DNA from: Opitutia bacterium ISCC 52
GTDB taxonomy: Bacteria > Verrucomicrobiota > Verrucomicrobiia > Opitutales > UBA2995
Length of the DNA stretch: 64,000 nucleotides
NCBI GenBank assembly: GCA_014529675.2
Contig: CP076040.1
Coordinates: forward strand, 3,553,894 to 3,617,893
Direction of reading: 5' to 3'
In this document: piece after piece, positions 1 through 64,000 of the stretch
How the letters are laid out: every line of letters begins with the position of its first letter
Numbering within the stretch: the stretch's first letter is position 1
Notes under the pieces: generated by a model
What the model was told of the DNA's origin: nothing
Database searches by the model: none
The model's input: the letters and a program-made list of their open reading frames with translations, nothing else
Position numbers and translations under genes: made by a program

Positions 1-1
1 T

Positions 2-1138
2 GAGACACTCGATGAAGGACTTCCTCTAAAAGAGGCCATCTACAGCGGCTATCGTGCTCTACTTTGCTCACCCCGCTTTTTGTATTTCAACGAACCTGTT
101 GGGAAGCTCGATGAATATAGTATCGCTTCACGACTCAGCTACTTTCTTTGGGGCACGTTTCCAGACGATAAGCTGCTTAGTCTGGCCAAGAAAAAGAAGC
201 TGAGCAAACCATCGGTCTTAAAACAACAGGTAAACCGCCTGCTCGATGACCCGAGATCGCAGGTGTTCATCAAGCATTTCTCTGATCAATGGCTCAACCT
301 GAAGGACATCGATTTCACAACTCCCGATTCTAAATTGTATCCTGAGTTTGATCTCATTCTGCAAGAAGCGATGGTCGGTGAAACGCACGCGTTCCTGAAA
401 GAAATGATTCGTGACAATTTAAGTGTCACCCATGTGGTCGATTCGGATTTTACAATGCTCAATGAACGACTCGCCCACCACTACGGAATTGAAGGAGTCA
501 GTGGAACTGAAATCCGGAAAGTCGAATTGAAGCCCGAACATCGCCGAGGTGGAATCATCACCCACGCGAGCGTTCACAAAGTCACGGCTAATGGCACAAC
601 GACCTCTCCCGTGGTACGCGGAGTCTGGATGATGGAAAAAATCATGGGCCAAAAACCCTTGCCTCCCCCGGCGAATGTTCCAGCCATCGAACCAGACATA
701 CGCGGTGCCCAATCGATTCGCGAGCAACTCGACAAACACCGGAACACTCCGGATTGTGCAGCCTGCCACGTGAAAATTGATCCGCCTGGATTTGCTTTGG
801 AAAACTACGATGTCATCGGAGGCTGGCGGGAAAACTATCGCGCCATCGAGGAGAAAGGACGCTGGCAAAATGGTCCGGTGGTGGATCCGAGTTTTAAAAT
901 GCCGGATGGAACGGCCTTCCATTCCATCGAGGGATTCAAACGCATTCTGCTAAACCATCCGGAAAAGATTGCTCACAATCTGGTAGAGAAGTGTATTATC
1001 TACTCAACGGGTGCGAGTATTGAGTTTGCCGACCGTGAAGTCATGGAAGATATTATTCATCATATTTCAGACGAAAGCTACGGCTTCCGATCACTCATCC
1101 ACGCCGTGGTGCAGAGCCCCATTTTTCTCAACAAATAA
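2..1138 (+). CDS. DUF1592/DUF1588/DUF1585 haem-binding protein, 3' part
   Basis: The frame is open from the first bases of the window, so this is the C-terminal part (about 378 residues) of a longer gene; full-length relatives here are about 870-900 aa. It contains the DUF1592 core (RLSYFLW), the DUF1588 block (TSPVVRGVW), a c-type haem-like CAACH motif followed by DPPGFALENYD, and a C-terminal DUF1585 region. The TTG at 80 lies inside conserved domain sequence and is not a start. The family is exported and its function is unknown; a redox role is inferred from the CxxCH motif. It is followed 54 nt later by a DUF1552 gene, its usual partner. It closely resembles the protein encoded at 20896-23619. 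Confidence 0.9.
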   Translation, partial: ETLDEGLPLKEAIYSGYRALLCSPRFLYFNEPVGKLDEYSIASRLSYFLWGTFPDDKLLSLAKKKKLSKPSVLKQQVNRLLDDPRSQVFIKHFSDQWLNLKDIDFTTPDSKLYPEFDLILQEAMVGETHAFLKEMIRDNLSVTHVVDSDFTMLNERLAHHYGIEGVSGTEIRKVELKPEHRRGGIITHASVHKVTANGTTTSPVVRGVWMMEKIMGQKPLPPPANVPAIEPDIRGAQSIREQLDKHRNTPDCAACHVKIDPPGFALENYDVIGGWRENYRAIEEKGRWQNGPVVDPSFKMPDGTAFHSIEGFKRILLNHPEKIAHNLVEKCIIYSTGASIEFADREVMEDIIHHISDESYGFRSLIHAVVQSPIFLNK

Positions 1139-1192
1139 TCTGATGCTATACATCACACCTAAACTTTTTGATTCACATCAGCTACCCAACCT

Positions 1193-2482
1193 ATGAAACG
1201 CGTACATTTTAGCTTCTCCAAAAACGTATCCCGCCGAACTTTCCTCAAAGGCGCGGGGGTATCCATGGCACTTCCCTGGCTCGACTCGATGCTTCCGGCT
1301 TTTGCAGCTTCATCCGCCGCGACCCAACCGAAACGCTTCGTCAGTGTAAGCCTCGCTCTTGGCCTTCACGCTCCGAACCTCAATCCCGTCGAATCGGGAT
1401 TCGATTACACCCCGTCCCTTTACCTGGATAAGATCAAGGACCTGCAAAACGATATGACGATCGTAACCGGTTCTTCGCACCCGCAGGTATCCGGTGGACA
1501 CAAAGCGGAAGGCAGTATTCTTACTGGTGCTCCCTACTTCCCCAATGGTGTATTCAGAAACTCGATATCCGTGGATCAATACATGGCGAAACATCTGGGA
1601 CATTATACGCGCTATCCATCTTTGGCTCTGAACGTCGACACCAACAACAGTCCCTCCTATACCGAAAACGGTAGTATGATTCCGGCAGAGTATTCCGTAG
1701 AGAAACTCTTCGACATGCTGTTTGTCACTGAAACACCGGCAGCCATCAAACAGCAGAAGTCCCGACTGCGACAAGGACGTAGCATCATGGATGTTGTATC
1801 TGACGACGCGAAACGCCTGCAAAGGGATGTTGGAAAAGCCGACCGCGAAAAACTCGACCAATACTTCACCTCCGTCCGCAATTTCGAAAACCGCCTTTCC
1901 GAGGCCGAAGCATGGGCGGGACGCCCGAAGCCTAAAGTCGATATGACCCGGCCGATCAATATCGCCGACAATAATGCAGTCATTCGCAAAAAGAGACTGC
2001 TGCTGGATATCATGTATCTGGCCTTACAAACCGACTCGACCAGATTCATGACCTTGCACCTGAATGGCAACGGGGGAGCGATTCCCATCGAAGGAGTTGA
2101 AGAGGGCTACCACTCACTCAGTCACCACGGTCTGGATGAAACCAAGATCGACCAGTTGACGCTCGTTGAAACAGAATTGGTCAAAGCCTGGGGTGGGTTC
2201 GTTCGCAAACTGAAGGAAACGCCTTCAGCAGACGGCAATTTGCTCGATGACAGCATGGTCCTCATGACTTCCAATCTTGGCAACGCTAGTTCTCACAATA
2301 ACCAGAATATGCCCGTTCTGTTTGCCGGAGGCGGCTTCAAACACGGTCAGCACATCGCTTTTGATCAGGATAACAACTACCCACTTCCCAATCTTTTCGT
2401 GAGCGCTCTACAACGTGTAGGCCTGGAGACCGATAAGTTTGCCACGAGTACCGGCACTATGACGAGCCTGGAAATGACCTAA
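1193..2482 (+). CDS. DUF1552 family Tat-exported protein
   Basis: 429 residues. The N-terminus has a twin-arginine signal (SRRTFLKG followed by a hydrophobic stretch to about residue 38), so export in folded form is expected. The rest matches DUF1552, a Planctomycetota/Verrucomicrobiota family of unknown function with conserved blocks such as GYHSLSHHG near residue 305 and LMTSNLGNASSH near residue 355. It lies 54 nt after the DUF1592-type gene and is probably co-transcribed with it. It is clearly paralogous to the DUF1552 protein at 23666-24958 (shared FSK, SRRTFLKGAG and ALPWLD) and less similar to the one at 11662-12978. In this pair the DUF1592-type gene comes first, the reverse of the other two pairs. 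Confidence 0.93.
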   Translation: MKRVHFSFSKNVSRRTFLKGAGVSMALPWLDSMLPAFAASSAATQPKRFVSVSLALGLHAPNLNPVESGFDYTPSLYLDKIKDLQNDMTIVTGSSHPQVSGGHKAEGSILTGAPYFPNGVFRNSISVDQYMAKHLGHYTRYPSLALNVDTNNSPSYTENGSMIPAEYSVEKLFDMLFVTETPAAIKQQKSRLRQGRSIMDVVSDDAKRLQRDVGKADREKLDQYFTSVRNFENRLSEAEAWAGRPKPKVDMTRPINIADNNAVIRKKRLLLDIMYLALQTDSTRFMTLHLNGNGGAIPIEGVEEGYHSLSHHGLDETKIDQLTLVETELVKAWGGFVRKLKETPSADGNLLDDSMVLMTSNLGNASSHNNQNMPVLFAGGGFKHGQHIAFDQDNNYPLPNLFVSALQRVGLETDKFATSTGTMTSLEMT

Positions 2483-2507
2483 GAATTGACCTATCAGTTG
2501 ATTTTAA

Positions 2508-2645
2508 GCAATTCAACTCATTCCGCAAATCATCGGCAGCGATAAATAAAACATTCGGGGCCTCCTGAGCTCGGCCAGACAGAGCGAGCATTAACAAAAC
2601 CATTGGAAGACTAAGAAATAATTGTGGGGCTTTCATAGAGAACAA
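2508..2645 (-). pseudogene. N-terminal stub of a sulfatase
   Basis: Reading minus from 2645, about 46 residues give a signal peptide (hydrophobic run ending near SGRAQ) followed by APNVLFIAADDLRNEL. This is the metal-binding N-terminal strand of iduronate-2-sulfatase-like S1 sulfatases. Homology stops around 2508; the frame then runs into the 3' end of the DUF1552 gene and ends there, so the catalytic Cys motif and the other roughly 430 residues are missing. It is best read as what remains after a deletion. The signal peptide and DD motif make the identity fairly secure; no function is expected. Confidence 0.75.
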
Positions 2646-2670
2646 TACTTGGGGTAAACGTTAAGTAAGG

Positions 2671-3489
2671 CTAATTGATTCGAAATTGACCAGGACTCAT
2701 ACCATGTGCTTGCTTAAAGACACGATAGAAATGTGAAAGGTCTTTATAACCACACTCAAAGGCAATGGACCGGATGGAGATACTGGAACTCTTTAATAAA
2801 TCCGCCGCATAACGCATCCGCAAACCGGATACACGTTTTTGCCAACTCTCTCCAGCCAATTCGCGAAAGAGCTGAGTAAACCGTCTACGGCCGAGCCCCA
2901 GGGTCCGGGCCACCGTATCCATATCTTCATTTTTCCAAAACTCCGTTTCCAAAGCAACGATGTAGGTCTCCACCCGATACCGAGAATCAGCCACCTGAAA
3001 AGCCTCGTTCTTAGGAGCGCGAGCCAGCTCCAAGAGAATCCAGCTAATAAGACATTGTTGTGCGTCTTCAAAATCCCGCGGCTGTTGCCGCTCTTCAGCC
3101 ATCAACTGACGCAACCACTCTTCAATACGCTGCATACGCCTTGGATCGTTTTCCATACGAAACGCTCCACAAACAGCCTCTACCAAAGATTCGCTGGGGA
3201 ATGGTGGCTCCTTTAGGCAAATCCCGTAGACAGACAGTGGCTTTCCTGCGGCATCCACAATCCGGTGCTTTTGCTTTTGAGGAATCACGTAGACCATCGG
3301 TGCCCGAATAGCAAAGCTGGCATTCTCCATCTCCAAAATCCCTTCACCACCCACAAACATGAGCACTTTGGGGAACGAATCACTGCGCCAATCCATAAAA
3401 AATCCCTCTTCATGGTGACTCTCCAGAAAGGCATAGCCACACTCACGAAAACGTACCTCGACCGGGCTTATCTGACCTTGGATGGGCAT
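2671..3489 (-). CDS. AraC-family transcriptional regulator
   Basis: 272 residues. The N-terminal half (about 15-110) looks like a cupin-type sensor domain (HHEEGFFMDWRSDSFPKVLMFVGGEG). The C-terminal about 100 residues are an AraC/XylS double helix-turn-helix, with the typical second-helix block SIAFECGYKDLSHFYRVFK and the ending GMSPGQFRIN. Such proteins usually bind a sugar or related effector and activate a neighbouring operon. It is transcribed divergently from the ferritin-like gene with only about 80 nt between them, so the adjacent catabolic genes to about 11.4 kb are the likely targets. That assignment is inference from position. Confidence 0.92.
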   Translation of the reverse strand: MPIQGQISPVEVRFRECGYAFLESHHEEGFFMDWRSDSFPKVLMFVGGEGILEMENASFAIRAPMVYVIPQKQKHRIVDAAGKPLSVYGICLKEPPFPSESLVEAVCGAFRMENDPRRMQRIEEWLRQLMAEERQQPRDFEDAQQCLISWILLELARAPKNEAFQVADSRYRVETYIVALETEFWKNEDMDTVARTLGLGRRRFTQLFRELAGESWQKRVSGLRMRYAADLLKSSSISIRSIAFECGYKDLSHFYRVFKQAHGMSPGQFRIN

Positions 3490-3567
3490 AATTTAAGATA
3501 AGATAAAAAATATTGCCCGATTTACAAATACAATTCGCCTGCTCCTCAAATTGAAAATCTCGGGAGT

Positions 3568-4803
3568 ATGAGGTATCTTGGTTGGATGCTTACTACTGAG
3601 ACATCTTCTTTGGATTCCGAATCGGCGAATAGTCTAAGTGGCCTCAACATTGCCGAGTCGGCGGAACATTTGCGAAATTACATAGCCGTCGAAAAGGCAC
3701 GGCTTCGCATTCTGGCTGGTTGGTTTCTGCGCATTGGAAACTATGAGCACAAATACAAGTTGGCCTATCATCTGTATGACTGCTCGGAGCATGTAAGCTG
3801 GCTACTGGCTCGACTTAAAGAAATGCGGGGAGGAAATCCAAGTGCCAGCATCCGCCCACAATTGAAACGACTGCTCGATGAGGCACTTCATGCACCCACG
3901 GATGAAGATTTCCTGATGGGATTTTACGGCATCGTCACCCGTGCGCTATTGAAGACACTGTCAGCTGACATCGAACAACTCGATCCTTCAGGCAATGCCA
4001 ACGAGGTACGTCTACTTCTAAGAATTAAACACAAACTGGAAGAGCAAATGGAATGGTTCAGTTCGCTGAACCTAGATCTGGAATCATCGCCTTGGGCATC
4101 CCATTTGACCAGCCTTCTAAATGAGCAGGGAGGTATTCACAGTCAAACAACCGAAAATCCTAAGCCATCGGTCTTTACCGGCCCACGATTCGAACGCCCT
4201 TCAACGATTGTATTCGATGATGCTATCGAGGTGGGTGAACTCGCCAGCTATGAAAACCGCCAGCAGATGGATACGCGTCAGGCAACGATCGAACAATTCA
4301 GGGTGTTCTTTAATGAGTTCTACGCAGCAGCCCTGCTCGCCAGTATCCTGTTTGATGGATCCGATGGTGATTACCCCTGGGACTTCTATGCAGATTTCAG
4401 TCGTCATTTCTGGGACGAAGCACGCCACAGTGAGTTCGGGGCCATTCGCTTGAAAGAACTTGGCGTAGATCCGAATCGCGTAAATCCGATTCTCTTTGAA
4501 GAGTCAGAGGGCCTTCCTATCTTACACCGAGTCGCTTACCTCACCCGTGGACTCGAGGCTTACTTTATGCCACGCAAGCCAAAGCGCATGATCGAGTACG
4601 AAGAAAACGGAGATCCCCGCAGCCAACTTTTCGCCGATCAGGACTGGTCCGATGAAATCAACCACGTGCGCTACGGATCCAAGTGGTGCGACTTTCTACT
4701 CGAAGATGACTACCGCGATATCGATGACATCATTGGCGAAGTAAAAGATCACCTTACAAAAGTTCGAGGCACAAAAGTGGAGGACATCAGCGCACCTTTT
4801 TAA
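3568..4803 (+). CDS. Ferritin-like di-iron domain protein
   Basis: Up to 411 residues. Two helical halves each carry ferritin-like features: EKARLRILAGWF with CSEHVSWLLARL in the first (about 40-90), and FFNEFYAAALLAS plus DEARHSE (E284, H287, an ExxH pair) in the second. This suggests a carboxylate-bridged di-iron fold as in DUF455/MiaE-like proteins. Substrate is unknown; an oxygenase, hydroxylase or oxidase role is possible but unproven. The start is uncertain: ATG 3568 has GGGAG only one base upstream, whereas the in-frame ATG at 3586 has GAGGT at a more normal distance. It is the first gene of the run facing the AraC regulator and is followed by the FucI-like gene after 22 nt. Confidence 0.8.
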   Translation: MRYLGWMLTTETSSLDSESANSLSGLNIAESAEHLRNYIAVEKARLRILAGWFLRIGNYEHKYKLAYHLYDCSEHVSWLLARLKEMRGGNPSASIRPQLKRLLDEALHAPTDEDFLMGFYGIVTRALLKTLSADIEQLDPSGNANEVRLLLRIKHKLEEQMEWFSSLNLDLESSPWASHLTSLLNEQGGIHSQTTENPKPSVFTGPRFERPSTIVFDDAIEVGELASYENRQQMDTRQATIEQFRVFFNEFYAAALLASILFDGSDGDYPWDFYADFSRHFWDEARHSEFGAIRLKELGVDPNRVNPILFEESEGLPILHRVAYLTRGLEAYFMPRKPKRMIEYEENGDPRSQLFADQDWSDEINHVRYGSKWCDFLLEDDYRDIDDIIGEVKDHLTKVRGTKVEDISAPF

Positions 4804-4814
4804 CACGAAAAACC

Positions 4815-4820
4815 AGGAGG
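4815..4820 (+). promoter_or_regulatory. Strong Shine-Dalgarno site
   Basis: AGGAGG lies five bases before ATG 4826. It fixes the start of the FucI-like protein in preference to the internal Met at residue 12, and it sits in the short gap after the ferritin-like gene, consistent with an operon. Confidence 0.75.
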
Positions 4821-4825
4821 ACATC

Positions 4826-6193
4826 ATGAAGGCAAAGCAGTTAGAAACAAACTACCCAATGAAAGTCTTACTTTTAGCTTCTCCTGTCTATTGGCCCGAC
4901 GCTGACAATCGGCAGAAGCTGTTCCAAGCGATTGAGGAAGCCTTCAAGCTTCGTGATCAAACGCGCTGGAAAGTCATACGAATTGAGAGTGAAGAGCACA
5001 CAACTGATTCGGGCACTGATCCTTGCATTGTAATCGCACTCAGCGGAGGCGTCCAACCTTGGATGCAGGAACTAAGCTCATCTCGGCAACACCTGGCTCT
5101 GCTGAATGCCTATCTACCAGAAGCGCTTCCAGTGGATTTGTCAGGACCTCTGATGCATGCCAACGCTCATCCAGCGAGCACCGACTTTTATGCCCATTGC
5201 CGAATGGCTGGGAAATCCATTCAATGGTTAAACTCACCTGCCGAAATGCTGGACTACGCAACCGCGTGGCAGGGAGTCAGCCGTCTAAAGCATGCTCGCT
5301 TTTTAAAAATCGGAGAGACCGAACCTTGGGTCATCAACAGTTGTCGCTCACCGGATACCATTCGCAGAAGAGTTGGATGCGAGGTCATTTCGATCGAGAG
5401 AGATCAGCTCTATCGCATCTACGAAACGATAAGCGAAGAAGAAGCAAAGCAAGAGGCCAAACAATGGATAGGTCGAAACAAAGGCCTGATTGGGATTGGG
5501 AATAAGGATATTATTAAAGCCAATCGAGTCACCTTGGCCATGAAGCATATGTTGGGTACAAATGAAGCTGATGGATTATCCATGGCTTGCTTCGCCATGA
5601 TCGGTGACATTGACACCACCAGCTGTCTGGCCCTGAGCGCACTGAATGATTCGGCAACCGAGATCGGTGCCTGTGAACGTGACCTGGATGCCGGATTGAC
5701 GCTGTATCTTCTTAAAGCAATGGAGGCAGATTTCGTTTGGATAGGAAATCCTATCATTCACCCCGACAACATCATCGATCTGGCTCACTGCACGGCACCC
5801 ACTTGCGCTTGCGGTGCCCAACTGAATTTTAAACTCATGCGCCATCATGAAAGCGGACGGGGCGTTTCACCGGAAGTCGAACTGCCAGGTAACCTGATCG
5901 CATCCGCCGTTCGGTTGAGTGTTAATGAAAGAGAAATGGTCTGCCATGTCGGCACTACCGAACGTCGGGACAAACTCCCAGCATGCCACACCCAGATTCG
6001 CTTGCACGTAGATTCATCCAAAGCAGTTCTCAATACTTTACTAGGCACCCACCTGGTCCTGAGCTACGGGGATTTTGAAAATCGAATTCAATACGCTGCA
6101 TCCTTTCTTGGTTTCGAAAGCCACTGCATCCACCAACGATCGGAAATACCCACGGCAATAGATTCTACGATAGAAGAACTAATACCACTTTAG
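4826..6193 (+). CDS. L-fucose/arabinose isomerase-like protein
   Basis: 455 residues, cytoplasmic. The protein resembles the fucose isomerase-like fold: an N-terminal Rossmann-type half (MKVLLLASPVYWPDADN; IALSGGVQPWMQEL) and a C-terminal half with ACFAMIGDID, the TAPT-containing block DLAHCTAPTCACG, and a late G-rich segment. FucI/AraA enzymes interconvert aldoses and ketoses with a divalent metal. This branch is distant from characterised ones, so the substrate cannot be given. It lies between a ferritin-like gene and an enolase-superfamily gene in the AraC-linked run. Its stop codon at 6191-6193 lies inside the left terminal repeat of the element at 6183-6474, so the last residues (IPL) may come from that element. 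Confidence 0.78.
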   Translation: MKAKQLETNYPMKVLLLASPVYWPDADNRQKLFQAIEEAFKLRDQTRWKVIRIESEEHTTDSGTDPCIVIALSGGVQPWMQELSSSRQHLALLNAYLPEALPVDLSGPLMHANAHPASTDFYAHCRMAGKSIQWLNSPAEMLDYATAWQGVSRLKHARFLKIGETEPWVINSCRSPDTIRRRVGCEVISIERDQLYRIYETISEEEAKQEAKQWIGRNKGLIGIGNKDIIKANRVTLAMKHMLGTNEADGLSMACFAMIGDIDTTSCLALSALNDSATEIGACERDLDAGLTLYLLKAMEADFVWIGNPIIHPDNIIDLAHCTAPTCACGAQLNFKLMRHHESGRGVSPEVELPGNLIASAVRLSVNEREMVCHVGTTERRDKLPACHTQIRLHVDSSKAVLNTLLGTHLVLSYGDFENRIQYAASFLGFESHCIHQRSEIPTAIDSTIEELIPL

Positions 6194-6474
6194 AATAGAA
6201 ATGATGTAATGGCAGAATGGATTTTTTGGCATGAGCACGTGTCCCTCGAAGCCCAATGGGCGTAGTGGGAAGGCTGCTGTGTTTGGTTGGGCCCAGGCGA
6301 ACACAGCGAACGCCGCTCCCGCCAAAATGCCATCTATCCCAAGGGGATGCACTCCTTCTGGATGCTCGCCGCGTTCCGCCTGCCGGGCAGTATCTGGATA
6401 CAATCCGGCAGACGCGCCTTGCGCTGCTTCCAGATTGAGCTGCACCATTTTGTCATTTCTATTCTAAAATGGTA
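6183..6474. mobile_element. MITE-like element with 22-bp terminal inverted repeats
   Basis: The 22-base sequence at 6183-6204 (beginning TACCACTTTAGAATAG) is repeated in inverted orientation at 6453-6474 with one mismatch. The interior of about 250 bp is visibly richer in G and C than the flanks and encodes nothing recognisable, although long frames are open on both strands. No transposase is present, so it would be non-autonomous. It fills most of the 6194-6586 gap and overlaps the stop codon of the upstream gene. No target duplication is obvious. The mobile interpretation is inference. Confidence 0.6.
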
Positions 6475-6586
6475 TAAGCAACTGCGATTGCTCCCATCAC
6501 CTTCAGGCGGCCCAAACTTGATCGCCGCAAAAGTTTTCCAATCCTGGAATTGTAAAGCTCACGAATAACTTAGAGTTTATCACTCC

Positions 6587-7978
6587 ATGGAAATCCAAAT
6601 CCTGTCAGTCGACCTTGTGCGGCATGATATCTCCACCCGTATGCCGTTCAAATATGGCATCGCGACCATGACCCATGTGCCTCATCTCTTTGTTCGAATC
6701 GAGGCCCGTTTTGACGGAGTAAGCCAGAAAGGGATTTCCGCAGATCACTTGCCCCCAAAATGGTTTACTAAAGAACCAGACAAAGATCCTCTCGAAGAGA
6801 TTGATGACATGCTGAGGGTCATTGAAAAAGCGGGTGAGCATGCCCGGGCCATCAGCGGTGATTCCGTATTCAACATATGGCAACGGCTCTACCGAGAACA
6901 AGACACATGGGCAAAACAGGAAGGGATTCCCTCTCTACTCGCACACTTTGGTACTTCCTTAATTGAACGAGCTTTGATCGATACCTTTTGTCGTTTTCAA
7001 AACAGCACCTTCCCAACCTTGCTCCAGGAAAATGCGTTTGGTATAGCATGGGACAGCCTTCGCCCAGAGCTAGCTAGCCTGCAACCGAAAGACCTTTTAT
7101 CTGCACCCCTGAAATCCGTTATCGTAAGGCATACGGTGGGCATGGCTGATCCACTGGCAGAAGATGACATCCCAGAAGACGAACGCCTGAACGATGGTTT
7201 ACCCCAATCACTCGAAGCCTGTATTCAGTTCTATGGTGTCCGGCATCTAAAGATCAAAGTGAACGGTATTCTGGATAAAGACATTGAACGCCTGGAAGCC
7301 ATCGAAGCACTCATTGCAAAACTGGAACTCAATGATGTCGGCTTCACATTGGACGGCAACGAACAGTTTAAAGACGTAGATTCCTTCCGAACCTTTTGGA
7401 ATGAGCTACAGACCTCCGAACGAATGCGGTCATTCTTCAAACAGCTCATATTTGTAGAACAACCCTTCCACCGGGATCTGGCACTTACTGACGACATTGG
7501 TACTGCACTAAAAGCGTGGGCATACGCTCCCCCCATCATCATCGATGAATCCGATGCCAGTCTGGACTCTGCACCCCGCGCCCTCGAGCTTGGCTACAAA
7601 GGGACCAGTCACAAAAATTGCAAAGGCGTCTTTAAAGGCATTCTGAACCGTTGCTTGATCAATTTCAAAAACCAACAGGCAGGAAGAGAACAATATCTCA
7701 TGAGCGGAGAAGATCTGGCCAATATCGGCCCAGTTGCCAACCATCTCGACCTGGTCGTCCAAGCCACCCTGGGCATCGAAAGTGTCGAGCGCAATGGCCA
7801 CCATTATTTCACCGGCTTATCTGTATTCAACGATGAGATACAAGCAAACGCTTTGACTAGTTTTCCCCGTCTCTACACTCGAGAGGAGGATTTCGTTCGC
7901 TTGAACATCCAGAATGGAAGGCTGGATGTGAGTGAATTGCTTGAGATGCCATTTGGAACCGACGAGAGTCATTTCTAA
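6587..7978 (+). CDS. Enolase-superfamily (mandelate racemase/MLE-like) enzyme
   Basis: 463 residues, longer than the usual 370-400. The N-terminal capping domain begins with VDLVRHDISTRMPFKYG. The barrel carries KIK near residues 222-224 (catalytic KxK), LDGNEQF near 256, EQPF near 291 (E) and DESD near 320, which fit the superfamily's general base and three metal ligands. A Lys in SHKNCKG (about 345) could be the second base. Such enzymes abstract a proton alpha to a carboxylate, for example in acid-sugar dehydration or racemisation. With the neighbouring isomerase-like and symporter genes, an acid-sugar substrate is a reasonable guess. A hairpin terminator-like repeat follows the stop codon. 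Confidence 0.85.
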   Translation: MEIQILSVDLVRHDISTRMPFKYGIATMTHVPHLFVRIEARFDGVSQKGISADHLPPKWFTKEPDKDPLEEIDDMLRVIEKAGEHARAISGDSVFNIWQRLYREQDTWAKQEGIPSLLAHFGTSLIERALIDTFCRFQNSTFPTLLQENAFGIAWDSLRPELASLQPKDLLSAPLKSVIVRHTVGMADPLAEDDIPEDERLNDGLPQSLEACIQFYGVRHLKIKVNGILDKDIERLEAIEALIAKLELNDVGFTLDGNEQFKDVDSFRTFWNELQTSERMRSFFKQLIFVEQPFHRDLALTDDIGTALKAWAYAPPIIIDESDASLDSAPRALELGYKGTSHKNCKGVFKGILNRCLINFKNQQAGREQYLMSGEDLANIGPVANHLDLVVQATLGIESVERNGHHYFTGLSVFNDEIQANALTSFPRLYTREEDFVRLNIQNGRLDVSELLEMPFGTDESHF

Positions 7979-7984
7979 ACTAAA

Positions 7985-8118
7985 GTAGAACAGGCATCTT
8001 GCCTGTTTTTTTCCAAGTAGGCTCCCGTCCCTTGAAGCATCGGTCTTTATCTAAGTTGTTAAATTACCTGAAGCAATAACATCCATGTTCCAATACACAG
8101 GCAAGATGCCTGTGCTAC
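7985..8118. repeat. Paired GTAG-head palindromes, locus A
   Basis: The left unit GTAGAACAGGCATCTTGCC and the right unit, read on the minus strand as GTAGCACAGGCATCTTGCC, are near-identical inverted copies about 90 bp apart, heads pointing outward. Each core is itself a palindrome (ACAGGCA...TGCCTGT). The pair fills much of the 7979-8279 gap. In the rest of that gap I see no gene or recognisable RNA; a promoter for the MetE-like gene presumably lies there. Confidence 0.75.
7989..8012 (+). terminator. Hairpin with T-run, part of a repeat pair
   Basis: AACAGGCA-TCT-TGCCTGTT forms a perfect 8-bp stem with a three-base loop and is followed by seven T residues, 10 nt after the stop of the enolase-superfamily gene. 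It fits a Rho-independent terminator. It is also the left unit of an inverted repeat pair whose right unit is at 8096-8118. Confidence 0.65.
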
Positions 8119-8279
8119 TCCCCGCGCATCTCGTCCCCCGCCCCGTTTCACCTGCCCGATCCGCAAATGCTTGTTACCCGATCTGTGAATTGTAGAAACG
8201 CTGCATTTTTGGGACAATTGCTCTCCGAACCTAATCATTTTTCAAAGAACCCAGAAATCACTTCACACTAGATTACCCG

Positions 8280-9305
8280 ATGAGCAAATCTACAGATCTA
8301 CCCACTGAACCAGAAATCCTGACTACCACCGTGGGTTCATACAGTCCCATTGATTGGCTGGCGGCTTTACCGAGTGAGCAGGCGGTAGAAGACGCCACTG
8401 CAACCGTGATCCACACACAGCAGCGCTACGGCATTGATCTGCCCACCGACGGGGAGCTCTACCGCTTTGATACCAACCATCCGGATACCAACGGGATGAT
8501 TGAGTATTTCATTTCCCGCCTGGGTGGTATTGATACTTCTGTTGGACTGACTGATGCCCGTTCATTCCGCTTGAAACAGGAAATGGCCTTTCGTTTTAAG
8601 CCAGCCGGCGTCGTTCGTGGCCCCATCGGAGAAGGCACACTCGACCTGCACGAAGCCTGTTTGCGTTCAGCAGCAGTCGCCAACGGCCCGCTCAAATTTA
8701 CACTAACCAGCCCTTACATGCTGGCTCGCACACTGCTTGATAACCATTACGGAAATCTGGAAGACATGACCTTGGCCATTGCTGATGCTTTGGCTGACCA
8801 AGTGAGTGAACTGCCAGCTGCCTGTGTTCAGGTGGACGAAGCCAATGTTCCAGGCAGTCCGGAGAATGCGCCGCTCGCGCAAGAGGCAATCAACCGCATC
8901 CTCGATAAGGTCCAGGGCCAGAAAGCCGTGCACTTCTGTTTTGGTAACTATGGCGGCCAATCCATTCAAGCGGGTGGATGGAAAGCACTGATCGATTTTC
9001 TAAACGGACTTCACACAGATCACCTGGTCCTTGAATTAGCCCACCGCCCCGAGGATGATTTGGAAGCACTCAAGGAAGTGAATCCAAACATCAAGCTCGG
9101 CATCGGAGTCATCGACATCAAGGTCAACCATGTGGAAACCCCTGAAGAAGTGGCCAAGCGCATCGAAACGGCTACCAGCTATGTCGGCGAAGGCCGTATC
9201 GGTTGGGTTCACCCTGATTGTGGTTTCTGGATGCTTAAACGCTCCATCGCCAATCGCAAGATGGAGTCGTTGGTCAAAGGCCGGAATTTGTATTTAGGGC
9301 TCTAA
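8280..9305 (+). CDS. MetE C-terminal-like zinc methyltransferase-family protein
   Basis: 341 residues, corresponding to the catalytic barrel of cobalamin-independent methionine synthase without its N-terminal half. The likely zinc ligands are all present: H218 and C220 (VHFCFGNYGG), E252 (LELAHR) and C314 (HPDCGFW). The opening TTTVGSYSP is also family-typical. MetE moves a methyl group from methyl-tetrahydrofolate to homocysteine; short homologues of this kind occur as accessory enzymes with other thiol or methyl substrates, so methionine synthesis is not assured. It precedes a small membrane protein and an SSS symporter, which suggests a role in using an imported, possibly methylated compound (inference). 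Confidence 0.85.
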   Translation: MSKSTDLPTEPEILTTTVGSYSPIDWLAALPSEQAVEDATATVIHTQQRYGIDLPTDGELYRFDTNHPDTNGMIEYFISRLGGIDTSVGLTDARSFRLKQEMAFRFKPAGVVRGPIGEGTLDLHEACLRSAAVANGPLKFTLTSPYMLARTLLDNHYGNLEDMTLAIADALADQVSELPAACVQVDEANVPGSPENAPLAQEAINRILDKVQGQKAVHFCFGNYGGQSIQAGGWKALIDFLNGLHTDHLVLELAHRPEDDLEALKEVNPNIKLGIGVIDIKVNHVETPEEVAKRIETATSYVGEGRIGWVHPDCGFWMLKRSIANRKMESLVKGRNLYLGL

Positions 9306-9371
9306 GTCTCTTTCAAAAGAGTTAGGGTTTGATTGAGGATGAACAAAATCCTACATTAAGCTTTTGTTCAA

Positions 9372-9448
9372 AACTGTAGGAGCGGTTTGATCCCGCGATC
9401 GTACAGAAGCCGTTCGAGAAATCGGGGCGTAAAGCCCCTCCTACAGTT
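9372..9448. repeat. Paired GTAG-head palindromes, locus B
   Basis: AACTGTAGGAG at 9372-9382 is repeated in perfect inverted form at 9438-9448. Inside, GCGG-TTTGAT-CCCGC and GGGGC-GTAAA-GCCCC form separate hairpins. The left half resembles the widespread GTAGGAGCGG-type REP sequence of other bacteria. The repeat ends 14 bp before the start of the small membrane protein gene. Confidence 0.75.
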
Positions 9449-9462
9449 ACCTACCACACCCC

Positions 9463-9705
9463 ATGGATCAACAGCACTCCAAATCACCTCGCTCCAAGCT
9501 CTCTCGCAATCTTCTAATCGCATTTTTCTTTGCCCTCTTTATGGGTCCAGGGCCTGGCCTGTATCTTATCAACGGATACGCTGCGGAAGGCGGAACCATT
9601 CTGGGTCTACCCGCGCTTTATCTTTGGGCTCTGTTCTGGTGCGCGATTGAAGGGCTAATTGTTTTAATTGCATACAAGACCATTTGGAAGGAAAGCGCGG
9701 TATGA
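9463..9705 (+). CDS. Small two-TM protein, probable symporter companion
   Basis: 80 residues with two hydrophobic segments (about 17-40 and 48-72) and a basic start, resembling DUF3311/YhdT-type small proteins that sit before SSS-family symporters. Its stop codon overlaps the symporter start as ATGA at 9702-9705, which implies translational coupling. In characterised pairs such proteins aid assembly or function of the transporter; this is inferred here from position and topology only. Confidence 0.75.
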   Translation: MDQQHSKSPRSKLSRNLLIAFFFALFMGPGPGLYLINGYAAEGGTILGLPALYLWALFWCAIEGLIVLIAYKTIWKESAV

Positions 9706-11393
9706 TGGCTATCACTCCATACTTCGCAGCCACAGAGATGGGCATGACACCCATCATTGTACTCATCCTTTACATGATCATGCTCCTGGCCTTCGGGATC
9801 GTGGCATACATGAAGAGCTCGGCTTCCGAGGAGGATTACTACCTGGCCGGTCGAGGGCAGGGAGTTCTCGTAACCGTGCTGACCATCATGGCCACTTTCT
9901 TTTCCAGTGCAGCCATGCTCGGCATCCCCGGAGTCATCTACAAGGATGGTATGGCATTTCTGTTTTTCGCCTTAAACCTGCCCGTATCGGGAGCCGCCAT
10001 CTATATCCTGGGTTCCCGAATCTGGCGACTGGGTCGCATTCGTGGTTACGTGACCCCCGCGGACTTGGTAGCAGATTATTACGGTGGCTCGGCCTTGCTA
10101 AGGTCACTCGTGGCATTAGTCGGGTTTCTCTATGTGATCCCTTACATCATCATGCAGATCAAGGCTGGTGGTTATCTGGCTCAGCGCATGTTTCCGGATG
10201 CCGAGACCATCACACTTCTTGGGACCCAATACAGTATCTTTGAAGCTGGAACGATTGCACTATCCATCCTGACCATGTTCTATGTTCTCATTGGCGGTAT
10301 GCGTTCCGTTGCCTGGACCGACGTGGTGCAAGGAATCCTCTTGTTGTCGGGCATGATGATTGCAGGTATCGCTACCGTTATGGCTATGGGTGGACCTTCA
10401 TCCTTCTTTCAGCAACTGGCTGACCTTCCAAGCGATGCTCGTTCGTTGCCCGGGACCTCCGGAGGCTGGACCCCGTGGAAACTGATGACGATCTGTATAT
10501 TTGCCTCCCTTGGAACCATGATCCAGCCCGGTCAATGGATGCGATATTACGCAGCTCGTTCGACGAAAACACTGAAGCAAAGTGCCCTGATCTTTGCCGT
10601 CGTATTGCCGGCCGGCTTCCTGGTTGGTGTCATGCTCGTAGGACTGGGTGCGCGCGTCCTGTATCCTCCCTCGGCAGAAACCGGAACCTTGATGCCCCAC
10701 CCGGCAGTCGGTTCCTCTGCATCGGAGTTTGATCAAGCAGTGGTCGCAATGCTTCAAGAGCACATACCGCTCTTACTCGGAGTCGGAATTGGCGGAGTGG
10801 TTGTTTCGGTAATCATGGTCGCCATCATGGCCGCTTCCATGTCGACTGCAGACAGTAACCTGCATGCCTTGAGTGCTGTCCTCACCCGAGACGTCTATGA
10901 TAAATACGTTCGCCCGAAAGCAAGTGATCGGGAAAAGACCTGGTTCGGTCGAGGAGTTATTGTTGTGGCCACATTGTTAGCTCTTTGGCTGGTAAGTGTC
11001 GGCGAAGACAATCCTGATTTCCAACCGCTTGCGCTCATTGCTCAGCTGATGTTCGTAGCCATCGCTTTCTCGGGGCAGTTGCTACCCTTGGCAATCGACG
11101 TCCTCTTCCTTCGGAAAGGTACTCAAACCGGAGCCATCTGGGGTATCATCAGTGGTATCGTGGTGGTCTTTATTTTCACCCCATTCCCCACTCTGCTCTT
11201 TGGAGAAGGATTCGGAAACACCTTTGGCAGCATCACCGGAACATTAGGCAAACTCTTCGACATCGGCTTTATCGGTATCGTAGTAAACTCGATTGTCTTT
11301 GCCATCGTCAGTAAATACACAACTCCTCCCGACAAGGAACATATCCAATCTTTCCAGAGAGATTTGAAAACCGACCTAGGGCCCACAAGGTGA
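9702..11393 (+). CDS. Sodium:solute symporter (SSS family)
   Basis: 563 residues from ATG 9702. The frame extends upstream to a TTG at 9684, but the ATGA overlap with the preceding gene makes 9702 (or ATG 9705) the better start. About 13 hydrophobic segments are visible. The family-typical region EEDYYLAGRG after TM1 and the TMATFFSSAAMLG-like TM2 place it in the SSS (PutP/SGLT) family. It imports a solute with Na+; the substrate cannot be read from sequence. As the last gene of the AraC-linked run it is the presumed uptake step for the FucI-like, enolase-like and MetE-like enzymes. Confidence 0.92.
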   Translation: MMAITPYFAATEMGMTPIIVLILYMIMLLAFGIVAYMKSSASEEDYYLAGRGQGVLVTVLTIMATFFSSAAMLGIPGVIYKDGMAFLFFALNLPVSGAAIYILGSRIWRLGRIRGYVTPADLVADYYGGSALLRSLVALVGFLYVIPYIIMQIKAGGYLAQRMFPDAETITLLGTQYSIFEAGTIALSILTMFYVLIGGMRSVAWTDVVQGILLLSGMMIAGIATVMAMGGPSSFFQQLADLPSDARSLPGTSGGWTPWKLMTICIFASLGTMIQPGQWMRYYAARSTKTLKQSALIFAVVLPAGFLVGVMLVGLGARVLYPPSAETGTLMPHPAVGSSASEFDQAVVAMLQEHIPLLLGVGIGGVVVSVIMVAIMAASMSTADSNLHALSAVLTRDVYDKYVRPKASDREKTWFGRGVIVVATLLALWLVSVGEDNPDFQPLALIAQLMFVAIAFSGQLLPLAIDVLFLRKGTQTGAIWGIISGIVVVFIFTPFPTLLFGEGFGNTFGSITGTLGKLFDIGFIGIVVNSIVFAIVSKYTTPPDKEHIQSFQRDLKTDLGPTR

Positions 11394-11399
11394 AAAGCG

Positions 11400-11507
11400 C
11401 TAAAGCCCTTTCAGATACTCCACCAGTTTATCTATCTGGTCGGCTGTAATCACAGCCGAGAAATTGGCCATGGGCACCTGTTCGTAGCCTTCAACGATTA
11501 GAATCCA
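11400..11507 (-). pseudogene. C-terminal fragment of a c-type cytochrome
   Basis: Minus-strand translation ends ...IVEGYEQVPMANFSAVITADQ then IDKLVEYLKGL and a stop. This is the C-terminal Met-ligand helix region of a small cytochrome c domain (xxVPMxxF then a final LVEYLKxL helix). The frame is closed by a stop just upstream (TAA at 11508-11510), so there is no haem CxxCH and no start. A further fragment, TTFRYRMPAGKGKLGSTVD, lies in another register at about 11583-11650 between two stops and may be from the same or another lost gene. No function expected. Confidence 0.6.
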
Positions 11508-11661
11508 TTAAATCCCAACTTTTTACTGCGTCTCTGGGTAGGCTCCAAAGCTTGTAACAAAATTGTCAAAAAACCCCACTATTTATCGAGGTCAACGGTC
11601 GACCCCAGCTTGCCTTTTCCAGCTGGCATGCGGTACCTAAATGTGGTAGGACCTTAATCGA

Positions 11662-12978
11662 ATGTATCTACATAACCTAAGAACTACAATGACCACAAAG
11701 CCCAACCGTTTTGGTCACCATACCATTGGTCGACGACAATTTCTACGCGCAGCAGGCGCCATGATCGCCCTGCCATCCCTTGAATCTATTGCTGCACCGC
11801 TCACAAAAGCTGCTGCTACCACCAAGGGCGCTAAAAACCTGGTTTCCATCGGGGCCTACCTCGGCTGGCACCAGAATGCCTTTTTCCCGAAAGAAGTCGG
11901 TAAAGGCTATAACTTACCGCCCACCCTGGCACCGCTGGCAGGCCACCAGGACGACTTTACGGTCTTCTCCGGCCTGGATCACCGGGCTCCCAATGGTCAT
12001 GGCGCCTGGAGTAACTTTCTTTGCGGAAACACTCCGAAGGCCTACTCAATGGACCAAATCGTGGCTGATCAGATTGGCCAGAAGTCGCGCTTTCCCTCTG
12101 TGCAGCTGACTGCGGGCACCGGCGAAGGCAGCAAGAACATGAGTTTCACGAAACAGGGTATCGGCTTACCAATGACTCAACGCCCGAGCGTGTTCTATAA
12201 AGAGCTATTCATGTCAGAAGCCGATAAGGCTCGCATGGAATACATGCTGCGTAGCGGGAAGAGTTCTCTCGACCTTGTTCTGGAGGATGCCATGCGCCTA
12301 CAGAAGGCCGTCCCTAAAAACGATGGGGAAAAACTGGAAGAGTATTTCGATTCCATGCGCTCAGTGGAAAAACGAATGGAACGCCAGATCTCACAGATCA
12401 ACGATCCCCTCCCGACTACCGATTACAAGTTACCCGATTCTGATCCCATCACACCCAACCTCCTCATGGAGGCCGAGGTATTGATGTATGACCTCATGGC
12501 CCTGGCGATCGAGACCGACTCAAGCCGAGTGCTTTCTTTCTTCATCGACGGGCTCGGACAGGTCTTTTCTTTCGATGGGCAACCACTCCGTTCAGGATAC
12601 CACGGTCTATCTCACCACGGAAACGATCCGGAGATGATCCGTGACCTGGTATCGATCGAATCTACTCACATGCATTGCCTAAGCGGATTCCTCGACCAGC
12701 TGAAGGAGAAGAAACGCCCCGATGGAAAATCTTTACTAGACGAAACCATTATCCTGGTCGGTACCGGCATGGGTGATGCCAGCCGTCACTCCAACGCCAA
12801 TCTTCCAACCATGGTAGCAGGCGGTGGATTTAATCATGGCAGCCACATTGCGATCGATTCTGCCAAACCAGATGCGCCACTATTGGGTGACCTATATATC
12901 ACTTTGATGCAACGACTAGGAGTTGAGACCAATGAGTTCTCCAACGCCAATCGCAATCTGAATCACCTCTTCAGCTAA
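11662..12978 (+). CDS. DUF1552 family Tat-exported protein
   Basis: 438 residues. A twin-arginine signal (GRRQFLRAAGAMIALPSLES) spans about residues 22-45. The body has the family blocks GYHGLSHHGND near 315 and LVGTGMGDASRHSN near 370. The start may instead be ATG 11689 (residue 10); neither has a convincing ribosome site. Its stop overlaps the next gene's ATG by one base (TAATG), so the DUF1592-type partner is translationally coupled. It is the most divergent of the three DUF1552 copies in the window. Confidence 0.9.
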   Translation: MYLHNLRTTMTTKPNRFGHHTIGRRQFLRAAGAMIALPSLESIAAPLTKAAATTKGAKNLVSIGAYLGWHQNAFFPKEVGKGYNLPPTLAPLAGHQDDFTVFSGLDHRAPNGHGAWSNFLCGNTPKAYSMDQIVADQIGQKSRFPSVQLTAGTGEGSKNMSFTKQGIGLPMTQRPSVFYKELFMSEADKARMEYMLRSGKSSLDLVLEDAMRLQKAVPKNDGEKLEEYFDSMRSVEKRMERQISQINDPLPTTDYKLPDSDPITPNLLMEAEVLMYDLMALAIETDSSRVLSFFIDGLGQVFSFDGQPLRSGYHGLSHHGNDPEMIRDLVSIESTHMHCLSGFLDQLKEKKRPDGKSLLDETIILVGTGMGDASRHSNANLPTMVAGGGFNHGSHIAIDSAKPDAPLLGDLYITLMQRLGVETNEFSNANRNLNHLFS

Positions 12979-15596
12979 TGAAATCGAAGAGCTTGATAAG
13001 TCTGCTGATTGGAACTTCAGCGGCCGTAACCCTGAGCGCAAACGAAAGTACCCCTATTTCGGATACGCATTACAACATCCTTTCTAACTACTGCCTGAAT
13101 TGCCATGACGAAGTGGAAATGAAGGGGGATCTCAACCTTGACCACTACTCGGTCGACTGGAACGACAGAGAGCAACGAGACCTGTGGGAAGGTGCGCTTC
13201 GAATGGTTAAAGATGGCCTCATGCCACCAGAGGATGAAGATCAGCCTACGAAGGAAGAGCGCATCCAAATGCTCACCTGGTTAGATGAAAAGCTACTGCA
13301 CCATACTCCTATCGGCGGCACCTTACCCCGAAGGCTCAGTGCAGAAGAATACCGCTCGACTATCAGGGATCTTTTTGACCTACCCGACTACGAACTTCCC
13401 CTAGGATTTCCCAAAGACTCTGAATACCACGGTTTCAACAACGTGGGTGAAGGCCTGGTCCTTTCCCCGCCCCTCATGGAAGCCTACACCAAAGTAGCTG
13501 GGCAGATTGCAGATACTATTTACCCACCCGCCCGCAAGGCACCGCCCCCTACGACACGGACCGCCGGTCCCAATGATATGGTGCTCAGTTTCTCCGCCGG
13601 TAAAGTGGTAGACGATGCCTTATTGCTCGTTTCGCGTGGGCACGAAATTTTTCGCAGCTGCTCCTGGCCCAGCCGCATGGAAATTATGTCATCCGGGACT
13701 TACCGAGTCACGGTGAGCGCAGCCAAGCATAAGCCGACCTGGGGAGGCCCGATGAAGCTGGAAATCCGTGCTCGTGAGCTCAGTGCCAGTGATCGCTCCC
13801 GCGCAGATGTCTTTCGCCTGCTCAAAGTCATTGATGTTCCCTCAACGGAACCCACAACCATTACCTTCGAAGCAGAGCTCTACGAAGGTCAGACATTGCT
13901 CTTTCGCTGGATGAATGCGGACATGGCCCACGACTATTCCAAATTCGCCAACCACATGCGCGAATGGTTTGAAAAAGATAAGCGTTGGTTAGCTGCCTGG
14001 CAGCACACCGTCTTTCCGAACGGCGATTTCAGCAAGATTCGCACATCCGTTATTCGTGGACGCAGTGGATGGGAGTTCCTCTCCAAAGCACTCGAGGATC
14101 CAGACCTCGATATGAGTCGCGCGACCATGGACGATCCTCTCACGGTCAAATTTCTGGAACTCGCCGACTCCAACACCGGTATGTTTAATTTCGCCGACAT
14201 ACTGTGCCACTACTACTTCACGAATGGTCCAGCCATAGAGTTTCATAGCGCAACCATCGAAGGTCCTTTAAAAATGGTCGATGGGCCACGCGAAATGTTG
14301 GCTCAAAAGCTACAAAAGCAATTTGTCGGAACACGCAAACCTGGCCAGTCTGATGAAGCGTTTACACGAGACATGCTTACAAGGTTCTTGCCAAAGGCTT
14401 TTCGCCGACCGGTGGATCAACAGAGTATCGATACGTACCTGGGGATTGCGAAGCGTCACTGGGAAGCAGGTAATTCCTTTGACGATACCATGCATTTGCT
14501 CGTGCGAAATATTCTAATCTCTCCTCGCTTTCTGTATCGGTTAGCTAGCCCGGATGAGCTGGATGATTATGACTTGGCTAGCCGTCTATCCTATTTTCTA
14601 ACCCAGGCACCTCCTGACCAAAAACTACTCAAACTGGCCAAGACCGGAAAGTTGTCAGATCCTGAAACTCTGCGGGCAGAAGCCATTCGCCTCATGCCCA
14701 AGGAACCGGGCAACGCCATGGTCCAGAGTTTCACTGGCCAGTGGCTCGACACCAAGTTGCTGCCCGAGATCATGCCCGATCCGAAGTTTGAATTCTCTGA
14801 AGCCGAAATCGCCATCGCCGAGGAAGAGGTAGAACATTTCTTTACAGAGATCCTCACAAAGAATCTTCCGATGACCGATTTCATCGATCCGGATTTTCAT
14901 TACACCACTCCGACCTTTGCGAAGGATAATTATCAATACACCCAATCAGAATGGGACGAGGAATCCAGTTCCTCCATGGATTCTGAAAACGGTTTACGAA
15001 AATTACCACTGGACCGTGGCGGGCGCTTTGGCGGACTCCTAGCCCAATCGGCAATCCTGACCGCCACAGCTAATGGTGTGGATACCCAGGCCGTGCTAAG
15101 AGGCGTTTGGGTTCTTGAGAACATCATGGGAACCCCGCCCCCCGAACCACCCAAAAGTGTGCCAGCTCTTACACCTGATACTCGCGGAGCAACCACTCCG
15201 CGCGAAATGTTGGGTGCCCATATGGGAGACACCTCTTGCGCATCCTGCCACAAGCTCATCGATCCCATCGGATTCATGCTTGAGAACTTTGATCCCGTGG
15301 GCAATTGGCGCGAACTATGGCCCAAAATTGATGTGCCGATCGACTCAACGGGTGTGCTTCCTGATGGAACTCAAATCAATGATATCACTGACTTCAAAGC
15401 CTGGCTCGTAGACAACATCGATCTATTTTCTCAATGCATCTCAGAGAAGCTCCTGACCTACGCCACCGGACGTGTTCCCAACTATGCGGAGCGGCACGAG
15501 ATTGAGAAGATCGTGAAGGAAAACCACAGGAACGGAAATGGTTTTCAGGATTTGTTTCTTGCGCTGGTTACGAGCGAGACTTTTGGGACCAAATAG
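12978..15596 (+). CDS. DUF1587/DUF1592/DUF1588/DUF1585 haem-binding protein
   Basis: 872 residues with an N-terminal signal peptide to about residue 21. A cytochrome-type CLNCH motif at 39-43 is followed by MKGDLNLD, typical of PSCyt1-like domains. Then come DUF1587 (RRLSAEEYRSTIRDLFDL, about 115-175), DUF1595 (FLPKAFRRPVD, about 475-535), DUF1592 (YDLASRLSYFL), DUF1588 with CASCHKLIDPIGFMLENFD, and DUF1585 at the C-terminus. Two CxxCH motifs suggest two covalent haems in an exported protein. Function is unknown; the obligate pairing with DUF1552 implies a shared task. It overlaps the DUF1552 stop by one base. Confidence 0.92.
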   Translation: MKSKSLISLLIGTSAAVTLSANESTPISDTHYNILSNYCLNCHDEVEMKGDLNLDHYSVDWNDREQRDLWEGALRMVKDGLMPPEDEDQPTKEERIQMLTWLDEKLLHHTPIGGTLPRRLSAEEYRSTIRDLFDLPDYELPLGFPKDSEYHGFNNVGEGLVLSPPLMEAYTKVAGQIADTIYPPARKAPPPTTRTAGPNDMVLSFSAGKVVDDALLLVSRGHEIFRSCSWPSRMEIMSSGTYRVTVSAAKHKPTWGGPMKLEIRARELSASDRSRADVFRLLKVIDVPSTEPTTITFEAELYEGQTLLFRWMNADMAHDYSKFANHMREWFEKDKRWLAAWQHTVFPNGDFSKIRTSVIRGRSGWEFLSKALEDPDLDMSRATMDDPLTVKFLELADSNTGMFNFADILCHYYFTNGPAIEFHSATIEGPLKMVDGPREMLAQKLQKQFVGTRKPGQSDEAFTRDMLTRFLPKAFRRPVDQQSIDTYLGIAKRHWEAGNSFDDTMHLLVRNILISPRFLYRLASPDELDDYDLASRLSYFLTQAPPDQKLLKLAKTGKLSDPETLRAEAIRLMPKEPGNAMVQSFTGQWLDTKLLPEIMPDPKFEFSEAEIAIAEEEVEHFFTEILTKNLPMTDFIDPDFHYTTPTFAKDNYQYTQSEWDEESSSSMDSENGLRKLPLDRGGRFGGLLAQSAILTATANGVDTQAVLRGVWVLENIMGTPPPEPPKSVPALTPDTRGATTPREMLGAHMGDTSCASCHKLIDPIGFMLENFDPVGNWRELWPKIDVPIDSTGVLPDGTQINDITDFKAWLVDNIDLFSQCISEKLLTYATGRVPNYAERHEIEKIVKENHRNGNGFQDLFLALVTSETFGTK

Positions 15597-15618
15597 TTCT
15601 GCTTAAAAAATGATATCG

Positions 15619-15690
15619 GCATCGCGAGGACGCGATCCCCTACCTCTTCTAGCACTTAAAGGTAGGGCCACTGCGTCCCCGCAGTGCCGC
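15619..15690. repeat. Paired GTAG-head palindromes, locus C
   Basis: Two units face each other. On the minus strand, 15644 down to 15619 starts GGTAGGGGATCGCGTCC. On the plus strand, 15661-15690 starts GGTAGGGCCACTGCGTCC. Both share the GGTAGGG head and a central GCGTCCYCGC, but the outer stem bases differ and are compensated to keep the palindrome (GATCGC/GCGATG and CACTGC/GCAGTG). Confidence 0.75.
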
Positions 15691-15702
15691 AACTTATTTT
15701 CT

Positions 15703-16413
15703 ATGAATCCCTATATTGTAACTCTTTTCTTCTCTCTGTTTCTTTCCTCCGCCCTCGCTGGCGAATACGGGGAACTCATTTTCCACGACACCTTTGATCG
15801 CTCGGAGTACCAGGAGTTAAAAGACGAGCCTGGCAACAACTGGACCACCAGCAGTGACAAAACCGCTAAGGGATTTAAGCAGATCGACCTGCGGGATGGG
15901 CATGTCTACATCTACACCCATGCCGAGGCCAATCACGCGACCTCCTTCCGCCAGGCCTTCGAATTTCAGGATGGCACCATTGGTCTTCGTTTCATGTTCG
16001 AAGATGAACGTGATGCACTGACCGCGAATTTCGCGGACATGGAATTAAAGTCCGTCTGGGCCGGCCATCTTTTCAAAGTCACGATCGGCACCAAGGACGT
16101 TCAGCTCATCGATCAGAAGACCGCCCAGATGGATCTCACGATTCGCAATGCCCGAGCAAAAGGGACTCTCACTAAAAAGCAAGAGGCCATGGTCGCCAGT
16201 AAGAGTATCAGCTTCCCCCATACACTCGAAACCAACAGATGGCACACGGTCCGTGCCACCGTCATTGACGATGAACTCATTTGTAGCATCAACGGGAACG
16301 CTGTCGGCTCCTTCAAGTCGGAAGGATTCGCTCACCCGACCAAAGGCCTCCTAAGATTATTGGTCCCTTATAACGCCCACGTGGACGACGTGAAGATCTG
16401 GCGAAAAAAGTAG
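15703..16413 (+). CDS. Secreted DUF1080/LamG-like protein
   Basis: 236 residues from ATG 15703, which begins a clean signal peptide (MNPYIVTLFFSLFLSSALAG). The frame is open back to 15610, but that part runs through the palindromic repeat and is not credible as protein. The body reads as a concanavalin-like beta-sandwich: LIFHDTFDRSE at the start, central NRWHTVRATVIDDELICSING, and DDVKIWRKK at the end. This is typical of DUF1080 (3-keto-disaccharide hydrolase-like) and related glycan-binding domains. The role is probably binding or processing of a glycan outside the cytoplasm. The family assignment is moderate. Confidence 0.75.
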   Translation: MNPYIVTLFFSLFLSSALAGEYGELIFHDTFDRSEYQELKDEPGNNWTTSSDKTAKGFKQIDLRDGHVYIYTHAEANHATSFRQAFEFQDGTIGLRFMFEDERDALTANFADMELKSVWAGHLFKVTIGTKDVQLIDQKTAQMDLTIRNARAKGTLTKKQEAMVASKSISFPHTLETNRWHTVRATVIDDELICSINGNAVGSFKSEGFAHPTKGLLRLLVPYNAHVDDVKIWRKK

Positions 16414-16417
16414 CTGT

Positions 16418-17341
16418 CTACTCCAATCCGTAAAACTCGTAGGCATTCTCGGCCAGCACCTTCTTCATGGCTGCCTCCCCTTTTGGCTCCAGGAATTCCA
16501 TCACGACGGCTTTGTAGTCGCCGTAACTTCCACCGCGCATAGTGACGGGCCAATTGCTTCCGTAGATCAAACGGTCTTCGCCGAAGACTTTCCATAGCTC
16601 ATCGAGCACCGGTTTATAGAAAGCCAAATCCACAGGAGAGGGTTGCATTTGAGACTGCTGGAACAATCCGGATATTTTGCAGTGCACATTAGGATTGCTT
16701 GCTGCTTGAGCGAGATCCTGTGCCCAATCCAGATCTACCGGTTTTCCGTCAATTTTGATCCCAGCCACGTGGTTGATCAGAATCTTCAAAGAAGGAAGCT
16801 TCTTAGCGATCTGATCTACCTCCTGAAGCGTAAAGTTATGCATGAGGAGATCCAGAGTCTTTCCCTTTTCAGCTAGGACGTTCAAGTCTCGCCAAACGGC
16901 CTCATTGAAATAGTTGTCTCCTCGGGGTCGGTCCCGCATACGAATTCCGACATAGCGGGTGTCTTGTGAAAGCTGTTTCAAATTAGCTGCGAAATCGTCC
17001 GTACCGATTTCCAGGCTTCCGACCAATCCAATATAGCGATCCGGTTCATCCCTCACCAAATCAAGTACCCACTGATTGTCTTCCAATCTGGAACTGGCCT
17101 CGACAATGAAAGTAGCTGTGATACCATTCTCATCACATACTTTAGCAAAGTCGGGAGGAAGAATCGGGCGGTAGAGAGCGGTGTCCGATTCCACTGGCCA
17201 ATCAACTCCCTCAGCACGTGTGGTATCGTAAAGGTGAATGTGCGTATCCACGATTGGAAGGCTGTCTTGTTTGCTACAACCTGAAATAGAAGCACAGCCA
17301 CAAATGAGGGCAAAAACTAAAGCTAAGCGGGACATCATCAT
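16418..17341 (-). CDS. Amidohydrolase-2 lipoprotein, L-fuconolactonase-like
   Basis: 307 residues. A lipoprotein signal ends with SISGC (lipid Cys at 22). The domain is a TIM barrel of the amidohydrolase-2 family: PIVDTHIHLYD near 29-39 (HxH metal/substrate site), LMHNF near 165, INHVAG near 187 and YGSNWPVT near 260. These match the fuconolactonase/PDC-lactonase group, which opens sugar lactones. Localisation in the cell envelope is unusual for a sugar-acid lactonase and suggests action on an external lactone or ester. It ends 5 nt from the convergent DUF1080-like gene. Confidence 0.85.
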   Translation of the reverse strand: MMMSRLALVFALICGCASISGCSKQDSLPIVDTHIHLYDTTRAEGVDWPVESDTALYRPILPPDFAKVCDENGITATFIVEASSRLEDNQWVLDLVRDEPDRYIGLVGSLEIGTDDFAANLKQLSQDTRYVGIRMRDRPRGDNYFNEAVWRDLNVLAEKGKTLDLLMHNFTLQEVDQIAKKLPSLKILINHVAGIKIDGKPVDLDWAQDLAQAASNPNVHCKISGLFQQSQMQPSPVDLAFYKPVLDELWKVFGEDRLIYGSNWPVTMRGGSYGDYKAVVMEFLEPKGEAAMKKVLAENAYEFYGLE

Positions 17342-17422
17342 GGTCGCATCGTAGATGTGCCCATCCGCTATTCAATAACGGAATGCTGCTCCTCGTCTTC
17401 CAAGTATCGAACCAATCTATTA

Positions 17423-18289
17423 CTACAACTTGGGGATCAGCACTGGCGTGTGTTTTTTGTAGTCCTCATACTCGGGCTGACCTCCCCAGGTTTTGTCCGC
17501 CCGTTTCTCCAACATGGGAACACCACTGATTTTGGTCAGCAGGAGCATGACAAAGACTGGCGAGATGAGTGTGGCATACTGCCAGCCCTGTAAGACAGGG
17601 AACGCGATGATGGCTACTCCAATCCAGATTACGATCTCTCCAAAATAGTTGGGATGCCGGGATTTGGACCAGAGTCCAGATTGGATAAATATACCCTGGT
17701 TGGCCGGATCCGCTTTAAAGGCTGATTTTTGGGCATCGGCGATTGCTTCGAATCCAAAACCAATTACCCACAAAACTAACCCAACGACAGCAAACGATCC
17801 CAGTGATTGTTTGATGGGGCTTGTTATGGCGGCCAACGCAGTAGCCAGGGTAAATGTGACCCACAACCCCTGAAGAGTCCATGCGAGCAAAAATCTCAAG
17901 AAGGATGATTTAATCGTATCGAACCGTTCATCCTTTCCGGCCTTGTGAATCCGCCTGAATAAAAAGGTAGCCAATCGAATGGCCCAGATGGAAACAAGAG
18001 CGGCTAAAAGCAGGGATCGCATATCCATGGTCGGGCTAGATACGACCCCGATAATAATGACCGTCAGATAGGTGATGCCTCCGGTCAGATCATAATATTT
18101 TTCAGTCTTGCCAAGATAGGATGGAATGAACATTGCCCACTGGATAAGGAATGCGACACAGACTCCAAAGGCAAAGAGCGGCAGGCCTAATACCTTGTTA
18201 CCCCCGACACTTCCAGCAACAGCAAATCCAACACCTATCAAGATAACTACAGGCATTGATACGAGAGCGATACGTTCGTCTTTGGTCAT
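17423..18289 (-). CDS. DUF1295 (steroid 5-alpha-reductase-like) membrane protein
   Basis: 288 residues from ATG 18289 (MTKDERIAL). The frame extends to a TTG at 18340, which I consider less likely. About seven hydrophobic segments are visible. The C-terminal signature is SRHPNYFGEIVIWIGV followed by EKRADKTWGGQPEYEDYKKHTP, diagnostic of DUF1295 and related isoprenylcysteine-methyltransferase/5-alpha-reductase folds. These enzymes reduce or methylate lipid-like substrates, with NADPH or SAM bound in the C-terminal part. The exact reaction is not known. Confidence 0.88.
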   Translation of the reverse strand: MTKDERIALVSMPVVILIGVGFAVAGSVGGNKVLGLPLFAFGVCVAFLIQWAMFIPSYLGKTEKYYDLTGGITYLTVIIIGVVSSPTMDMRSLLLAALVSIWAIRLATFLFRRIHKAGKDERFDTIKSSFLRFLLAWTLQGLWVTFTLATALAAITSPIKQSLGSFAVVGLVLWVIGFGFEAIADAQKSAFKADPANQGIFIQSGLWSKSRHPNYFGEIVIWIGVAIIAFPVLQGWQYATLISPVFVMLLLTKISGVPMLEKRADKTWGGQPEYEDYKKHTPVLIPKL

Positions 18290-18454
18290 AATATGAGTCG
18301 GAACTCCAAACACAATGGGAAAGAAACTTACATTTATCAAGATAGCAGCAAGTATTGTGCATAGGCTAACGGTTACTGAAGCTGTTCAAAAGTAATCTGG
18401 AAGAATGGAGTCTCTACTTCCTGATAGAGCCTAAAACCTAGGTTGACTAAACGA

Positions 18455-19453
18455 TTAAAGCGTTTCAGCGAGGAATGCCTGGTACAATTGATGGTGAGCT
18501 TCTTTAACATCAGCAGGTTTATCAATCATCTGCAAACGCATGCGAGCCATGTATGTATGACCCGGCTCAACATCATGTCCAAAGACACTGAAGTACAATG
18601 CACTATGCTGCTCTACGGAGTTCCAATCTTCAGGTGTGCCGATGGTGGGCAGTGGAGTGGCACAGACAGCACTGATTGAATTCGCCTCGCCCATCAAAAC
18701 GACCTGAACATTGTCATCCCCAGCAAAGACAATCGGCAGCGCAGCACGCTCGTTCGGAACTACCGATCTCCATTTCCAGTCAGAATGAATGCGCCCAGAA
18801 TTTTCCTGGGATGCTCTCGCCTTCTCTCCAAGCGGGTAAAAGGCATAATTCAATGGATCACCCCATTCCTTGTTTGGATGCAGTGCATGAATCATCGGGC
18901 CACTGTCTCCATCCAGGTATATAAATTTCCCCATATGCACAGCTAGATAAACGGCCGGCAAAATCTCAAAATTGCTTATGGGGTTAGTTGGAGTAGCTTC
19001 AACAAGCAGATCGATTTGAGCTGGCCCGGTTATTCGCCAAGTGCCCGAGATGGTTACGGGTCGTTCCTCCGAAGCAGGCCAGGTTAATCGCACTCCATCA
19101 TCAAGTCTTTCTAATGGCGCCTGATCGTCACGCAGAGAGCCGAATGAATCCGTGGATGAATAGACTCGATAAAGATTTAAAACTCCCTGGTGCTTGCGCT
19201 TTCCACCCACAGGAGGTTCAGGCGCACTCAGATCATGTCCTTTGTATAGTAATCCTCGAATACCATGTTTTGCAAACCCTCTGCCAAGGTCGCGCGTGTC
19301 CTGCCCCACCAGCACACCCTCCATGTCACGAGTCTTAAAATGAAGCCCTGCTACTCCCTCGGTCGATTTCCAAACAAACTCATTTCCGCACAATGTATTA
19401 ACAATACAGATACCACATAAAACCAGCAAAACGAATGAAGAACCTTTAGCCAT
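18455..19453 (-). CDS. Secreted protein of unknown function
   Basis: 332 residues with a signal peptide (about 1-23). I do not recognise a family. The sequence is rich in beta-strand-like segments (GVRLTWPASEERPVTISGTWRI; PAQIDLLVEATPT), suggesting a beta-sandwich or galactose-mutarotase-like fold. It is the second gene of a minus-strand pair, starting 3 nt after the lipoprotein gene at 19457-20284, so the two are probably one operon. Confidence 0.75.
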   Translation of the reverse strand: MAKGSSFVLLVLCGICIVNTLCGNEFVWKSTEGVAGLHFKTRDMEGVLVGQDTRDLGRGFAKHGIRGLLYKGHDLSAPEPPVGGKRKHQGVLNLYRVYSSTDSFGSLRDDQAPLERLDDGVRLTWPASEERPVTISGTWRITGPAQIDLLVEATPTNPISNFEILPAVYLAVHMGKFIYLDGDSGPMIHALHPNKEWGDPLNYAFYPLGEKARASQENSGRIHSDWKWRSVVPNERAALPIVFAGDDNVQVVLMGEANSISAVCATPLPTIGTPEDWNSVEQHSALYFSVFGHDVEPGHTYMARMRLQMIDKPADVKEAHHQLYQAFLAETL

Positions 19454-19456
19454 GAC

Positions 19457-20284
19457 TCAGCGAAGTACGTCCTGAATGGTGCCTGCTACTTTCCCGTAAT
19501 TAATGGACTCTATAAATCCGATTGAGAACGTCTGAGGCGTATCCAGAAACTTTCCTTTATCACTTCGTCCAAATCCAAACACGGTCATGTAGGGCCGGTT
19601 AAAATAAACATCCGGATGTTCATCGTCCTCGTGATGAAGTAAATAGACCATTCGAGGAAATTCCTTATCACCAAATGCAATCCATTCAGGCCCCGGCAAA
19701 TCACCTAGTTGTTTCTCATCGATCAGGTGTTTATTTTCATCAGCGGACGAATACCAGAAATCTGTCTCATCCATTGCTCCCCCTGGGACTCCTTCGTAGA
19801 GCACCCAGTATTTGTAGCCCGGACTTACTTGGCTCATCGTAAAATCGCAGCGATCAGGGTAAAAATCCCAGCGTCCCTCCCACTTACCATTTCCGGAAGT
19901 GAATACGATGCGGACATGATCATCAGACTCGATTTCGACTACTGAGGTTGATGGTTCGGTTCCTGCGTTGAGCGCATGAAAATAACTACCGTCCTGACGA
20001 TGGATAGAATTGGGGAAGCCACGATATTCGCCTTTCCAGCCAGACCCTTCTTCATCGTGAAACCCCAGCCAATCGACACCATCCGCATCAATCATGCTCG
20101 ATAACCCACCACCGTTCTTCTCCAGGTAGAAGGTAGCAGAAGCAGTAGTAACGATATAACATGGCATGTCATCTCCAGCCGTTTCATCTTGGCCATGCGA
20201 CAGTGACACCTTCAGATTTTCAACTGGAGTGGAGCATCCGATAACAAAAAGAAGTGGATATAGACTGAACATGAAAACCCTCAT
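19457..20284 (-). CDS. Lipoprotein of unknown function
   Basis: 275 residues with a lipobox (LLFVIGC, Cys 17). The body has many aromatic and acidic residues and alternating strands (ATFYLEKNGGGLSSMIDADGVDWLGF; GKWEGRWDFYPDRCDFTMSQ), consistent with an all-beta carbohydrate-active or binding fold, but no catalytic motif is recognisable. It is co-directional and nearly contiguous with the secreted protein at 18455-19453, and the two may act together. Confidence 0.75.
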   Translation of the reverse strand: MRVFMFSLYPLLFVIGCSTPVENLKVSLSHGQDETAGDDMPCYIVTTASATFYLEKNGGGLSSMIDADGVDWLGFHDEEGSGWKGEYRGFPNSIHRQDGSYFHALNAGTEPSTSVVEIESDDHVRIVFTSGNGKWEGRWDFYPDRCDFTMSQVSPGYKYWVLYEGVPGGAMDETDFWYSSADENKHLIDEKQLGDLPGPEWIAFGDKEFPRMVYLLHHEDDEHPDVYFNRPYMTVFGFGRSDKGKFLDTPQTFSIGFIESINYGKVAGTIQDVLR

Positions 20285-20416
20285 TTACCTATGACTATCT
20301 TCAGGTCATCCGCTGTCAATTTATATAGGGATCGGATAAACCAGACCTTCCCTTCAATCAAGATCCATCATACACTGAATGAGACTCCCGACTCGATTTC
20401 TACCTGAGAAAGGAAC

Positions 20417-20722
20417 CTACGATACAGCCTTCAAAAGCTCTTTCAGAGTATGATTCGCTTCCAATGGATGCCTTAGCAGGAATGACTCGTTAAGATCGTA
20501 ACGATTTCTTCGACCCTCTTTAGTTCGGCTAACAACACCTAAGCCTTCAAGGTCGGAAAGAATCCGCTGGACCGATCGCTCGGTAATCCCGACTTGAAGT
20601 GCTAGGATGCGAACTGTGGTCGATGGATCTCTCCTTAAACACACAAGAACATGGGTATGATTAGTTAAGAACGTCCAGCCCGAGTGGCTGTTTACTTGGA
20701 TTCCCGTTGTTGTATCGCTCAC
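20417..20722 (-). CDS. Small winged-helix transcriptional regulator
   Basis: 101 residues. The central part, [44 protein letters not shown] then [14 protein letters not shown], is a winged helix-turn-helix of the MarR/ArsR/TrmB type: helix, recognition helix (TERSVQRIL) and a basic wing (EGRRNRY). No sensor domain is present. It lies upstream of, and co-directional with, the lipoprotein pair and may regulate it (inference). Confidence 0.82.
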
Positions 20723-20895
20723 ATTAAATCTAGGCTGGGTTAATCTGAATCAAATTACATGATACTAATTTCATGCTTTGTTTGGCATATAAAATAAAAG
20801 TTGCTTATAGAGCAATCATGAAAACATACGGACACCTACCACAGGTTTAAAATAGTAGTTCAACAACGACACAAGCTCAATACTGAGTTCACTTC

Positions 20896-23619
20896 TTACT
20901 TAGATAAGAAGATATCGCTCTGCGTCACTGCATGAATCAGAGAGCGGAATCCATAACCATCATCCGCTAACGCTTCGACGATCTGGTCAATTTCCCGACG
21001 GTCAGCAAACTCGATTTCGGCTCCAGTGGCATACATGGCAACCTGGTTTACCAGGTTACGGGCAATTTGCTCGGTGTCCTCTAAAGCAAGTTTTTTGAAA
21101 CCAACCACGTTCTCAAATGGCCGCCCATCCTGCATGTGATAACTGGCATCCACAACGGGGCCGTCTGCCCAGGAACCTTTATCGTGAATAGCGCGGTAGT
21201 TTTCTCTCCAGCCGCCAATCACATCGTAGCTTTCCAAGGCAAATCCCGGAGGATCAATCATCTGGTGGCAGGAAATACACGATGGCGTATTCCGGTGTTT
21301 ATCTAACTGGTCACGAATAGAAACCGCCCCTCGAATATCAGGCTCAACAGCCGGCACTTGATCGGGAGGAGGAGGCACATGTTTTCCCAGAATACGTTCC
21401 AGCAACCATACTCCACGAACGATTGGAGAGGTCGTTGTGCCGTTCGCCGTCACCTTGAGCACGCTGGCTTGAGTTATGATGCCACCACGGTGGTCCTCTT
21501 CACTGAGTGCTACTTTGCGTAGCCCGGTATCCTTGCCAAATTCGATACCATAATGCTTGGCCAACCGTTCGTTCAACATCGCAAAATCCGAATCGATCAC
21601 GTTCGTCACGCTGAGGTTCTCATCTATCATGTGTTTCACGAACGCCCGCGTCTCGTCCAACATGGAATGTACCAGAATGTTATCAAATTCTGGATACAGC
21701 TTAGCATCGGGAATGGTGAAATTGATGTCACGCAGTTCGAGCCAACTATCGGTGAAGTTCTTTACAAAGACATCGGCTTTCGGGTCGTTCAGCATGCGTT
21801 CCACTTGGGCAGCCAGGTACCGGGGACGTGACAAACGCTTCCTTTTCGCTTGCTCCAGCAGCTCATCATCCGGCGGACTGCTCCACAAAAAATAGCTGAG
21901 ACGCGTTGCAATATTGTAATTATCCAATTGTCCCGGATCTTCGGAGAAATGGACAAAACGATGAGAAGAAAGAATCGAGCGATACCCGGCCTTCAGGGCT
22001 TTCAGCAATGAACCGTTCGAGTCCAGTGCATCCTTTGCAAAAGCGTAGTATGGCTCTAGCTCATAGTTGCTCACGGGACGACGAAAGGCACGCTCAGCGA
22101 ATTCGGTCATCAGTCGCTTTAGATCTGACTCAGGCCTCCGGCTCAGCAACTCGCCGTCCCGAACCTTGAGTTTGCCAAACAGGCGCTTTCTCAGCTCGGG
22201 TGTTTCGAGCCCTGGATGTATCCGTTCAACCACCATACTCTGGGTGGCTATTCCAGTAGAGCCATCATCAATAATAGCCGTACTAGCCATCTTTTTAGAC
22301 GATTGCCACTCGATGGTCTTATCAATCGGCTGAACGCCAATGATGTGATCCTTTCGAATCCAGGCGTCATAGGTGAAATCCTGCAGTTCGTCAGTAGCTT
22401 CAAATTTTCCGACCCAATAAACCGCCGGTGCCTTGGCTCGAAGGATGCCGGTGTAAATCCGTCCCCAGACATTCCTTCCTTCCGGTGGGTTGTGAGCCTT
22501 TGCCCGCACGGTTATTCGGTACCAACCGGTTGAGGGAACCCGGGTTCCTGCCATGCGTCCATGAAAACCAAAAGTCGTTGGATAACTATATACGAACCCA
22601 TCTTTATGGATTCCCTGGCGTTCGTTCGGATCATTTCGCTCCGGCCCGACTCCCAATTCATTGGCTGGATAAATCCGTTTGTAAGGCCCTTTGGTCAGCA
22701 ATTCTTCAATTTCCGCATTCTTTTCAAGGGTACCCTGTAGGTCCAGATCCAGAATCGCATCCACAAACTGACCATTCTCATAGCGATATGTCTTTTTTTC
22801 ACCGGTGAGGAAACACTTATATCCCTCATAGAAAAAGATCGTTGGCAATTTTGATCTCGCAAAGGGGTCCACCTCGGTCAGTCGCAGGTGCTTTGACAAT
22901 GGTTCCTTAGCAACAGGCGGAGGCTCCACGGCCCGATCGAACGATTCATCCAGCATCAAGTCTACCACTTCCAGATACTTTTGAAGCAAATGATAGGAAA
23001 CGGATTGTCCCTCGGCTATATTGCCAAAGCCATCGATCGTCATGTCCTCTGGAAGTATTTCCTGCAGAGGAATCTTAACACCTAACAGATCCTGGATCGT
23101 ATTCTCATATTCGATACGATTGAGGCGCCTAGATTTAACCCGACCTTCAGCGACAATCTGCTCGCGAGACACGTCGTGAAGGACCTTTTCAAACTCACGC
23201 AGAAAGTCTTGTCGCTCTTCCGGCTCCACCAAGGAATCTTCAGGAGGTGGCATCTCTCCGTCCCGAACGCGGTCATGCACAAACGCCCAGAGGTCTAAGG
23301 TCGAGTGATTCGTGGGATCAAAAGTCAAAGACTCCAGATCGAGTTCGCCCTTTTTGTCTACGCTGTTGTGACACTCATAGCAATTGAGGTCGAAAAACTC
23401 CCGGATGGATGTGGGTAGCTCTGCCGGTGTTGAGGCATTTGATTGGTATTGAATACCGATCGCCAACAAAAGCGTATAACCTACACTTCTGAGATGGCTC
23501 GTGTTGGTGTCGCTTCGCTCGAAACGGCGATCGAGCCCTACCTTAATCAACAGTTCAAAAATGGTAGAGCGAGACCGTCTCGATCCGCCGCAATTCTTTT
23601 TTCGAAAGTCCACAAGCAA
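20896..23619 (-). CDS. DUF1587/DUF1592/DUF1588/DUF1585 haem-binding protein
   Basis: Up to 907 residues. Domains in order: CYECH haem motif near residue 80, DUF1587 (SRRLNRIEYENTIQDLLGV), DUF1595 (FAERAFRRPVS), DUF1592 (YNIATRLSYFLW), DUF1588 with CISCHQMIDPPGFALE, and DUF1585. It closely resembles the partial protein at 2-1138. The start is problematic: there is no in-frame ATG before the haem region, the 907-aa version begins with TTG, and its first about 40 codons run through the paired repeat at 23511-23590. The signal-peptide core (SVGYTLLLAIG) survives directly after the repeat, so the original start may have been replaced. It follows its DUF1552 partner after 46 nt. Confidence 0.82.
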   Translation of the reverse strand: MLVDFRKKNCGGSRRSRSTIFELLIKVGLDRRFERSDTNTSHLRSVGYTLLLAIGIQYQSNASTPAELPTSIREFFDLNCYECHNSVDKKGELDLESLTFDPTNHSTLDLWAFVHDRVRDGEMPPPEDSLVEPEERQDFLREFEKVLHDVSREQIVAEGRVKSRRLNRIEYENTIQDLLGVKIPLQEILPEDMTIDGFGNIAEGQSVSYHLLQKYLEVVDLMLDESFDRAVEPPPVAKEPLSKHLRLTEVDPFARSKLPTIFFYEGYKCFLTGEKKTYRYENGQFVDAILDLDLQGTLEKNAEIEELLTKGPYKRIYPANELGVGPERNDPNERQGIHKDGFVYSYPTTFGFHGRMAGTRVPSTGWYRITVRAKAHNPPEGRNVWGRIYTGILRAKAPAVYWVGKFEATDELQDFTYDAWIRKDHIIGVQPIDKTIEWQSSKKMASTAIIDDGSTGIATQSMVVERIHPGLETPELRKRLFGKLKVRDGELLSRRPESDLKRLMTEFAERAFRRPVSNYELEPYYAFAKDALDSNGSLLKALKAGYRSILSSHRFVHFSEDPGQLDNYNIATRLSYFLWSSPPDDELLEQAKRKRLSRPRYLAAQVERMLNDPKADVFVKNFTDSWLELRDINFTIPDAKLYPEFDNILVHSMLDETRAFVKHMIDENLSVTNVIDSDFAMLNERLAKHYGIEFGKDTGLRKVALSEEDHRGGIITQASVLKVTANGTTTSPIVRGVWLLERILGKHVPPPPDQVPAVEPDIRGAVSIRDQLDKHRNTPSCISCHQMIDPPGFALESYDVIGGWRENYRAIHDKGSWADGPVVDASYHMQDGRPFENVVGFKKLALEDTEQIARNLVNQVAMYATGAEIEFADRREIDQIVEALADDGYGFRSLIHAVTQSDIFLSK
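23511..23590. repeat. Paired GTAG-head palindromes, locus D (within 5' coding region)
   Basis: On the minus strand, 23542 down to 23511 begins GGTAGGGCTCGATCGCC. On the plus strand, 23563-23590 begins GGTAGAGCGAGACCGTC. Heads face each other. Cores are palindromic (CTCGA...TCGAG; CGAGA-CCG-TCTCG). The pair lies across the predicted N-terminal codons of the DUF1592-type gene, unlike the other pairs, which are intergenic. Confidence 0.7.
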
Positions 23620-23665
23620 CGTATTTAAAAACTGATTACAGCTTACTGATTACAGAACACAACAG

Positions 23666-24958
23666 CTAGACCATTTCCAGGCCAGTCATAGTGCCCGTGC
23701 TGGTAGCAAACTTGTCGTCGTGTATACCATGGCGATGCAAAATGCTCAGGAACATGTTCGGCAAGGGGTAATTGTTTTCTTTATCAAATGCCAAATGTTG
23801 ACCGTGCTTAAATCCACCACCTGCCAGCACAACCGGCATATTGCGGTTATCGTGGGAACTACCGTTGCCGAGGTTGGAGGTCATAAGCACACTGGTGGAG
23901 TCCAACAGTGAGCTGTTAGATTCTTCAGCCCCTTTAAGCCCCCTAACAAAGTCTCCCCACTTCCGCACCAATTCGGTTTCTACGGTCGTCAATTGGTCCA
24001 GCTTATCTTCATCAAGACCATGGTGGCTAAGACTATGGTAGCCCTCGGCCACACCTTCGAGAGGGACGGCCCCGCCTTCCCCATTCAAATGCACGGTGAT
24101 AAAACGAGTGGAATCCGTCTGTAGCGCCAGAAGGACGACATCCATCATCAGTTTTTTGCGGTCGGTAATGGCATCGGCATTCTCAATGTCGACCGGTGCT
24201 TGAGCATTGACTTGGGGTTTGGGCTTAGCTGCCCAATCCTCTGCTTCACCCAAGCGTTTTTCAAAATTCCGAACCGAAGTGAAATACTGGTCCATCTTCT
24301 CCCGGTCCCCTTTGCTGAGTTTTTTCTCAACGCGTTTCACGTCAGACGCGACCACGTCCATGATACTGCGACCTTCCTTCAGGCGCTCAACTTGTCGCGC
24401 CTGCTCTTCGGGAGTGTCAGCTATAAACAACTGGTTGAAGACCTTCGACGGGGATTGCTGCGCCGGGATCATACTTCCTGATTCAGTGTAGGAAGTACTG
24501 GTCGTCCCATTGAGATCTAGAACCAACGATGGGAAACGCGTATGATGCCCTTGATGTTTAGCAAGGTATTGATCCAGTGAAATCGAATTCTTAAAGGCCG
24601 CATTCCGTGAGTAAGGTGCCCCGGTCAAAATACTGCCTTCTGCCTGGTGACCGCCACTCACACCGGGGTGAGAAGAACCGGTGACGACAGTCATGTCTCC
24701 GAGCAAATCCTTTACCTCAGACAAGTAAGGCGAGGGCGTATAGTTACGACCAGCTTCCGTCGGATTGAGATTCGGGCCGTGAAGGCCTAAGGCCAAAGTA
24801 AATGCCACAAAGCGCCGAGGAGGTTGGTTAGCCACTGAAGCCGCAAAAGCGGGTGTCATAGCATCGAGCCACGGTAATGCCATGGCTGCACCTGCACCTT
24901 TCAGAAACGTACGGCGAGAAAGGGATTTAGAGAAATTGAAGTAAATGTTTTTCATCAA
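23666..24958 (-). CDS. DUF1552 family Tat-exported protein
   Basis: 430 residues with a twin-arginine signal (SRRTFLKGAGAAMALPWLD, about 13-31). The body aligns by eye over its whole length with the DUF1552 protein at 1193-2482: LGLHGPNLNPTEAG, TGSSHPGVSGGHQAEGSILTG, GYHSLSHHGLDE, TSTGTMTGLEM. Function is unknown for the family. Here it is the first gene of the pair, followed by the DUF1592-type gene 46 nt downstream. Confidence 0.93.
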   Translation of the reverse strand: MMKNIYFNFSKSLSRRTFLKGAGAAMALPWLDAMTPAFAASVANQPPRRFVAFTLALGLHGPNLNPTEAGRNYTPSPYLSEVKDLLGDMTVVTGSSHPGVSGGHQAEGSILTGAPYSRNAAFKNSISLDQYLAKHQGHHTRFPSLVLDLNGTTSTSYTESGSMIPAQQSPSKVFNQLFIADTPEEQARQVERLKEGRSIMDVVASDVKRVEKKLSKGDREKMDQYFTSVRNFEKRLGEAEDWAAKPKPQVNAQAPVDIENADAITDRKKLMMDVVLLALQTDSTRFITVHLNGEGGAVPLEGVAEGYHSLSHHGLDEDKLDQLTTVETELVRKWGDFVRGLKGAEESNSSLLDSTSVLMTSNLGNGSSHDNRNMPVVLAGGGFKHGQHLAFDKENNYPLPNMFLSILHRHGIHDDKFATSTGTMTGLEMV

Positions 24959-25153
24959 AGGGTAGTTCTTAGGCTAAGTGGAATCTATTTAGATCCATAA
25001 TCGTCGATTCTTGCAACTAAATCAGGCCATGAACAAACCGCAACGAGGTAAACCGTTGACTATCCATCATTGGCCCATGCAAGGCCTCACTATGGCTGGA
25101 TTTATTCAATTTGCACTTTGACCATCTAGCTAGCTGAAGATTGTCTTTCGTGA

Positions 25154-26281
25154 ATGCCTAACTCTACCCTAGCAGCTGTTATTCTATCCTTGTGCTCGAT
25201 CGCACAGTTGGTTGCAGAGGATCTCGAGCTGAGGCGTTTTGAGACCCATAGCCGTCTGTTCCTCGGAACGGAGGAGAATCTCAGTGCATCGCTGCGTATT
25301 GGGGATCTGGATGGTGACGGTGATCCCGATATAGCAGTCGCCAATGGCCGGCATTGGCCCCAACAGAATTTTGTGTTCTTCAATCAACGAAAGGGGCGCT
25401 TCAACCTGGCCCGCCCTCTCGGTCGCGATCTCGCTACTTCCTACGCCACTGAACTGGCCGATCTCGACAACGACGGCGACCTGGATATCGCAGTCGGGAA
25501 TGATACGGCTCCCAATGCCATTTTCCTCAATGAAGGCGATGGACATTTCAAACACCATGGATCGTTTGGAGAACCGTCAAGCATTCGCAGCCTGACTTTA
25601 GCGGATCTGGATTTGGATGGTGATGTGGATATCCTGGCCAACGCACGAGGCCGACCCAATCGCCTTTTCCTAAATGATGGATCAGCGCGTTTTGAGGAAG
25701 CCATTACCTTTGGCAACCAGAGGGATTCAACGATCGATGTAGAAGTGGCAGATTTGAACCAGGATAATTTGCCGGACCTTGCCCTCGCTAATCGCGACTC
25801 GCAACAGAACGTTGTATTGATAAACCAAGGACAATTGAAATTCGAAAGAAAGCCATTCGGCAGTGGTCACGATGAAACACGAGCGGTGGCAATTGCTGAT
25901 CTGGATGGAGACGGCCATCTCGACTGGGTAGCTGGCAACATTGGGCAAGCCAATATAGTATACCTCAATGACGGAACAGGAGGCATCCGCGAAAGCCATT
26001 CCTTTGGAAGCAAAGATGCAAAGACCTATTCCCTTGCAGCAGCGGATATGAATAATGACGGATCAATAGATATTATTGTTGGAAATGTATCCGAAGCAAA
26101 CGCCGTTTATTTTAATCAGGGGAATGGCAAGGCATTCAGAAGCGTCCACTTCGGCGAAGCATCTGACGGCACCTACAATTTAACCACGGGCGATCTTAAC
26201 CTCGATGGGTACTTAGATATCGCGGTTGCCAACTCCGGCACGAGAAACAAAGTTTACCAAAACCTTCCGCAAAAGAAATAA
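25154..26281 (+). CDS. Secreted FG-GAP/VCBS-repeat propeller
   Basis: 375 residues with a signal peptide to about 21. Seven repeats of about 45 residues each carry a calcium-loop motif, for example DLDGDGDPDIAVANG, DLDNDGDLDIAVGND, DLDLDGDVDILANAR, DLNQDNLPDLALANR and DMNNDGSIDIIVGNV, followed by an FLN-type strand. This predicts a seven-bladed integrin-alpha-like propeller with bound Ca2+, exported. Partners are unknown. It is 3 nt upstream of a PQQ-like propeller gene and likely heads a three-gene operon. Confidence 0.92.
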   Translation: MPNSTLAAVILSLCSIAQLVAEDLELRRFETHSRLFLGTEENLSASLRIGDLDGDGDPDIAVANGRHWPQQNFVFFNQRKGRFNLARPLGRDLATSYATELADLDNDGDLDIAVGNDTAPNAIFLNEGDGHFKHHGSFGEPSSIRSLTLADLDLDGDVDILANARGRPNRLFLNDGSARFEEAITFGNQRDSTIDVEVADLNQDNLPDLALANRDSQQNVVLINQGQLKFERKPFGSGHDETRAVAIADLDGDGHLDWVAGNIGQANIVYLNDGTGGIRESHSFGSKDAKTYSLAAADMNNDGSIDIIVGNVSEANAVYFNQGNGKAFRSVHFGEASDGTYNLTTGDLNLDGYLDIAVANSGTRNKVYQNLPQKK

Positions 26282-26284
26282 GTC

Positions 26285-27634
26285 ATGACGATTCTAAAAC
26301 GCCTTACTCCATACGGATTTAGCCTGTTTCTATCAGTCTGCCTGCAAGCTTCCGATCCATCTCAAAATTGGCCCATGTTTCGAGGCCAGGGCGCAACCGG
26401 AGTTACAGAAGGCTACCCACTACCGACCCATTGGAATGCGGACCCCGAACAAGGCGACATTGAAGGTGTGCTTTGGCGCAGTGAGGTTCCGGGTCTTGGC
26501 CACTCGAGTCCAACCGTCTGGGGTGATCGCATTTTTCTCTGCACGGCGGTTTCGGACAACGAGGCGGAATTAATGCTCGGTCGCGGAGGACGACCCACTG
26601 CAGCAGACGATGAACGCACACACAGCTGGCTGGTGCTCTGCTATGATAAGAAGACCGGCAAAGAACTTTGGAGGAAAACGGCCTGGAAAGGTACCCCTCG
26701 AGCAACCCGCCACGTCAAAGCCACCCAGGCCAACACGAGTGTAGCCGTAGACGGTGAGAACATCGTAGCCTTTTTTGGTTCCGAGGGACTTCACTGCTAT
26801 GATCTCGATGGAAACCTCAAGTGGTCCAAGGACCTCGGCGTTATCAACATCAGTAAATACAGCATCGGTTGGGGGTACGCCAGTTCACCTGCTATTCATA
26901 AGAATCACATCGTCCTCACCTGTGACGATCCAGCCAACCCCTTCCTGGTCGCATTGAAACTATCAGACGGAGAGGAACTCTGGCGCGTGCCCCGTAAAGA
27001 CATTTCAGAACGTAGCTGGGGAACTCCACTCATCCATGAAGAGGGTGATACTACGCAAGTGGTCATCAATGGCTGGCCCTGGGTCATTTCCTACGATCTG
27101 TTTACCGGGGAGGAACTCTGGAAAATTCATGATGGCGGTGACAATCCAATCCCAACACCTTTTATCGCGAATGACTGGATTTACGTGGTCAGTGCGCATG
27201 GAGGCAAGGCACCCGTCTACGTGGTAAAGCCAGAAGCCCGTGGAGACATCACGCCTTCCAAACAAGGTCCCACCACCCCAGACATGGTGTGGAGCACCCT
27301 CAAAGGAGGTTCCTACATGTCGACGCCGGTTGTTTATGGTGATTACATCTACCTTGGCAACTACAGCACCATTCGTTGTCTCAATGCTAAAACTGGAGAA
27401 GAAGTCTTTGTAGAAAAGTTACCACCAAAAGCCTCGATCATAGCCTCGCTCATTGCTTCGGACGGCAAAATTTATTGCGCCTCTGAAGGTGGATCCGTCC
27501 ATGTCCTTGAAGCCGGTCCAGAATTCAATCTGCTCGCCAGTAATCCCATGGGCGAACCTTGTTTCGCCACTCCCGCTATATCAGAGGGCGCGCTCTATTT
27601 CCGAACCACCAAAAGTCTCATAGCCATTCGCTAA
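26285..27634 (+). CDS. Exported PQQ-like beta-propeller protein
   Basis: 449 residues with a signal peptide to about 22. The start NWPMFRGQGATGV and the repeated DGEELWR / TGEELWKIHD / TGKELWRKT strands are characteristic of PQQ-like (pyrroloquinoline-quinone repeat) eight-bladed propellers that are common in Planctomycetota and Verrucomicrobiota. No PQQ-dehydrogenase catalytic set is evident, so a binding or scaffold role is more likely than oxidation. It lies between the FG-GAP gene and a second PQQ-like gene with spacings of 3 and 12 nt. Confidence 0.9.
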   Translation: MTILKRLTPYGFSLFLSVCLQASDPSQNWPMFRGQGATGVTEGYPLPTHWNADPEQGDIEGVLWRSEVPGLGHSSPTVWGDRIFLCTAVSDNEAELMLGRGGRPTAADDERTHSWLVLCYDKKTGKELWRKTAWKGTPRATRHVKATQANTSVAVDGENIVAFFGSEGLHCYDLDGNLKWSKDLGVINISKYSIGWGYASSPAIHKNHIVLTCDDPANPFLVALKLSDGEELWRVPRKDISERSWGTPLIHEEGDTTQVVINGWPWVISYDLFTGEELWKIHDGGDNPIPTPFIANDWIYVVSAHGGKAPVYVVKPEARGDITPSKQGPTTPDMVWSTLKGGSYMSTPVVYGDYIYLGNYSTIRCLNAKTGEEVFVEKLPPKASIIASLIASDGKIYCASEGGSVHVLEAGPEFNLLASNPMGEPCFATPAISEGALYFRTTKSLIAIR

Positions 27635-27646
27635 TTGTATCAAATC

Positions 27647-29212
27647 ATGAAACGATACCTCCTAATCCTTTTCACATTCTTCACCGCAGCCGCTTCGCTT
27701 CTGGCAAACTGGTACCAGGCAAGCGGACCCAATGGCAACTTTGTTATTGAGGATGCATCAGCTCCGAATCAATGGAGTGTAGCGCTGGACCAAAACATCG
27801 CCTGGAAACAAACGCTGCCGGAGCTAGGCCAAAGCTCGGTCACTATTTGGGAGGACAAACTCTTCTTCACGATCAATAAACCGGTTCATGAGGATACGGA
27901 ACTTTCAAAAGACATCATTGCCTACTGCTGCAGTGCGAAAGATGGCTCCGTCATTTGGACCAAAGAAATCAAAGGCACCCACCTGCTAAAAACCGGAAGT
28001 AGTTTTGGCGATGCTTCGGGACTACCCGCAGTAACCAATGGCAACATCGTCGCCTTCTTCAACGCTGCAGGAGCCATCGAAGGGTTTGATCTCTATGGCA
28101 ATCGACTCTGGAGAAGAGAAGCGCTCTCAGCTTACCGAGGATCTCCATTCCTCGTAGACAATAAACTGGTCTATATTCAAATGAATTGGCCCCCAGACGA
28201 AAAGGGCGGTTACCCACACCCAGAGGAAGAATTGCACGTTTCTGAATGGACGCAGATGCAGGCCATTGACATCGAAACGGGAAAGCCGATTTGGGCGACC
28301 ACCTGTGGTGCCAACATCGGTAGCCAACCGCTACCACTGAAACTCGACGACGGCCGGAACGTCATGGTGGTTGGCCGTGGAGGAGGACACACTCCCCCGG
28401 AAAAACCCTTGGGGATTTCCCTGGTAGACCTAAAAGATGGATCCGAGATCTGGAAGCTTCCGATCGACCTCTGGGAGTGCCGGCAAACAGTCCCCGTCTA
28501 CAAGGGTATGATTCCTATCATTCACGATGAAGAGCATTGGTGGGTAGACCTAAAATCTGGGAAAGTAACCAAGAAGACATCCATCATTAAAAACGTTTCG
28601 GTGCGCAAACGCGTCGGTAGTAAGTGGAAGTCTACCAAGGAGACGATCAAGTCTTCAGAGCGTCCCTATGAGATTAGCAACCAGTCAAATCTCCTGGTTG
28701 GTAAGTTTCACTACTTTCGCAATTACCAAAGCAATTACCTCGGTCGTGTAAATTTGGATACAGCAAAAGTTGAATACCTTCAACTACCCACCAGCTTGCT
28801 TCGCAAGCCCGGCAAAGCCGATCGATTCGTCTGGAATGAGTCCGACCTGGATGGTCCTCTGGAGAAATCATTTAATGTTCCTACCGAACCCTCCTACTGG
28901 ACCTTCCAAACGAACCATGTAACCAACTCAAGAGGCTTCAAACTTCTCGGAGATGTTCGCGCACGCGGCAATGGTTGGGGGCATGTCGCTGCAGCCATTT
29001 CCACCGCCGTAGGAGATACCCTTTATGTGCCCATGATGAATGGCATGGTTCACGCGATCGATTGGGAAGCAAAGACGTTCGATGAATCAGCTATCAAAGC
29101 CATCAATGACCTGGGCCCACTCGGCGACGCTTTTAATCGTACCAATATTACCTTCGCCGACGGAAAGCTCTACGCACTGACCATCAAAGAGTTGATCTGT
29201 ATTCAGGAGTAA
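27647..29212 (+). CDS. Exported PQQ-like beta-propeller protein
   Basis: 521 residues from ATG 27647 (MKRYLLILFTFFTAAASLLA signal); the frame opens four codons earlier at a TTG. The propeller strands are more diverged than in the preceding gene but recognisable: NIAWKQTLPELGQSSVTIWEDKLFFT, KDGSVIWTKEIKG, DLYGNRLWRREAL, DIETGKPIWATTCG, KDGSEIWKLPID. It is the last gene of the run that starts at 25154 and is followed by the paired repeat between convergent genes. Confidence 0.87.
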   Translation: MKRYLLILFTFFTAAASLLANWYQASGPNGNFVIEDASAPNQWSVALDQNIAWKQTLPELGQSSVTIWEDKLFFTINKPVHEDTELSKDIIAYCCSAKDGSVIWTKEIKGTHLLKTGSSFGDASGLPAVTNGNIVAFFNAAGAIEGFDLYGNRLWRREALSAYRGSPFLVDNKLVYIQMNWPPDEKGGYPHPEEELHVSEWTQMQAIDIETGKPIWATTCGANIGSQPLPLKLDDGRNVMVVGRGGGHTPPEKPLGISLVDLKDGSEIWKLPIDLWECRQTVPVYKGMIPIIHDEEHWWVDLKSGKVTKKTSIIKNVSVRKRVGSKWKSTKETIKSSERPYEISNQSNLLVGKFHYFRNYQSNYLGRVNLDTAKVEYLQLPTSLLRKPGKADRFVWNESDLDGPLEKSFNVPTEPSYWTFQTNHVTNSRGFKLLGDVRARGNGWGHVAAAISTAVGDTLYVPMMNGMVHAIDWEAKTFDESAIKAINDLGPLGDAFNRTNITFADGKLYALTIKELICIQE

Positions 29213-29266
29213 TTTGTAGACAACCAGTCTCGTGAATTACACGAACGGTTCTCCGATCTATTTCAA

Positions 29267-29339
29267 TGTAGGAAGGGAGCTTGCTCCCGAAAAATATTGT
29301 TCTGACATAGTGAAATCGGGAGCAAGCTCCCTTCCTACA
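29267..29339. repeat. Paired GTAG-head palindromes, locus E
   Basis: A perfect 24-bp inverted repeat (29267-29290 and 29316-29339) starts TGTAGGAAGGGAGCTTGC. Each arm contains its own palindrome GGGAGC-TT-GCTCCC. The heads point outward. The repeat lies between two convergent genes and could also work as a bidirectional terminator. Confidence 0.85.
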
Positions 29340-29426
29340 CACTCAGACGAAGCCCAATAACGCTATAAAATATTCTCGCCTACATCCACGCTTCTGGCGG
29401 GGTGTCTCTAAAAACCGGTAGCAGCA

Positions 29427-30470
29427 TCACTCTTTCGGCACCCGCGCCAAGCCGGATTGGCAATGGCCACTCGCCCAAGCGCCCTCCCCGTGAACACCAG
29501 CATAGAGCATATAATAGTAGTCACCCAGCTCGAAAACCTGGGGTGTTAGCAAGCCCTCTGAGTCCCAGGCATTGGGATCTTCATTTGTTGTGAAGATTGG
29601 ATTGTAGGGATTGGCCTCAAAGGTCTTAAAATCTCTGGTTCGCACATGCCCGACCTGATAAATGCGATCCTCTCCTCTCCCACCATAAAAGATGTGAAAG
29701 TACTCGGGGCCTTTAAGGAGCTCCGCTTCACGTACACCCTCCGAATCCCAGGCAGCACTGCCGGCAAAAACAGGATTGTTTGGATCCTTGGTAATATTCG
29801 TTGGGTCACTCACCGGAGCGGTAGCGTAACAAATAGTCGGATTGTGTTTCCAACTTTCCATGCCCGTATAAATGATGTGAATCGTATCCCCGACAATGGC
29901 CGTCGACGTATGCCCAGCCACCTGTTTTTCGTGTGGGAACTCGGACGCAATAACCGGGGTACTTTGCGCACGCTTCCAATCTCCGAAGTCATCTCCTTTC
30001 AACAACAACCCCGTCTGCTTTGGAGCGATCCCTGGGGCATCTTCCTTGACCAGGTAATACATATAATACCTTCCGTCGTGAGGATTAAAGAAGGGATTCG
30101 GATACTCAATAGACTTGCTGTCCATACCCGTGGCGGGAGGTGTCAGGATGGGATTACCGGGATCATGAACGAGTTGCCGAAGATCAGATTTAGGTGCCCA
30201 GCTATGCCGCAGATCCCAAAAGTTTTTCGGATCCCGCATAGACCAAAAATAGTGCACCGTTTCTTCCACCACGATCGCATGGGCGGCAGCCGCCCATTGA
30301 TCCGGCGGTGAGGTAAACAAGGGACTGGCGCCTTCCACTCGTTCCCAGTTCGTGAAGGTCTCGAAAGGGATGGCTGAATCGTTTTCCTCGACTGGAATAC
30401 ACCCCATCCAGATGGCAAGCGGGAGCAGAAAGGGAATTAGGTAAACGGGGCTTCGCGATTTTGTGTTCAT
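29427..30470 (-). CDS. GH43/GH32-like five-bladed propeller lipoprotein
   Basis: 347 residues with a lipobox (AIWMGC, Cys 24). Repeats such as EYPNPFFNPHDGRYYMYYLV, VAGHTSTAIVGDTIHIIYTGM, VREAELLKGPEYFHIFYGG and LLTPQVFELGDYYYMLYAGV are the strands of a five-bladed glycoside-hydrolase propeller (GH43/GH32/GH130-like). Acidic residues occupy plausible catalytic places, but I cannot assign a specific subfamily. It presumably acts on glycans at the cell surface. Confidence 0.8.
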   Translation of the reverse strand: MNTKSRSPVYLIPFLLPLAIWMGCIPVEENDSAIPFETFTNWERVEGASPLFTSPPDQWAAAAHAIVVEETVHYFWSMRDPKNFWDLRHSWAPKSDLRQLVHDPGNPILTPPATGMDSKSIEYPNPFFNPHDGRYYMYYLVKEDAPGIAPKQTGLLLKGDDFGDWKRAQSTPVIASEFPHEKQVAGHTSTAIVGDTIHIIYTGMESWKHNPTICYATAPVSDPTNITKDPNNPVFAGSAAWDSEGVREAELLKGPEYFHIFYGGRGEDRIYQVGHVRTRDFKTFEANPYNPIFTTNEDPNAWDSEGLLTPQVFELGDYYYMLYAGVHGEGAWASGHCQSGLARVPKE

Positions 30471-30582
30471 GCTTGGACTTGGGTCGATAGCTCTATCATG
30501 TCCGAATAATCCTCTACCGTCAAATGGGGCTACTGATTTTCCTTCAGAAAGTTCACAATTCCAGCACTATTGAACGCTCCAT

Positions 30583-30705
30583 CCACAGTCTCACGACTGT
30601 GGCTACAATTAAGCAGGATAAACTGAAAACCTATTCGGCAATCCTACACTGCCAATTGAGCCGCATATATTCATTCTGGGTAGGGCGCTATCGCCGAGAG
30701 CGCCG
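30583..30705. repeat. Paired GTAG-head palindromes, locus F
   Basis: On the minus strand, 30606 down to 30583 is GTAG followed by the palindrome CCACAGTC-GTGA-GACTGTGG. On the plus strand, 30679-30705 begins GGTAGGGCGCTATCGCC and forms GGCGCT...AGCGCC. Heads face each other. The two cores share no sequence, only the GTAG head. This lies in the 30471-30724 intergenic gap; nothing else is visible there. Confidence 0.7.
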
Positions 30706-30724
30706 ATTTCTGAACAAAAAGAAA

Positions 30725-31708
30725 TCAGCCTTCATCCTTCAGCTTTTTGACATTCTCTTCCACCATTCCCATGAACGTGTGTTCCGGTTGGAAGCCGAGC
30801 AACTCCTTGATCTTGGCATTGCTCGTTCTGTAGTGAACGGCTTTGCCGGGCATGTAGGCTTTGACCAAGGGCAATCCTGTGATCTCAGCCATCCTGGGTA
30901 AGGCTTTGTCAAACTCGACCACGTCGTCCGGTTCGAGATTAAAGATCTCATTCGCAGCCTTCGGATGAGTCATGGCAAGATAGACACCATGGGCCACATC
31001 TCTTACATCCGCGATGTGCATCTGGTAAGGCAATCCATCCTCCTCGCCATGCTGAATGATCATCTTTGGGCCATCATCCCCACGAAGGGCTTCCAATTTC
31101 TCCGCCACGACTGTGTTTCCAAAAAATTCCATCTGCTTAATTTTGCTCTCAAGGAAAAACCGCGGTCCTGAAAAGAAACTATCAGGATCCAGCACCTCGT
31201 CTGCGGATTGGGTATGCGGAAAACGCAGTATCACCGTTTCCAATCCTTGCCTCTGATAAAAAGAGACCAGTTCCTCACCCAGCTTTTTGGTCAGTCCATA
31301 AAATGAAGTGGGGTTCATGGGCATGTCCTCAGTAATGGGGAATACCTTCGCAGCCGTTTCTGGGTAAACTTCTCCCGAAGAGGCAAACACAAATCGCCCC
31401 ACTCCGACATCCTTCGCAGCACTCAAGAGGCTTTGCGTGGCCGAAACATTCGCCTCGAACATCTGTGGGTTATCCTGTGGATGCCAGGACATCATCGCTC
31501 CCAGATGAAGCACATAAGCTACCCCTTGCAGGCAATCATTCAGATCCACGCCATCCTTATAATTGGTTTGCACATGAGAGTACTGCTCGTGAGCCAACCG
31601 AGCGGGAGCAAGGTCCAGCCCAATCACTTCAAAACCATCATTTAACAGCAATTGGCCAAGGCGAACGCCAATCCGACCTGAGGCACCAGTTAAAAAAACC
31701 TTTTCCAT
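30725..31708 (-). CDS. NAD-dependent epimerase/dehydratase (extended SDR)
   Basis: 327 residues from ATG 31708. The Rossmann motif is TGASGRIG near residues 8-15, and the catalytic pair is YGLTKK (YxxxK) near 138 with an upstream Ser (FASSGEVY). The region FFLESKIKQMEFFG and the C-terminal FQPEHTFMGMVEENVKKL fit the UDP-sugar epimerase-like SDR family. It probably acts on a sugar or sugar acid. It starts 2 nt after the stop of the aldo/keto reductase gene, so the two are co-translated. Confidence 0.9.
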   Translation of the reverse strand: MEKVFLTGASGRIGVRLGQLLLNDGFEVIGLDLAPARLAHEQYSHVQTNYKDGVDLNDCLQGVAYVLHLGAMMSWHPQDNPQMFEANVSATQSLLSAAKDVGVGRFVFASSGEVYPETAAKVFPITEDMPMNPTSFYGLTKKLGEELVSFYQRQGLETVILRFPHTQSADEVLDPDSFFSGPRFFLESKIKQMEFFGNTVVAEKLEALRGDDGPKMIIQHGEEDGLPYQMHIADVRDVAHGVYLAMTHPKAANEIFNLEPDDVVEFDKALPRMAEITGLPLVKAYMPGKAVHYRTSNAKIKELLGFQPEHTFMGMVEENVKKLKDEG

Positions 31709-31710
31709 AC

Positions 31711-32736
31711 TCAAATAACCGTCTTGTAGATTTCTGTTCGGGTATCTTCGTAGTATTGCAGAGCAGCCACTTTTTCAACAATCCTCTGCTTGTCCGCATC
31801 CGATAATTTAACAAATTCTCGGGCGATTCTGGCATTCTGCCGAACGTGGTCAGGGGTCTCCATGCCACTTACCAGAGCTGTGATCGGTTGAGAGAGAATG
31901 AACTGAAAATTTTCCTCCAGGCTGATGTCGCCAGGAATCGGCCAACGCTCTACCTTCGCATCGCGACTTGCCAGTTTTTGCCCAGTGAGAGCTCCTCCAG
32001 CTAGGGACTTCATGCCAATGTGTGAAAGCCCCTGTCGGATGACCTGAGGAATTACCTGGGTGGTAAAGCTGTTACCAGGAGATCCAGCATCCACCGAATT
32101 GACGGGAGTTTGAAAACAACAGACGAATGGATCATCCCGGGTAATTTCCAGAAAGTAGCGGGCTACCGTCATGTGGGTATGACAGGAGACACCCAGGTGA
32201 CGGACGCGTCGCTGCGCCTGCAGCTCACGGACCTTGTCGAAGACCCCGTTCCGTTTCCGAATATCCACATCTTCGATTGTGGACAGTGAGTGAATGTAGA
32301 GCAGGTCCACATAGTCGGTTTTCATCCGTTTGAGCGACAAATCAAATTCAGCTTGGAAATCATCCGCTGTCTTGGCCGTGGACTTGGTCATCAGAAAAAC
32401 GTGCTCACGGTATTTCGGGCAGAGAAACTTGCCATACCGCTCTTCGGCCCGACCTTGCTGGTAACTATGCGCAGTATCGAAAAAACGAACTCCTTCCTCC
32501 AATGCCGTTTCAATCACGGCCTGCGAGGCACGCTCTTCTACCAGTCCAACATGGTAACCACCCACTGAGAGGAGGGTCAGCTCGTCATCTGTCCCTGCAA
32601 GTGGGCGCGTCGGAAGAATGGCTCCCAGCTTATCTGATCCACCAGCCTTAATCGAAGCAGCCTGACTCATATTGCGCATCAAACTAGCGGCCAGAATCCC
32701 CTTAGCGCTCGTCTCTATAAATTCGCGTCTTTTCAT
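31711..32736 (-). CDS. Tat-exported aldo/keto reductase
   Basis: 341 residues from ATG 32736, chosen because a full AGGAGG lies six bases upstream and the protein then begins MKRREFIETSAKGILAAS, a twin-arginine-like signal. The body is an AKR barrel: FFDTAHSYQQGRAEERYG (Asp and Tyr of the catalytic set), FLMTKST (Lys) and YIHSL (His position). C-terminal LVSGMETPDHVRQN is also typical. Oxidoreductases of this subgroup are common in Verrucomicrobiota glycan loci; the cofactor may be loaded before Tat export. Upstream ORF extension to 32766 is not supported. Confidence 0.9.
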   Translation of the reverse strand: MKRREFIETSAKGILAASLMRNMSQAASIKAGGSDKLGAILPTRPLAGTDDELTLLSVGGYHVGLVEERASQAVIETALEEGVRFFDTAHSYQQGRAEERYGKFLCPKYREHVFLMTKSTAKTADDFQAEFDLSLKRMKTDYVDLLYIHSLSTIEDVDIRKRNGVFDKVRELQAQRRVRHLGVSCHTHMTVARYFLEITRDDPFVCCFQTPVNSVDAGSPGNSFTTQVIPQVIRQGLSHIGMKSLAGGALTGQKLASRDAKVERWPIPGDISLEENFQFILSQPITALVSGMETPDHVRQNARIAREFVKLSDADKQRIVEKVAALQYYEDTRTEIYKTVI

Positions 32737-32742
32737 AGTATT

Positions 32743-32748
32743 CCTCCT
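32743..32748 (-). promoter_or_regulatory. Strong Shine-Dalgarno site
   Basis: AGGAGG on the minus strand, six bases before ATG 32736, decides the start of the aldo/keto reductase and places its Tat signal at the very N-terminus. Confidence 0.75.
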
Positions 32749-32913
32749 GTAAATATCTCTAATCAAATCCCGACTTTCGTCAGCGTAAAACTAACTCACA
32801 AACCTGTAATTTTTCAAGTGATTTGAGCTTCAACGGTTGACCAAGTTCACATGCCATTTTCCTCAATCACAATTGCCTTGTGGCAACCCTACTTTTGATA
32901 AGGATTTAGAACG

Positions 32914-35046
32914 ATGCCGACTGCACCACTTCTTTCCCGAATTTGCATGAACAACGTGTACGCCCTCATCGGACTCTGTCTCTTCAATCTGCTGTCTGCC
33001 AAAGCTCAATCCGAAAGACAAAATTTCATCGTCCTACTCGTAGACGATTGGGGATGGACCGACGGCGGGGTTTTCGGATCCGACCTGTATGAAACCCCCA
33101 ACATGGATGCCCTGGCCGAAGAAGGGGTACGATTCACCAATGCTTATGCAGCTTGCACGGTCTGCTCGCCTACCCGTGCGGCCATGATGACCGGTCAGTA
33201 TCCTGGACGAACAAACGTCACCGATTTCATTCCAGGAAAAACCGTGAACAATACACCTGTGCTCATTCCGGATTGGACTCAACGCCTAGAGTATGAACAC
33301 ACCACGATCGCTGAGGCTCTGCGAGATCATGGCTACAAAACCGCTCATATCGGCAAATGGCACCTGACTCCGCGTTCCGAGCATTTGGAAGTTACACGCC
33401 CCTACTACCCAGAAGAACATGGATTCGACATCAATGTTGCTGGCAACCAATGGGGCGTTCCCCCTGGCGGCTACTTTCTTCCCAACCGCCTGGATCTGCC
33501 CGGAGCCGATGAGGGTGAGTACCTTACACATGAGCTGACCAACCGGGCCCTAGCCATCATAGAAAATTGGCGAGACGATTCCTTCTTTATCTACTTTCCC
33601 TATTACAACGTCCACACGCCCATTCAAGCTCCAGCCGATCGCACTGCCTATTTTCAAAAGCAGATCAAATCAGGCATGACTCACACAGACGCCAAATACG
33701 CTGCCATGGTGGAAGCAGTGGATCAATCGATAGGTCGTCTCCGGGCAAAGTTGAAAGACCTGAAACTCGATGAACATACCACCATCATACTAACCGGTGA
33801 TAACGGTGGTCTCGACCGCGACGGTCGTCCTACCGACAACACGCCTCTGAGAGAAGGAAAGGGTTCATCCTACGAGGGAGGTGTTCGTGTTCCTGGCATC
33901 GTGCTAGCTCCTGGTGTTTCCAAGCCAGGTATTTCAGATGAACCGATCATTACGGTGGATGTGTTTCCCACTCTGTTAGATCTGGCGAATATTAAACCTT
34001 CAACAGAACTAGATAAGGTATTGGATGGAAAGTCACTGGTTCCGCTTCTCAGCGATACCCATGCTGAACTCGACCGTGACGCAGTCTTCTTTCATTATCC
34101 GCACTATCATTCCGAAGGGGCTGTACCTCACTCTGCGATCCGCACTCGAGACTGGAAGCTCATCCACTTCCTCAACGACGATCATATCGAACTATACCAT
34201 CTTAAAGAAGATATCTCAGAGAAAAACGATCTATCAAACTCACATCCTCAAAAAGCCGCCGACCTATTGGCCCAACTCGACGCCTGGCGAAAGGAAGTGA
34301 ATGCACAACTACCCCCCACCAACCTAGACTTCGATCCAAGTAAGCCCGTCGATGTTTCAGGAAGAGGGTCACCGACTCCTGTCCGTCAAATCGATCGGGA
34401 CCGAATCAAAGCGAAACAAATTAATTCAGAGTCCGATTTTGAGGTCGTCGATTCAATCGACATGCTCGTAGGCAACGAGCTCGACCCCTGGAAAGCATCC
34501 TCCTTTGCCTATGAAGGCGATCTCTACATGTGGGATGGTGTTCTGAATACCGGTTGGGGATCCTACATCAGCGGGGTTACCTGGAACAAGGAACCACCAG
34601 CGAGAACCAACTTCGAGATCGAGCTGGAAGCGCGCTTCACAGACGGTAATGATTTTTTCTTGGGACTGACTGTTCCCGTAAAGGAGAGCTACATCACTTG
34701 GATCGTCGGCGGCTGGGGCGGTACGGTCGTTGGCATTTCGGACATCAATGGCAGTTCCGCAGATGACAACGAAACGACTGTGGAAATGACCTTTGAGAAG
34801 GAGCGTTGGTACCGCTGTAAATTGCGCGTGGTGGATGAACACATTCAGTGCTGGATCGACGATAAGAAAATCATCGATGTTGATACCCAGGGGAAGAAAG
34901 TAAATTTACGCCCCGGCCCCATTATCGGCTCTGCTCCCATCGGCCTGGCAGCCTACGACACCATTGCCGAATACCGAAACATGATCTGGCGCAACCTAGC
35001 TCCTAACGGAAACCAACCATCCCGATTTCCAAAAACAATGGATTAA
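32914..35046 (+). CDS. Sulfatase with C-terminal DUF1080-like domain
   Basis: 710 residues; ATG 32947 (MNNVYALIGLCLFNLL) would give a cleaner signal peptide. Residues about 36-480 are an S1 (alkaline-phosphatase-fold) arylsulfatase: VDDWGWTD metal site, C84-S-P-T-R88 as the formylglycine motif, GKWHL near 150 and TGDNGG near 298. Residues about 515-700 form a second domain (FAYEGDLYMWDGVLNTGWGS; ERWYRCKLRVVDEHIQCWID), a DUF1080/LamG-like beta-sandwich that may bind the glycan substrate. At 710 aa it is longer than ordinary sulfatases by exactly this tail. It removes sulfate esters from a glycan outside the cytoplasm. Confidence 0.92.
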   Translation: MPTAPLLSRICMNNVYALIGLCLFNLLSAKAQSERQNFIVLLVDDWGWTDGGVFGSDLYETPNMDALAEEGVRFTNAYAACTVCSPTRAAMMTGQYPGRTNVTDFIPGKTVNNTPVLIPDWTQRLEYEHTTIAEALRDHGYKTAHIGKWHLTPRSEHLEVTRPYYPEEHGFDINVAGNQWGVPPGGYFLPNRLDLPGADEGEYLTHELTNRALAIIENWRDDSFFIYFPYYNVHTPIQAPADRTAYFQKQIKSGMTHTDAKYAAMVEAVDQSIGRLRAKLKDLKLDEHTTIILTGDNGGLDRDGRPTDNTPLREGKGSSYEGGVRVPGIVLAPGVSKPGISDEPIITVDVFPTLLDLANIKPSTELDKVLDGKSLVPLLSDTHAELDRDAVFFHYPHYHSEGAVPHSAIRTRDWKLIHFLNDDHIELYHLKEDISEKNDLSNSHPQKAADLLAQLDAWRKEVNAQLPPTNLDFDPSKPVDVSGRGSPTPVRQIDRDRIKAKQINSESDFEVVDSIDMLVGNELDPWKASSFAYEGDLYMWDGVLNTGWGSYISGVTWNKEPPARTNFEIELEARFTDGNDFFLGLTVPVKESYITWIVGGWGGTVVGISDINGSSADDNETTVEMTFEKERWYRCKLRVVDEHIQCWIDDKKIIDVDTQGKKVNLRPGPIIGSAPIGLAAYDTIAEYRNMIWRNLAPNGNQPSRFPKTMD

Positions 35047-35069
35047 GTTCCCACCGCGGTCCGGATTTA

Positions 35070-37115
35070 TTACTCCCAGGTAATGTGCTCGTGTTGGTAG
35101 TAGATAAAACGTCCTTTTTCAGTGCCGACCACTAAGTCTGGCTTGCCATTGAAAAAAGCGACTGCAGGTGAGCAGGAGTGTTGTCCCAAATGGACAGGTT
35201 TTCCGCGATGGTGCAGTAATTTAGGATAGGCAAACACAGGCTTTTGATTGGAGCCTTTGTTTTCCAGGAAGAGTACCGCCGCCCCGGCTTTGTTGCGCGA
35301 CCAGGGAAGTCCGCTTTCATCGGCCACGGGAACGGTGCCGTGCCTCGGGGTACCCACGATTAAATCGAAATCTCCGTCTTGATCCCAGTCGATGGATTCG
35401 AACTTGGTACGACCTCGTCCACCAGCATCAAGAAAATTGGCATGAATAGGAGAACCATCTTCAAGTAATAGTTTGCCACCTTCCTCCAGATTGAATGCAT
35501 CTACCTGATAGTAGAGGTGAAACTGATCCTGATCATTGAGCGTGATGTAAACCTTGCGACCATCCAGCGAGTCAATGCCAGGCCGGGTACGCCAGCTGCC
35601 ATGCATATCCAGATCCTCCAGGTATAAAGGTTTACCAGATGCAAGTTGAGGCTCGGTTTTCGTACCCACATTTATATACACCGTTTGCATACCCCGGACG
35701 TCATTCATGAGTATGTCGAGCAGGCCGTCTCCATCCCAATCGTATACATTGGGGCAGGTGTAACCCCAGCGTGCTTCACCCGGGCCCTGGATGCTGCTGT
35801 ATTGACCTTGGATATGCACGAGTTCTCCAGCAGCGGCAATCCGTTGTGGAGGAGCGAATAAAGGTTGTGACGTCTTGGATACGTTTTCGAAAAACAGGAA
35901 GAAGCCCTGGGAGTTTCCGGCAACAATGTCGAGCCGGCCGTCTCCGTTCCAATCAACGATATTGGGAACCACCAGAGTTCCTCCGAACAACTCGGCCGAA
36001 ACCTGTTGTAATTCTCCCATCGGCTTAAAAGAAATGCGATCGAGAAGATCATTATCCCGTAAGCGTTGGTAATAATACATTCCTCCTTCGCCAGAAGCCA
36101 GAATGTCCATGCTGTTTGGGTTACGGGATGGATACGCAATGACGTTGGTCCAGGTTTCCGGATGGCGAAGCGAGATGCCATTCGGATCCACAATCGGCCG
36201 TTTCGTAATGGTATCTCCAGGCATAAACCCAGAAAGCGTATGCAAGCCGCCAAGCATAGTGCCGAGGATCAGCCTGGGGTCCCCCTTATTTTCCAAAATC
36301 GCCATTCCATTAATACCGAATTGGCCGCCATTCTCGTGGGAAACCATTTCTACGGCCTTCGTATTCTGAGGCTGGTCTGAAAAGGAAAGTTCCACCCGGT
36401 AAACGGCATCACGAGGAATACCGCCCATCCAGATACCAGACCCGTCGAATGGCCGGTAGGCAGCATTGCGGTGGTGCACCAGGGTTGGTTTATAGAGGGT
36501 GTCGTTGGAGACGCTCAGAAAAAGGGTCATTTGCCCATCCTCGTCAAGGGAAGCCGTGGCTGCACGGGGCAAGCGCGGTAATCCCGCCAGCTTGATTCTT
36601 GATTCAACATCAAAGCGCAAGGCATTCCGATCAAAACGTGCGACGACTATTTCTTGATGCCGTACCCAGATTCCAAAGACATCTCCATTCGCTGTCTGAA
36701 AAACATATCCGGCCACTGCATGATCCTGAAGCAAATGGTCTTCCATTTTCGTAAGCTCCGGTACTTCAACTTCGATGGGTGCAGAAAAAACCGGTACTCC
36801 TTCCGGTGTATCCTTCATGTATTTATACAAGTGAAAGCCTGGATACCAGCGATCAGAACTGACAAAGATATCTGGCCGCTCGCCACTATAGACGAACGCA
36901 TAGCCCAGCGGAGTGGAACTGATTCCGATGGATGCAATAGGACCCACACCATGGTTTCCACCGACCTTGATGCTTTGGCCACTGACCAAGGTAGCATTGA
37001 GGCTATCCGTCTTCTCATTCTGCGCGCTAAGCAAGGATGGTAAGCTCAGCCAAAAAAATAAAAGAGTGGATCTGAAAACCAAAACGAAAATGTCTTTGTA
37101 GAGTCCCCTTGTCAT
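35070..37115 (-). CDS. Secreted FG-GAP/VCBS propeller protein
   Basis: 681 residues with a hydrophobic signal segment at about 10-31. Calcium-loop blades are recognisable in the second half: VDWNGDGRLDIVAGNSQGF, YDWDGDGLLDILMNDVRG and IDWDQDGDFDLIVGTPRHG, with a last degenerate one (FFNGKPDLVVGTEKGRF). The first half also looks like propeller strands (GGHP-type repeats are absent). Function is unknown; large exported propellers of this type often accompany polysaccharide loci. It converges with the sulfatase and diverges from the sialidase-like gene. Confidence 0.85.
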   Translation of the reverse strand: MTRGLYKDIFVLVFRSTLLFFWLSLPSLLSAQNEKTDSLNATLVSGQSIKVGGNHGVGPIASIGISSTPLGYAFVYSGERPDIFVSSDRWYPGFHLYKYMKDTPEGVPVFSAPIEVEVPELTKMEDHLLQDHAVAGYVFQTANGDVFGIWVRHQEIVVARFDRNALRFDVESRIKLAGLPRLPRAATASLDEDGQMTLFLSVSNDTLYKPTLVHHRNAAYRPFDGSGIWMGGIPRDAVYRVELSFSDQPQNTKAVEMVSHENGGQFGINGMAILENKGDPRLILGTMLGGLHTLSGFMPGDTITKRPIVDPNGISLRHPETWTNVIAYPSRNPNSMDILASGEGGMYYYQRLRDNDLLDRISFKPMGELQQVSAELFGGTLVVPNIVDWNGDGRLDIVAGNSQGFFLFFENVSKTSQPLFAPPQRIAAAGELVHIQGQYSSIQGPGEARWGYTCPNVYDWDGDGLLDILMNDVRGMQTVYINVGTKTEPQLASGKPLYLEDLDMHGSWRTRPGIDSLDGRKVYITLNDQDQFHLYYQVDAFNLEEGGKLLLEDGSPIHANFLDAGGRGRTKFESIDWDQDGDFDLIVGTPRHGTVPVADESGLPWSRNKAGAAVLFLENKGSNQKPVFAYPKLLHHRGKPVHLGQHSCSPAVAFFNGKPDLVVGTEKGRFIYYQHEHITWE

Positions 37116-37211
37116 TTACTCACACAAACTTGATCACTTTTGTGTCTGGTGTCAGGAAAAATATACGGTCGTTATTGCCTTGAGGCATGTTCTCTTCCTA
37201 AATTGAGCATT

Positions 37212-38852
37212 ATGAAGCTCATTACATTCACACTCATCAGTACGGCGATCATTGGCGCTGTGACAACTCCGATTTCTGCACAGGATCAAGAACCCTTCCT
37301 CTACGAGGTCCGTCCTCTATTTGAAAACGGTGAGCATTCGGGAAATACTTATCGGTTTAGAAATGTGGGGCTGATTCAATGTCCCAATGGCGACTTGTTG
37401 GCCTTTGTCGAAGCGCGCTATGCGGTAAGCGACCATAGTGAGAAGGATGTTCTTATGCGACGGAGTACCGATCGCGGAATCACCTGGGGGCCTTACGAAG
37501 CAGTGTGGGGGCATTTGGATGAAGACCACGCAGGCTGGAAGGATCCGGCCCCAGTGGTGGACGAAACGACGGGTCGGCTGTTCTACTTCATGAACACCAA
37601 CGAGAGTGAAAAACGACTCTTCTACATGACCTCCGATGACAATGGATATAACTGGTCCGACCCGATCCGTATCCCCGACAGTTTGCTTCGGCCCGAATGG
37701 AAACGGTGGCGCAATAATCCTGGTCCCGGCATTCAACTTAAATTAGGGAAATACAAACATCGCATGCTCATTCCCGGACACATCGTGACTCATGAAGACC
37801 GACATTTCTCAGTGGTGTGGTACAGCGATGACCATGGAGAAACCTGGCAAGTAAGTGAAACGGCAGTCCAGGGTTCGGATGAGGTGAGTATCGTCGAACT
37901 GAGCGATGGACGCGTTTTGATGAACATCCGTTCGCACGGGGATTTGGACCCTGGACTGGATCCAGACTACCGCAACTTTATGTATAGCAAAAACGGGGGT
38001 GAATCCTGGTATGGCCTGGAAACCGTTCATGATCTTATCTGGGAATCCGGTCATGGATCCATCACGCGAATGGAAACTTCGGATGGGAACCGCCTTTTTG
38101 CGTTTAATCCAGTCGTGGTAAAACGCAGGGACTTGACCTGCTTTGTCAGTTACGATGAAGGCAAGACCTGGCCGTTCAAACGAGTCATTCATGAAGCAGG
38201 TGGGTATAGCTCAGTAGTCGTAATGGACAACTACGACATCGCTCTGGCACACAATCATGGACACGCAGGACAAGAAGGAATTGATTTTGTGCGCTTCAAT
38301 CTAAGCTGGCTCACAGACGGGCGAGAACATGTGAACGAACCCGTGCAAACACTGCCAAAGATTTCGATAAATGAGGATCATAAAACGATCTGGCGCGAAG
38401 ACTTCGACTTGTCCGACGGAGTCATTCACGACGGTGGTAGCACAGCCTGGTCGACGCTGGATGCTGGCTCTACTCCGGGAGGCGCAGCCATAAGTCAGGG
38501 CAAGTTTCGAGTTAGCGATGCAGATGTAGAAACGATCTGGCAAACAGAGAAGATCGATGTTGCCGATCTCTCAAAAGTTTCCATCGCAATGGATGCGATC
38601 AAGATCGGAAATTTTGACCGATCTGACTCGTTGTCTATTGCTTATCAACTGGATGACTCCGATGCAGTGACGGTCGAATCTTTAAATTTTTCATCAGATC
38701 CAGAGGAGGACTTCGAAACCTATCAGGTCCGCCACCAGCAAGTAGATGTTTCGGGTCATCAGCAGTTACAGCTTATCATTCGAGCCCGAGTTAATGGGGC
38801 CGACAAGGCGTTGTATTGGGATCGTGTTGAGGTGAGTAAGCCCCAGCCCTAA
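37212..38852 (+). CDS. Exo-alpha-sialidase-like BNR-repeat protein
   Basis: 546 residues from ATG 37212, which starts a signal peptide (MKLITFTLISTAIIGAV). The GH33/BNR propeller shows FRNVGLIQ in the FRIP position, Asp-boxes RSTDRGITWGP, TSDDNGYNWSDP, YSDDHGETWQV and YSKNGGESWYG, and the EARYA and ELSDGRVLMNIRS segments of the active site. Residues about 395-546 form an extra beta-rich domain (IWREDFDLSDGVIHDGG...YWDRVEVSK), probably carbohydrate-binding. The enzyme would release terminal sialic or related nonulosonic acids, though BNR proteins also include other activities. A terminator hairpin follows. Confidence 0.87.
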   Translation: MKLITFTLISTAIIGAVTTPISAQDQEPFLYEVRPLFENGEHSGNTYRFRNVGLIQCPNGDLLAFVEARYAVSDHSEKDVLMRRSTDRGITWGPYEAVWGHLDEDHAGWKDPAPVVDETTGRLFYFMNTNESEKRLFYMTSDDNGYNWSDPIRIPDSLLRPEWKRWRNNPGPGIQLKLGKYKHRMLIPGHIVTHEDRHFSVVWYSDDHGETWQVSETAVQGSDEVSIVELSDGRVLMNIRSHGDLDPGLDPDYRNFMYSKNGGESWYGLETVHDLIWESGHGSITRMETSDGNRLFAFNPVVVKRRDLTCFVSYDEGKTWPFKRVIHEAGGYSSVVVMDNYDIALAHNHGHAGQEGIDFVRFNLSWLTDGREHVNEPVQTLPKISINEDHKTIWREDFDLSDGVIHDGGSTAWSTLDAGSTPGGAAISQGKFRVSDADVETIWQTEKIDVADLSKVSIAMDAIKIGNFDRSDSLSIAYQLDDSDAVTVESLNFSSDPEEDFETYQVRHQQVDVSGHQQLQLIIRARVNGADKALYWDRVEVSKPQP

Positions 38853-38880
38853 AGAAGTAAACGGATAAGGTTATAAACAC

Positions 38881-38922
38881 AAAGCCCGACAGCAACGGGT
38901 CAAACGTCACTGCCGGGCTTTT
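38881..38922 (+). terminator. Rho-independent terminator-like hairpin
   Basis: AAAGCCCGACAG pairs with CTGCCGGGCTTTT across an 18-base loop with one mismatch, ending in TTTT, about 30 nt after the sialidase-like gene stop. The stem is symmetric enough to serve the minus strand as well. Confidence 0.65.
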
Positions 38923-38941
38923 ATAGACTAAACTTAACAAA

Positions 38942-39094
38942 CTAAAACTTAAACGTATTACTCAAATAAATGGTTCTGGGGTTGGGAATACGGATAACAG
39001 ACACTTGCCCATCCGGATTGGTAACTACTGGAATATCGTCGTCATCTCCGAATGCGTTGCGGATATTAAGCTGAACTCTCCAGTCAATCTTCGA
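38942..39094 (-). pseudogene. C-terminal fragment of a TonB-dependent receptor
   Basis: Minus-strand translation reads KIDWRVQLNIRNAFGDDDDI, then PVVTNPDGQVSVIRIPNPRT and IYLSNTFKF-stop. A final WxVQLNxRNxFG strand and a last strand ending in aromatic TF are the C-terminal beta-strands of TonB-dependent receptors, in the form common in Opitutia. The remaining about 800 residues are absent: upstream the sequence changes directly into an ECF sigma-factor gene in another frame, overlapping at 39084-39094. This is a non-functional remnant. Confidence 0.78.
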
Positions 39095-39362
39095 TCTCCA
39101 TATATCGATTCTCTCCTCGAACAGCAGCAGCCCTCAAGGCGTTGAGGGCAAAATTGCGCGCGGTTGCAAATAGAAAGGCTTTGGGGGCACGAATCTGCCC
39201 CTTGTCTCGAGCCTTCAGAACACGCAAGTAAGCTTCCTGAATCACATCATTCACATCTAATCCGCTTGGGAAGCGACTCTTGAGCCAGGAACGCAACATG
39301 TCCTCATGCGGCAGCAAATGCTCAGCAAACCAATGGCCTTGTTCTGAATTTTCGGGAGGCAT
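39084..39362 (-). pseudogene. Truncated ECF sigma factor (region 2 only)
   Basis: 92 residues. DMLRSWLKSRFPSGLDVNDVIQEAYLRVLKA followed by APKAFLFATARNFALNALR is region 2 of a sigma-70 ECF factor (core-binding and -10 recognition). Normal length is about 170-190 aa; region 4 is missing, because the frame ends within TonB-receptor sequence. In this lineage ECF sigma, FecR-type anti-sigma and TonB receptor genes are often adjacent, so one deletion of the intervening part could explain the fusion. It might still make a region-2 peptide, but promoter recognition would be impaired. Confidence 0.8.
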
Positions 39363-39563
39363 TTATTAAAAAAGTATACTTATCCACCAATTTGACAACA
39401 GACATAACTGAATTGACTAAGGATTTTTTGGAAAAGTCCCAAAACAGGATATTCAATGGGCCGGTCGTAAAATGGACGCAAAATGGAACAGGATTCTGAC
39501 GGGCTAGTCTCTTCTTTGTCATTGACCCTGGAATTCTGAGCCAGAATATTTCCAGTCCCTAAG

Positions 39564-39995
39564 ATGAAATCTATAAAATACTTTATCCAACTCGTTACCA
39601 GCCTGGTCGCACTGACCACGTTCAATCTTTCAGCAGGAGCGATGGAAGTCAGTCCTGAAGCAACAGAAGAAGTTCGCGTCGTTGCAGCGAAGGCAAAACT
39701 GAGCGCCGAGTCGGATGCATTGGTTGTATTTGCCAAAGGTTTATGCTGCCCGTCCTGCGCTATTGGTGTTCGGAAGATGATCAGTAGCCTAGATTTTGTG
39801 GATCGGAAACGTTTCAACAAAGGCGTGGAGCTCGATACGAAAGTTCAACTGATCACGGTGGCGATTGGAGAAGAAAAGACCCCGAATTATGAGTCTCTCA
39901 CCGAAGCCATTGTAGATGCCGGTTACGATCCGGTGCACTCCTACAGCCTTAATGAAGGCAATCTTTTGACCAAGCCGCTGATTACAGACAGCTAG
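39564..39995 (+). CDS. Exported heavy-metal-associated (HMA) domain protein
   Basis: 143 residues with a signal peptide (about 1-26). The HMA-like core has a metal-binding CCPSC (CxxC) motif near residues 71-75 (GLCCPSCAIGVRKMI) and the domain ends with AIVDAGYDPVHSY. Such ferredoxin-fold domains bind Cu+ or similar soft metals; export points to periplasmic metal handling. It is followed after 7 nt by an outer-membrane barrel-like protein, with which it is probably co-expressed. Confidence 0.85.
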   Translation: MKSIKYFIQLVTSLVALTTFNLSAGAMEVSPEATEEVRVVAAKAKLSAESDALVVFAKGLCCPSCAIGVRKMISSLDFVDRKRFNKGVELDTKVQLITVAIGEEKTPNYESLTEAIVDAGYDPVHSYSLNEGNLLTKPLITDS

Positions 39996-40002
39996 TCCAA
40001 AC

Positions 40003-40827
40003 GTGAAGTCCCGCTTCATTCTAATCCTCGGGGTCACACTCACCCTGGGACTCCCGTCGGCATTGTTATCGGATCAACCGGTATTTAATGAGATGCCCCG
40101 TTGGGACAATGGCTGGGGCGTACAGCTCGTGCAGGAAATGCGACGAGAAAGCGATTTGATGTCGGGAAGTGAGATCATTGCCGAAGGATACTCTGAGGAC
40201 GTCGACATCCTTCACCTCGAAGGCGTTTACACTTGGGACAAGTCCATTCGTATGACCGCGAAACTTCCCTTCGTCATGCATGCCAGTCGAGAGCTGCCGG
40301 ACGGAAACGGCGGGATGATGACCCAACGGAATGAAGGAATCGGAGATGCCACCCTCGCTCTTCCGCTTAAAAAGTATTTCAATTTGGACGGCCGCAGTGG
40401 CTCCTGGACATTGGCCCCACAAGTGAGAGTACCACTGTCAGGGGATGATGAATACGAAGTCTACGACGGTGCCTGGGGAGCTGGATTGTCGGCGGGTTAC
40501 GAAACAGAGACCTACAACTATTTATTTTCTACCGGAATTAGCGCCTGGAGCTTCGGAGACGGAGAACCCTTTCGAGCTTCGGCTCACATGGACCTCGGTC
40601 TGAACTTTCGCCTATTTAAAACTTCCGGTCATGTGAAGTGGGAAACCGATTTCATATTCGAAGACGATGGACATGAGAAATTGCTCGTGGGACCTCACGT
40701 GTATTTGCGAATCAATGATGAATTCCACGCCCAAGTGATGTACAAGAAGGAAGTCCATGCCCGACGAAACGCCCTCGATCATGGACATGGCAAAATCTTG
40801 AAGTTTGGACTGGCCTTCGTCTATTGA
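40003..40827 (+). CDS. Outer-membrane beta-barrel-like protein
   Basis: 274 residues from a GTG start, with a signal peptide to about 23. Alternating amphipathic strands run through the length (SIRMTAKLPFVMHASREL; GDATLALPLKKYF; GSWTLAPQVRVPL; GAGLSAGYETETYNYLFS; KILKFGLAFVY with a C-terminal aromatic). This is the usual look of a small transporter-like outer-membrane barrel. Its pairing with the HMA protein suggests a metal-related envelope function, but no family name can be given with certainty. Confidence 0.75.
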   Translation: MKSRFILILGVTLTLGLPSALLSDQPVFNEMPRWDNGWGVQLVQEMRRESDLMSGSEIIAEGYSEDVDILHLEGVYTWDKSIRMTAKLPFVMHASRELPDGNGGMMTQRNEGIGDATLALPLKKYFNLDGRSGSWTLAPQVRVPLSGDDEYEVYDGAWGAGLSAGYETETYNYLFSTGISAWSFGDGEPFRASAHMDLGLNFRLFKTSGHVKWETDFIFEDDGHEKLLVGPHVYLRINDEFHAQVMYKKEVHARRNALDHGHGKILKFGLAFVY

Positions 40828-40928
40828 AAATGGAGTTCAGGATAATCTTTGGACTATTTACGCATCTCAGCTTCAACATTTTAACTCGTTGATGTAACGC
40901 TCTTCGCAAGTGTAACGTTAAATAAGCT

Positions 40929-42167
40929 ATGTGGAAATTCGCCTTCCAGTTTCTTTTTGCACTCTCCTTCGGTATATCAGTCTCGGCCGCAGAGGTTTAC
41001 TGGCCTGGTTGGTTGGGACCCAATCGAGATGGGCAAGTAGATTACTTTAAACCTCCAGCTGAATGGCCACAATCGCTAACGAGCGATTGGAGCCTGGTAG
41101 TCGGTGAAGGTTCGGGGATGCCTGTCGTAGTCGAGGACCGAGTCTATCAACAGGCACGACAAAATGGAGAGGAAGTGGTGCGAGCGATAGATTTAAAATC
41201 CGGAGAAGTGATCTGGCAAAAAAGTTACCCGGTAAAATATCAAATACAGCACTTCGGCACAAGACACGGGAATGGACCACTCTCGAATCCAACCTGGGCC
41301 GATGGCCGACTCTTTACGCTGAGTGTTACAAATATTTTCTCTGCCTGGGATGCAGACTCCGGTGAACTGTTGTGGCGCAAAGATTATTCCGATCGATTCA
41401 GAAACGCTTATCCCGATTGGGGTGCCTCTTACTCACCCCTGGTTGATGGTGAGCAAGTCATCATGCACTTTGGGGGCGCAGGCGGTGGCATTCTGGCTGC
41501 CTTCGACGTTGCTACCGGAGAAGAACTCTGGACCGAAGGCAATGACGGGGCCTGCCATGCTTCTCCCATCCTCGTCGAACTTGAAGGCATCCGCCAAATC
41601 GTGGAATGGAACCACGACGCCGTAGTAGGCATCGAAAGCCAAACCGGGAAACGACTCTGGGACTATGATATGCCTCACCGAGGTTCGAGCCAGAATTCCC
41701 CTACTCCCGTCCACTACCAAGGCCGCCTCCTCATCGGTGGAGAAAACCGAGGCATTCGTAGCTTGGAGCCAAAATTAGAAAATGGGAAATGGTCGGTTAC
41801 AGAAAATTGGCACCAAAGAGGTGTATCGCTCAACATGGCCTCTGCCATCATCAACGGCGATAGCCTCTATGGAAAATCACACCTCAAACGGGGACAATTT
41901 TTTCGCCTCAACCCCATGACTGGTGAAACGATCTGGCTCGGGCCAGCTCGCATGGGAGAATATGCCACCTTCCTCAGTATTCCCGGACACATCTTGGTTC
42001 TAAAAGACGACGCAACTCTAGAAGTTCACAAAACAGACACAGAAGACTATGAAAGAGTTGCCGTTTATACAGTTGCTGAAAGCCCCACTTGGGCGGCGCC
42101 TGTTCTACTCAAAGATGGTTTCCTCATCAAAGACCGGATGAAGCTTTTCAAGTGGTCAATGGAATAG
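40929..42167 (+). CDS. Exported PQQ-like beta-propeller protein
   Basis: 412 residues with a signal peptide to about 21. YWPGWLGPNRDGQVDYF at the N-terminus and strands such as DLKSGEVIWQKSYP, DADSGELLWRKDY, DVATGEELWTEGND, ESQTGKRLWDYDM and NPMTGETIWLG give a PQQ-like propeller of the planctomycete/verrucomicrobial type. Catalytic function is not apparent. It lies about 100 nt after the barrel-like gene on the same strand. Confidence 0.9.
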   Translation: MWKFAFQFLFALSFGISVSAAEVYWPGWLGPNRDGQVDYFKPPAEWPQSLTSDWSLVVGEGSGMPVVVEDRVYQQARQNGEEVVRAIDLKSGEVIWQKSYPVKYQIQHFGTRHGNGPLSNPTWADGRLFTLSVTNIFSAWDADSGELLWRKDYSDRFRNAYPDWGASYSPLVDGEQVIMHFGGAGGGILAAFDVATGEELWTEGNDGACHASPILVELEGIRQIVEWNHDAVVGIESQTGKRLWDYDMPHRGSSQNSPTPVHYQGRLLIGGENRGIRSLEPKLENGKWSVTENWHQRGVSLNMASAIINGDSLYGKSHLKRGQFFRLNPMTGETIWLGPARMGEYATFLSIPGHILVLKDDATLEVHKTDTEDYERVAVYTVAESPTWAAPVLLKDGFLIKDRMKLFKWSME

Positions 42168-42206
42168 AGGATTCAAAAATTCTGCGATTTTGAGAGAACT
42201 ATCCAT

Positions 42207-42332
42207 TTAAGGCTTCGCGGCCAACTTTTCATTCGGAGGATCAAGTCGCTCATTCATCCGCCGGAGCTGACCCTCAATAAAGCCCATATCTTCGAAGGGG
42301 TCACCACTGAAGCGCGCCCAGTAAATGCGCCC
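42207..42332 (-). pseudogene. In-frame 41-codon tail after the SelA-like gene
   Basis: Directly after the TAA stop (42333-42335) of the SelA-like gene the same frame continues for 41 codons with protein-like sequence: GRIYWARFSGDPFEDMGF then IEGQLRRMNERLDPP, and a second stop. It looks like the C-terminus of some protein, but not of a SelA-like enzyme, which normally ends near the first stop. It may be a remnant of another gene left by a deletion. Family unknown. Confidence 0.35.
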
Positions 42333-43547
42333 TTAGGCCCTTGCCTTCTGCAGTTCTTCCTTCACCCGAGTAACGACCGTTTCCAGGTGTTCCGGTTGCA
42401 GCATCCAGGTAGTGATATTGAAACCGTCTTCCCGCGGTCGGGCAACGGCAACAGATGGAGTGCCTTCCATGAGTGCATCTCTCACTTCGAATCCCGATAA
42501 GGTAAAGGCCCCAGGAGAAAAAGTAAGCATTAAGGTCGGGGCGGTATTGGGACTACTCGGAATGAAACTCTCGAGGGCAATACCTTTGATCGGAGACAGC
42601 TTTTCGGCCATCCAATCGATCTGGTTTTTCCAGCCTTTGTATTCCGCCTCGTAATCAATCTTGGTAAAGCGCTCAACCGCGATCCATAGAGCGACCAATT
42701 CTTCCTTGTTCACTTTCATGCCTCGGCCAATCCGGTCCGAACTGGGTGGACCGTTGAAACGAGCCGCCACGACCAGATCTTTTCTTCCCATCAATAATCC
42801 AGTGCTTTGTGGACCACGTATGGCCTTACCCCCGGAGATGGCAACCAGATCATAACCCATTTTAGTATATCGATAAAGATTCTCACGAGGAGGAATCCCA
42901 GCTGCCGCGTCGATGAAAGTGGGAATACCATGATCCTTCCCGATCTTTACAAATTCTTCGTGTTGGACGGGGCCATCGAGATTGTGCTCATCGGTAAAAT
43001 ATAGCATGGCTGTAAGGTCGTTGATGGCATCGAGCAGTTCTTGCTTCGTTTCTACGACCACGAGATCAACACCACAATTGGTGATGGCATGCGTATAACC
43101 CACGATGTGAGCTTTCTGAACGATCACCTCGTTCTTCATCCCGCTTAGATCAACCGGAATGCGTTTGGCTTTTTCCTCATCTATTCCAGTAAGGATCCCA
43201 GCGGTAGCCAGAGTCATGGCAGAGGCAGCTCCAGCCGTGACCATAGCCGCTTCACAGCCCACAAGCTCCGCAATATTTTCACCTACTGCATCGTGTAGGT
43301 CATCTAAGGATACATAGGAACCCGCAGTCTGCCGATAGGCATCAAGCACTTCCTCCGGCATCAAGCTGGCCGTCATGGTGGTATAAGCACCTGCCGCATT
43401 GATGATGGGTTTGATGCCAAGTTCGCCAAAGTAGTCGCGTGAAGGACCGGTCTCTGCAGCTTTGGCAGTTAAGGCGCCCCCCGCCATTGCACCGCCAATC
43501 ACAGGTAAACTGGAAAGGCGTTTGAGTAATTTCCTTCGGCTTAGCAT
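42333..43547 (-). CDS. Exported SelA-like PLP-dependent enzyme
   Basis: 404 residues. The N-terminus (MLSRRKLLKRLSSLPVIGG...) is a twin-arginine-type signal, followed by the SelA/DgaE-like fold: GIKPIINAAGAYTTM, VGCEAAMVTAGAASAM, FIDAAAGIPP (PLP-binding Asp) and SGGKAIRGPQSTGLL with the PLP lysine. Cytoplasmic relatives eliminate ammonia from amino sugars or amino acids (D-glucosaminate-6-phosphate ammonia-lyase) rather than make selenocysteine. Export is unusual and agrees with the signal peptides of both neighbours. Operon order is amidohydrolase, RidA, this gene (18-nt gap). Confidence 0.87.
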   Translation of the reverse strand: MLSRRKLLKRLSSLPVIGGAMAGGALTAKAAETGPSRDYFGELGIKPIINAAGAYTTMTASLMPEEVLDAYRQTAGSYVSLDDLHDAVGENIAELVGCEAAMVTAGAASAMTLATAGILTGIDEEKAKRIPVDLSGMKNEVIVQKAHIVGYTHAITNCGVDLVVVETKQELLDAINDLTAMLYFTDEHNLDGPVQHEEFVKIGKDHGIPTFIDAAAGIPPRENLYRYTKMGYDLVAISGGKAIRGPQSTGLLMGRKDLVVAARFNGPPSSDRIGRGMKVNKEELVALWIAVERFTKIDYEAEYKGWKNQIDWMAEKLSPIKGIALESFIPSSPNTAPTLMLTFSPGAFTLSGFEVRDALMEGTPSVAVARPREDGFNITTWMLQPEHLETVVTRVKEELQKARA

Positions 43548-43565
43548 GAATGAAATGGGCTTGAG

Positions 43566-44111
43566 TTACTCCGGAGCAATTTCGACGATCATCTCAATCT
43601 CAACGGCAATGTTGTTAGGTAAAGACCCCATACCCACAGCCGCCCGAGCTGGTTTTCCGGCATCACCGAAAATGGCAGTTAATACGGCTGTCGCCCCGTT
43701 TATGACAGCGGGTTGCTGAGTAAAGTCGGTCGGACAATTGACCATGCCATGCACTTTAACAACCCGTGTGACTCGATCAAGACTTCCGATTTCGTTTTTA
43801 AGAGAAGACAACAATGCGATCATGGTCAGGCGAGCGGCGTCCTTACCTTGTTCTATGGTAAGGTCCTTACCCACTTTGCCTTGGACAGCTCCTCCTTCTG
43901 GTTTCCTGGGACCGTGCCCGGATAAGAAAACCAGATTGCCAGTAGTTACGGCCGGGACAAAGTGATCATTTGGTTTCGCAGCGGTATTCAGAACAATTCC
44001 GAGTTCTTTCAACTTGGCTTCCGGACCAAGACTCTCTGCGGCAAAGGAAGCAAAAGGCCATGCCGTGACCAAGAGTAGTGTTTGGAGAATGGGGATTATT
44101 TTATTTATCAT
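43566..44111 (-). CDS. Exported RidA/YjgF-family deaminase
   Basis: 181 residues; about the first 24 form a signal peptide (MINKIIPILQTLLLVTAWPFASFA). The domain (about 35-181) has LVFLSGHGP, VVKVHGMVNCPTDF and PARAAVGMGSLPNNIAVEIEMI, carrying the key Arg and the late Glu of the family. RidA hydrolyses reactive enamines/imines released by PLP enzymes. Its start overlaps the amidohydrolase stop (ATGA) and it precedes the SelA-like gene, so it is well placed to process that enzyme's product in the periplasm (inference). Confidence 0.9.
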   Translation of the reverse strand: MINKIIPILQTLLLVTAWPFASFAAESLGPEAKLKELGIVLNTAAKPNDHFVPAVTTGNLVFLSGHGPRKPEGGAVQGKVGKDLTIEQGKDAARLTMIALLSSLKNEIGSLDRVTRVVKVHGMVNCPTDFTQQPAVINGATAVLTAIFGDAGKPARAAVGMGSLPNNIAVEIEMIVEIAPE

Positions 44112-45412
44112 TGTGGTGGATTAATTATGCGTTGCACTTCCGGGCGTCCTGGAGAGCGAGGGACATTAACTTCGTCCCAAGCAGGACTGGCAAGACCATT
44201 GAGATCCCAGACGACTTCACCTCCCAAGATCGTTAATTCGCAGCCCAATTTGTACTTTCCGTCAAAACGTGTCCTGGCGACATCCAGGAACCCAAAATTG
44301 CCTTCATGCTTTCGGAGGATTGCGACATCCGCTAAAGCCCCGACACTGAGGTGTCCGAGTTCTTCATCCATCTGAATGACCTTTGCTGGTTTCCAACTCG
44401 AGGCCTCAATAACTTCTTCCAGGGACATGCCAAGATTGAGAAACTTGGACATCACATTGAGCTGGTTCTTCATGGGACCATTCATACTTCCCGTGTGAAG
44501 GTCTGTGCTGATCGTCTGAGGACGCATTCCCTGCTCCAATGCTACGGTCGCAACGTTCCAACGAAAGCTGCCTCCGCCATGCCCCACATCCATAATGATG
44601 CCCCGGTCAATGGCCTCCATGACAAATGGCTTCAACTTACCGGAAAGATCTACAATCGATTCCCGTCCCAGCGCATCCGCAAAGCAATGAGTAAAGATAT
44701 CTCCGCGATTGAGCTCGTTCAGAAAGAGATGCTCAATGGACAAGGTTGGCTGAGCACGCCCGAAATCAACCATGACTGGTATGCCCACCCACTGGCCAGC
44801 TTCGACCGCTTTTTTAACCGGTGTCCAATCCGGGCCCTTGAAATGAGCCAACTTAATTCCGACGATGTATTCAGGGTACTCATACGCCATCATGGCTGCT
44901 AATTTAGGATCCATATCATTCAGATCCTGCTCGTCGGGATCTCCCCGCATACCCGCACCGACGATATTGAGAAAGGCTTTTACCCGAGTCTTGGATTTAT
45001 CAATGGTTTGGCGTTTAAATAGTTCGAAGTTCCGCCAGCCAGGACCCCCTGCATCGACAGCGGTCGTTACTCCATAAGGAAATGTGAATCCATCCGGTGG
45101 CAAAGCACTGTAACTATCTGCCAAATAGGCCCCTTCGGACGTTCCCCAAAATAAGTGAGCATGTATATCAATCAATCCAGGGGTCACATACAAACCCGAT
45201 GCATCCACCACTTTCGAGGCTGCGCTTTCAGGGATGGACGTTTCGACCGCTGCAATTCGGTCTCCTTGAATCGCCACATCGAAGGTACCGTTTCGGTCAT
45301 TTTTAGCGTCAATGACATGACCACCCTTCAGCAAGAGGTCGTAGTTTTGGCCGAAACTCCCAAGTGGGAAGGTCAAAGCAAACAAGCAACAAATAAAACG
45401 TGTTTGAAACAT
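44108..45412 (-). CDS. Exported amidohydrolase, dihydroorotase-like
   Basis: 434 residues with a signal peptide to about 21. DVAIQGDRIAAVE and GLYVTPGLIDIHAHLFWG hold the N-terminal beta-sandwich and the first HxH metal site; later motifs are KLAHFKG (possible carboxylated Lys region), THCFAD, DVGHGGGSF and STDLHTGSM (metal-ligand Asp). This is the group usually found with SelA-like enzymes and annotated as D-aminoacylase or dihydroorotase; deacetylation of an N-acyl or O-acyl acid is likely. It is the first gene of the trio, divergent from the sulfatase at 45676. Confidence 0.88.
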   Translation of the reverse strand: MFQTRFICCLFALTFPLGSFGQNYDLLLKGGHVIDAKNDRNGTFDVAIQGDRIAAVETSIPESAASKVVDASGLYVTPGLIDIHAHLFWGTSEGAYLADSYSALPPDGFTFPYGVTTAVDAGGPGWRNFELFKRQTIDKSKTRVKAFLNIVGAGMRGDPDEQDLNDMDPKLAAMMAYEYPEYIVGIKLAHFKGPDWTPVKKAVEAGQWVGIPVMVDFGRAQPTLSIEHLFLNELNRGDIFTHCFADALGRESIVDLSGKLKPFVMEAIDRGIIMDVGHGGGSFRWNVATVALEQGMRPQTISTDLHTGSMNGPMKNQLNVMSKFLNLGMSLEEVIEASSWKPAKVIQMDEELGHLSVGALADVAILRKHEGNFGFLDVARTRFDGKYKLGCELTILGGEVVWDLNGLASPAWDEVNVPRSPGRPEVQRIINPPQ

Positions 45413-45675
45413 AGATCGGCGAATGATGAGCGAGAACGACTTAACTGGAAACTTTCCTATTTTAACGAGCGTGGCAAGTCTTCGCCATAGCCCTAAAGAT
45501 TATTTTAGGAACAAGGATTTAATATGCTTCCAAAAAGAGATCCGGAATGGAGAGGCGCTTTAGTCTCAAATCATTCCGACAATTAATCCAGCTCACTTAT
45601 ACATCGAAGATTGCCTCCGTGCGCTTTAAGAAATTTCCTGGTTATACCGTGATAACTTTTTCCATCCACAACGAC

Positions 45676-47385
45676 ATGCGTGACTATTTAAAATCTGTCC
45701 TGGCATTCATACTCTCTATAACCGGCACACAGAGTCTGCTAGCTGCAGATAAACCAAACATCGTCGCCATTATTGCTGATGATCATGGCGTGTATCATTC
45801 CACCGTCTATGGCTCCAAGGAGCAAAGAACACCTCACATGCAATCCTTAGCGGATGAGGGCATGACCTTCTCGCGTGCGTATGTTGCTTCGCCAGCCTGT
45901 GCCCCCAGCCGACATGCGTTGATGTCCGGCCTGATGCCTTATAAAAATGGAGTCGTAGGTAATCACGAGAATTCAAATTACAAACTGACACCTTCAGAAG
46001 GATTGATACAGCGACTACTTGATGCGGGCTATGAGGTGGTCTTCCGAGGCAAGGTCACTCACGGCAATGGAAGAGGTGTCATCCCCAACGAAGTGGTAAG
46101 ACTCCCAGGTAGTAACAACCTGCTGGATCCAGCAAACGTGGAAGCATACCTTGAGAAGCGGGAAGACAAATCCAAACCCGTGGCCCTGTTTATTGGGCCA
46201 ACTGACACTCATACGATTTGGCCGATCGAGCCGGACGAGGTTCATTTCAATCCAAAAGATGCGGTGCTACCTCCCAAGACCTTCGATATCCCTGAAGCGC
46301 GCCAATTAATGGCCCGTTACAACCAGTCTGTTGAAAACGTCGACACAGCGGTCGGCAAAGTACGCGAAATTGTCAAACGACAGCTCGACGAAGACAACAC
46401 CCTCATCCTTTACACGTCCGATCATGGGCAGAATTGGGCGTTTGGAAAGTGGTCGCTTTACGAAACGGGCGTGCGTATTCCACTCATAGCTGTATGGCTC
46501 GGAAAGATTAAGCCCCAATCCACAACCGATGCCATGGTTAGCTGGATTGATTTAATCCCGACCTTTATCGACATCGCAGGCGCACCAATCCCAAAGGGTA
46601 TTGATGGCAAGTCTTTCAAAAACGTATTGCTGGGTGAAACCGACAGCCACCGTAAGGAGATCTTCACGGTCCACAAAGGCGACAAGACCGTGAACGTATA
46701 TCCCATCCGAGCGGTAAGAACGGATAAATGGAAATACATGCTCAACCTGTTCCCAGAGTTCTACAATACGACCCACATGGATGTGAAGGTCTTCCGAGAA
46801 GGACACACCAGAGCCGGTCAAGAAAACCAGCATTATTTTTATGACTGGAACGCCTGGGAGCAAGCAGCCCAAAAGAACCAGGAGGCTGCCCTGTTCATGC
46901 ATCGCTATCATGCCAGACCCAAAGAAGAGCTGTACATGATCGAGGAAGACCCTTACGAAGAAAACAACCTCGCTTACGATCCAAGATATGCGGATGTCCT
47001 AGCCTCCATGCGCAAGCTGATTAAAGACCGCATGAAAGAAGTCGGGGACGACCGGTCCCTGTCGGGCACACCCAGACTTCTGGCAGACCACCCACTGCCT
47101 CCGGCCATTCAGCTCTACTACCCCAATGGAGGAGAAACGTTGCATCCCGGGCAAACCACAGACATCGCCTGGAGCAACTTCTGGGCAGGCACTCAAACTG
47201 TCAAACTGGAATACAAAGATGGTCGTAATTGGAAAGTCATTACAAAATCAACTCCACACAACGGCCACTACGCCTGGCGCGTTCCAGTGATCGCATCTGA
47301 CTCAGTAAGTCTCCGGATCAGTTCAGCTGATGGAAACACCTTCGACGAAAGTGACCAAACCTTTTCCATTTCACCCAAACGGTAA
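45676..47385 (+). CDS. Sulfatase with C-terminal Ig-like domain
   Basis: 569 residues from ATG 45676, which starts a signal peptide (MRDYLKSVLAFILSI); the open frame back to 45547 lacks signal character. The S1 sulfatase domain has AIIADDHGVY, the formylglycine motif C75-A-P-S-R79, FRGKVTHG and LYTSDHGQNW. After about residue 475 a second domain begins with YYPNGGETLHPGQTTDIAWS and ends DESDQTFSI, which resembles the Kre9/KNH-like Ig fold. It is 6 nt upstream of a GH43 gene, so desulfation and glycoside cleavage are probably coupled. Confidence 0.92.
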   Translation: MRDYLKSVLAFILSITGTQSLLAADKPNIVAIIADDHGVYHSTVYGSKEQRTPHMQSLADEGMTFSRAYVASPACAPSRHALMSGLMPYKNGVVGNHENSNYKLTPSEGLIQRLLDAGYEVVFRGKVTHGNGRGVIPNEVVRLPGSNNLLDPANVEAYLEKREDKSKPVALFIGPTDTHTIWPIEPDEVHFNPKDAVLPPKTFDIPEARQLMARYNQSVENVDTAVGKVREIVKRQLDEDNTLILYTSDHGQNWAFGKWSLYETGVRIPLIAVWLGKIKPQSTTDAMVSWIDLIPTFIDIAGAPIPKGIDGKSFKNVLLGETDSHRKEIFTVHKGDKTVNVYPIRAVRTDKWKYMLNLFPEFYNTTHMDVKVFREGHTRAGQENQHYFYDWNAWEQAAQKNQEAALFMHRYHARPKEELYMIEEDPYEENNLAYDPRYADVLASMRKLIKDRMKEVGDDRSLSGTPRLLADHPLPPAIQLYYPNGGETLHPGQTTDIAWSNFWAGTQTVKLEYKDGRNWKVITKSTPHNGHYAWRVPVIASDSVSLRISSADGNTFDESDQTFSISPKR

Positions 47386-47391
47386 AGACCC

Positions 47392-48351
47392 ATGAAATCG
47401 ATAATAGTCTGTGCGGTGCTCCTTACCACTGCTTACATAACTAGCTTAGCTGAAGAAGTCTATTTGGCCGACCCAGCACTCTACAAGTATGATGGCGTTT
47501 ACTACCTCTTTGGAACTGAACCGCCACCACAGCTTGGTTTTCGGATTTATGCGTCAAAAGAACTAAAAACCTGGTACGTTCCCGAAACTGCCTATGATGA
47601 GGGATACGTGCTCAAAGCTGGAGAGCGAGCATTCGGAACGGAAGGTTTTTGGGCACCTCAGGTATTAGATTATCAGGGAAAAGTGGCTATGCTTTATACG
47701 GCAAACCGACAGATCGCCGTCGCCTTTTCAGATCACCCGACTGGTCCTTTTATCCAGAAAGAGATTCGAGCGCTGAATGAGGACCACCAGGAAATCGATC
47801 CCTTTCTGTTTCAAGACGATGATGGAACACTTTATCTCTATCATGTCCGCAAACATGAAGGAAACCACATCTACGTTGCCGAAATGGAGAGCGACCTCAG
47901 CCGAATTAGGGAAGGCACCTTGAAACATTGTATCTCGGTTCAAAATGAAACATGGGAGAATACTCCCGATTACTCGACCGAAGAAATTGCAGAAGGGCCC
48001 ACACTCATCAAACGAAAGGGCACCTATTATCTCATCTATTCAGCAAACCACTTCATGAGTGTTGACTATGGTGTCGGCTATGCAACCGCACCCTCCCCGA
48101 CCGGCCCTTGGACCCGTCACAGTGGCAATCCCATCCTTCGCAAAGAGTTTCTTGGCATAAACGGAACCGGACATGGAGACATCTTCATGGATGGAGACGA
48201 CATGTATTATGTTTTCCATACCCATGCCTCCGACGAAGCGGTACGTCCCCGCCATACTATGCTGGTCGAAATAGGATTTCGAGAAACCGATTCAGGAATC
48301 GATACGATCTTTGTCGATTATGATACGGCAAGCTACCTTCATCAAAACTGA
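47392..48351 (+). CDS. Exported GH43-family glycoside hydrolase
   Basis: 319 residues with a signal peptide to about 20. The five-bladed GH43 fold shows its three acidic residues in the expected strands: ADPALYKYDGVYYLFGT (base Asp), EIDPFLFQDDDGTLYLYH (pKa-modulating Asp) and AEGPTLIKRKGTYYLIYSAN (acid Glu). GFWAPQV and GHGDIFMDGDDMYYVFH are also typical. Activity is probably on arabinan, xylan or galactan side chains. It follows the sulfatase with 6 nt between, so it is in one operon with it. Confidence 0.92.
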   Translation: MKSIIVCAVLLTTAYITSLAEEVYLADPALYKYDGVYYLFGTEPPPQLGFRIYASKELKTWYVPETAYDEGYVLKAGERAFGTEGFWAPQVLDYQGKVAMLYTANRQIAVAFSDHPTGPFIQKEIRALNEDHQEIDPFLFQDDDGTLYLYHVRKHEGNHIYVAEMESDLSRIREGTLKHCISVQNETWENTPDYSTEEIAEGPTLIKRKGTYYLIYSANHFMSVDYGVGYATAPSPTGPWTRHSGNPILRKEFLGINGTGHGDIFMDGDDMYYVFHTHASDEAVRPRHTMLVEIGFRETDSGIDTIFVDYDTASYLHQN

Positions 48352-48381
48352 TTCTGACTTCTCCGAAACAATCTAACGAGC

Positions 48382-49065
48382 CTAACTCAAAATCTCTTTG
48401 ATAACCCGGCGGTGTTCGACCCCGGTCAAGCGCGAGTCGAGGCCTTGGTGACGATAGGTGAAACGCTCATGGTCGATACCAAGATTGTGTAACACCGTAG
48501 CATTAAAATCATTAATATGAACCGGATCCTGGACGATATTGTAGGCGAAGTCGTCGGTCTCGCCATAGTCGACCCCGGGCTCGAATCCACCTCTGGCAAC
48601 CCAGGTACTGAAACAGCGTCCATGGTGGTCGCGCCCGTGATTGTCTTTGGTGAGTTTGCCCTGACTGTAAATAGTGCGGCCAAATTCACCGCCAAAGATG
48701 ACGACGGTGTCTTCCAACAAACCACGCTCCTCAAGGTCGTTAATCAAAGCCGTTGCCGGTTGATCAACTGACTTACAATTGGTCGCCAAATCCTTAGGCA
48801 GATTGTTGTGTTGATCCCAACCTCGATGAAAAAGTTGCACAAAGCGGACACCGCTCTCAGCCATCCGGCGGGCAAGAATACAATTGGCAGCGAAGGTACC
48901 TTTCTTTCTCGAATCGGGGCCATAGAGGTCGTGGATGTAATCCGGTTCCTCCTTGGTGTCCATCAGGTCAGGTACCGATGCCTGCATGCGAAAGGCCATT
49001 TCGTATTGTGAAATGCGGGCTTGAATTTCCGGATCACCCACTTGCTGAAACCTCTGCTCATTCCT
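48382..49065 (-). pseudogene. C-terminal half of a DUF1501 protein
   Basis: The minus-strand frame reads [76 protein letters not shown] and [19 protein letters not shown]. These are the conserved second half of DUF1501 (about 225 of the usual 450-480 residues). The Tat signal and first half are gone. A GTG at 49041 could start a 219-aa product, but no export signal would remain. The upstream sequence passes directly into a truncated PSCyt1 gene, its usual operon neighbour, so a deletion fused the two. Confidence 0.85.
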
Positions 49066-49432
49066 GAATCCATTGATAGAATAAACCCTTCTCTTCCTGC
49101 GTCAGCGCGCGGTGATGCTCAGGTGGAGGCATGATGTCTTCCTCATCCTCTGCATTGATCATCCAAGTCAACAGGCTCTCTTCCGGATCACCCGGGATGA
49201 TTGCCGGTGAGCCATCGCGATCGGCATAAGCTCCTTCGGGTGTATCCAAGCGCAGATCCGCTTCACGCGGGCTGGCGTCGGGACCATGACACAGGAAGCA
49301 GGTGTCCGACATGATCGGCCGGATGTCGCGATTGAATAACACTTCACGCTGCTCATCGGGTTGGCCCGAAGTGGATAAGCTAGAGGCCAAGAAAGCCAAA
49401 AGGGCTATTGGGTATCTAATCGAACAGATCAT
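49058..49432 (-). pseudogene. N-terminal stub of a PSCyt1-DUF1549-DUF1553 protein
   Basis: 124 residues: signal peptide, then VLFNRDIRPIMSDTCFLCHGPD with a CFLCH haem motif, [54 protein letters not shown]. This is exactly the PSCyt1 domain that begins proteins of about 800-1100 residues containing DUF1549 and DUF1553. The frame ends at TGA right after WIQE, where DUF1501 sequence takes over in another frame. A secreted mono-haem domain might still be made, but the gene is clearly truncated. Confidence 0.87.
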
Positions 49433-49655
49433 TAAGAAGGAAAGAGTAGAGTATAAGTGATCTACGGTTAAACCCTATTTTTGCCCCTTCTCAGACGGAG
49501 AACCTATATATTGAAGGAGACAAAAGAATTTTTTGAATAAATTTTGCTTTCTGGCATCTTTACATTCATTCATGGCATAGATTATGGCCCATTTTGTATT
49601 ATGGGGTACTAAAATCCCCGTGATTCTTCCATAAAATTCTACCCTTAAAACCAAC

Positions 49656-50105
49656 ATGAAACGCTGTAGACTTATCTATAGAAGCAAAGTCCAAATTGAT
49701 TTCCCTCGAAAAACCGAATTGGAGAACATCCTTTCGAAGGCCAAGGATCACAATAATGAAAAAGGTATCGTTGGTATGCTCATATTAACAGGAGATCAGT
49801 TTTTGCAAATCCTGGAAGGCCCCGTTCGCTACGTAAACCAACTTTACAATAAAATCTTACAGGACGAACGCCACAAGGATGTTGAATTGATCAGTTACGA
49901 ACTAATCACCACTCCATATTTCTACGATTGGAGCATGCGTTTGTTGAATCTCGATGAGGTGGATGGAGATTTGAGACATCGCCTCATGAAAAAATACCCC
50001 CACCAGGATTATCAGCTGGTCATTCCTGAAGAAAAAATACTCCTGTATTCGCTCATTCATGACGCTCGAGATCTATTTAGCGAGCTGGACAAAGCCAACG
50101 AGTAA
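49656..50105 (+). CDS. BLUF-domain blue-light photoreceptor
   Basis: 149 residues, essentially one BLUF domain plus a short helical tail. The flavin-site residues known from PixD/AppA are all present: Y8 (RLIYRSK), N33 (NNEKGIVGML), Q51 (FLQILEG), W92 and M94 (YDWSMRL). The ERHKDVELI block is also diagnostic. It should bind FAD and sense blue light, signalling through a partner protein, as it has no output domain. The start MKRCRLIYRS fits the usual BLUF beginning. No obvious partner gene is next to it; neighbours are deletion remnants and a thioredoxin-fold protein. Confidence 0.93.
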   Translation: MKRCRLIYRSKVQIDFPRKTELENILSKAKDHNNEKGIVGMLILTGDQFLQILEGPVRYVNQLYNKILQDERHKDVELISYELITTPYFYDWSMRLLNLDEVDGDLRHRLMKKYPHQDYQLVIPEEKILLYSLIHDARDLFSELDKANE

Positions 50106-50203
50106 GACTATCTAAAGAGACTAAGGTAAATCCCACAGGACTTATGGCGTAGTTCACCGATCGGATAATACTCATGCGTAGTGAGTAGCCTAATACACCA
50201 CGA

Positions 50204-51112
50204 TTATTCCAATGCCTTTTTAGCAGCTTTCAATAGCGAATCCTGACTGGCTCTAACCGTATAATTGTCGTTCACATAGGCAAATCGTACGGTGCCAGTA
50301 GTATCCAGAACAAAAGCTGAAGGCGTAACCAGGAATCCGCCGTTGCGTTTCTCTAAACTGAATGCGCGACCATCAGGCATCGATTTTACGTGCTCGAGGT
50401 ATTGTTTTACCACTTTGTATTTAATTCCAAGGTTGGTTGCCAATTTGAGATCGGGGTCCGCGAGCAATTGGTAGTTAATCTCGGAGTCATCGTAGGCGTT
50501 CAGAGCTTCCACGGTATCGGTACTTATCGCGAGCAACTGATATCCCATTTTTTCAAGTTCGGGGACACTCTCTTTCAGTTCGTGTAACTGTATATTGCAA
50601 TACGGACACCAACCGCCTCGGTAATAAATCAATAAGGTGGGTGCTTCCATGGCTACCTTGTTGAGGTCCAATTTTTCGCCTTCCTTGGTCCAGACAACCG
50701 AACCGCTTGGAAGTTTACTGCCCACCTTAAGTGGATTCATTTTTGATCCATCTTCCCAAGGAACGTAAGTAACTGTGTCTTTGGTATAGGGATTGGGTGA
50801 AGCACCATCGCGCATGGTCACCCCGACTCCATCCGGAGCCACGGTATACTTGGGCGTGCCAGCTTCACGCGATCCGTCAGTTGACCGTGGTGGTGGTGCT
50901 CTTCTGGGTCCGCCGCGAGGTCCGCCACCACGGGGAGGTCGGTTTTCACTCTGAGCGCGCTCAGCACGTGGTGGTCGTTCGGCGCGCTCACCAGAAGGTG
51001 AACCTTCTTCGGAGTTGTTCTCCTGCGCCTGTGACGTTGACCAGGCCAACATTGCAAAGAAAACAGTACTTATAAATATTCTTCTAAGGTTACTTGAGTG
51101 CATTCTGATCAT
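50204..51112 (-). CDS. Exported AhpC/TSA thioredoxin-fold protein
   Basis: 302 residues from ATG 51112 (AGGA five bases upstream; signal peptide MIRMHSSNLRRIFISTVFFAM). Residues about 33-75 are a low-complexity stretch rich in Pro, Arg, Gly and Glu. The C-terminal about 170 residues form a redoxin domain: VGSKLPSGSVVW, LLIYYRGGWCPYCNIQLHEL (CPYC active site), LLAISTDT and FVLDTTGTVRFAYVN. Probably a periplasmic peroxiredoxin or thiol oxidoreductase. The frame is open to 51322, but that part is not signal-like. Confidence 0.87.
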   Translation of the reverse strand: MIRMHSSNLRRIFISTVFFAMLAWSTSQAQENNSEEGSPSGERAERPPRAERAQSENRPPRGGGPRGGPRRAPPPRSTDGSREAGTPKYTVAPDGVGVTMRDGASPNPYTKDTVTYVPWEDGSKMNPLKVGSKLPSGSVVWTKEGEKLDLNKVAMEAPTLLIYYRGGWCPYCNIQLHELKESVPELEKMGYQLLAISTDTVEALNAYDDSEINYQLLADPDLKLATNLGIKYKVVKQYLEHVKSMPDGRAFSLEKRNGGFLVTPSAFVLDTTGTVRFAYVNDNYTVRASQDSLLKAAKKALE

Positions 51113-51325
51113 AGTCATCCTGGTTCTCCATGGGTTGCATTTGCTGAAATCCCATCTGGCATTAACACCACTATGGTCATCATGGGTAAGAAGAAGAAGA
51201 CTGATATCCTGAATCAGCCTTTGCAAGGGGCAATGAAAAGACCCAAAGAACGCCGGATGGGGTAACGGTTGACGCGTTTCACCGAATACATCCATAATGC
51301 TCCACGAATCTCCAAATTCCACTAC

Positions 51326-52387
51326 ATGACTGCAACGAAACGAATACTCTTTTTCTTACTCACGTTGGCCGTTTCTGGCAGCCTGCACGGGCATCATGCA
51401 TCGGCTCCCCACTTTGACTTGAACAAAGAAGTTACGGTCAGTGGTGTTATTACGAGGATACGTTTGGTGAATCCACACGCCTATCTGTATTTCGATGTTA
51501 TGGAAAATGGTGAGCAAGTGAGTTGGCGTTGCGAACTCAGCTCAGGGACGCAATTGAGGCGCCGTGGCTGGACTCCCGAATTATTTCCTAAAGGAGCAAA
51601 GGTTACCGTTAGCGGTGCACCGGCAAGACGTGAGGATAACCATTGCTACATGACGTCCTTGACCTTTGAAGACGGAACAGTCATCGAGCGTCGAACCGAT
51701 TTGACCAATACCAGTGGTAGACGAGGACGCCCTTCGAATCGCAACTCGAATGGCGATTATCTAACCCACCTTGAAAACGGCCAACCCAACTTGCAAGGCG
51801 CCTGGGTTTCATTGTCATTTGGCCGCAGAGGCATGGGGCAACGGGCAAGATATAGAGCGACTTCGGAAGGATCCAAGGCGGCGGAAGGTTATGAAATGGA
51901 ATTCGACGACCCCATCCTGCGATGCCACATCGTTAATATTTTAGCAGGTTGGAATCACGACCGGCACGTGAACGAAATCATGCAGACCGACACTACTATA
52001 ACCATGCAGTATGGCTTCATGGATTTCGTTCGTACGATCCATCTCGATCAGGATGAGCACCCCGAGGATATCGAGCCGAGCACAGGCGGTCATTCGATTG
52101 GACGCTGGGAAGGAGATACCCTGGTGGTCGACACCATCGGATTCGAAGCAGGTGTCCTGAATCACCAGAGGGGGGTAAAGCACAGTGACCAGATGCGTGT
52201 GATTGAACGATTCCACTTTGACAAGAAAAACCAGTATCTGGTTCGCGAATACACCGTAAATGACCCTCTATACATTGTAGGAAAAACCACTGGCAGCGAC
52301 ATGATGGCCATATCCGACATACCCTACTCTCCCTACAATTGCGAGGAGCTCAGCGGTAAAAACAACATCCGGCCGCCGAAGCAATGA
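51326..52387 (+). CDS. Exported DUF6152-like protein
   Basis: 353 residues from ATG 51326 (MTATKRILFFLLTLAVSG signal). HHASAPHFDLNKEVTVSGVI followed by VNPHAYLYFDV is the hallmark of DUF6152, a small OB-like periplasmic domain (about 25-120). The remaining about 230 residues (NLQGAWVSLSFG; STGGHSIGRWEGDTLVVDTIGF; VIERFHF) resemble the domain that commonly follows it in Proteobacteria and Verrucomicrobiota. Function is unknown. It diverges from the thioredoxin-fold gene across about 210 nt, which must hold both promoters. Confidence 0.8.
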   Translation: MTATKRILFFLLTLAVSGSLHGHHASAPHFDLNKEVTVSGVITRIRLVNPHAYLYFDVMENGEQVSWRCELSSGTQLRRRGWTPELFPKGAKVTVSGAPARREDNHCYMTSLTFEDGTVIERRTDLTNTSGRRGRPSNRNSNGDYLTHLENGQPNLQGAWVSLSFGRRGMGQRARYRATSEGSKAAEGYEMEFDDPILRCHIVNILAGWNHDRHVNEIMQTDTTITMQYGFMDFVRTIHLDQDEHPEDIEPSTGGHSIGRWEGDTLVVDTIGFEAGVLNHQRGVKHSDQMRVIERFHFDKKNQYLVREYTVNDPLYIVGKTTGSDMMAISDIPYSPYNCEELSGKNNIRPPKQ

Positions 52388-52506
52388 TAGAGGAAAGAAT
52401 GCCTGGAAGGCCCATGAAATAAAAAGGAAAGATTCCTCCCAGACATGACTTGGATAGTCAGATAATATGCTAGCCAATAACCCCAAATCCACAATACTCT
52501 TTTACT

Positions 52507-53994
52507 ATGAACAACACCATACTTCGCCTTCTATTCTTTGCTGTGTTTATTCCAGCCGCCTACGCCGAACGGCCCAATATCCTTTTTATATCCGTCGACG
52601 ATATGAACTGCGATTCAGTCGGTGTCTATGGCAGTCCCTTGAAGAACATAACTCCACATATGGATAAACTGGCGTCCGAAGGACTCCGCTTCGAGTATGC
52701 CCACGTCATGGTAGGCAACTGCTATCCTGGGCGGAATGTCATGTTTTCAGGACGCTCTTCCCATAGCAATCTGGTGGAGGGTTTTTATGCGATTAACGAA
52801 CCGCATTACCCGCACCTCGCTGATCTGATGAAGGCTGGTGGATACTTCACGGGAATCTTTGGAAAAGTGAGCCACACAACACCTTACTCACCCTACAACT
52901 GGGACCTGATAATGGGCGAACGCAAAGGAGAGAAGAATCACATCAAGGATGCGGGTTCCTACTTTCGCACCACGGCGGAGGGTATCGCTGCGGCTAAAGA
53001 TGCGGACAAACCTTTCTGTTTACTGATCAACATTTCTGATCCCCATTTACCATTCTACCGCTGGAACCGCCGTCAGGAAATGGACGATCCTTTTGTACCC
53101 AGCCAATTGTACACGCCGGAGGAAATTCCCGTCCCGGGCTACCTTCCCGACACTCCTAATGTGCGGAAAGAACTGGCGCATTATTACATGTCCGTCAGCC
53201 GGGCCGACGATTGCGTCGGTGAAAGCTTGCGTGCGTTAGCTGAATCAGGTCAGGCCGATAATACCGTTGTTGTTTTTCTCTCTGATCACGGCATGCCTTT
53301 GCCCTTCGCCAAGACCTGCCTATACCACCACAGCACACGCACCCCGTGGATGGTTCGCTGGCCAGGACAGATCAAGCCAGGTACCCATGACACCGACCAC
53401 ATGGTCTCGGCGCTCGACCTGTTGCCTACCCTGCTCGATGTCGCAGGCATCGAGCATCCGAACGGACTCGAAGGACGTTCGTTCTACAAAGTTTTGCAGG
53501 GAAAGAAACAGCCAGAATTGGATTACGTCATCAAAGAATACAATGAGAGCTCAGGGCGTCGACGCCATCCCATGCGCGGAGTTCAGACCAAGAAGTTCAA
53601 CTATATCTTTAATCCCTGGGCTGTTCAGGGAAGAAAGTTCCAAGCTGCCGCCCAGGGGACCCTTACTTATCAAGAAATGGTTGAACTATCAGAGACGGAC
53701 CCGGTTTGGTCCAAACACCTAAACCAGTTTGATTATCGCGTCGTGGAAGAATTCTTCGATGTCGAGAATGATCCTGACAATTTGATTAATTTGATCAACG
53801 ACCCCAAATATCAAGACGAGATCGAAGCCCACAGAAAAATCCTTGGCCAATTTATGGAGAGGACCAGGGACCCAGTCTTTACCGCCTTTCAGAATCGCGA
53901 CAATCCGGGCTACCTGGACGGATTTGTTGCTGCCCTCCAGGCTGAGGCATACCGGCGACGACAGGTGACCCAACAAAAGAGTCAGGGTTGGTAG
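52507..53994 (+). CDS. Iduronate-2-sulfatase-like S1 sulfatase
   Basis: 495 residues with a signal peptide to about 20. NILFISVDDMNCDSVGVYGS starts the fold; the catalytic motif is C72-Y-P-G-R76 (CxPxR), an unusual variant because the third variable position is Gly rather than Ser/Thr, and it is followed by NVMFSGRSSH. IFGKVSH, LINISDPHLPF and FLSDHGMPLPFAK are family-typical. Predicted to be exported and activated by Cys-to-formylglycine conversion. It stands alone between the DUF6152 gene and the sulfotransferase-like gene. Confidence 0.9.
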   Translation: MNNTILRLLFFAVFIPAAYAERPNILFISVDDMNCDSVGVYGSPLKNITPHMDKLASEGLRFEYAHVMVGNCYPGRNVMFSGRSSHSNLVEGFYAINEPHYPHLADLMKAGGYFTGIFGKVSHTTPYSPYNWDLIMGERKGEKNHIKDAGSYFRTTAEGIAAAKDADKPFCLLINISDPHLPFYRWNRRQEMDDPFVPSQLYTPEEIPVPGYLPDTPNVRKELAHYYMSVSRADDCVGESLRALAESGQADNTVVVFLSDHGMPLPFAKTCLYHHSTRTPWMVRWPGQIKPGTHDTDHMVSALDLLPTLLDVAGIEHPNGLEGRSFYKVLQGKKQPELDYVIKEYNESSGRRRHPMRGVQTKKFNYIFNPWAVQGRKFQAAAQGTLTYQEMVELSETDPVWSKHLNQFDYRVVEEFFDVENDPDNLINLINDPKYQDEIEAHRKILGQFMERTRDPVFTAFQNRDNPGYLDGFVAALQAEAYRRRQVTQQKSQGW

Positions 53995-54223
53995 TCTTTT
54001 ACTGATTTCCTGTCGCTTTTACAGTTTTGCTCATACAAATTCCTTTGTCAGCTTTCCCAACAAATTCGATGCGAAAGTGGATAAGAATTAAGCGCCTCGA
54101 GGAAGACTATGGCCCCATCAAGATCTCCTCAGCATTGACTATCTGGGTGTTCTTAGGACTCAATCTGCCCATCTTTCTCAAATCCAGTTCCATAACTGGG
54201 CTAACAATCCAATAACTCCACTT

Positions 54224-55867
54224 ATGCTCCCTGTCTTTTCTTCTCCTGCTGCAGGTCACAATGCAGCCATCAGCATTTCCTTGATGGCTCTTCTCTTTAT
54301 CTCCTGCTCTTCGTCTTCTCCTACGATTCAGCATCTGGAAGTCGATCTCGATCCGAGTGATACCGTACCGTTAAGCGCGGAAGTAAGTTTTAATACAAGC
54401 CAGGCCACAACCGTTGCGCTTGAGTTTGTGGAAGGTGATCGTAGTTGGATCGTCGATACGAATCTGCCTGTAGATACCAAGCATGTCGTTCCGATTCTAG
54501 GCATGCGGGCTGGTCGAACGCATAAGGTAACTGTTGTGGTCAGTAATTCCGCCGGACAAACGGAGAGGTCAGAGCCCATTGAAATCAAAACCGATCCACT
54601 CCCTGAAGATTTCCCTCCGATCGAAATCAAGGTTAGCCAACCAGATAAAATGGAACCAGGGTTTACCTTCATTGAACCTACCTATGTGCCCGTCGATGAC
54701 AGCAAACGGCCCAATGATTGGATCATCGCATTGGATGAGGACGGTGAAGTGGTATGGTACTACAAAACTCCACCGGGGGTTGCAGATACCCAGCGCCTGG
54801 AGAACGGAAACCTTATTTTCACCGCAAAGAATGTCGGCATCTTCGAGATTGATATGTTGGGAAACATCATTTCCCATTGGTACTCCAATCTAGCGAAAGA
54901 GGATCAAATCTATGAAGATAGCATTCATGTAGACACCGATACCCTGCATCATGAATTCGCTGTAAGGAAATCCGGGAACATCCTCGCTATCAGCACCGAG
55001 GTACGCAAATACGACAATTATCCAACCAGTGAAACGGATCCGGATGCGCCTAAAGCCACCGATAATGTGATTGGCGATGTTATCGTCGAATTCGACCGTG
55101 GTGGAAACATAGTAAGAGAAATCAAATTGTTGGATATTATTGATCCATACCGCATTGGCTACGGTTCGCTGAACGGCCGCTATTGGCAGGGACTCTATGG
55201 GCATGTAGGTGGAACCCCTCGGGACTGGTCACATGCAAACAGCGTTTCGCTAGATGAAGAGGAACGATTCGCATTGTTTTCGATGCGCTATCAAAATGCT
55301 GTGCTCAAGCTCGACCTCGAAACGAACGAAATTGTCTGGATCATGGGTGACCATACCGGATGGGGACCAGATTGGCAGCCTCTGTTACTTAAGCCTAAAG
55401 GCGAATTGACCTGGCATGCAGATCAGCACGCTCCAATGAATACTCCAGAAGGAACGATTTTGCTTTTCGACAACGGGATGAATCGCGCACTCCCGTTTAA
55501 CCCCAAATTACCCGTGAGCGAGTCTCGCAGTCGTGCAGTCGAGTATCGTATTGACGAAGAGAATCGGGAAGTCGAAGAGATTTGGTCTTACGGGGATAAG
55601 CCCGGTGACGAGCGCTATTACGCTTGGCGCGTTGGCGACGCCGATTGGATGCCCCAAACTGGAAATGTGCTCATCAACTTTGGTGGCCTGACCTATGACA
55701 AGAATGATAATTTTGGCAACGGAGTTAACAGGTTCAACTGGATCCGCATTGTCGAAGTGACGCGGACCACACCGGCCGAGAAAGTCTTTGAGCTGAAGAT
55801 CAGCGACAAACGCCCCGCTGGTTGGCTCAGCTTCCAAGCAGAACGGCTACCGAGCCTCTACCCCTAA
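54224..55867 (+). CDS. Arylsulfotransferase (ASST)-like lipoprotein
   Basis: 547 residues with a lipobox (LLFISC, Cys 28). An N-terminal Ig-like domain (about 35-125) precedes a beta-propeller: WIIALDEDGEVVWYY, LENGNLIFTAKN, MLGNIISHWY, TLHHEFAVRKSGNIL, SHANSVSLDEE, EIVWIMGDHTGW, QHAPMNTPEGTILLFDNGMNR. These are features of the ASST family, which moves sulfate from a phenolic sulfate to another phenol through a histidine intermediate; several His (HH, SHAN, QHAP) are candidates. It is paralogous to the protein at 57349-58989. Confidence 0.87.
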   Translation: MLPVFSSPAAGHNAAISISLMALLFISCSSSSPTIQHLEVDLDPSDTVPLSAEVSFNTSQATTVALEFVEGDRSWIVDTNLPVDTKHVVPILGMRAGRTHKVTVVVSNSAGQTERSEPIEIKTDPLPEDFPPIEIKVSQPDKMEPGFTFIEPTYVPVDDSKRPNDWIIALDEDGEVVWYYKTPPGVADTQRLENGNLIFTAKNVGIFEIDMLGNIISHWYSNLAKEDQIYEDSIHVDTDTLHHEFAVRKSGNILAISTEVRKYDNYPTSETDPDAPKATDNVIGDVIVEFDRGGNIVREIKLLDIIDPYRIGYGSLNGRYWQGLYGHVGGTPRDWSHANSVSLDEEERFALFSMRYQNAVLKLDLETNEIVWIMGDHTGWGPDWQPLLLKPKGELTWHADQHAPMNTPEGTILLFDNGMNRALPFNPKLPVSESRSRAVEYRIDEENREVEEIWSYGDKPGDERYYAWRVGDADWMPQTGNVLINFGGLTYDKNDNFGNGVNRFNWIRIVEVTRTTPAEKVFELKISDKRPAGWLSFQAERLPSLYP

Positions 55868-55902
55868 AACATCTGTTTGACGCTTCAGTAAGCACGACCT
55901 GC

Positions 55903-56118
55903 CTACACTCTATTCGAGGAGAAATACCCCAGGGCAATCCCCATAATTGAAAGTCCACCCACAATCCAGGGTGCGACCGATATATTTTGTGGTGAAAAGA
56001 TTGCTACAAGAGCAACCATGGCTACGGAGACACCTCCAATAATGGCTGCAATGCCTACATAGGCGGCATTGGGTACTTTGGTTTCGTTCATGATGTTCGT
56101 TTCAAGTGAGTGATTCAT
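55903..56118 (-). CDS. Small two-TM membrane protein
   Basis: About 71 residues from ATG 56118 (MNHSLETNIMNETKVPN) or 62 from ATG 56091. Two hydrophobic helices (AAYVGIAAIIGGVSVAMVALVAIF and APWIVGGLSIMGIALGYF) joined by a short loop. No family recognised. It sits between two plus-strand genes and the start codon is uncertain. Confidence 0.6.
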   Translation of the reverse strand: MNHSLETNIMNETKVPNAAYVGIAAIIGGVSVAMVALVAIFSPQNISVAPWIVGGLSIMGIALGYFSSNRV

Positions 56119-56360
56119 GGTATAAGTTTTGGAATTTATTTTATGTGTTTCGTCTATAAGTGCCACCTGGTGGTCATTAGGTGACAGACTTTTTCGAAAA
56201 AGTTTTTCACCAACGAATACGCCAATAATCTGCCCCTACCCATACAGCTGTTGTTTGCCTTTCAATAATCGCCATAGAAAAAAAAGCCTGCTATTGAAAT
56301 CCATGACGCCTTCGCCTAGGATAGTTCGACTTCTATCCTACTAATTTAAACAAAACCACC

Positions 56361-57269
56361 ATGCTCAAAAGTCCATCCATCAAACTGTTAATACTATTTG
56401 GAGTACTGTCTCACCTTTCGGCAAGCGCACAACCTGATCTCGAGAACGCAGCAGATGTAGATCGAAATGTAATATACGGCATGTACTCCGGCCTGGCATT
56501 GGTAATGGATGTATATTATCCGAAAGAATCAAACGGCCACGGGGTCATCCAAATTTCTGGAAGCGGTTGGACCCGGCCCATGGGTTATGATGCCCGAGCG
56601 CTGAGCCATCAGACTCATGTTAAAAATGATGGCGAGCCCTTGTTGGCGGCTGGCTATACGGTCTTTGCCATCAGTCACCGCGCCACTCCAAGGTTTCAAT
56701 ACCCATCGCAAGTAGAGGATGTTCAACGGGCGGTTCGATACATCCGTTTCCATGCAGACCGGTTTGGAATTACACCGGATAAAATCGGAGCCTTGGGCGG
56801 ATCTTCTGGAGGGCATCTGGTCAGTATGCTGGGAGTCTTGGATGGCGATGAAAACCGCCTCGACCAAAGCCCGATCAATCAGGTGAACGCCAAAGTTCAA
56901 TGCGTAGTTGCGCGAGCGGCACCTTCGAACTTTATCAATGGGCAAGACGCCAACTACTTTCTAGGTGTAAGGGAAAAGGAAAGAACCGTGGAAGGATCCA
57001 TAGAGCACACAATCGCATCGGAAGCCTCACCCATAACCCATGTGACCAAAGACGATGCTCCCATACTTTTGGTTCATGGCGATGCGGACCCGACGGTAGA
57101 CTTTTCTCAATCCGAACACATGCATACCAAGCTGAAGTCGACCGGCGTACCCTCGAAACTAATACGCGTGAAAAACGGCGGTCACGGATTCAATTACGGA
57201 GGCCACAAACCAGACGATATTGACCAAACGCAAATTGCCTGGTTCGACAAACACTTACGAGGCAAGTAA
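56361..57269 (+). CDS. Exported alpha/beta-hydrolase (BD-FAE/esterase type)
   Basis: 302 residues with a signal peptide to about 24. The nucleophile elbow is GALGGSSGGH (Ser near 149), the acid Asp is in VHGDADPTVDF near 238, and the base His is in KNGGHGFNYGG near 279. The pattern fits BD-FAE and carbohydrate-esterase-like lipases that remove acyl or feruloyl groups from polysaccharides. It lies between two ASST-like genes, so its substrate may be a phenolic or acylated glycan (inference). Confidence 0.88.
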   Translation: MLKSPSIKLLILFGVLSHLSASAQPDLENAADVDRNVIYGMYSGLALVMDVYYPKESNGHGVIQISGSGWTRPMGYDARALSHQTHVKNDGEPLLAAGYTVFAISHRATPRFQYPSQVEDVQRAVRYIRFHADRFGITPDKIGALGGSSGGHLVSMLGVLDGDENRLDQSPINQVNAKVQCVVARAAPSNFINGQDANYFLGVREKERTVEGSIEHTIASEASPITHVTKDDAPILLVHGDADPTVDFSQSEHMHTKLKSTGVPSKLIRVKNGGHGFNYGGHKPDDIDQTQIAWFDKHLRGK

Positions 57270-57348
57270 ATCCTCAACGACTACGCCGCCCTACAGAATC
57301 ACCGCCCAATCAACTTGCCATACCTTACCTAAGACAAGGCTACCGAAG

Positions 57349-58989
57349 TTAGCGATAGAGAGAGGGAATTCGATCACCCCGATAAATGGCCCAGCCCAAT
57401 CCTGTATCTTGCAGACGCATATCCCAAACAACTTCAGAGGGTTGCTCATGAGTCACTTCTACCAGACGCGCCCAACGTTGAGTATCGGGTCCACGTCCGG
57501 CATTGTTGCCGTCAGCATCTGATTCTTGTCCACCAATGGTGATCAGAACATTATCAGTCTTCGGTTGCCAATCTACATCGCCCAGGTACCGCGCATAAAA
57601 TGGTTCGTCTTTGGGACCATAAGTCCAGAGTTGCGAGACTTCCATCGTCTCTTCATCCACAGAGTATTCAACAGCTCGGGAGTAACTGTCCGCCAGCGCC
57701 ATTTTATCATCGAACGGTGAGCTTCGTGCAACGCCGTTATCAAACAGTAGGTAGGTTCCGTTTTCAGTATGGGAAATGGCGTGGTGCTTGTAAGACCACT
57801 CGAGATCACCGACAGGTGTCAGCAGCTTGTCACTCCAAGGCTCTTTCCAATTGTCATGGTTTCCGAGAATCCAGACGAGCTCACCACTATCCATACTGAC
57901 TTTGATAACCGCATCTTGATAAGGTACAGACAAGATAAACGAGTTGTCCTCTTCCTCGTAGATAATTGCGTTCGCGTGCGTCCAGTCATGCCCGGGACCA
58001 CCGAGTTTTTCTTCGTAGTGCGTTCTCCAGAAACCAGTACCGAGCGAACTGTAACCGATGCGGTAAGGATCGAGAATATCATGCAATTTCCATTCTCTTA
58101 GCACGTCACCATCGAGGGTCATTTCGATAATGACATCACCCAGGACATTGGCAGTCGCTCTCGGTGCGTCCGCGTCCGTTTCACTGGTATACCAATTTTC
58201 AAGGACTCGGTTCTCATTACTGAGCAGCAGGATGTTTCCATTCGGAAGACTGGTGAAATCATGGTGGAAAGATCCAGTTTCCACTGGGATGCTGCCTTCG
58301 GCTACATTCGTCGCGGTTCCTGTGAAATGCCAACGGCGCAGAATATTACCTAGAACATCTATTTCGACCATGCCACCAGTTCCCGGCCAGATTTCATAGA
58401 TGAAGTTGCCGTCTGGCATCTGCCGAACGTCATGGATTTTGTGGTCTGTGGGCAAATAATACCAGGTAACTTCGCCCAGATCATCCACGATAACAGCCGG
58501 TGCGAAGACCGCAGGAACTGCATTTCCTTCAGCATCCCAACGTCCATTGACATTAAACAAAGTCACACCGGGCTCCATGGCATCTGGCTTACGGACGGTC
58601 ACTTTTGGTATCGGAAAAACATCTGGCAGCGCGGGTGTTTCGAAGGTCATCGCCGCGGAGGTGGCAGAGCTGCCTCCTGCATTTGTTACGGTCGCGGTTA
58701 TGGTATGACTGCGTGCGGCGCGCATCCCAATCACAGGCACTTCAAATTGATTAGAACGCTCCGAACTCGGCTCAATCGTCCATTGTCGGTCTCCATCGTC
58801 GATGTTGATTGCCAAAGTCACCGGCTGATCAGCCGACAAGCTAAGCACGGCTGCAAGTGGCACCGTTGGATTCGGATTTGGCACAAGGCTCACTTCACTG
58901 ATGGAAGGCCCTGATTGGCTGCAGCCGGCGAACCACACTGGCAGGATAGCCAAAGTCAGCAAATATTTCGAAAATAGAACACGAGTCAT
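57349..58989 (-). CDS. Arylsulfotransferase (ASST)-like lipoprotein, second copy
   Basis: 546 residues from ATG 58989, which starts the lipoprotein signal MTRVLFSKYLLTLAILPVWFAGC (Cys 23, seen as two adjacent blocks); the frame to 59049 is not used. Layout matches the protein at 54224-55867: Ig-like N-domain, then propeller strands DDLGEVTWYY, DVLGNILRRWHF, SFHHDFTSLPNGNILLLS, THANAIIYEEED, GELVWILGNHDNW, HHAISHTENGTYLLFDNG. The C-termini are near-identical (DRIPSLYR versus ERLPSLYP). Likely a paralog with the same reaction on another acceptor. Confidence 0.87.
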   Translation of the reverse strand: MTRVLFSKYLLTLAILPVWFAGCSQSGPSISEVSLVPNPNPTVPLAAVLSLSADQPVTLAINIDDGDRQWTIEPSSERSNQFEVPVIGMRAARSHTITATVTNAGGSSATSAAMTFETPALPDVFPIPKVTVRKPDAMEPGVTLFNVNGRWDAEGNAVPAVFAPAVIVDDLGEVTWYYLPTDHKIHDVRQMPDGNFIYEIWPGTGGMVEIDVLGNILRRWHFTGTATNVAEGSIPVETGSFHHDFTSLPNGNILLLSNENRVLENWYTSETDADAPRATANVLGDVIIEMTLDGDVLREWKLHDILDPYRIGYSSLGTGFWRTHYEEKLGGPGHDWTHANAIIYEEEDNSFILSVPYQDAVIKVSMDSGELVWILGNHDNWKEPWSDKLLTPVGDLEWSYKHHAISHTENGTYLLFDNGVARSSPFDDKMALADSYSRAVEYSVDEETMEVSQLWTYGPKDEPFYARYLGDVDWQPKTDNVLITIGGQESDADGNNAGRGPDTQRWARLVEVTHEQPSEVVWDMRLQDTGLGWAIYRGDRIPSLYR

Positions 58990-59178
58990 AGCAATGGGTC
59001 TTATGATTGAGCTTGGAGGTAGGTTTTGAAAAAATGAAACAGTACCCAACTATCCGAGAGGGACAACGCGAAACTAAACCAGAATATGCAGAAGGCTGTA
59101 CTTCCTCTGACCAAGCGGGATCTAATGGAGGCAACCGGAGAGTGGGTGGTTAGCAGTTCTAGTTACGCGGTTCCAGCA

Positions 59179-60639
59179 TTAAGAACCTCTTTTCGCTATC
59201 TTTTGTTCAAGCGCCTTTTTCAATTCACTCACCAGCTTCGGATTATCCTCGGCGAGGTTTTTCGTTTCCTTCGCTGAGGAACTATGGTCGTACAATTCCA
59301 TATTACCATCCGTATGGAGAGTAAAGCGGTAGCGATCTGTGCGGAGAGTCTGCGCTCTCGAAGTATATGCGTAGGCGGTATGGCCCGGCGTGGTAGGTTC
59401 TGTGAGCTGAGGAACCACCGAGGTGCCATGAACGAAATCGGGTTTATTCAGGCCAGTAAGTTCGCACAGGGTGGGAAAGAGATCAACGGTCTCAATGACT
59501 GCGTTGGACTTTGTGCCAGGATGATTCATACCAGGAGCGGAGATGATGAGCGGGGACCGGAGTGCTTCTTCGAAGAGACAGTGCTTGCCCCAGATGGCAT
59601 GCTCACCCAGGTGCCAGCCATGATCTCCCCAAAGAGCGACAATGGTGTCTTTGTCTCGGCCGGTTTCCTTGAGTTTGTCGAGGATTCGTCCGACCATGTG
59701 ATCTACGTAGCTAACGCAGGCGGCGTAATGACGTCGGACCTTATCGGCGTAGGCTTTGTCCTTGTTTGGGTCCTGCCCATGATGGAAATACTGATTGGTG
59801 AATTCTCCCGATGCGTGCCAGGTGCTGGCCCAATCAGGCTTCTCTGGGTGAGGGATCGGAGGCAGGTCGACTCCTTTGTAGGGATCCATATATCGGGCCG
59901 GCGATCCAAATGGGAGATGAGGTTTGATAAAACCGATAGCCAGAAAGAAAGGGGTGTGCGCTTTTGCTAAATCTTCGAGTTGTTCGAGACCTTCCTCGGC
60001 AATCAAGCCATCGTGGTAGTCAGTATCTTCGCCTTCAGCGCTTTGCATGACCTCCATTTTATTTTCCGAAAAGGATCCGATCTTTTTGATCTCCCCATGA
60101 ACCAACGAATGCATCGCCCCTCGCGGGTGTTTCCATCGGCCAGTGGGCATGAGTTGACGATCCCAGGCTCCTGGCATTTCAAGAACGTTTTGGTCATACC
60201 AATCCTCACCGCCCCACCCACCTGGGTGATGCGAGACTTTACCAACAGATACCGTCTTATATCCATTTTTCCGGAACCACTCCGGCATACTTGGCGAGAC
60301 GGATGCATTGAGAGACTTTAGCTTCTCGGCTCGTGCGAAGAGAGCTCCATTACCATAGGAGCCGTACATCCCAGTGAGCATGGTATAACGAGAAGCACCG
60401 CAAGTAGGGGCGTTTACGTAGTGGTTATGAAAAGCTCTGCCTGAATTGGCGAGGCGATCAATATTCGGAGAATGTATGTAATCGACACCAAATGACTTTA
60501 GTTCTGGGCGAAGATCGTCCACACAGATGAGCAACACATTCTTTTTGTCGGATGAGCTACCATGACCTGCACCCATTAAAGAACAGAAACAGCCAAGGTG
60601 TAGAATAGTAGCAAGGAGTATGAAGTGTTTTATTCTCAA
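59179..60639 (-). CDS. Iduronate-2-sulfatase-like S1 sulfatase lipoprotein
   Basis: 486 residues; the N-terminus [17 protein letters not shown] may be a lipobox (Cys 17). [17 protein letters not shown] and the catalytic motif C80-G-A-S-R84 (CxAxR, the rarer Ala form) place it in the iduronate-2-sulfatase-like S1 group, as do [18 protein letters not shown] and [12 protein letters not shown]. It is similar in kind to the truncated sulfatase stub at 2508-2645. Exported and formylglycine-dependent. Confidence 0.92.
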
Positions 60640-60844
60640 TGGGATGGGTAGTTAAGAGATTCTGATTAAGTTCGAGTAGCTAGATTGAAGGGGTGGCATA
60701 GGGGTATCAAGGTGTAAATCGGATAGCAAAGTCAGCCGAAAGAGTTACATTGATAAAAAGAGCAACAAAAGAAGCTTAACAAGCGTTGTAGTACCCCAGG
60801 TTAATAGCTCGCAGTTTAATAATTTCGTCACCAATTTGGGGAAT

Positions 60845-61693
60845 ATGAAATTCAACCTATTTCTCCTGTCCTCGCTACTGGCCTTGTCACCCTTTGGAGC
60901 TTTTGCTTCTGATTTTTCTTCACTTATTGCAGGAACCAATGAGATTCAGGTCGAACATGATGGTTTCAGTAGGAGGCTCATTGTTACTAGCCCCAAAAAC
61001 TATTCCCCGGATAAAAGCTACCCGATTCTCTTTTGCTTCCATGGTGCAGGAGGGAAAGCGGACGGACCCAGCATGCGGTTTAGTCCGCACGTCGATAAAC
61101 GGGGCCTCATTCTCATCAGTGCAGAAGCGATTCGACCACTCGCAAAATGGAATTTTAAGCAGGACTTCCATTCTGTGAATTATGATGACGTCGGTTTTAT
61201 TTCCCAAGTAGTCAAAACCTTGATCGCCCAGAAGATCGCGGATCCCAAAACCATCTATGCGACCGGACATTCAAGCGGGGGATTATTTTGCTATCGATTG
61301 GCTAAAGAAACCCATATCTTTGCTGCCGTGGCCCCTATGAGTTGTGGAATGGCGAAAGATGCTCACGAGCCCGACGACCAAACAACACCCGTTTCACTCA
61401 TGCAGGTAATCGGGGATCAGGATAAGAGCTATCATGGATCCACAAACCCCAAGATAACGATGTATTCAGCAGAAGAGCGTATCCGCATCTGGAATACTTT
61501 CAACAACTCCAACTCCAAACCGAAAGTTGAGAAACAAGGGGAATCCATAATTTGGTATACCTATACGAATCCGGACGGCCTAGAAATAATCTTTGGAAAA
61601 GTTAAAGATGAGGAACATCACATAAGAAGGGATCTCCGAGACGCAACGGACGTGAAAGCATTGGATTTCCTATTCAGGCACAAATTAAGATAG
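60845..61693 (+). CDS. Exported esterase (PHB-depolymerase-like alpha/beta hydrolase)
   Basis: 282 residues from ATG 60845 (GGGGA just upstream; signal MKFNLFLLSSLLALSPFG). RRLIVTSPKNYSPDKSYPIL and FCFHGAGGKADG form the oxyanion strand; the nucleophile elbow is ATGHSSGGLFCY, followed by MQVIGDQD (acid) and EEHHIRR (base His). This is the LpqC/PHB-depolymerase type that also includes feruloyl and acetyl-xylan esterases. It lies between convergent sulfatase genes. Confidence 0.87.
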   Translation: MKFNLFLLSSLLALSPFGAFASDFSSLIAGTNEIQVEHDGFSRRLIVTSPKNYSPDKSYPILFCFHGAGGKADGPSMRFSPHVDKRGLILISAEAIRPLAKWNFKQDFHSVNYDDVGFISQVVKTLIAQKIADPKTIYATGHSSGGLFCYRLAKETHIFAAVAPMSCGMAKDAHEPDDQTTPVSLMQVIGDQDKSYHGSTNPKITMYSAEERIRIWNTFNNSNSKPKVEKQGESIIWYTYTNPDGLEIIFGKVKDEEHHIRRDLRDATDVKALDFLFRHKLR

Positions 61694-61773
61694 AAAGCGC
61701 TTCGCCGGGCAGGGATCATGTTGCCGTTGGCTCGGCACCTAGGCATGACTCAACTCTCCTGCTGGTTATTCAA

Positions 61774-63423
61774 TTACTCAAATGCGACTCCGACTTCGTC
61801 CGCATAGTTGAACCATTGCTTTATCAGGTCTTTTTTCAGATCCGGATATCGATTTGAGAGGTCTTCTTGTTCCCCCGGATCTTTAATCAGGTTATACAGT
61901 TCCCAGTCAGCAGTCTCTGCTCCGGAATAATAAATCTTCCAGTCACCTTTTACTAATGCACGTTGGCTGTGTAATTCCCAGCCAACCGCTTCGTCACCGC
62001 GGACATCTATATTACTGTTTTTCAAATGAGGAAAAAATGATTTACCGCGAACGGGGTTAACAGTCTTTCCTCGGTGCTTGCTACCGGGATGACTGACACC
62101 TGCGACGTCGAGCAAAGTCGGTAATACATCTTGGACCGTCAGGTATTCTTGGCTGACCCTACCGTGGTCGTTCAATGAAAAAGCATTTACAATAGCGGCG
62201 GCACGAGTGCCTCCTTCGTAAAGAGAATTTTTGACATCTCGAAAGGGAGCCATACTCGCTGATGCCCACCCACGACCGTAGACTGTAAACGAGTTGTTCT
62301 GACCGAGGCTTTCCAGGGATTGATCGTAGCCTCTGGCGAGCGGAGGAGGGAAAGTCTGCGCTGCACCGTTGTCTGACATGAACAGAACGAAGGTATTCTC
62401 TCGCTCACCAATCGTTACAAGATAATCCAGCACTCGACCGATGTGAAAGTCCATGTTCTCTACCATAGCCGCATAGATCTCCATCTTTCGACTAAGTAAG
62501 AGTTTCTCACTCTCTAGGAGACTATTCCAGGAATCGGTCCCGGTATCGAAACGGTCCATGTTTACATTATCCGGAAGCACCCCTTGTTTCATAGCCCGCT
62601 CAATACGTTGGGCGCGCAAAAAATCATAGCCTTCATCATAGTGATTCTTGTAACGCTCACGCCAATCCAGAGGAACTTGTAATGGGAAATGGGGTGCCGA
62701 AAAAGCAAGGTAGGCAAAGAACGGCTGTTCACTGTCCTTGTTGCCATCGATGTATTCGATTATTTTGTCCGTAAATGTTTTCGTTGAAAAATAGTCCTTA
62801 GGTAGCTCCTTCACCACATCCCAATTCTCCCGGTAAATAAAGGGTTCTGCACGAGCTATTCCGCCATGGGCACCTCCGTCTGGCGGAATTAGATGCAAGG
62901 CTGTTCCCGTCAACTGAGCAAAGGATTGTTCGAACCCACGGCCTGCCGGAATGTGCTCTTGAACCAATGCCCGACCCAGGTCCCACTTGCCCGTCATATA
63001 AGTATGGTAACCCGCATCCTGAAGGATTTCGGGAAGAGCCGCCACCCGCTGACTCAAGTAGCCGGCGTACTCCGGTGTGCCGTAACCAATGGCTTCCTTA
63101 TTCGGTGCTAAGCCATTATCAAATACACGCATAAGGTGCATCGATCCCAGTCCGGCTTCATGGTGATCCATTCCCGACATGAGCATCGCCCGGGTGGGCG
63201 CACACACCGGTGCCGCATGAAAGTTTGCAAGACGTATACCCGAAGCTGCGAGGTCATCCAGATGAGGGGTTTTAATTTCGCCACCGAATGATCCAATATC
63301 GGTGAAGCCCATGTCATCGGCTACGATGAGTAAAAGGTTCGAACGTTGATCGTCTGCGTTGGCATAATTCGCAATGCACCAAACAACTAGAATCAGAAAT
63401 AATTTAACAGTCTGCATATTCAT
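61774..63423 (-). CDS. Arylsulfatase (S1 family), exported
   Basis: 549 residues from ATG 63423 (MNMQTVKLFLILVVW signal); ATG 63417 is equally possible and the longer frame to 63537 is not signal-like. LLLIVADDMGFTDIGSFGGE, the catalytic C74-A-P-T-R78, MTGKWDLG, LFMSDNGAAQTFPP and LYEGGTRAAAIV are the standard arylsulfatase (AslA-like) set. Unlike the other four sulfatases it keeps the long AslA-type insertions. It lies downstream of the PrpF-family gene, 52 nt apart, possibly in one transcript. Confidence 0.93.
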   Translation of the reverse strand: MNMQTVKLFLILVVWCIANYANADDQRSNLLLIVADDMGFTDIGSFGGEIKTPHLDDLAASGIRLANFHAAPVCAPTRAMLMSGMDHHEAGLGSMHLMRVFDNGLAPNKEAIGYGTPEYAGYLSQRVAALPEILQDAGYHTYMTGKWDLGRALVQEHIPAGRGFEQSFAQLTGTALHLIPPDGGAHGGIARAEPFIYRENWDVVKELPKDYFSTKTFTDKIIEYIDGNKDSEQPFFAYLAFSAPHFPLQVPLDWRERYKNHYDEGYDFLRAQRIERAMKQGVLPDNVNMDRFDTGTDSWNSLLESEKLLLSRKMEIYAAMVENMDFHIGRVLDYLVTIGERENTFVLFMSDNGAAQTFPPPLARGYDQSLESLGQNNSFTVYGRGWASASMAPFRDVKNSLYEGGTRAAAIVNAFSLNDHGRVSQEYLTVQDVLPTLLDVAGVSHPGSKHRGKTVNPVRGKSFFPHLKNSNIDVRGDEAVGWELHSQRALVKGDWKIYYSGAETADWELYNLIKDPGEQEDLSNRYPDLKKDLIKQWFNYADEVGVAFE

Positions 63424-63475
63424 ATAATAATTTAGTAAGCACGAATCGAAAGGAAATGATCCTGGGTGAATCAGC

Positions 63476-64000
63476 TCACGGAATAAATACCTCTCCTTTA
63501 CCAATAATACGAGCCGTGCGAATGGCTCCGGACTCATGAATCTCCAAACCAGACTCTTTCGGGGAGGTCTTCAGAGTCACTGCAAATTGCCCGGATGGAT
63601 GTTCCAGGGAAAAAGAGCTAGAGTCGCTTGCTTCCTCGGCAATGCCTTCTGCAATTGATCCCGGGAGTAAACCAACGGCTGCGACTGAAAATGCACCCAT
63701 AACTCCAATGGCAACATGACATTGATGTGGTATAAATGTGCGTGTGTTCATCAGGCCACCGGACCGTGGAGGTGAAAGCAAACACATCTTGGGCACGGAG
63801 AGTGATGATACATCGCCTAAGTTCATCTTCGGACCCATTTGCAAGCGGATGGACTCGAGGCGTTTCTTAAGGTCTTCATTTGTATCCAGCTCCTCCTTGC
63901 TTTCATTGCCACTTATCGCGAAATCTGATGCTCGAAGCGCTATGACTGGCATGCCGTTATCGATACAGGTCACTTGCACATTATCGACTTCGTCTAACAC
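63476..64000 (-). CDS. PrpF-family isomerase (aconitate/oxalomesaconate type), 3' part
   Basis: The minus-strand frame is open at the window edge, so this is the last about 174 residues of a protein that is usually about 350-390. VPKMCLLSPP and MNTRTFIPHQCHVAIGVMGAFSVA are hallmarks of the PrpF/LigU/GalD family of diaminopimelate-epimerase-like isomerases, which shift double bonds in tricarboxylates such as aconitate or 4-oxalomesaconate. The HQCHVAIGV block lies near the second half's active-site Cys. Presence here suggests aromatic or methylcitrate catabolism, but the rest of the locus is outside the window. Confidence 0.87.
   Translation of the reverse strand: MLDEVDNVQVTCIDNGMPVIALRASDFAISGNESKEELDTNEDLKKRLESIRLQMGPKMNLGDVSSLSVPKMCLLSPPRSGGLMNTRTFIPHQCHVAIGVMGAFSVAAVGLLPGSIAEGIAEEASDSSSFSLEHPSGQFAVTLKTSPKESGLEIHESGAIRTARIIGKGEVFIP

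Follow-up and report, generated by a model that had tools for sequence, protein, structure and literature searches.

We propose that three genes on the minus strand of the window (the whole 64,000-nucleotide stretch of DNA analysed), at 42333-45412, which encode an amidohydrolase, a Rid protein and a SelA/DgaE-like PLP enzyme (Table 1), may form a periplasmic catabolic module. Export of all three proteins is highly probable from their sequences. For the complete proposal, i.e. export combined with deacylation, ammonia elimination and imine hydrolysis, with an amino-sugar acid as the favoured guess for the substrate, we regard the case as evenly balanced. The trio would be an exported version of a chemistry familiar from pathways inside the cytoplasm; most work on Rid proteins and DgaE-type ammonia-lyases has treated them as cytoplasmic enzymes, and an earlier description of such an exported trio was not found in the open-access literature searched.

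Table 1. Features of the gene trio in the window
Feature	Position	Strand	Basis
Amidohydrolase/deacetylase, PRK09237 family, 434 aa, Sec-type signal	44108..45412	-	NF006689 score, metal-site residues
Rid-family protein, PF14588 type, 181 aa, Sec-type signal	43566..44111	-	PF14588 and PF01042 scores
SelA/DgaE-like PLP enzyme, 404 aa, PLP lysine K241	42333..43547	-	profiles, AlphaFold model
ATGA overlap of amidohydrolase stop and Rid start, 4 nt	44108..44111	-	sequence
Gap between Rid and SelA-like genes, 18 nt	43548-43565	-	sequence
Amidohydrolase Sec-type signal, residues 1-21	45350..45412	-	sequence; end estimated by eye
Rid Sec-type signal, residues 1-24	44040..44111	-	sequence, rule-based call; end by eye
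PLP enzyme Tat-type signal, residues 1-30, SRRKLLK	43458..43547	-	R4/R5, model; end by eye

An earlier note on this DNA had described Sec-type signals on the amidohydrolase and Rid protein, a Tat-type signal on the PLP enzyme and close spacing of the genes. The sequences and ORF coordinates agree with this description, including the 4-nt amidohydrolase/Rid overlap and the 18 nt before the SelA-like gene. Signals were assigned by inspection and with a written rule. The N-termini read MFQTRFICCLFALTFPLGSFG followed by QNYD for the amidohydrolase, MINKIIPILQTLLLVTAWPFASFA followed by AES for the Rid protein and MLSRRKLLKRLSSLPVIGGAMAGGALTAKA followed by AE, with the Tat-type motif SRRxLLK, for the PLP enzyme, the cleavage points being placed by eye. 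In the PLP enzyme the twin-arginine motif SRRKLLK precedes a hydrophobic stretch, as in Tat substrates, residues 14-29 are unstructured in the AlphaFold model, and the genome contains a TatC gene. PvdN is a known Tat-exported PLP enzyme.

Three signals within one genome say little by themselves, because single signals are not rare in these loci: when the remaining ORFs of 150 aa or more in the relatives' loci were scored by a similarly lax rule, 311 of 596 passed (98 Tat and 213 Sec/lipoprotein/TM; the ORFs came from greedy calling and some are spurious), and we counted this against the module. The signals do, however, recur in related loci. Relatives were the best 80 of 186 loci, ranked by similarity to a signal-containing query, and the proportions that follow therefore apply to that clade, not to all homologues. 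Where all three genes were present, the PLP enzyme had a Tat-type signal in 31/31 loci, the Rid protein had a signal in 31/31, and the amidohydrolase had one in 25 of the 28 with uncut starts. Across the exported set 86 of 87 PLP-enzyme ORFs were called Tat, the exception being a fragment (L069). The twin arginine R4, R5 was invariant in 53/53 alignment rows (the window and 52 relatives), partly by construction, because the relatives were hand-picked from 79 restricted to ORFs already called Tat; this filter mattered little, as only the L069 fragment was not so called. Among cytoplasmic homologues no signals were found on PLP enzymes (0/21), Rid proteins (0/14) or amidohydrolases (0/4), the last being few because about 1.5 kb of flank was available for the controls L101-L107.

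Homologues in similar clusters but lacking signals, which the earlier note had named as grounds for doubt, do exist, for example in Aminobacter, Phyllobacterium and Salipiger (L138, L139 and L141), where all three genes are signal-free together; inside the exported clade the signals are retained, and conserved export of the trio is well supported at the level of sequence. The abundance of lax-rule passes is what favours cytoplasmic action, with the N-terminal stretches explained as start-site errors or chance. Against this stand the joint signals on all three genes of selected loci, their absence from the cytoplasmic sister clusters and the retention of the twin arginine across phyla. The joint recurrence across phyla and the absence from cytoplasmic homologues speak against chance signals; start-site error and chance were rejected because of this conservation, and we consider cytoplasmic action of the trio very improbable.

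In a tree of the similarity-selected loci, one supported clade holds 83 of the 85 exported PLP enzymes. The clade is mainly from Bacteroidota and Acidobacteriota, and the window's genus is placed within its Bacteroidota part. Seven rows with short alignments were omitted (the cytoplasmic L017, L020, L133, L134 and L142, together with L092 and the L069 fragment). L021 and L022 were taken to be the same sequences as pieces of G004 and G002, and because of this presumed identity the exported set excludes L015. A Rid gene was not seen in 30 of the 83 similarity-selected loci with an exported PLP enzyme, i.e. about two fifths, some of them cut by contig ends; these missing genes were also counted against the module.

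The amidohydrolase scored above the NF006689 (PRK09237) cut-off (425.2 vs 371 bits) and has the metal-site pattern HxH, K, H, H, D, as H84, H86, K187, H242, H278 and D304, whose roles we take to be those of the superfamily. These residues are kept in all ungapped relatives, except that H278 is changed in 2 of 40. The Rid protein passed the Pfam gathering thresholds for PF14588 (50.8 vs 35) and PF01042 (50.4 vs 27.3) and fell below the NCBIfam TIGR00004 cut-off (33.2 vs 106.25); by family membership it is a putative imine/enamine deaminase.

The PLP enzyme scored above gathering for Pfam Aminotran_5 and SelA (30.5 vs 22.8 for SelA). The name SelA-like used in the earlier note is correct as a superfamily label. 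A true SelA, i.e. L-seryl-tRNA(Sec) selenium transferase, was rejected on the TIGR00474 equivalog score of only 38.8 vs 267.9 bits. The curated DgaE cut-offs were likewise not reached (TIGR01437, 160.1 vs 385.3 bits; a further model, 143.3 vs 600). The AlphaFold model is close to 8t7j and 7lc0 and has a class-V-type fold matching the SelA, DGL and Cap15 structures. To DGL it aligns with Z 37.4 and 27% identity; the PLP lysine K241 corresponds to position 213 of the DGL chain and is present in 85/85 exported rows, and the equivalent of DGL R226 is R255. The window enzyme differs from DGL in its predicted export and in the His163 loop, which is two residues shorter and has a His in 13/85 exported rows. 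H188 of the window aligns with DGL H162, beside a gap at 163, a match that is unsure given the difference in loop length; the printed alignment reaches DGL residue 286. The absence of DGL His163 from most exported rows and the low DgaE score were counted against the proposed lyase module. The nearby His is also absent in 9 of 16 cytoplasmic rows, and a tie between its loss and the presence of a Rid gene was not supported by the counts (a Rid gene accompanies 12/13 exported rows with the His and 44/72 without).

Within the proposed module, the Sec-exported amidohydrolase would deacylate an amino acid-like substrate that carries an N-acyl group; this is most probably an N-acetyl amino-sugar acid, for example 2-acetamido-2-deoxygluconate. 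In the cytoplasm, the PLP enzyme would fold around PLP before its export by Tat; like D-glucosaminate-type ammonia-lyases, it would eliminate water from the freed amino-sugar acid to give an enamine/imine, which the exported Rid protein would hydrolyse to a 2-keto-3-deoxy acid and ammonia. We favour this three-step order by a modest degree, and rate an amino-sugar acid as substrate a little short of an even chance; the periplasmic location is predicted from the conserved signals. Where relatives also encode an exported RraA-like aldolase and an SBF symporter, these could act on the product and carry it into the cell.

The proposed chemistry is consistent with the enzyme families and, by analogy, with the cytoplasmic ong pathway of Pseudoalteromonas prydzensis (PMC9537276). 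There a deacetylase (OngB), a PLP deaminase (OngC) and a RidA (OngD) were shown experimentally to turn GlcNAc1A into KDG, acetate and ammonia, and ongD was required for growth on GlcNAc1A. The two systems would share the order of chemistry on one substrate but use other enzyme families: according to that paper OngB is nearest to D-aminoacylase, in contrast to the PRK09237 family of the window, OngC has fold-type III rather than a class-V-type fold, and OngB and OngC are predicted to be cytoplasmic, unlike the signal-bearing window proteins.

Among the 81 similarity-selected loci, RraA-like genes were found in 16, GSDH/cytochrome genes in 14, lactonase genes in 11 and SBF symporter genes in 11, the products of the first three being exported in some relatives. 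None of these extra neighbour genes adjoins the trio in the window, which we counted against the module. In its favour we counted the conserved signals and clustering, the signal-free cytoplasmic sisters, the single exported PLP-enzyme clade, the amidohydrolase family and metal site, the DGL-like fold with K241, TatC, the sugar-acid type neighbours of some relatives and the same order of chemistry in ong.

An exported trio could instead act on another substrate, an N-acyl or ester precursor from which the amidohydrolase would free a D-amino acid (for example one of D-Ser/D-Thr type, or one from the cell wall). Its deamination by the PLP enzyme in the periplasm would serve mainly for nitrogen scavenging. 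OngC also deaminates D-serine and D-threonine (PMC9537276), and the signal-free clusters of Aminobacter, Phyllobacterium and Salipiger, which contain the same three families, lie beside ABC transporter genes, not sugar kinases. However, some exported loci have RraA-like, GSDH and gluconolactonase genes nearby, which suggests sugar acids, and the structurally nearest characterised lyase acts on glucosaminate-6-phosphate; we consider a D-amino acid substrate unlikely.

Structure raises a different alternative, in which a Cap15-like, O2-dependent PLP enzyme oxidises an amine, the Rid protein hydrolyses the imine and export keeps peroxide outside the cytoplasm. Cap15 (8t7j) is the closest solved structure (Z 38.9 vs 37.4 for DGL; 29% identity) and was also ranked first by Foldseek; being as near as DGL, it was counted against the lyase module. 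The title of the entry names an oxygen- and PLP-dependent enzyme. Cap15 functions in capuramycin biosynthesis and is not known to have a signal-type extension. The difference in Z is small, though, with identities of about 27-29% for both, none of the specific Cap15 features tested is common to the window family, and a lyase is also compatible with the conserved neighbours of sugar-acid type. We consider an oxidase of this kind distinctly improbable.

LPMO-fed chitin oxidation in this organism was rejected, as a profile search of the genome, which is 97.8% complete, found no LPMO_10 match; one GH20 match was present. The absence of LPMO10 was counted against the module.

If the proposed module is correct, the conserved exported pair would extend PLP catalysis and the chemistry of reactive enamines to the periplasm, Tat export bringing the PLP along. 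Many genes in Bacteroidota and Acidobacteriota whose sole annotation is class-V aminotransferase, RidA family or amidohydrolase/deacetylase would also gain a function. The module further predicts use of N-acyl amino-sugar acids without prior import. A more tentative extension, which we lean against, is that the entire oxidative amino-sugar pathway, from the dehydrogenase step through to SBF import, runs outside the cytoplasm. Oxidation of an N-acetyl amino sugar by a sugar dehydrogenase with cytochrome c in the periplasm would give the lactone, which a lactonase would open, and deacetylation by the amidohydrolase would follow; the PLP ammonia-lyase exported by Tat would then act with the exported Rid protein to yield the 2-keto-3-deoxy acid and ammonia, and an exported RraA-type aldolase would cleave the acid to a product imported by the SBF symporter. 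Such a pathway would separate enamine-releasing PLP chemistry from the cytoplasmic PLP enzymes, and two types of Rid protein would have been recruited to the periplasm.

The three genes described in the earlier note were found in place and as tightly spaced as it had claimed, i.e. with the amidohydrolase and Rid ORFs sharing an ATGA overlap and the SelA-like PLP enzyme starting 18 nt past the end of Rid; neither flanking gene extends the unit. The amidohydrolase scored above the NF006689/PRK09237 cut-off (425.2 versus 371 bits), and H84, H86, K187, H242 and D304 are kept in every ungapped relative, as is H278 apart from alterations in 2 of 40 relatives. The Rid protein exceeded the PF14588 and PF01042 thresholds. 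The PLP enzyme exceeded the thresholds of two broad Pfam models, Aminotran_5 and SelA; its top curated match, TIGR01437, lay below cut-off (160.1 versus 385.3 bits), as did the DgaE model NF047797 (143.3 versus 600). True SelA identity was rejected, TIGR00474 giving 38.8 bits, far below 267.9. K241 is invariant in all 53 aligned PLP enzymes, window included, and the AlphaFold model built from this 53-row alignment (pLDDT 89.2, pTM 0.84) fell below pLDDT 50 at residues 14-29.

Features of the window, of its own genome and of related loci
Feature	Position	Strand	Remark
Amidohydrolase ORF	44108-45412	minus	window sequence
Rid ORF	43566-44111	minus	window sequence
SelA-like PLP enzyme ORF	42333-43547	minus	window sequence
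PQQ-like beta-propeller gene	40929-42167	plus	converges on trio
Sulfatase-like gene	45547-47385	plus	diverges from trio
RraA-family protein	L126:1074-1994		own genome, signal-like N-terminus
RraA-family protein	L127:1004-1948		own genome, signal-like N-terminus
RraA-family protein	L128:1338-2321		own genome, signal-like N-terminus
Rid	L150:4700-5305	plus	own genome near 1.43 Mb, signal-like N-terminus (also L146)
Class-V-aminotransferase-like PLP enzyme (by reading)	L150:5307-6575	minus	lipobox-like N-terminus (FTSGC)
Two tandem PLP-enzyme genes	L014:6663-9321		congener G001, twin-arginine signal on both
Two small genes	L013:3571-4598		congener G004, downstream side of PLP gene
Second, divergent SelA-like enzyme	L018:7701-9299		Granulicella plasmid pACIX902, twin-arginine N-terminus

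We used a six-relative alignment that contained the signal region as scan query and took the best 80 of 186 confirmed relatives, which were mostly from Bacteroidota and Acidobacteriota, also from Verrucomicrobiota, with single records labelled Planctomycetota, Balneolota, Actinomycetota and Campylobacterota; the last two may be misbinned MAGs, since both sit among acidobacterial rows. Signals (Tat, Sec, lipoprotein) were called by a written rule over 83 exported-set loci (the window, L014, L018 and L021-L100). The PLP enzyme received a Tat call in 86 of 87 ORFs, the remaining one being a fragment, and signals were called in 57 of 63 Rid ORFs and 32 of 42 amidohydrolases (5 cut by contig ends, 5 without a call, among which L023, L056 and L075 have N-termini hydrophobic by eye); signals are frequent in these loci generally, 311 of 596 other ORFs also being called. 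In 21 loci with cytoplasmic-type homologues there were none (0/21 PLP enzymes, 0/14 Rid, 0/4 amidohydrolases). The earlier note had asked whether the exported trio is conserved, and predicted signals on all three proteins do recur: in the 31 loci where the whole trio lies within 4.5 kb on a single strand, a signal was called for the PLP enzyme (Tat) and for Rid in 31/31 and for 25 of the 28 amidohydrolases with uncut starts, and in the three cytoplasmic complete-trio loci none of the genes has a signal. R4 and R5 of the PLP-enzyme signal are invariant in 53/53 sequences, window included, all of which had already passed the Tat call. Past the twin arginine, residues 11-19 follow a consensus LSxLPLxGG with P15 nearly invariant, a stretch better conserved than the hydrophobic part of a signal requires, yet unstructured in the model. 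The enzyme families and chemistry of the trio are already known; we found no description of the exported trio as a conserved unit in the literature searched, which was largely open-access, nor in the available portions of PMC9537276, PMC9529869, PMC12343721, PMC5053998 and PMC7688666.

In the window's own genome the PLP gene is single-copy, and the trio-type amidohydrolase is represented by one full-length gene plus one short weak match. Three of five congeners searched carry the PLP gene (G001, G002 and G004), G003 giving a weak match only and G005 none, and the window enzyme shares 69% identity with its counterpart from an uncultured Opitutales MAG (L021). The G004 small genes are, by reading, a putative toxin-antitoxin-type pair (prevent-host-death-like and zeta-toxin-like ATPase). 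A maximum-likelihood tree was built from 101 domain sequences without the signal (85 exported, 16 cytoplasmic); its bootstrap had not settled. One clade (99/96) takes in 83 exported rows. The other two, L097 (at 7819) and the Granulicella row L018 (at 7610), fall outside it, their positions being uncertain; exported enzymes may therefore have arisen a second time. With its 5 rows, the window's genus lies in a 41-row clade (100/98) whose remaining 36 rows are all Bacteroidota, its position there resting on branches below star level (82/92, 83/96). The genus likely acquired its enzyme by transfer from Bacteroidota. At E<=1e-40 the PLP enzyme was matched in 8 of 387 sampled genomes of the window's phylum, the seven besides its own (L101-L107) all without signals. 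The divergent second enzyme of the Granulicella cluster, which carries an extra C-terminal stretch, is placed outside the 83-row clade.

Two kinds of Rid protein are exported. One is a standard RidA bearing a Tat signal, whose gene in the Bacteroidota loci mostly sits immediately upstream of that for the PLP enzyme; the other is the PF14588 type, Sec or lipoprotein-like, in the window's genus and eight Bacteroidota loci (L023, L029, L031, L036, L048, L056, L061 and L067). The latter type occurs without a signal in cytoplasmic clusters (L101-L106, L019). Non-cytoplasmic Rid has precedent, since PMC5053998 describes an amino acid oxidase that forms a periplasmic complex with a RidA protein in Chlamydomonas, and a Gluconacetobacter ridA clustered with a predicted periplasmic oxidase. 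The two L150 genes, lying tail to tail, would make a second exported-looking Rid/PLP pair in the window's genome.

As substrate we favour an N-acyl amino-sugar acid, because of ong chemistry, the DGL mechanism and a haloarchaeal DgaE context. In the cytoplasmic ong pathway OngB deacetylates GlcNAc1A, OngC converts GlcN1A to KDG and ammonia, and growth requires OngD, a RidA protein of unknown role; the order of chemistry is like that proposed for the trio, but the enzymes are of other families (PMC9537276). The haloarchaeal DgaE homologue, with glucosaminate-6-phosphate as proposed substrate, has chitinases nearby, together with genes for RutC-family proteins and glucose dehydrogenase (PMC12343721). 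DGL forms a substituted aminoacrylate, released as imine owing to His163 and as enamine in H163A (PMC9529869). The His163 loop is shorter in the exported family, where 13/85 rows (window included) have a His next to this position versus 7/16 cytoplasmic rows; the exported enzyme could possibly release a reactive enamine and therefore need Rid. Rid gene presence does not track loss of this His.

Several findings count against the amino-sugar acid reading: the window trio has no sugar-acid-type neighbours beside it, a genome search found no LPMO_10 in the window's genome, and a Rid gene was seen in 53/83 exported loci and not in the other 30, partly owing to contig ends. D-amino acids are a rival substrate, and a Cap15-like O2 reaction a rival chemistry; the structures nearest to the PLP-enzyme model are Cap15 (8t7j, Z 38.9) and DGL (7lc0, Z 37.4), then SelA (Z 25.3-26.8).

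Neighbours, counted over 81 loci (L014, L015, L018, L023-L100; six genes each side, many cut by contig ends), included RraA-like genes in 16, GSDH with cytochrome c in 14, SMP-30/gluconolactonase and SBF symporter in 11 each, and sulfatase-like genes, assigned by reading alone, in 12; the other families were confirmed by Pfam on one representative each. Two loci, L024 and L026, share the order GSDH, lactonase, amidohydrolase, SBF, RraA, Rid, PLP enzyme. With intact starts, RraA-like, GSDH and lactonase neighbours have mostly signal- or lipobox-like N-termini by eye, as do all members of the Granulicella cluster (RraA, two PLP enzymes, Rid, amidohydrolase, lactonase; signal-like). The G001 trio is adjoined by a GSDH-cytochrome gene and by a gene that reads as enolase-superfamily-like, its product having a twin-arginine N-terminus; the cytoplasmic trio of Aminobacter, Phyllobacterium and Salipiger is accompanied by ABC transporter genes. 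The window's genome has 8 RraA-like matches (signal-like N-termini in three of four inspected) and 12 GSDH matches (two of two inspected exported-looking, with cytochrome-type CxxCH), none adjoining the trio. Two of the three signal-bearing RraA proteins adjoin genes that, by reading, are putative enolase-superfamily members.
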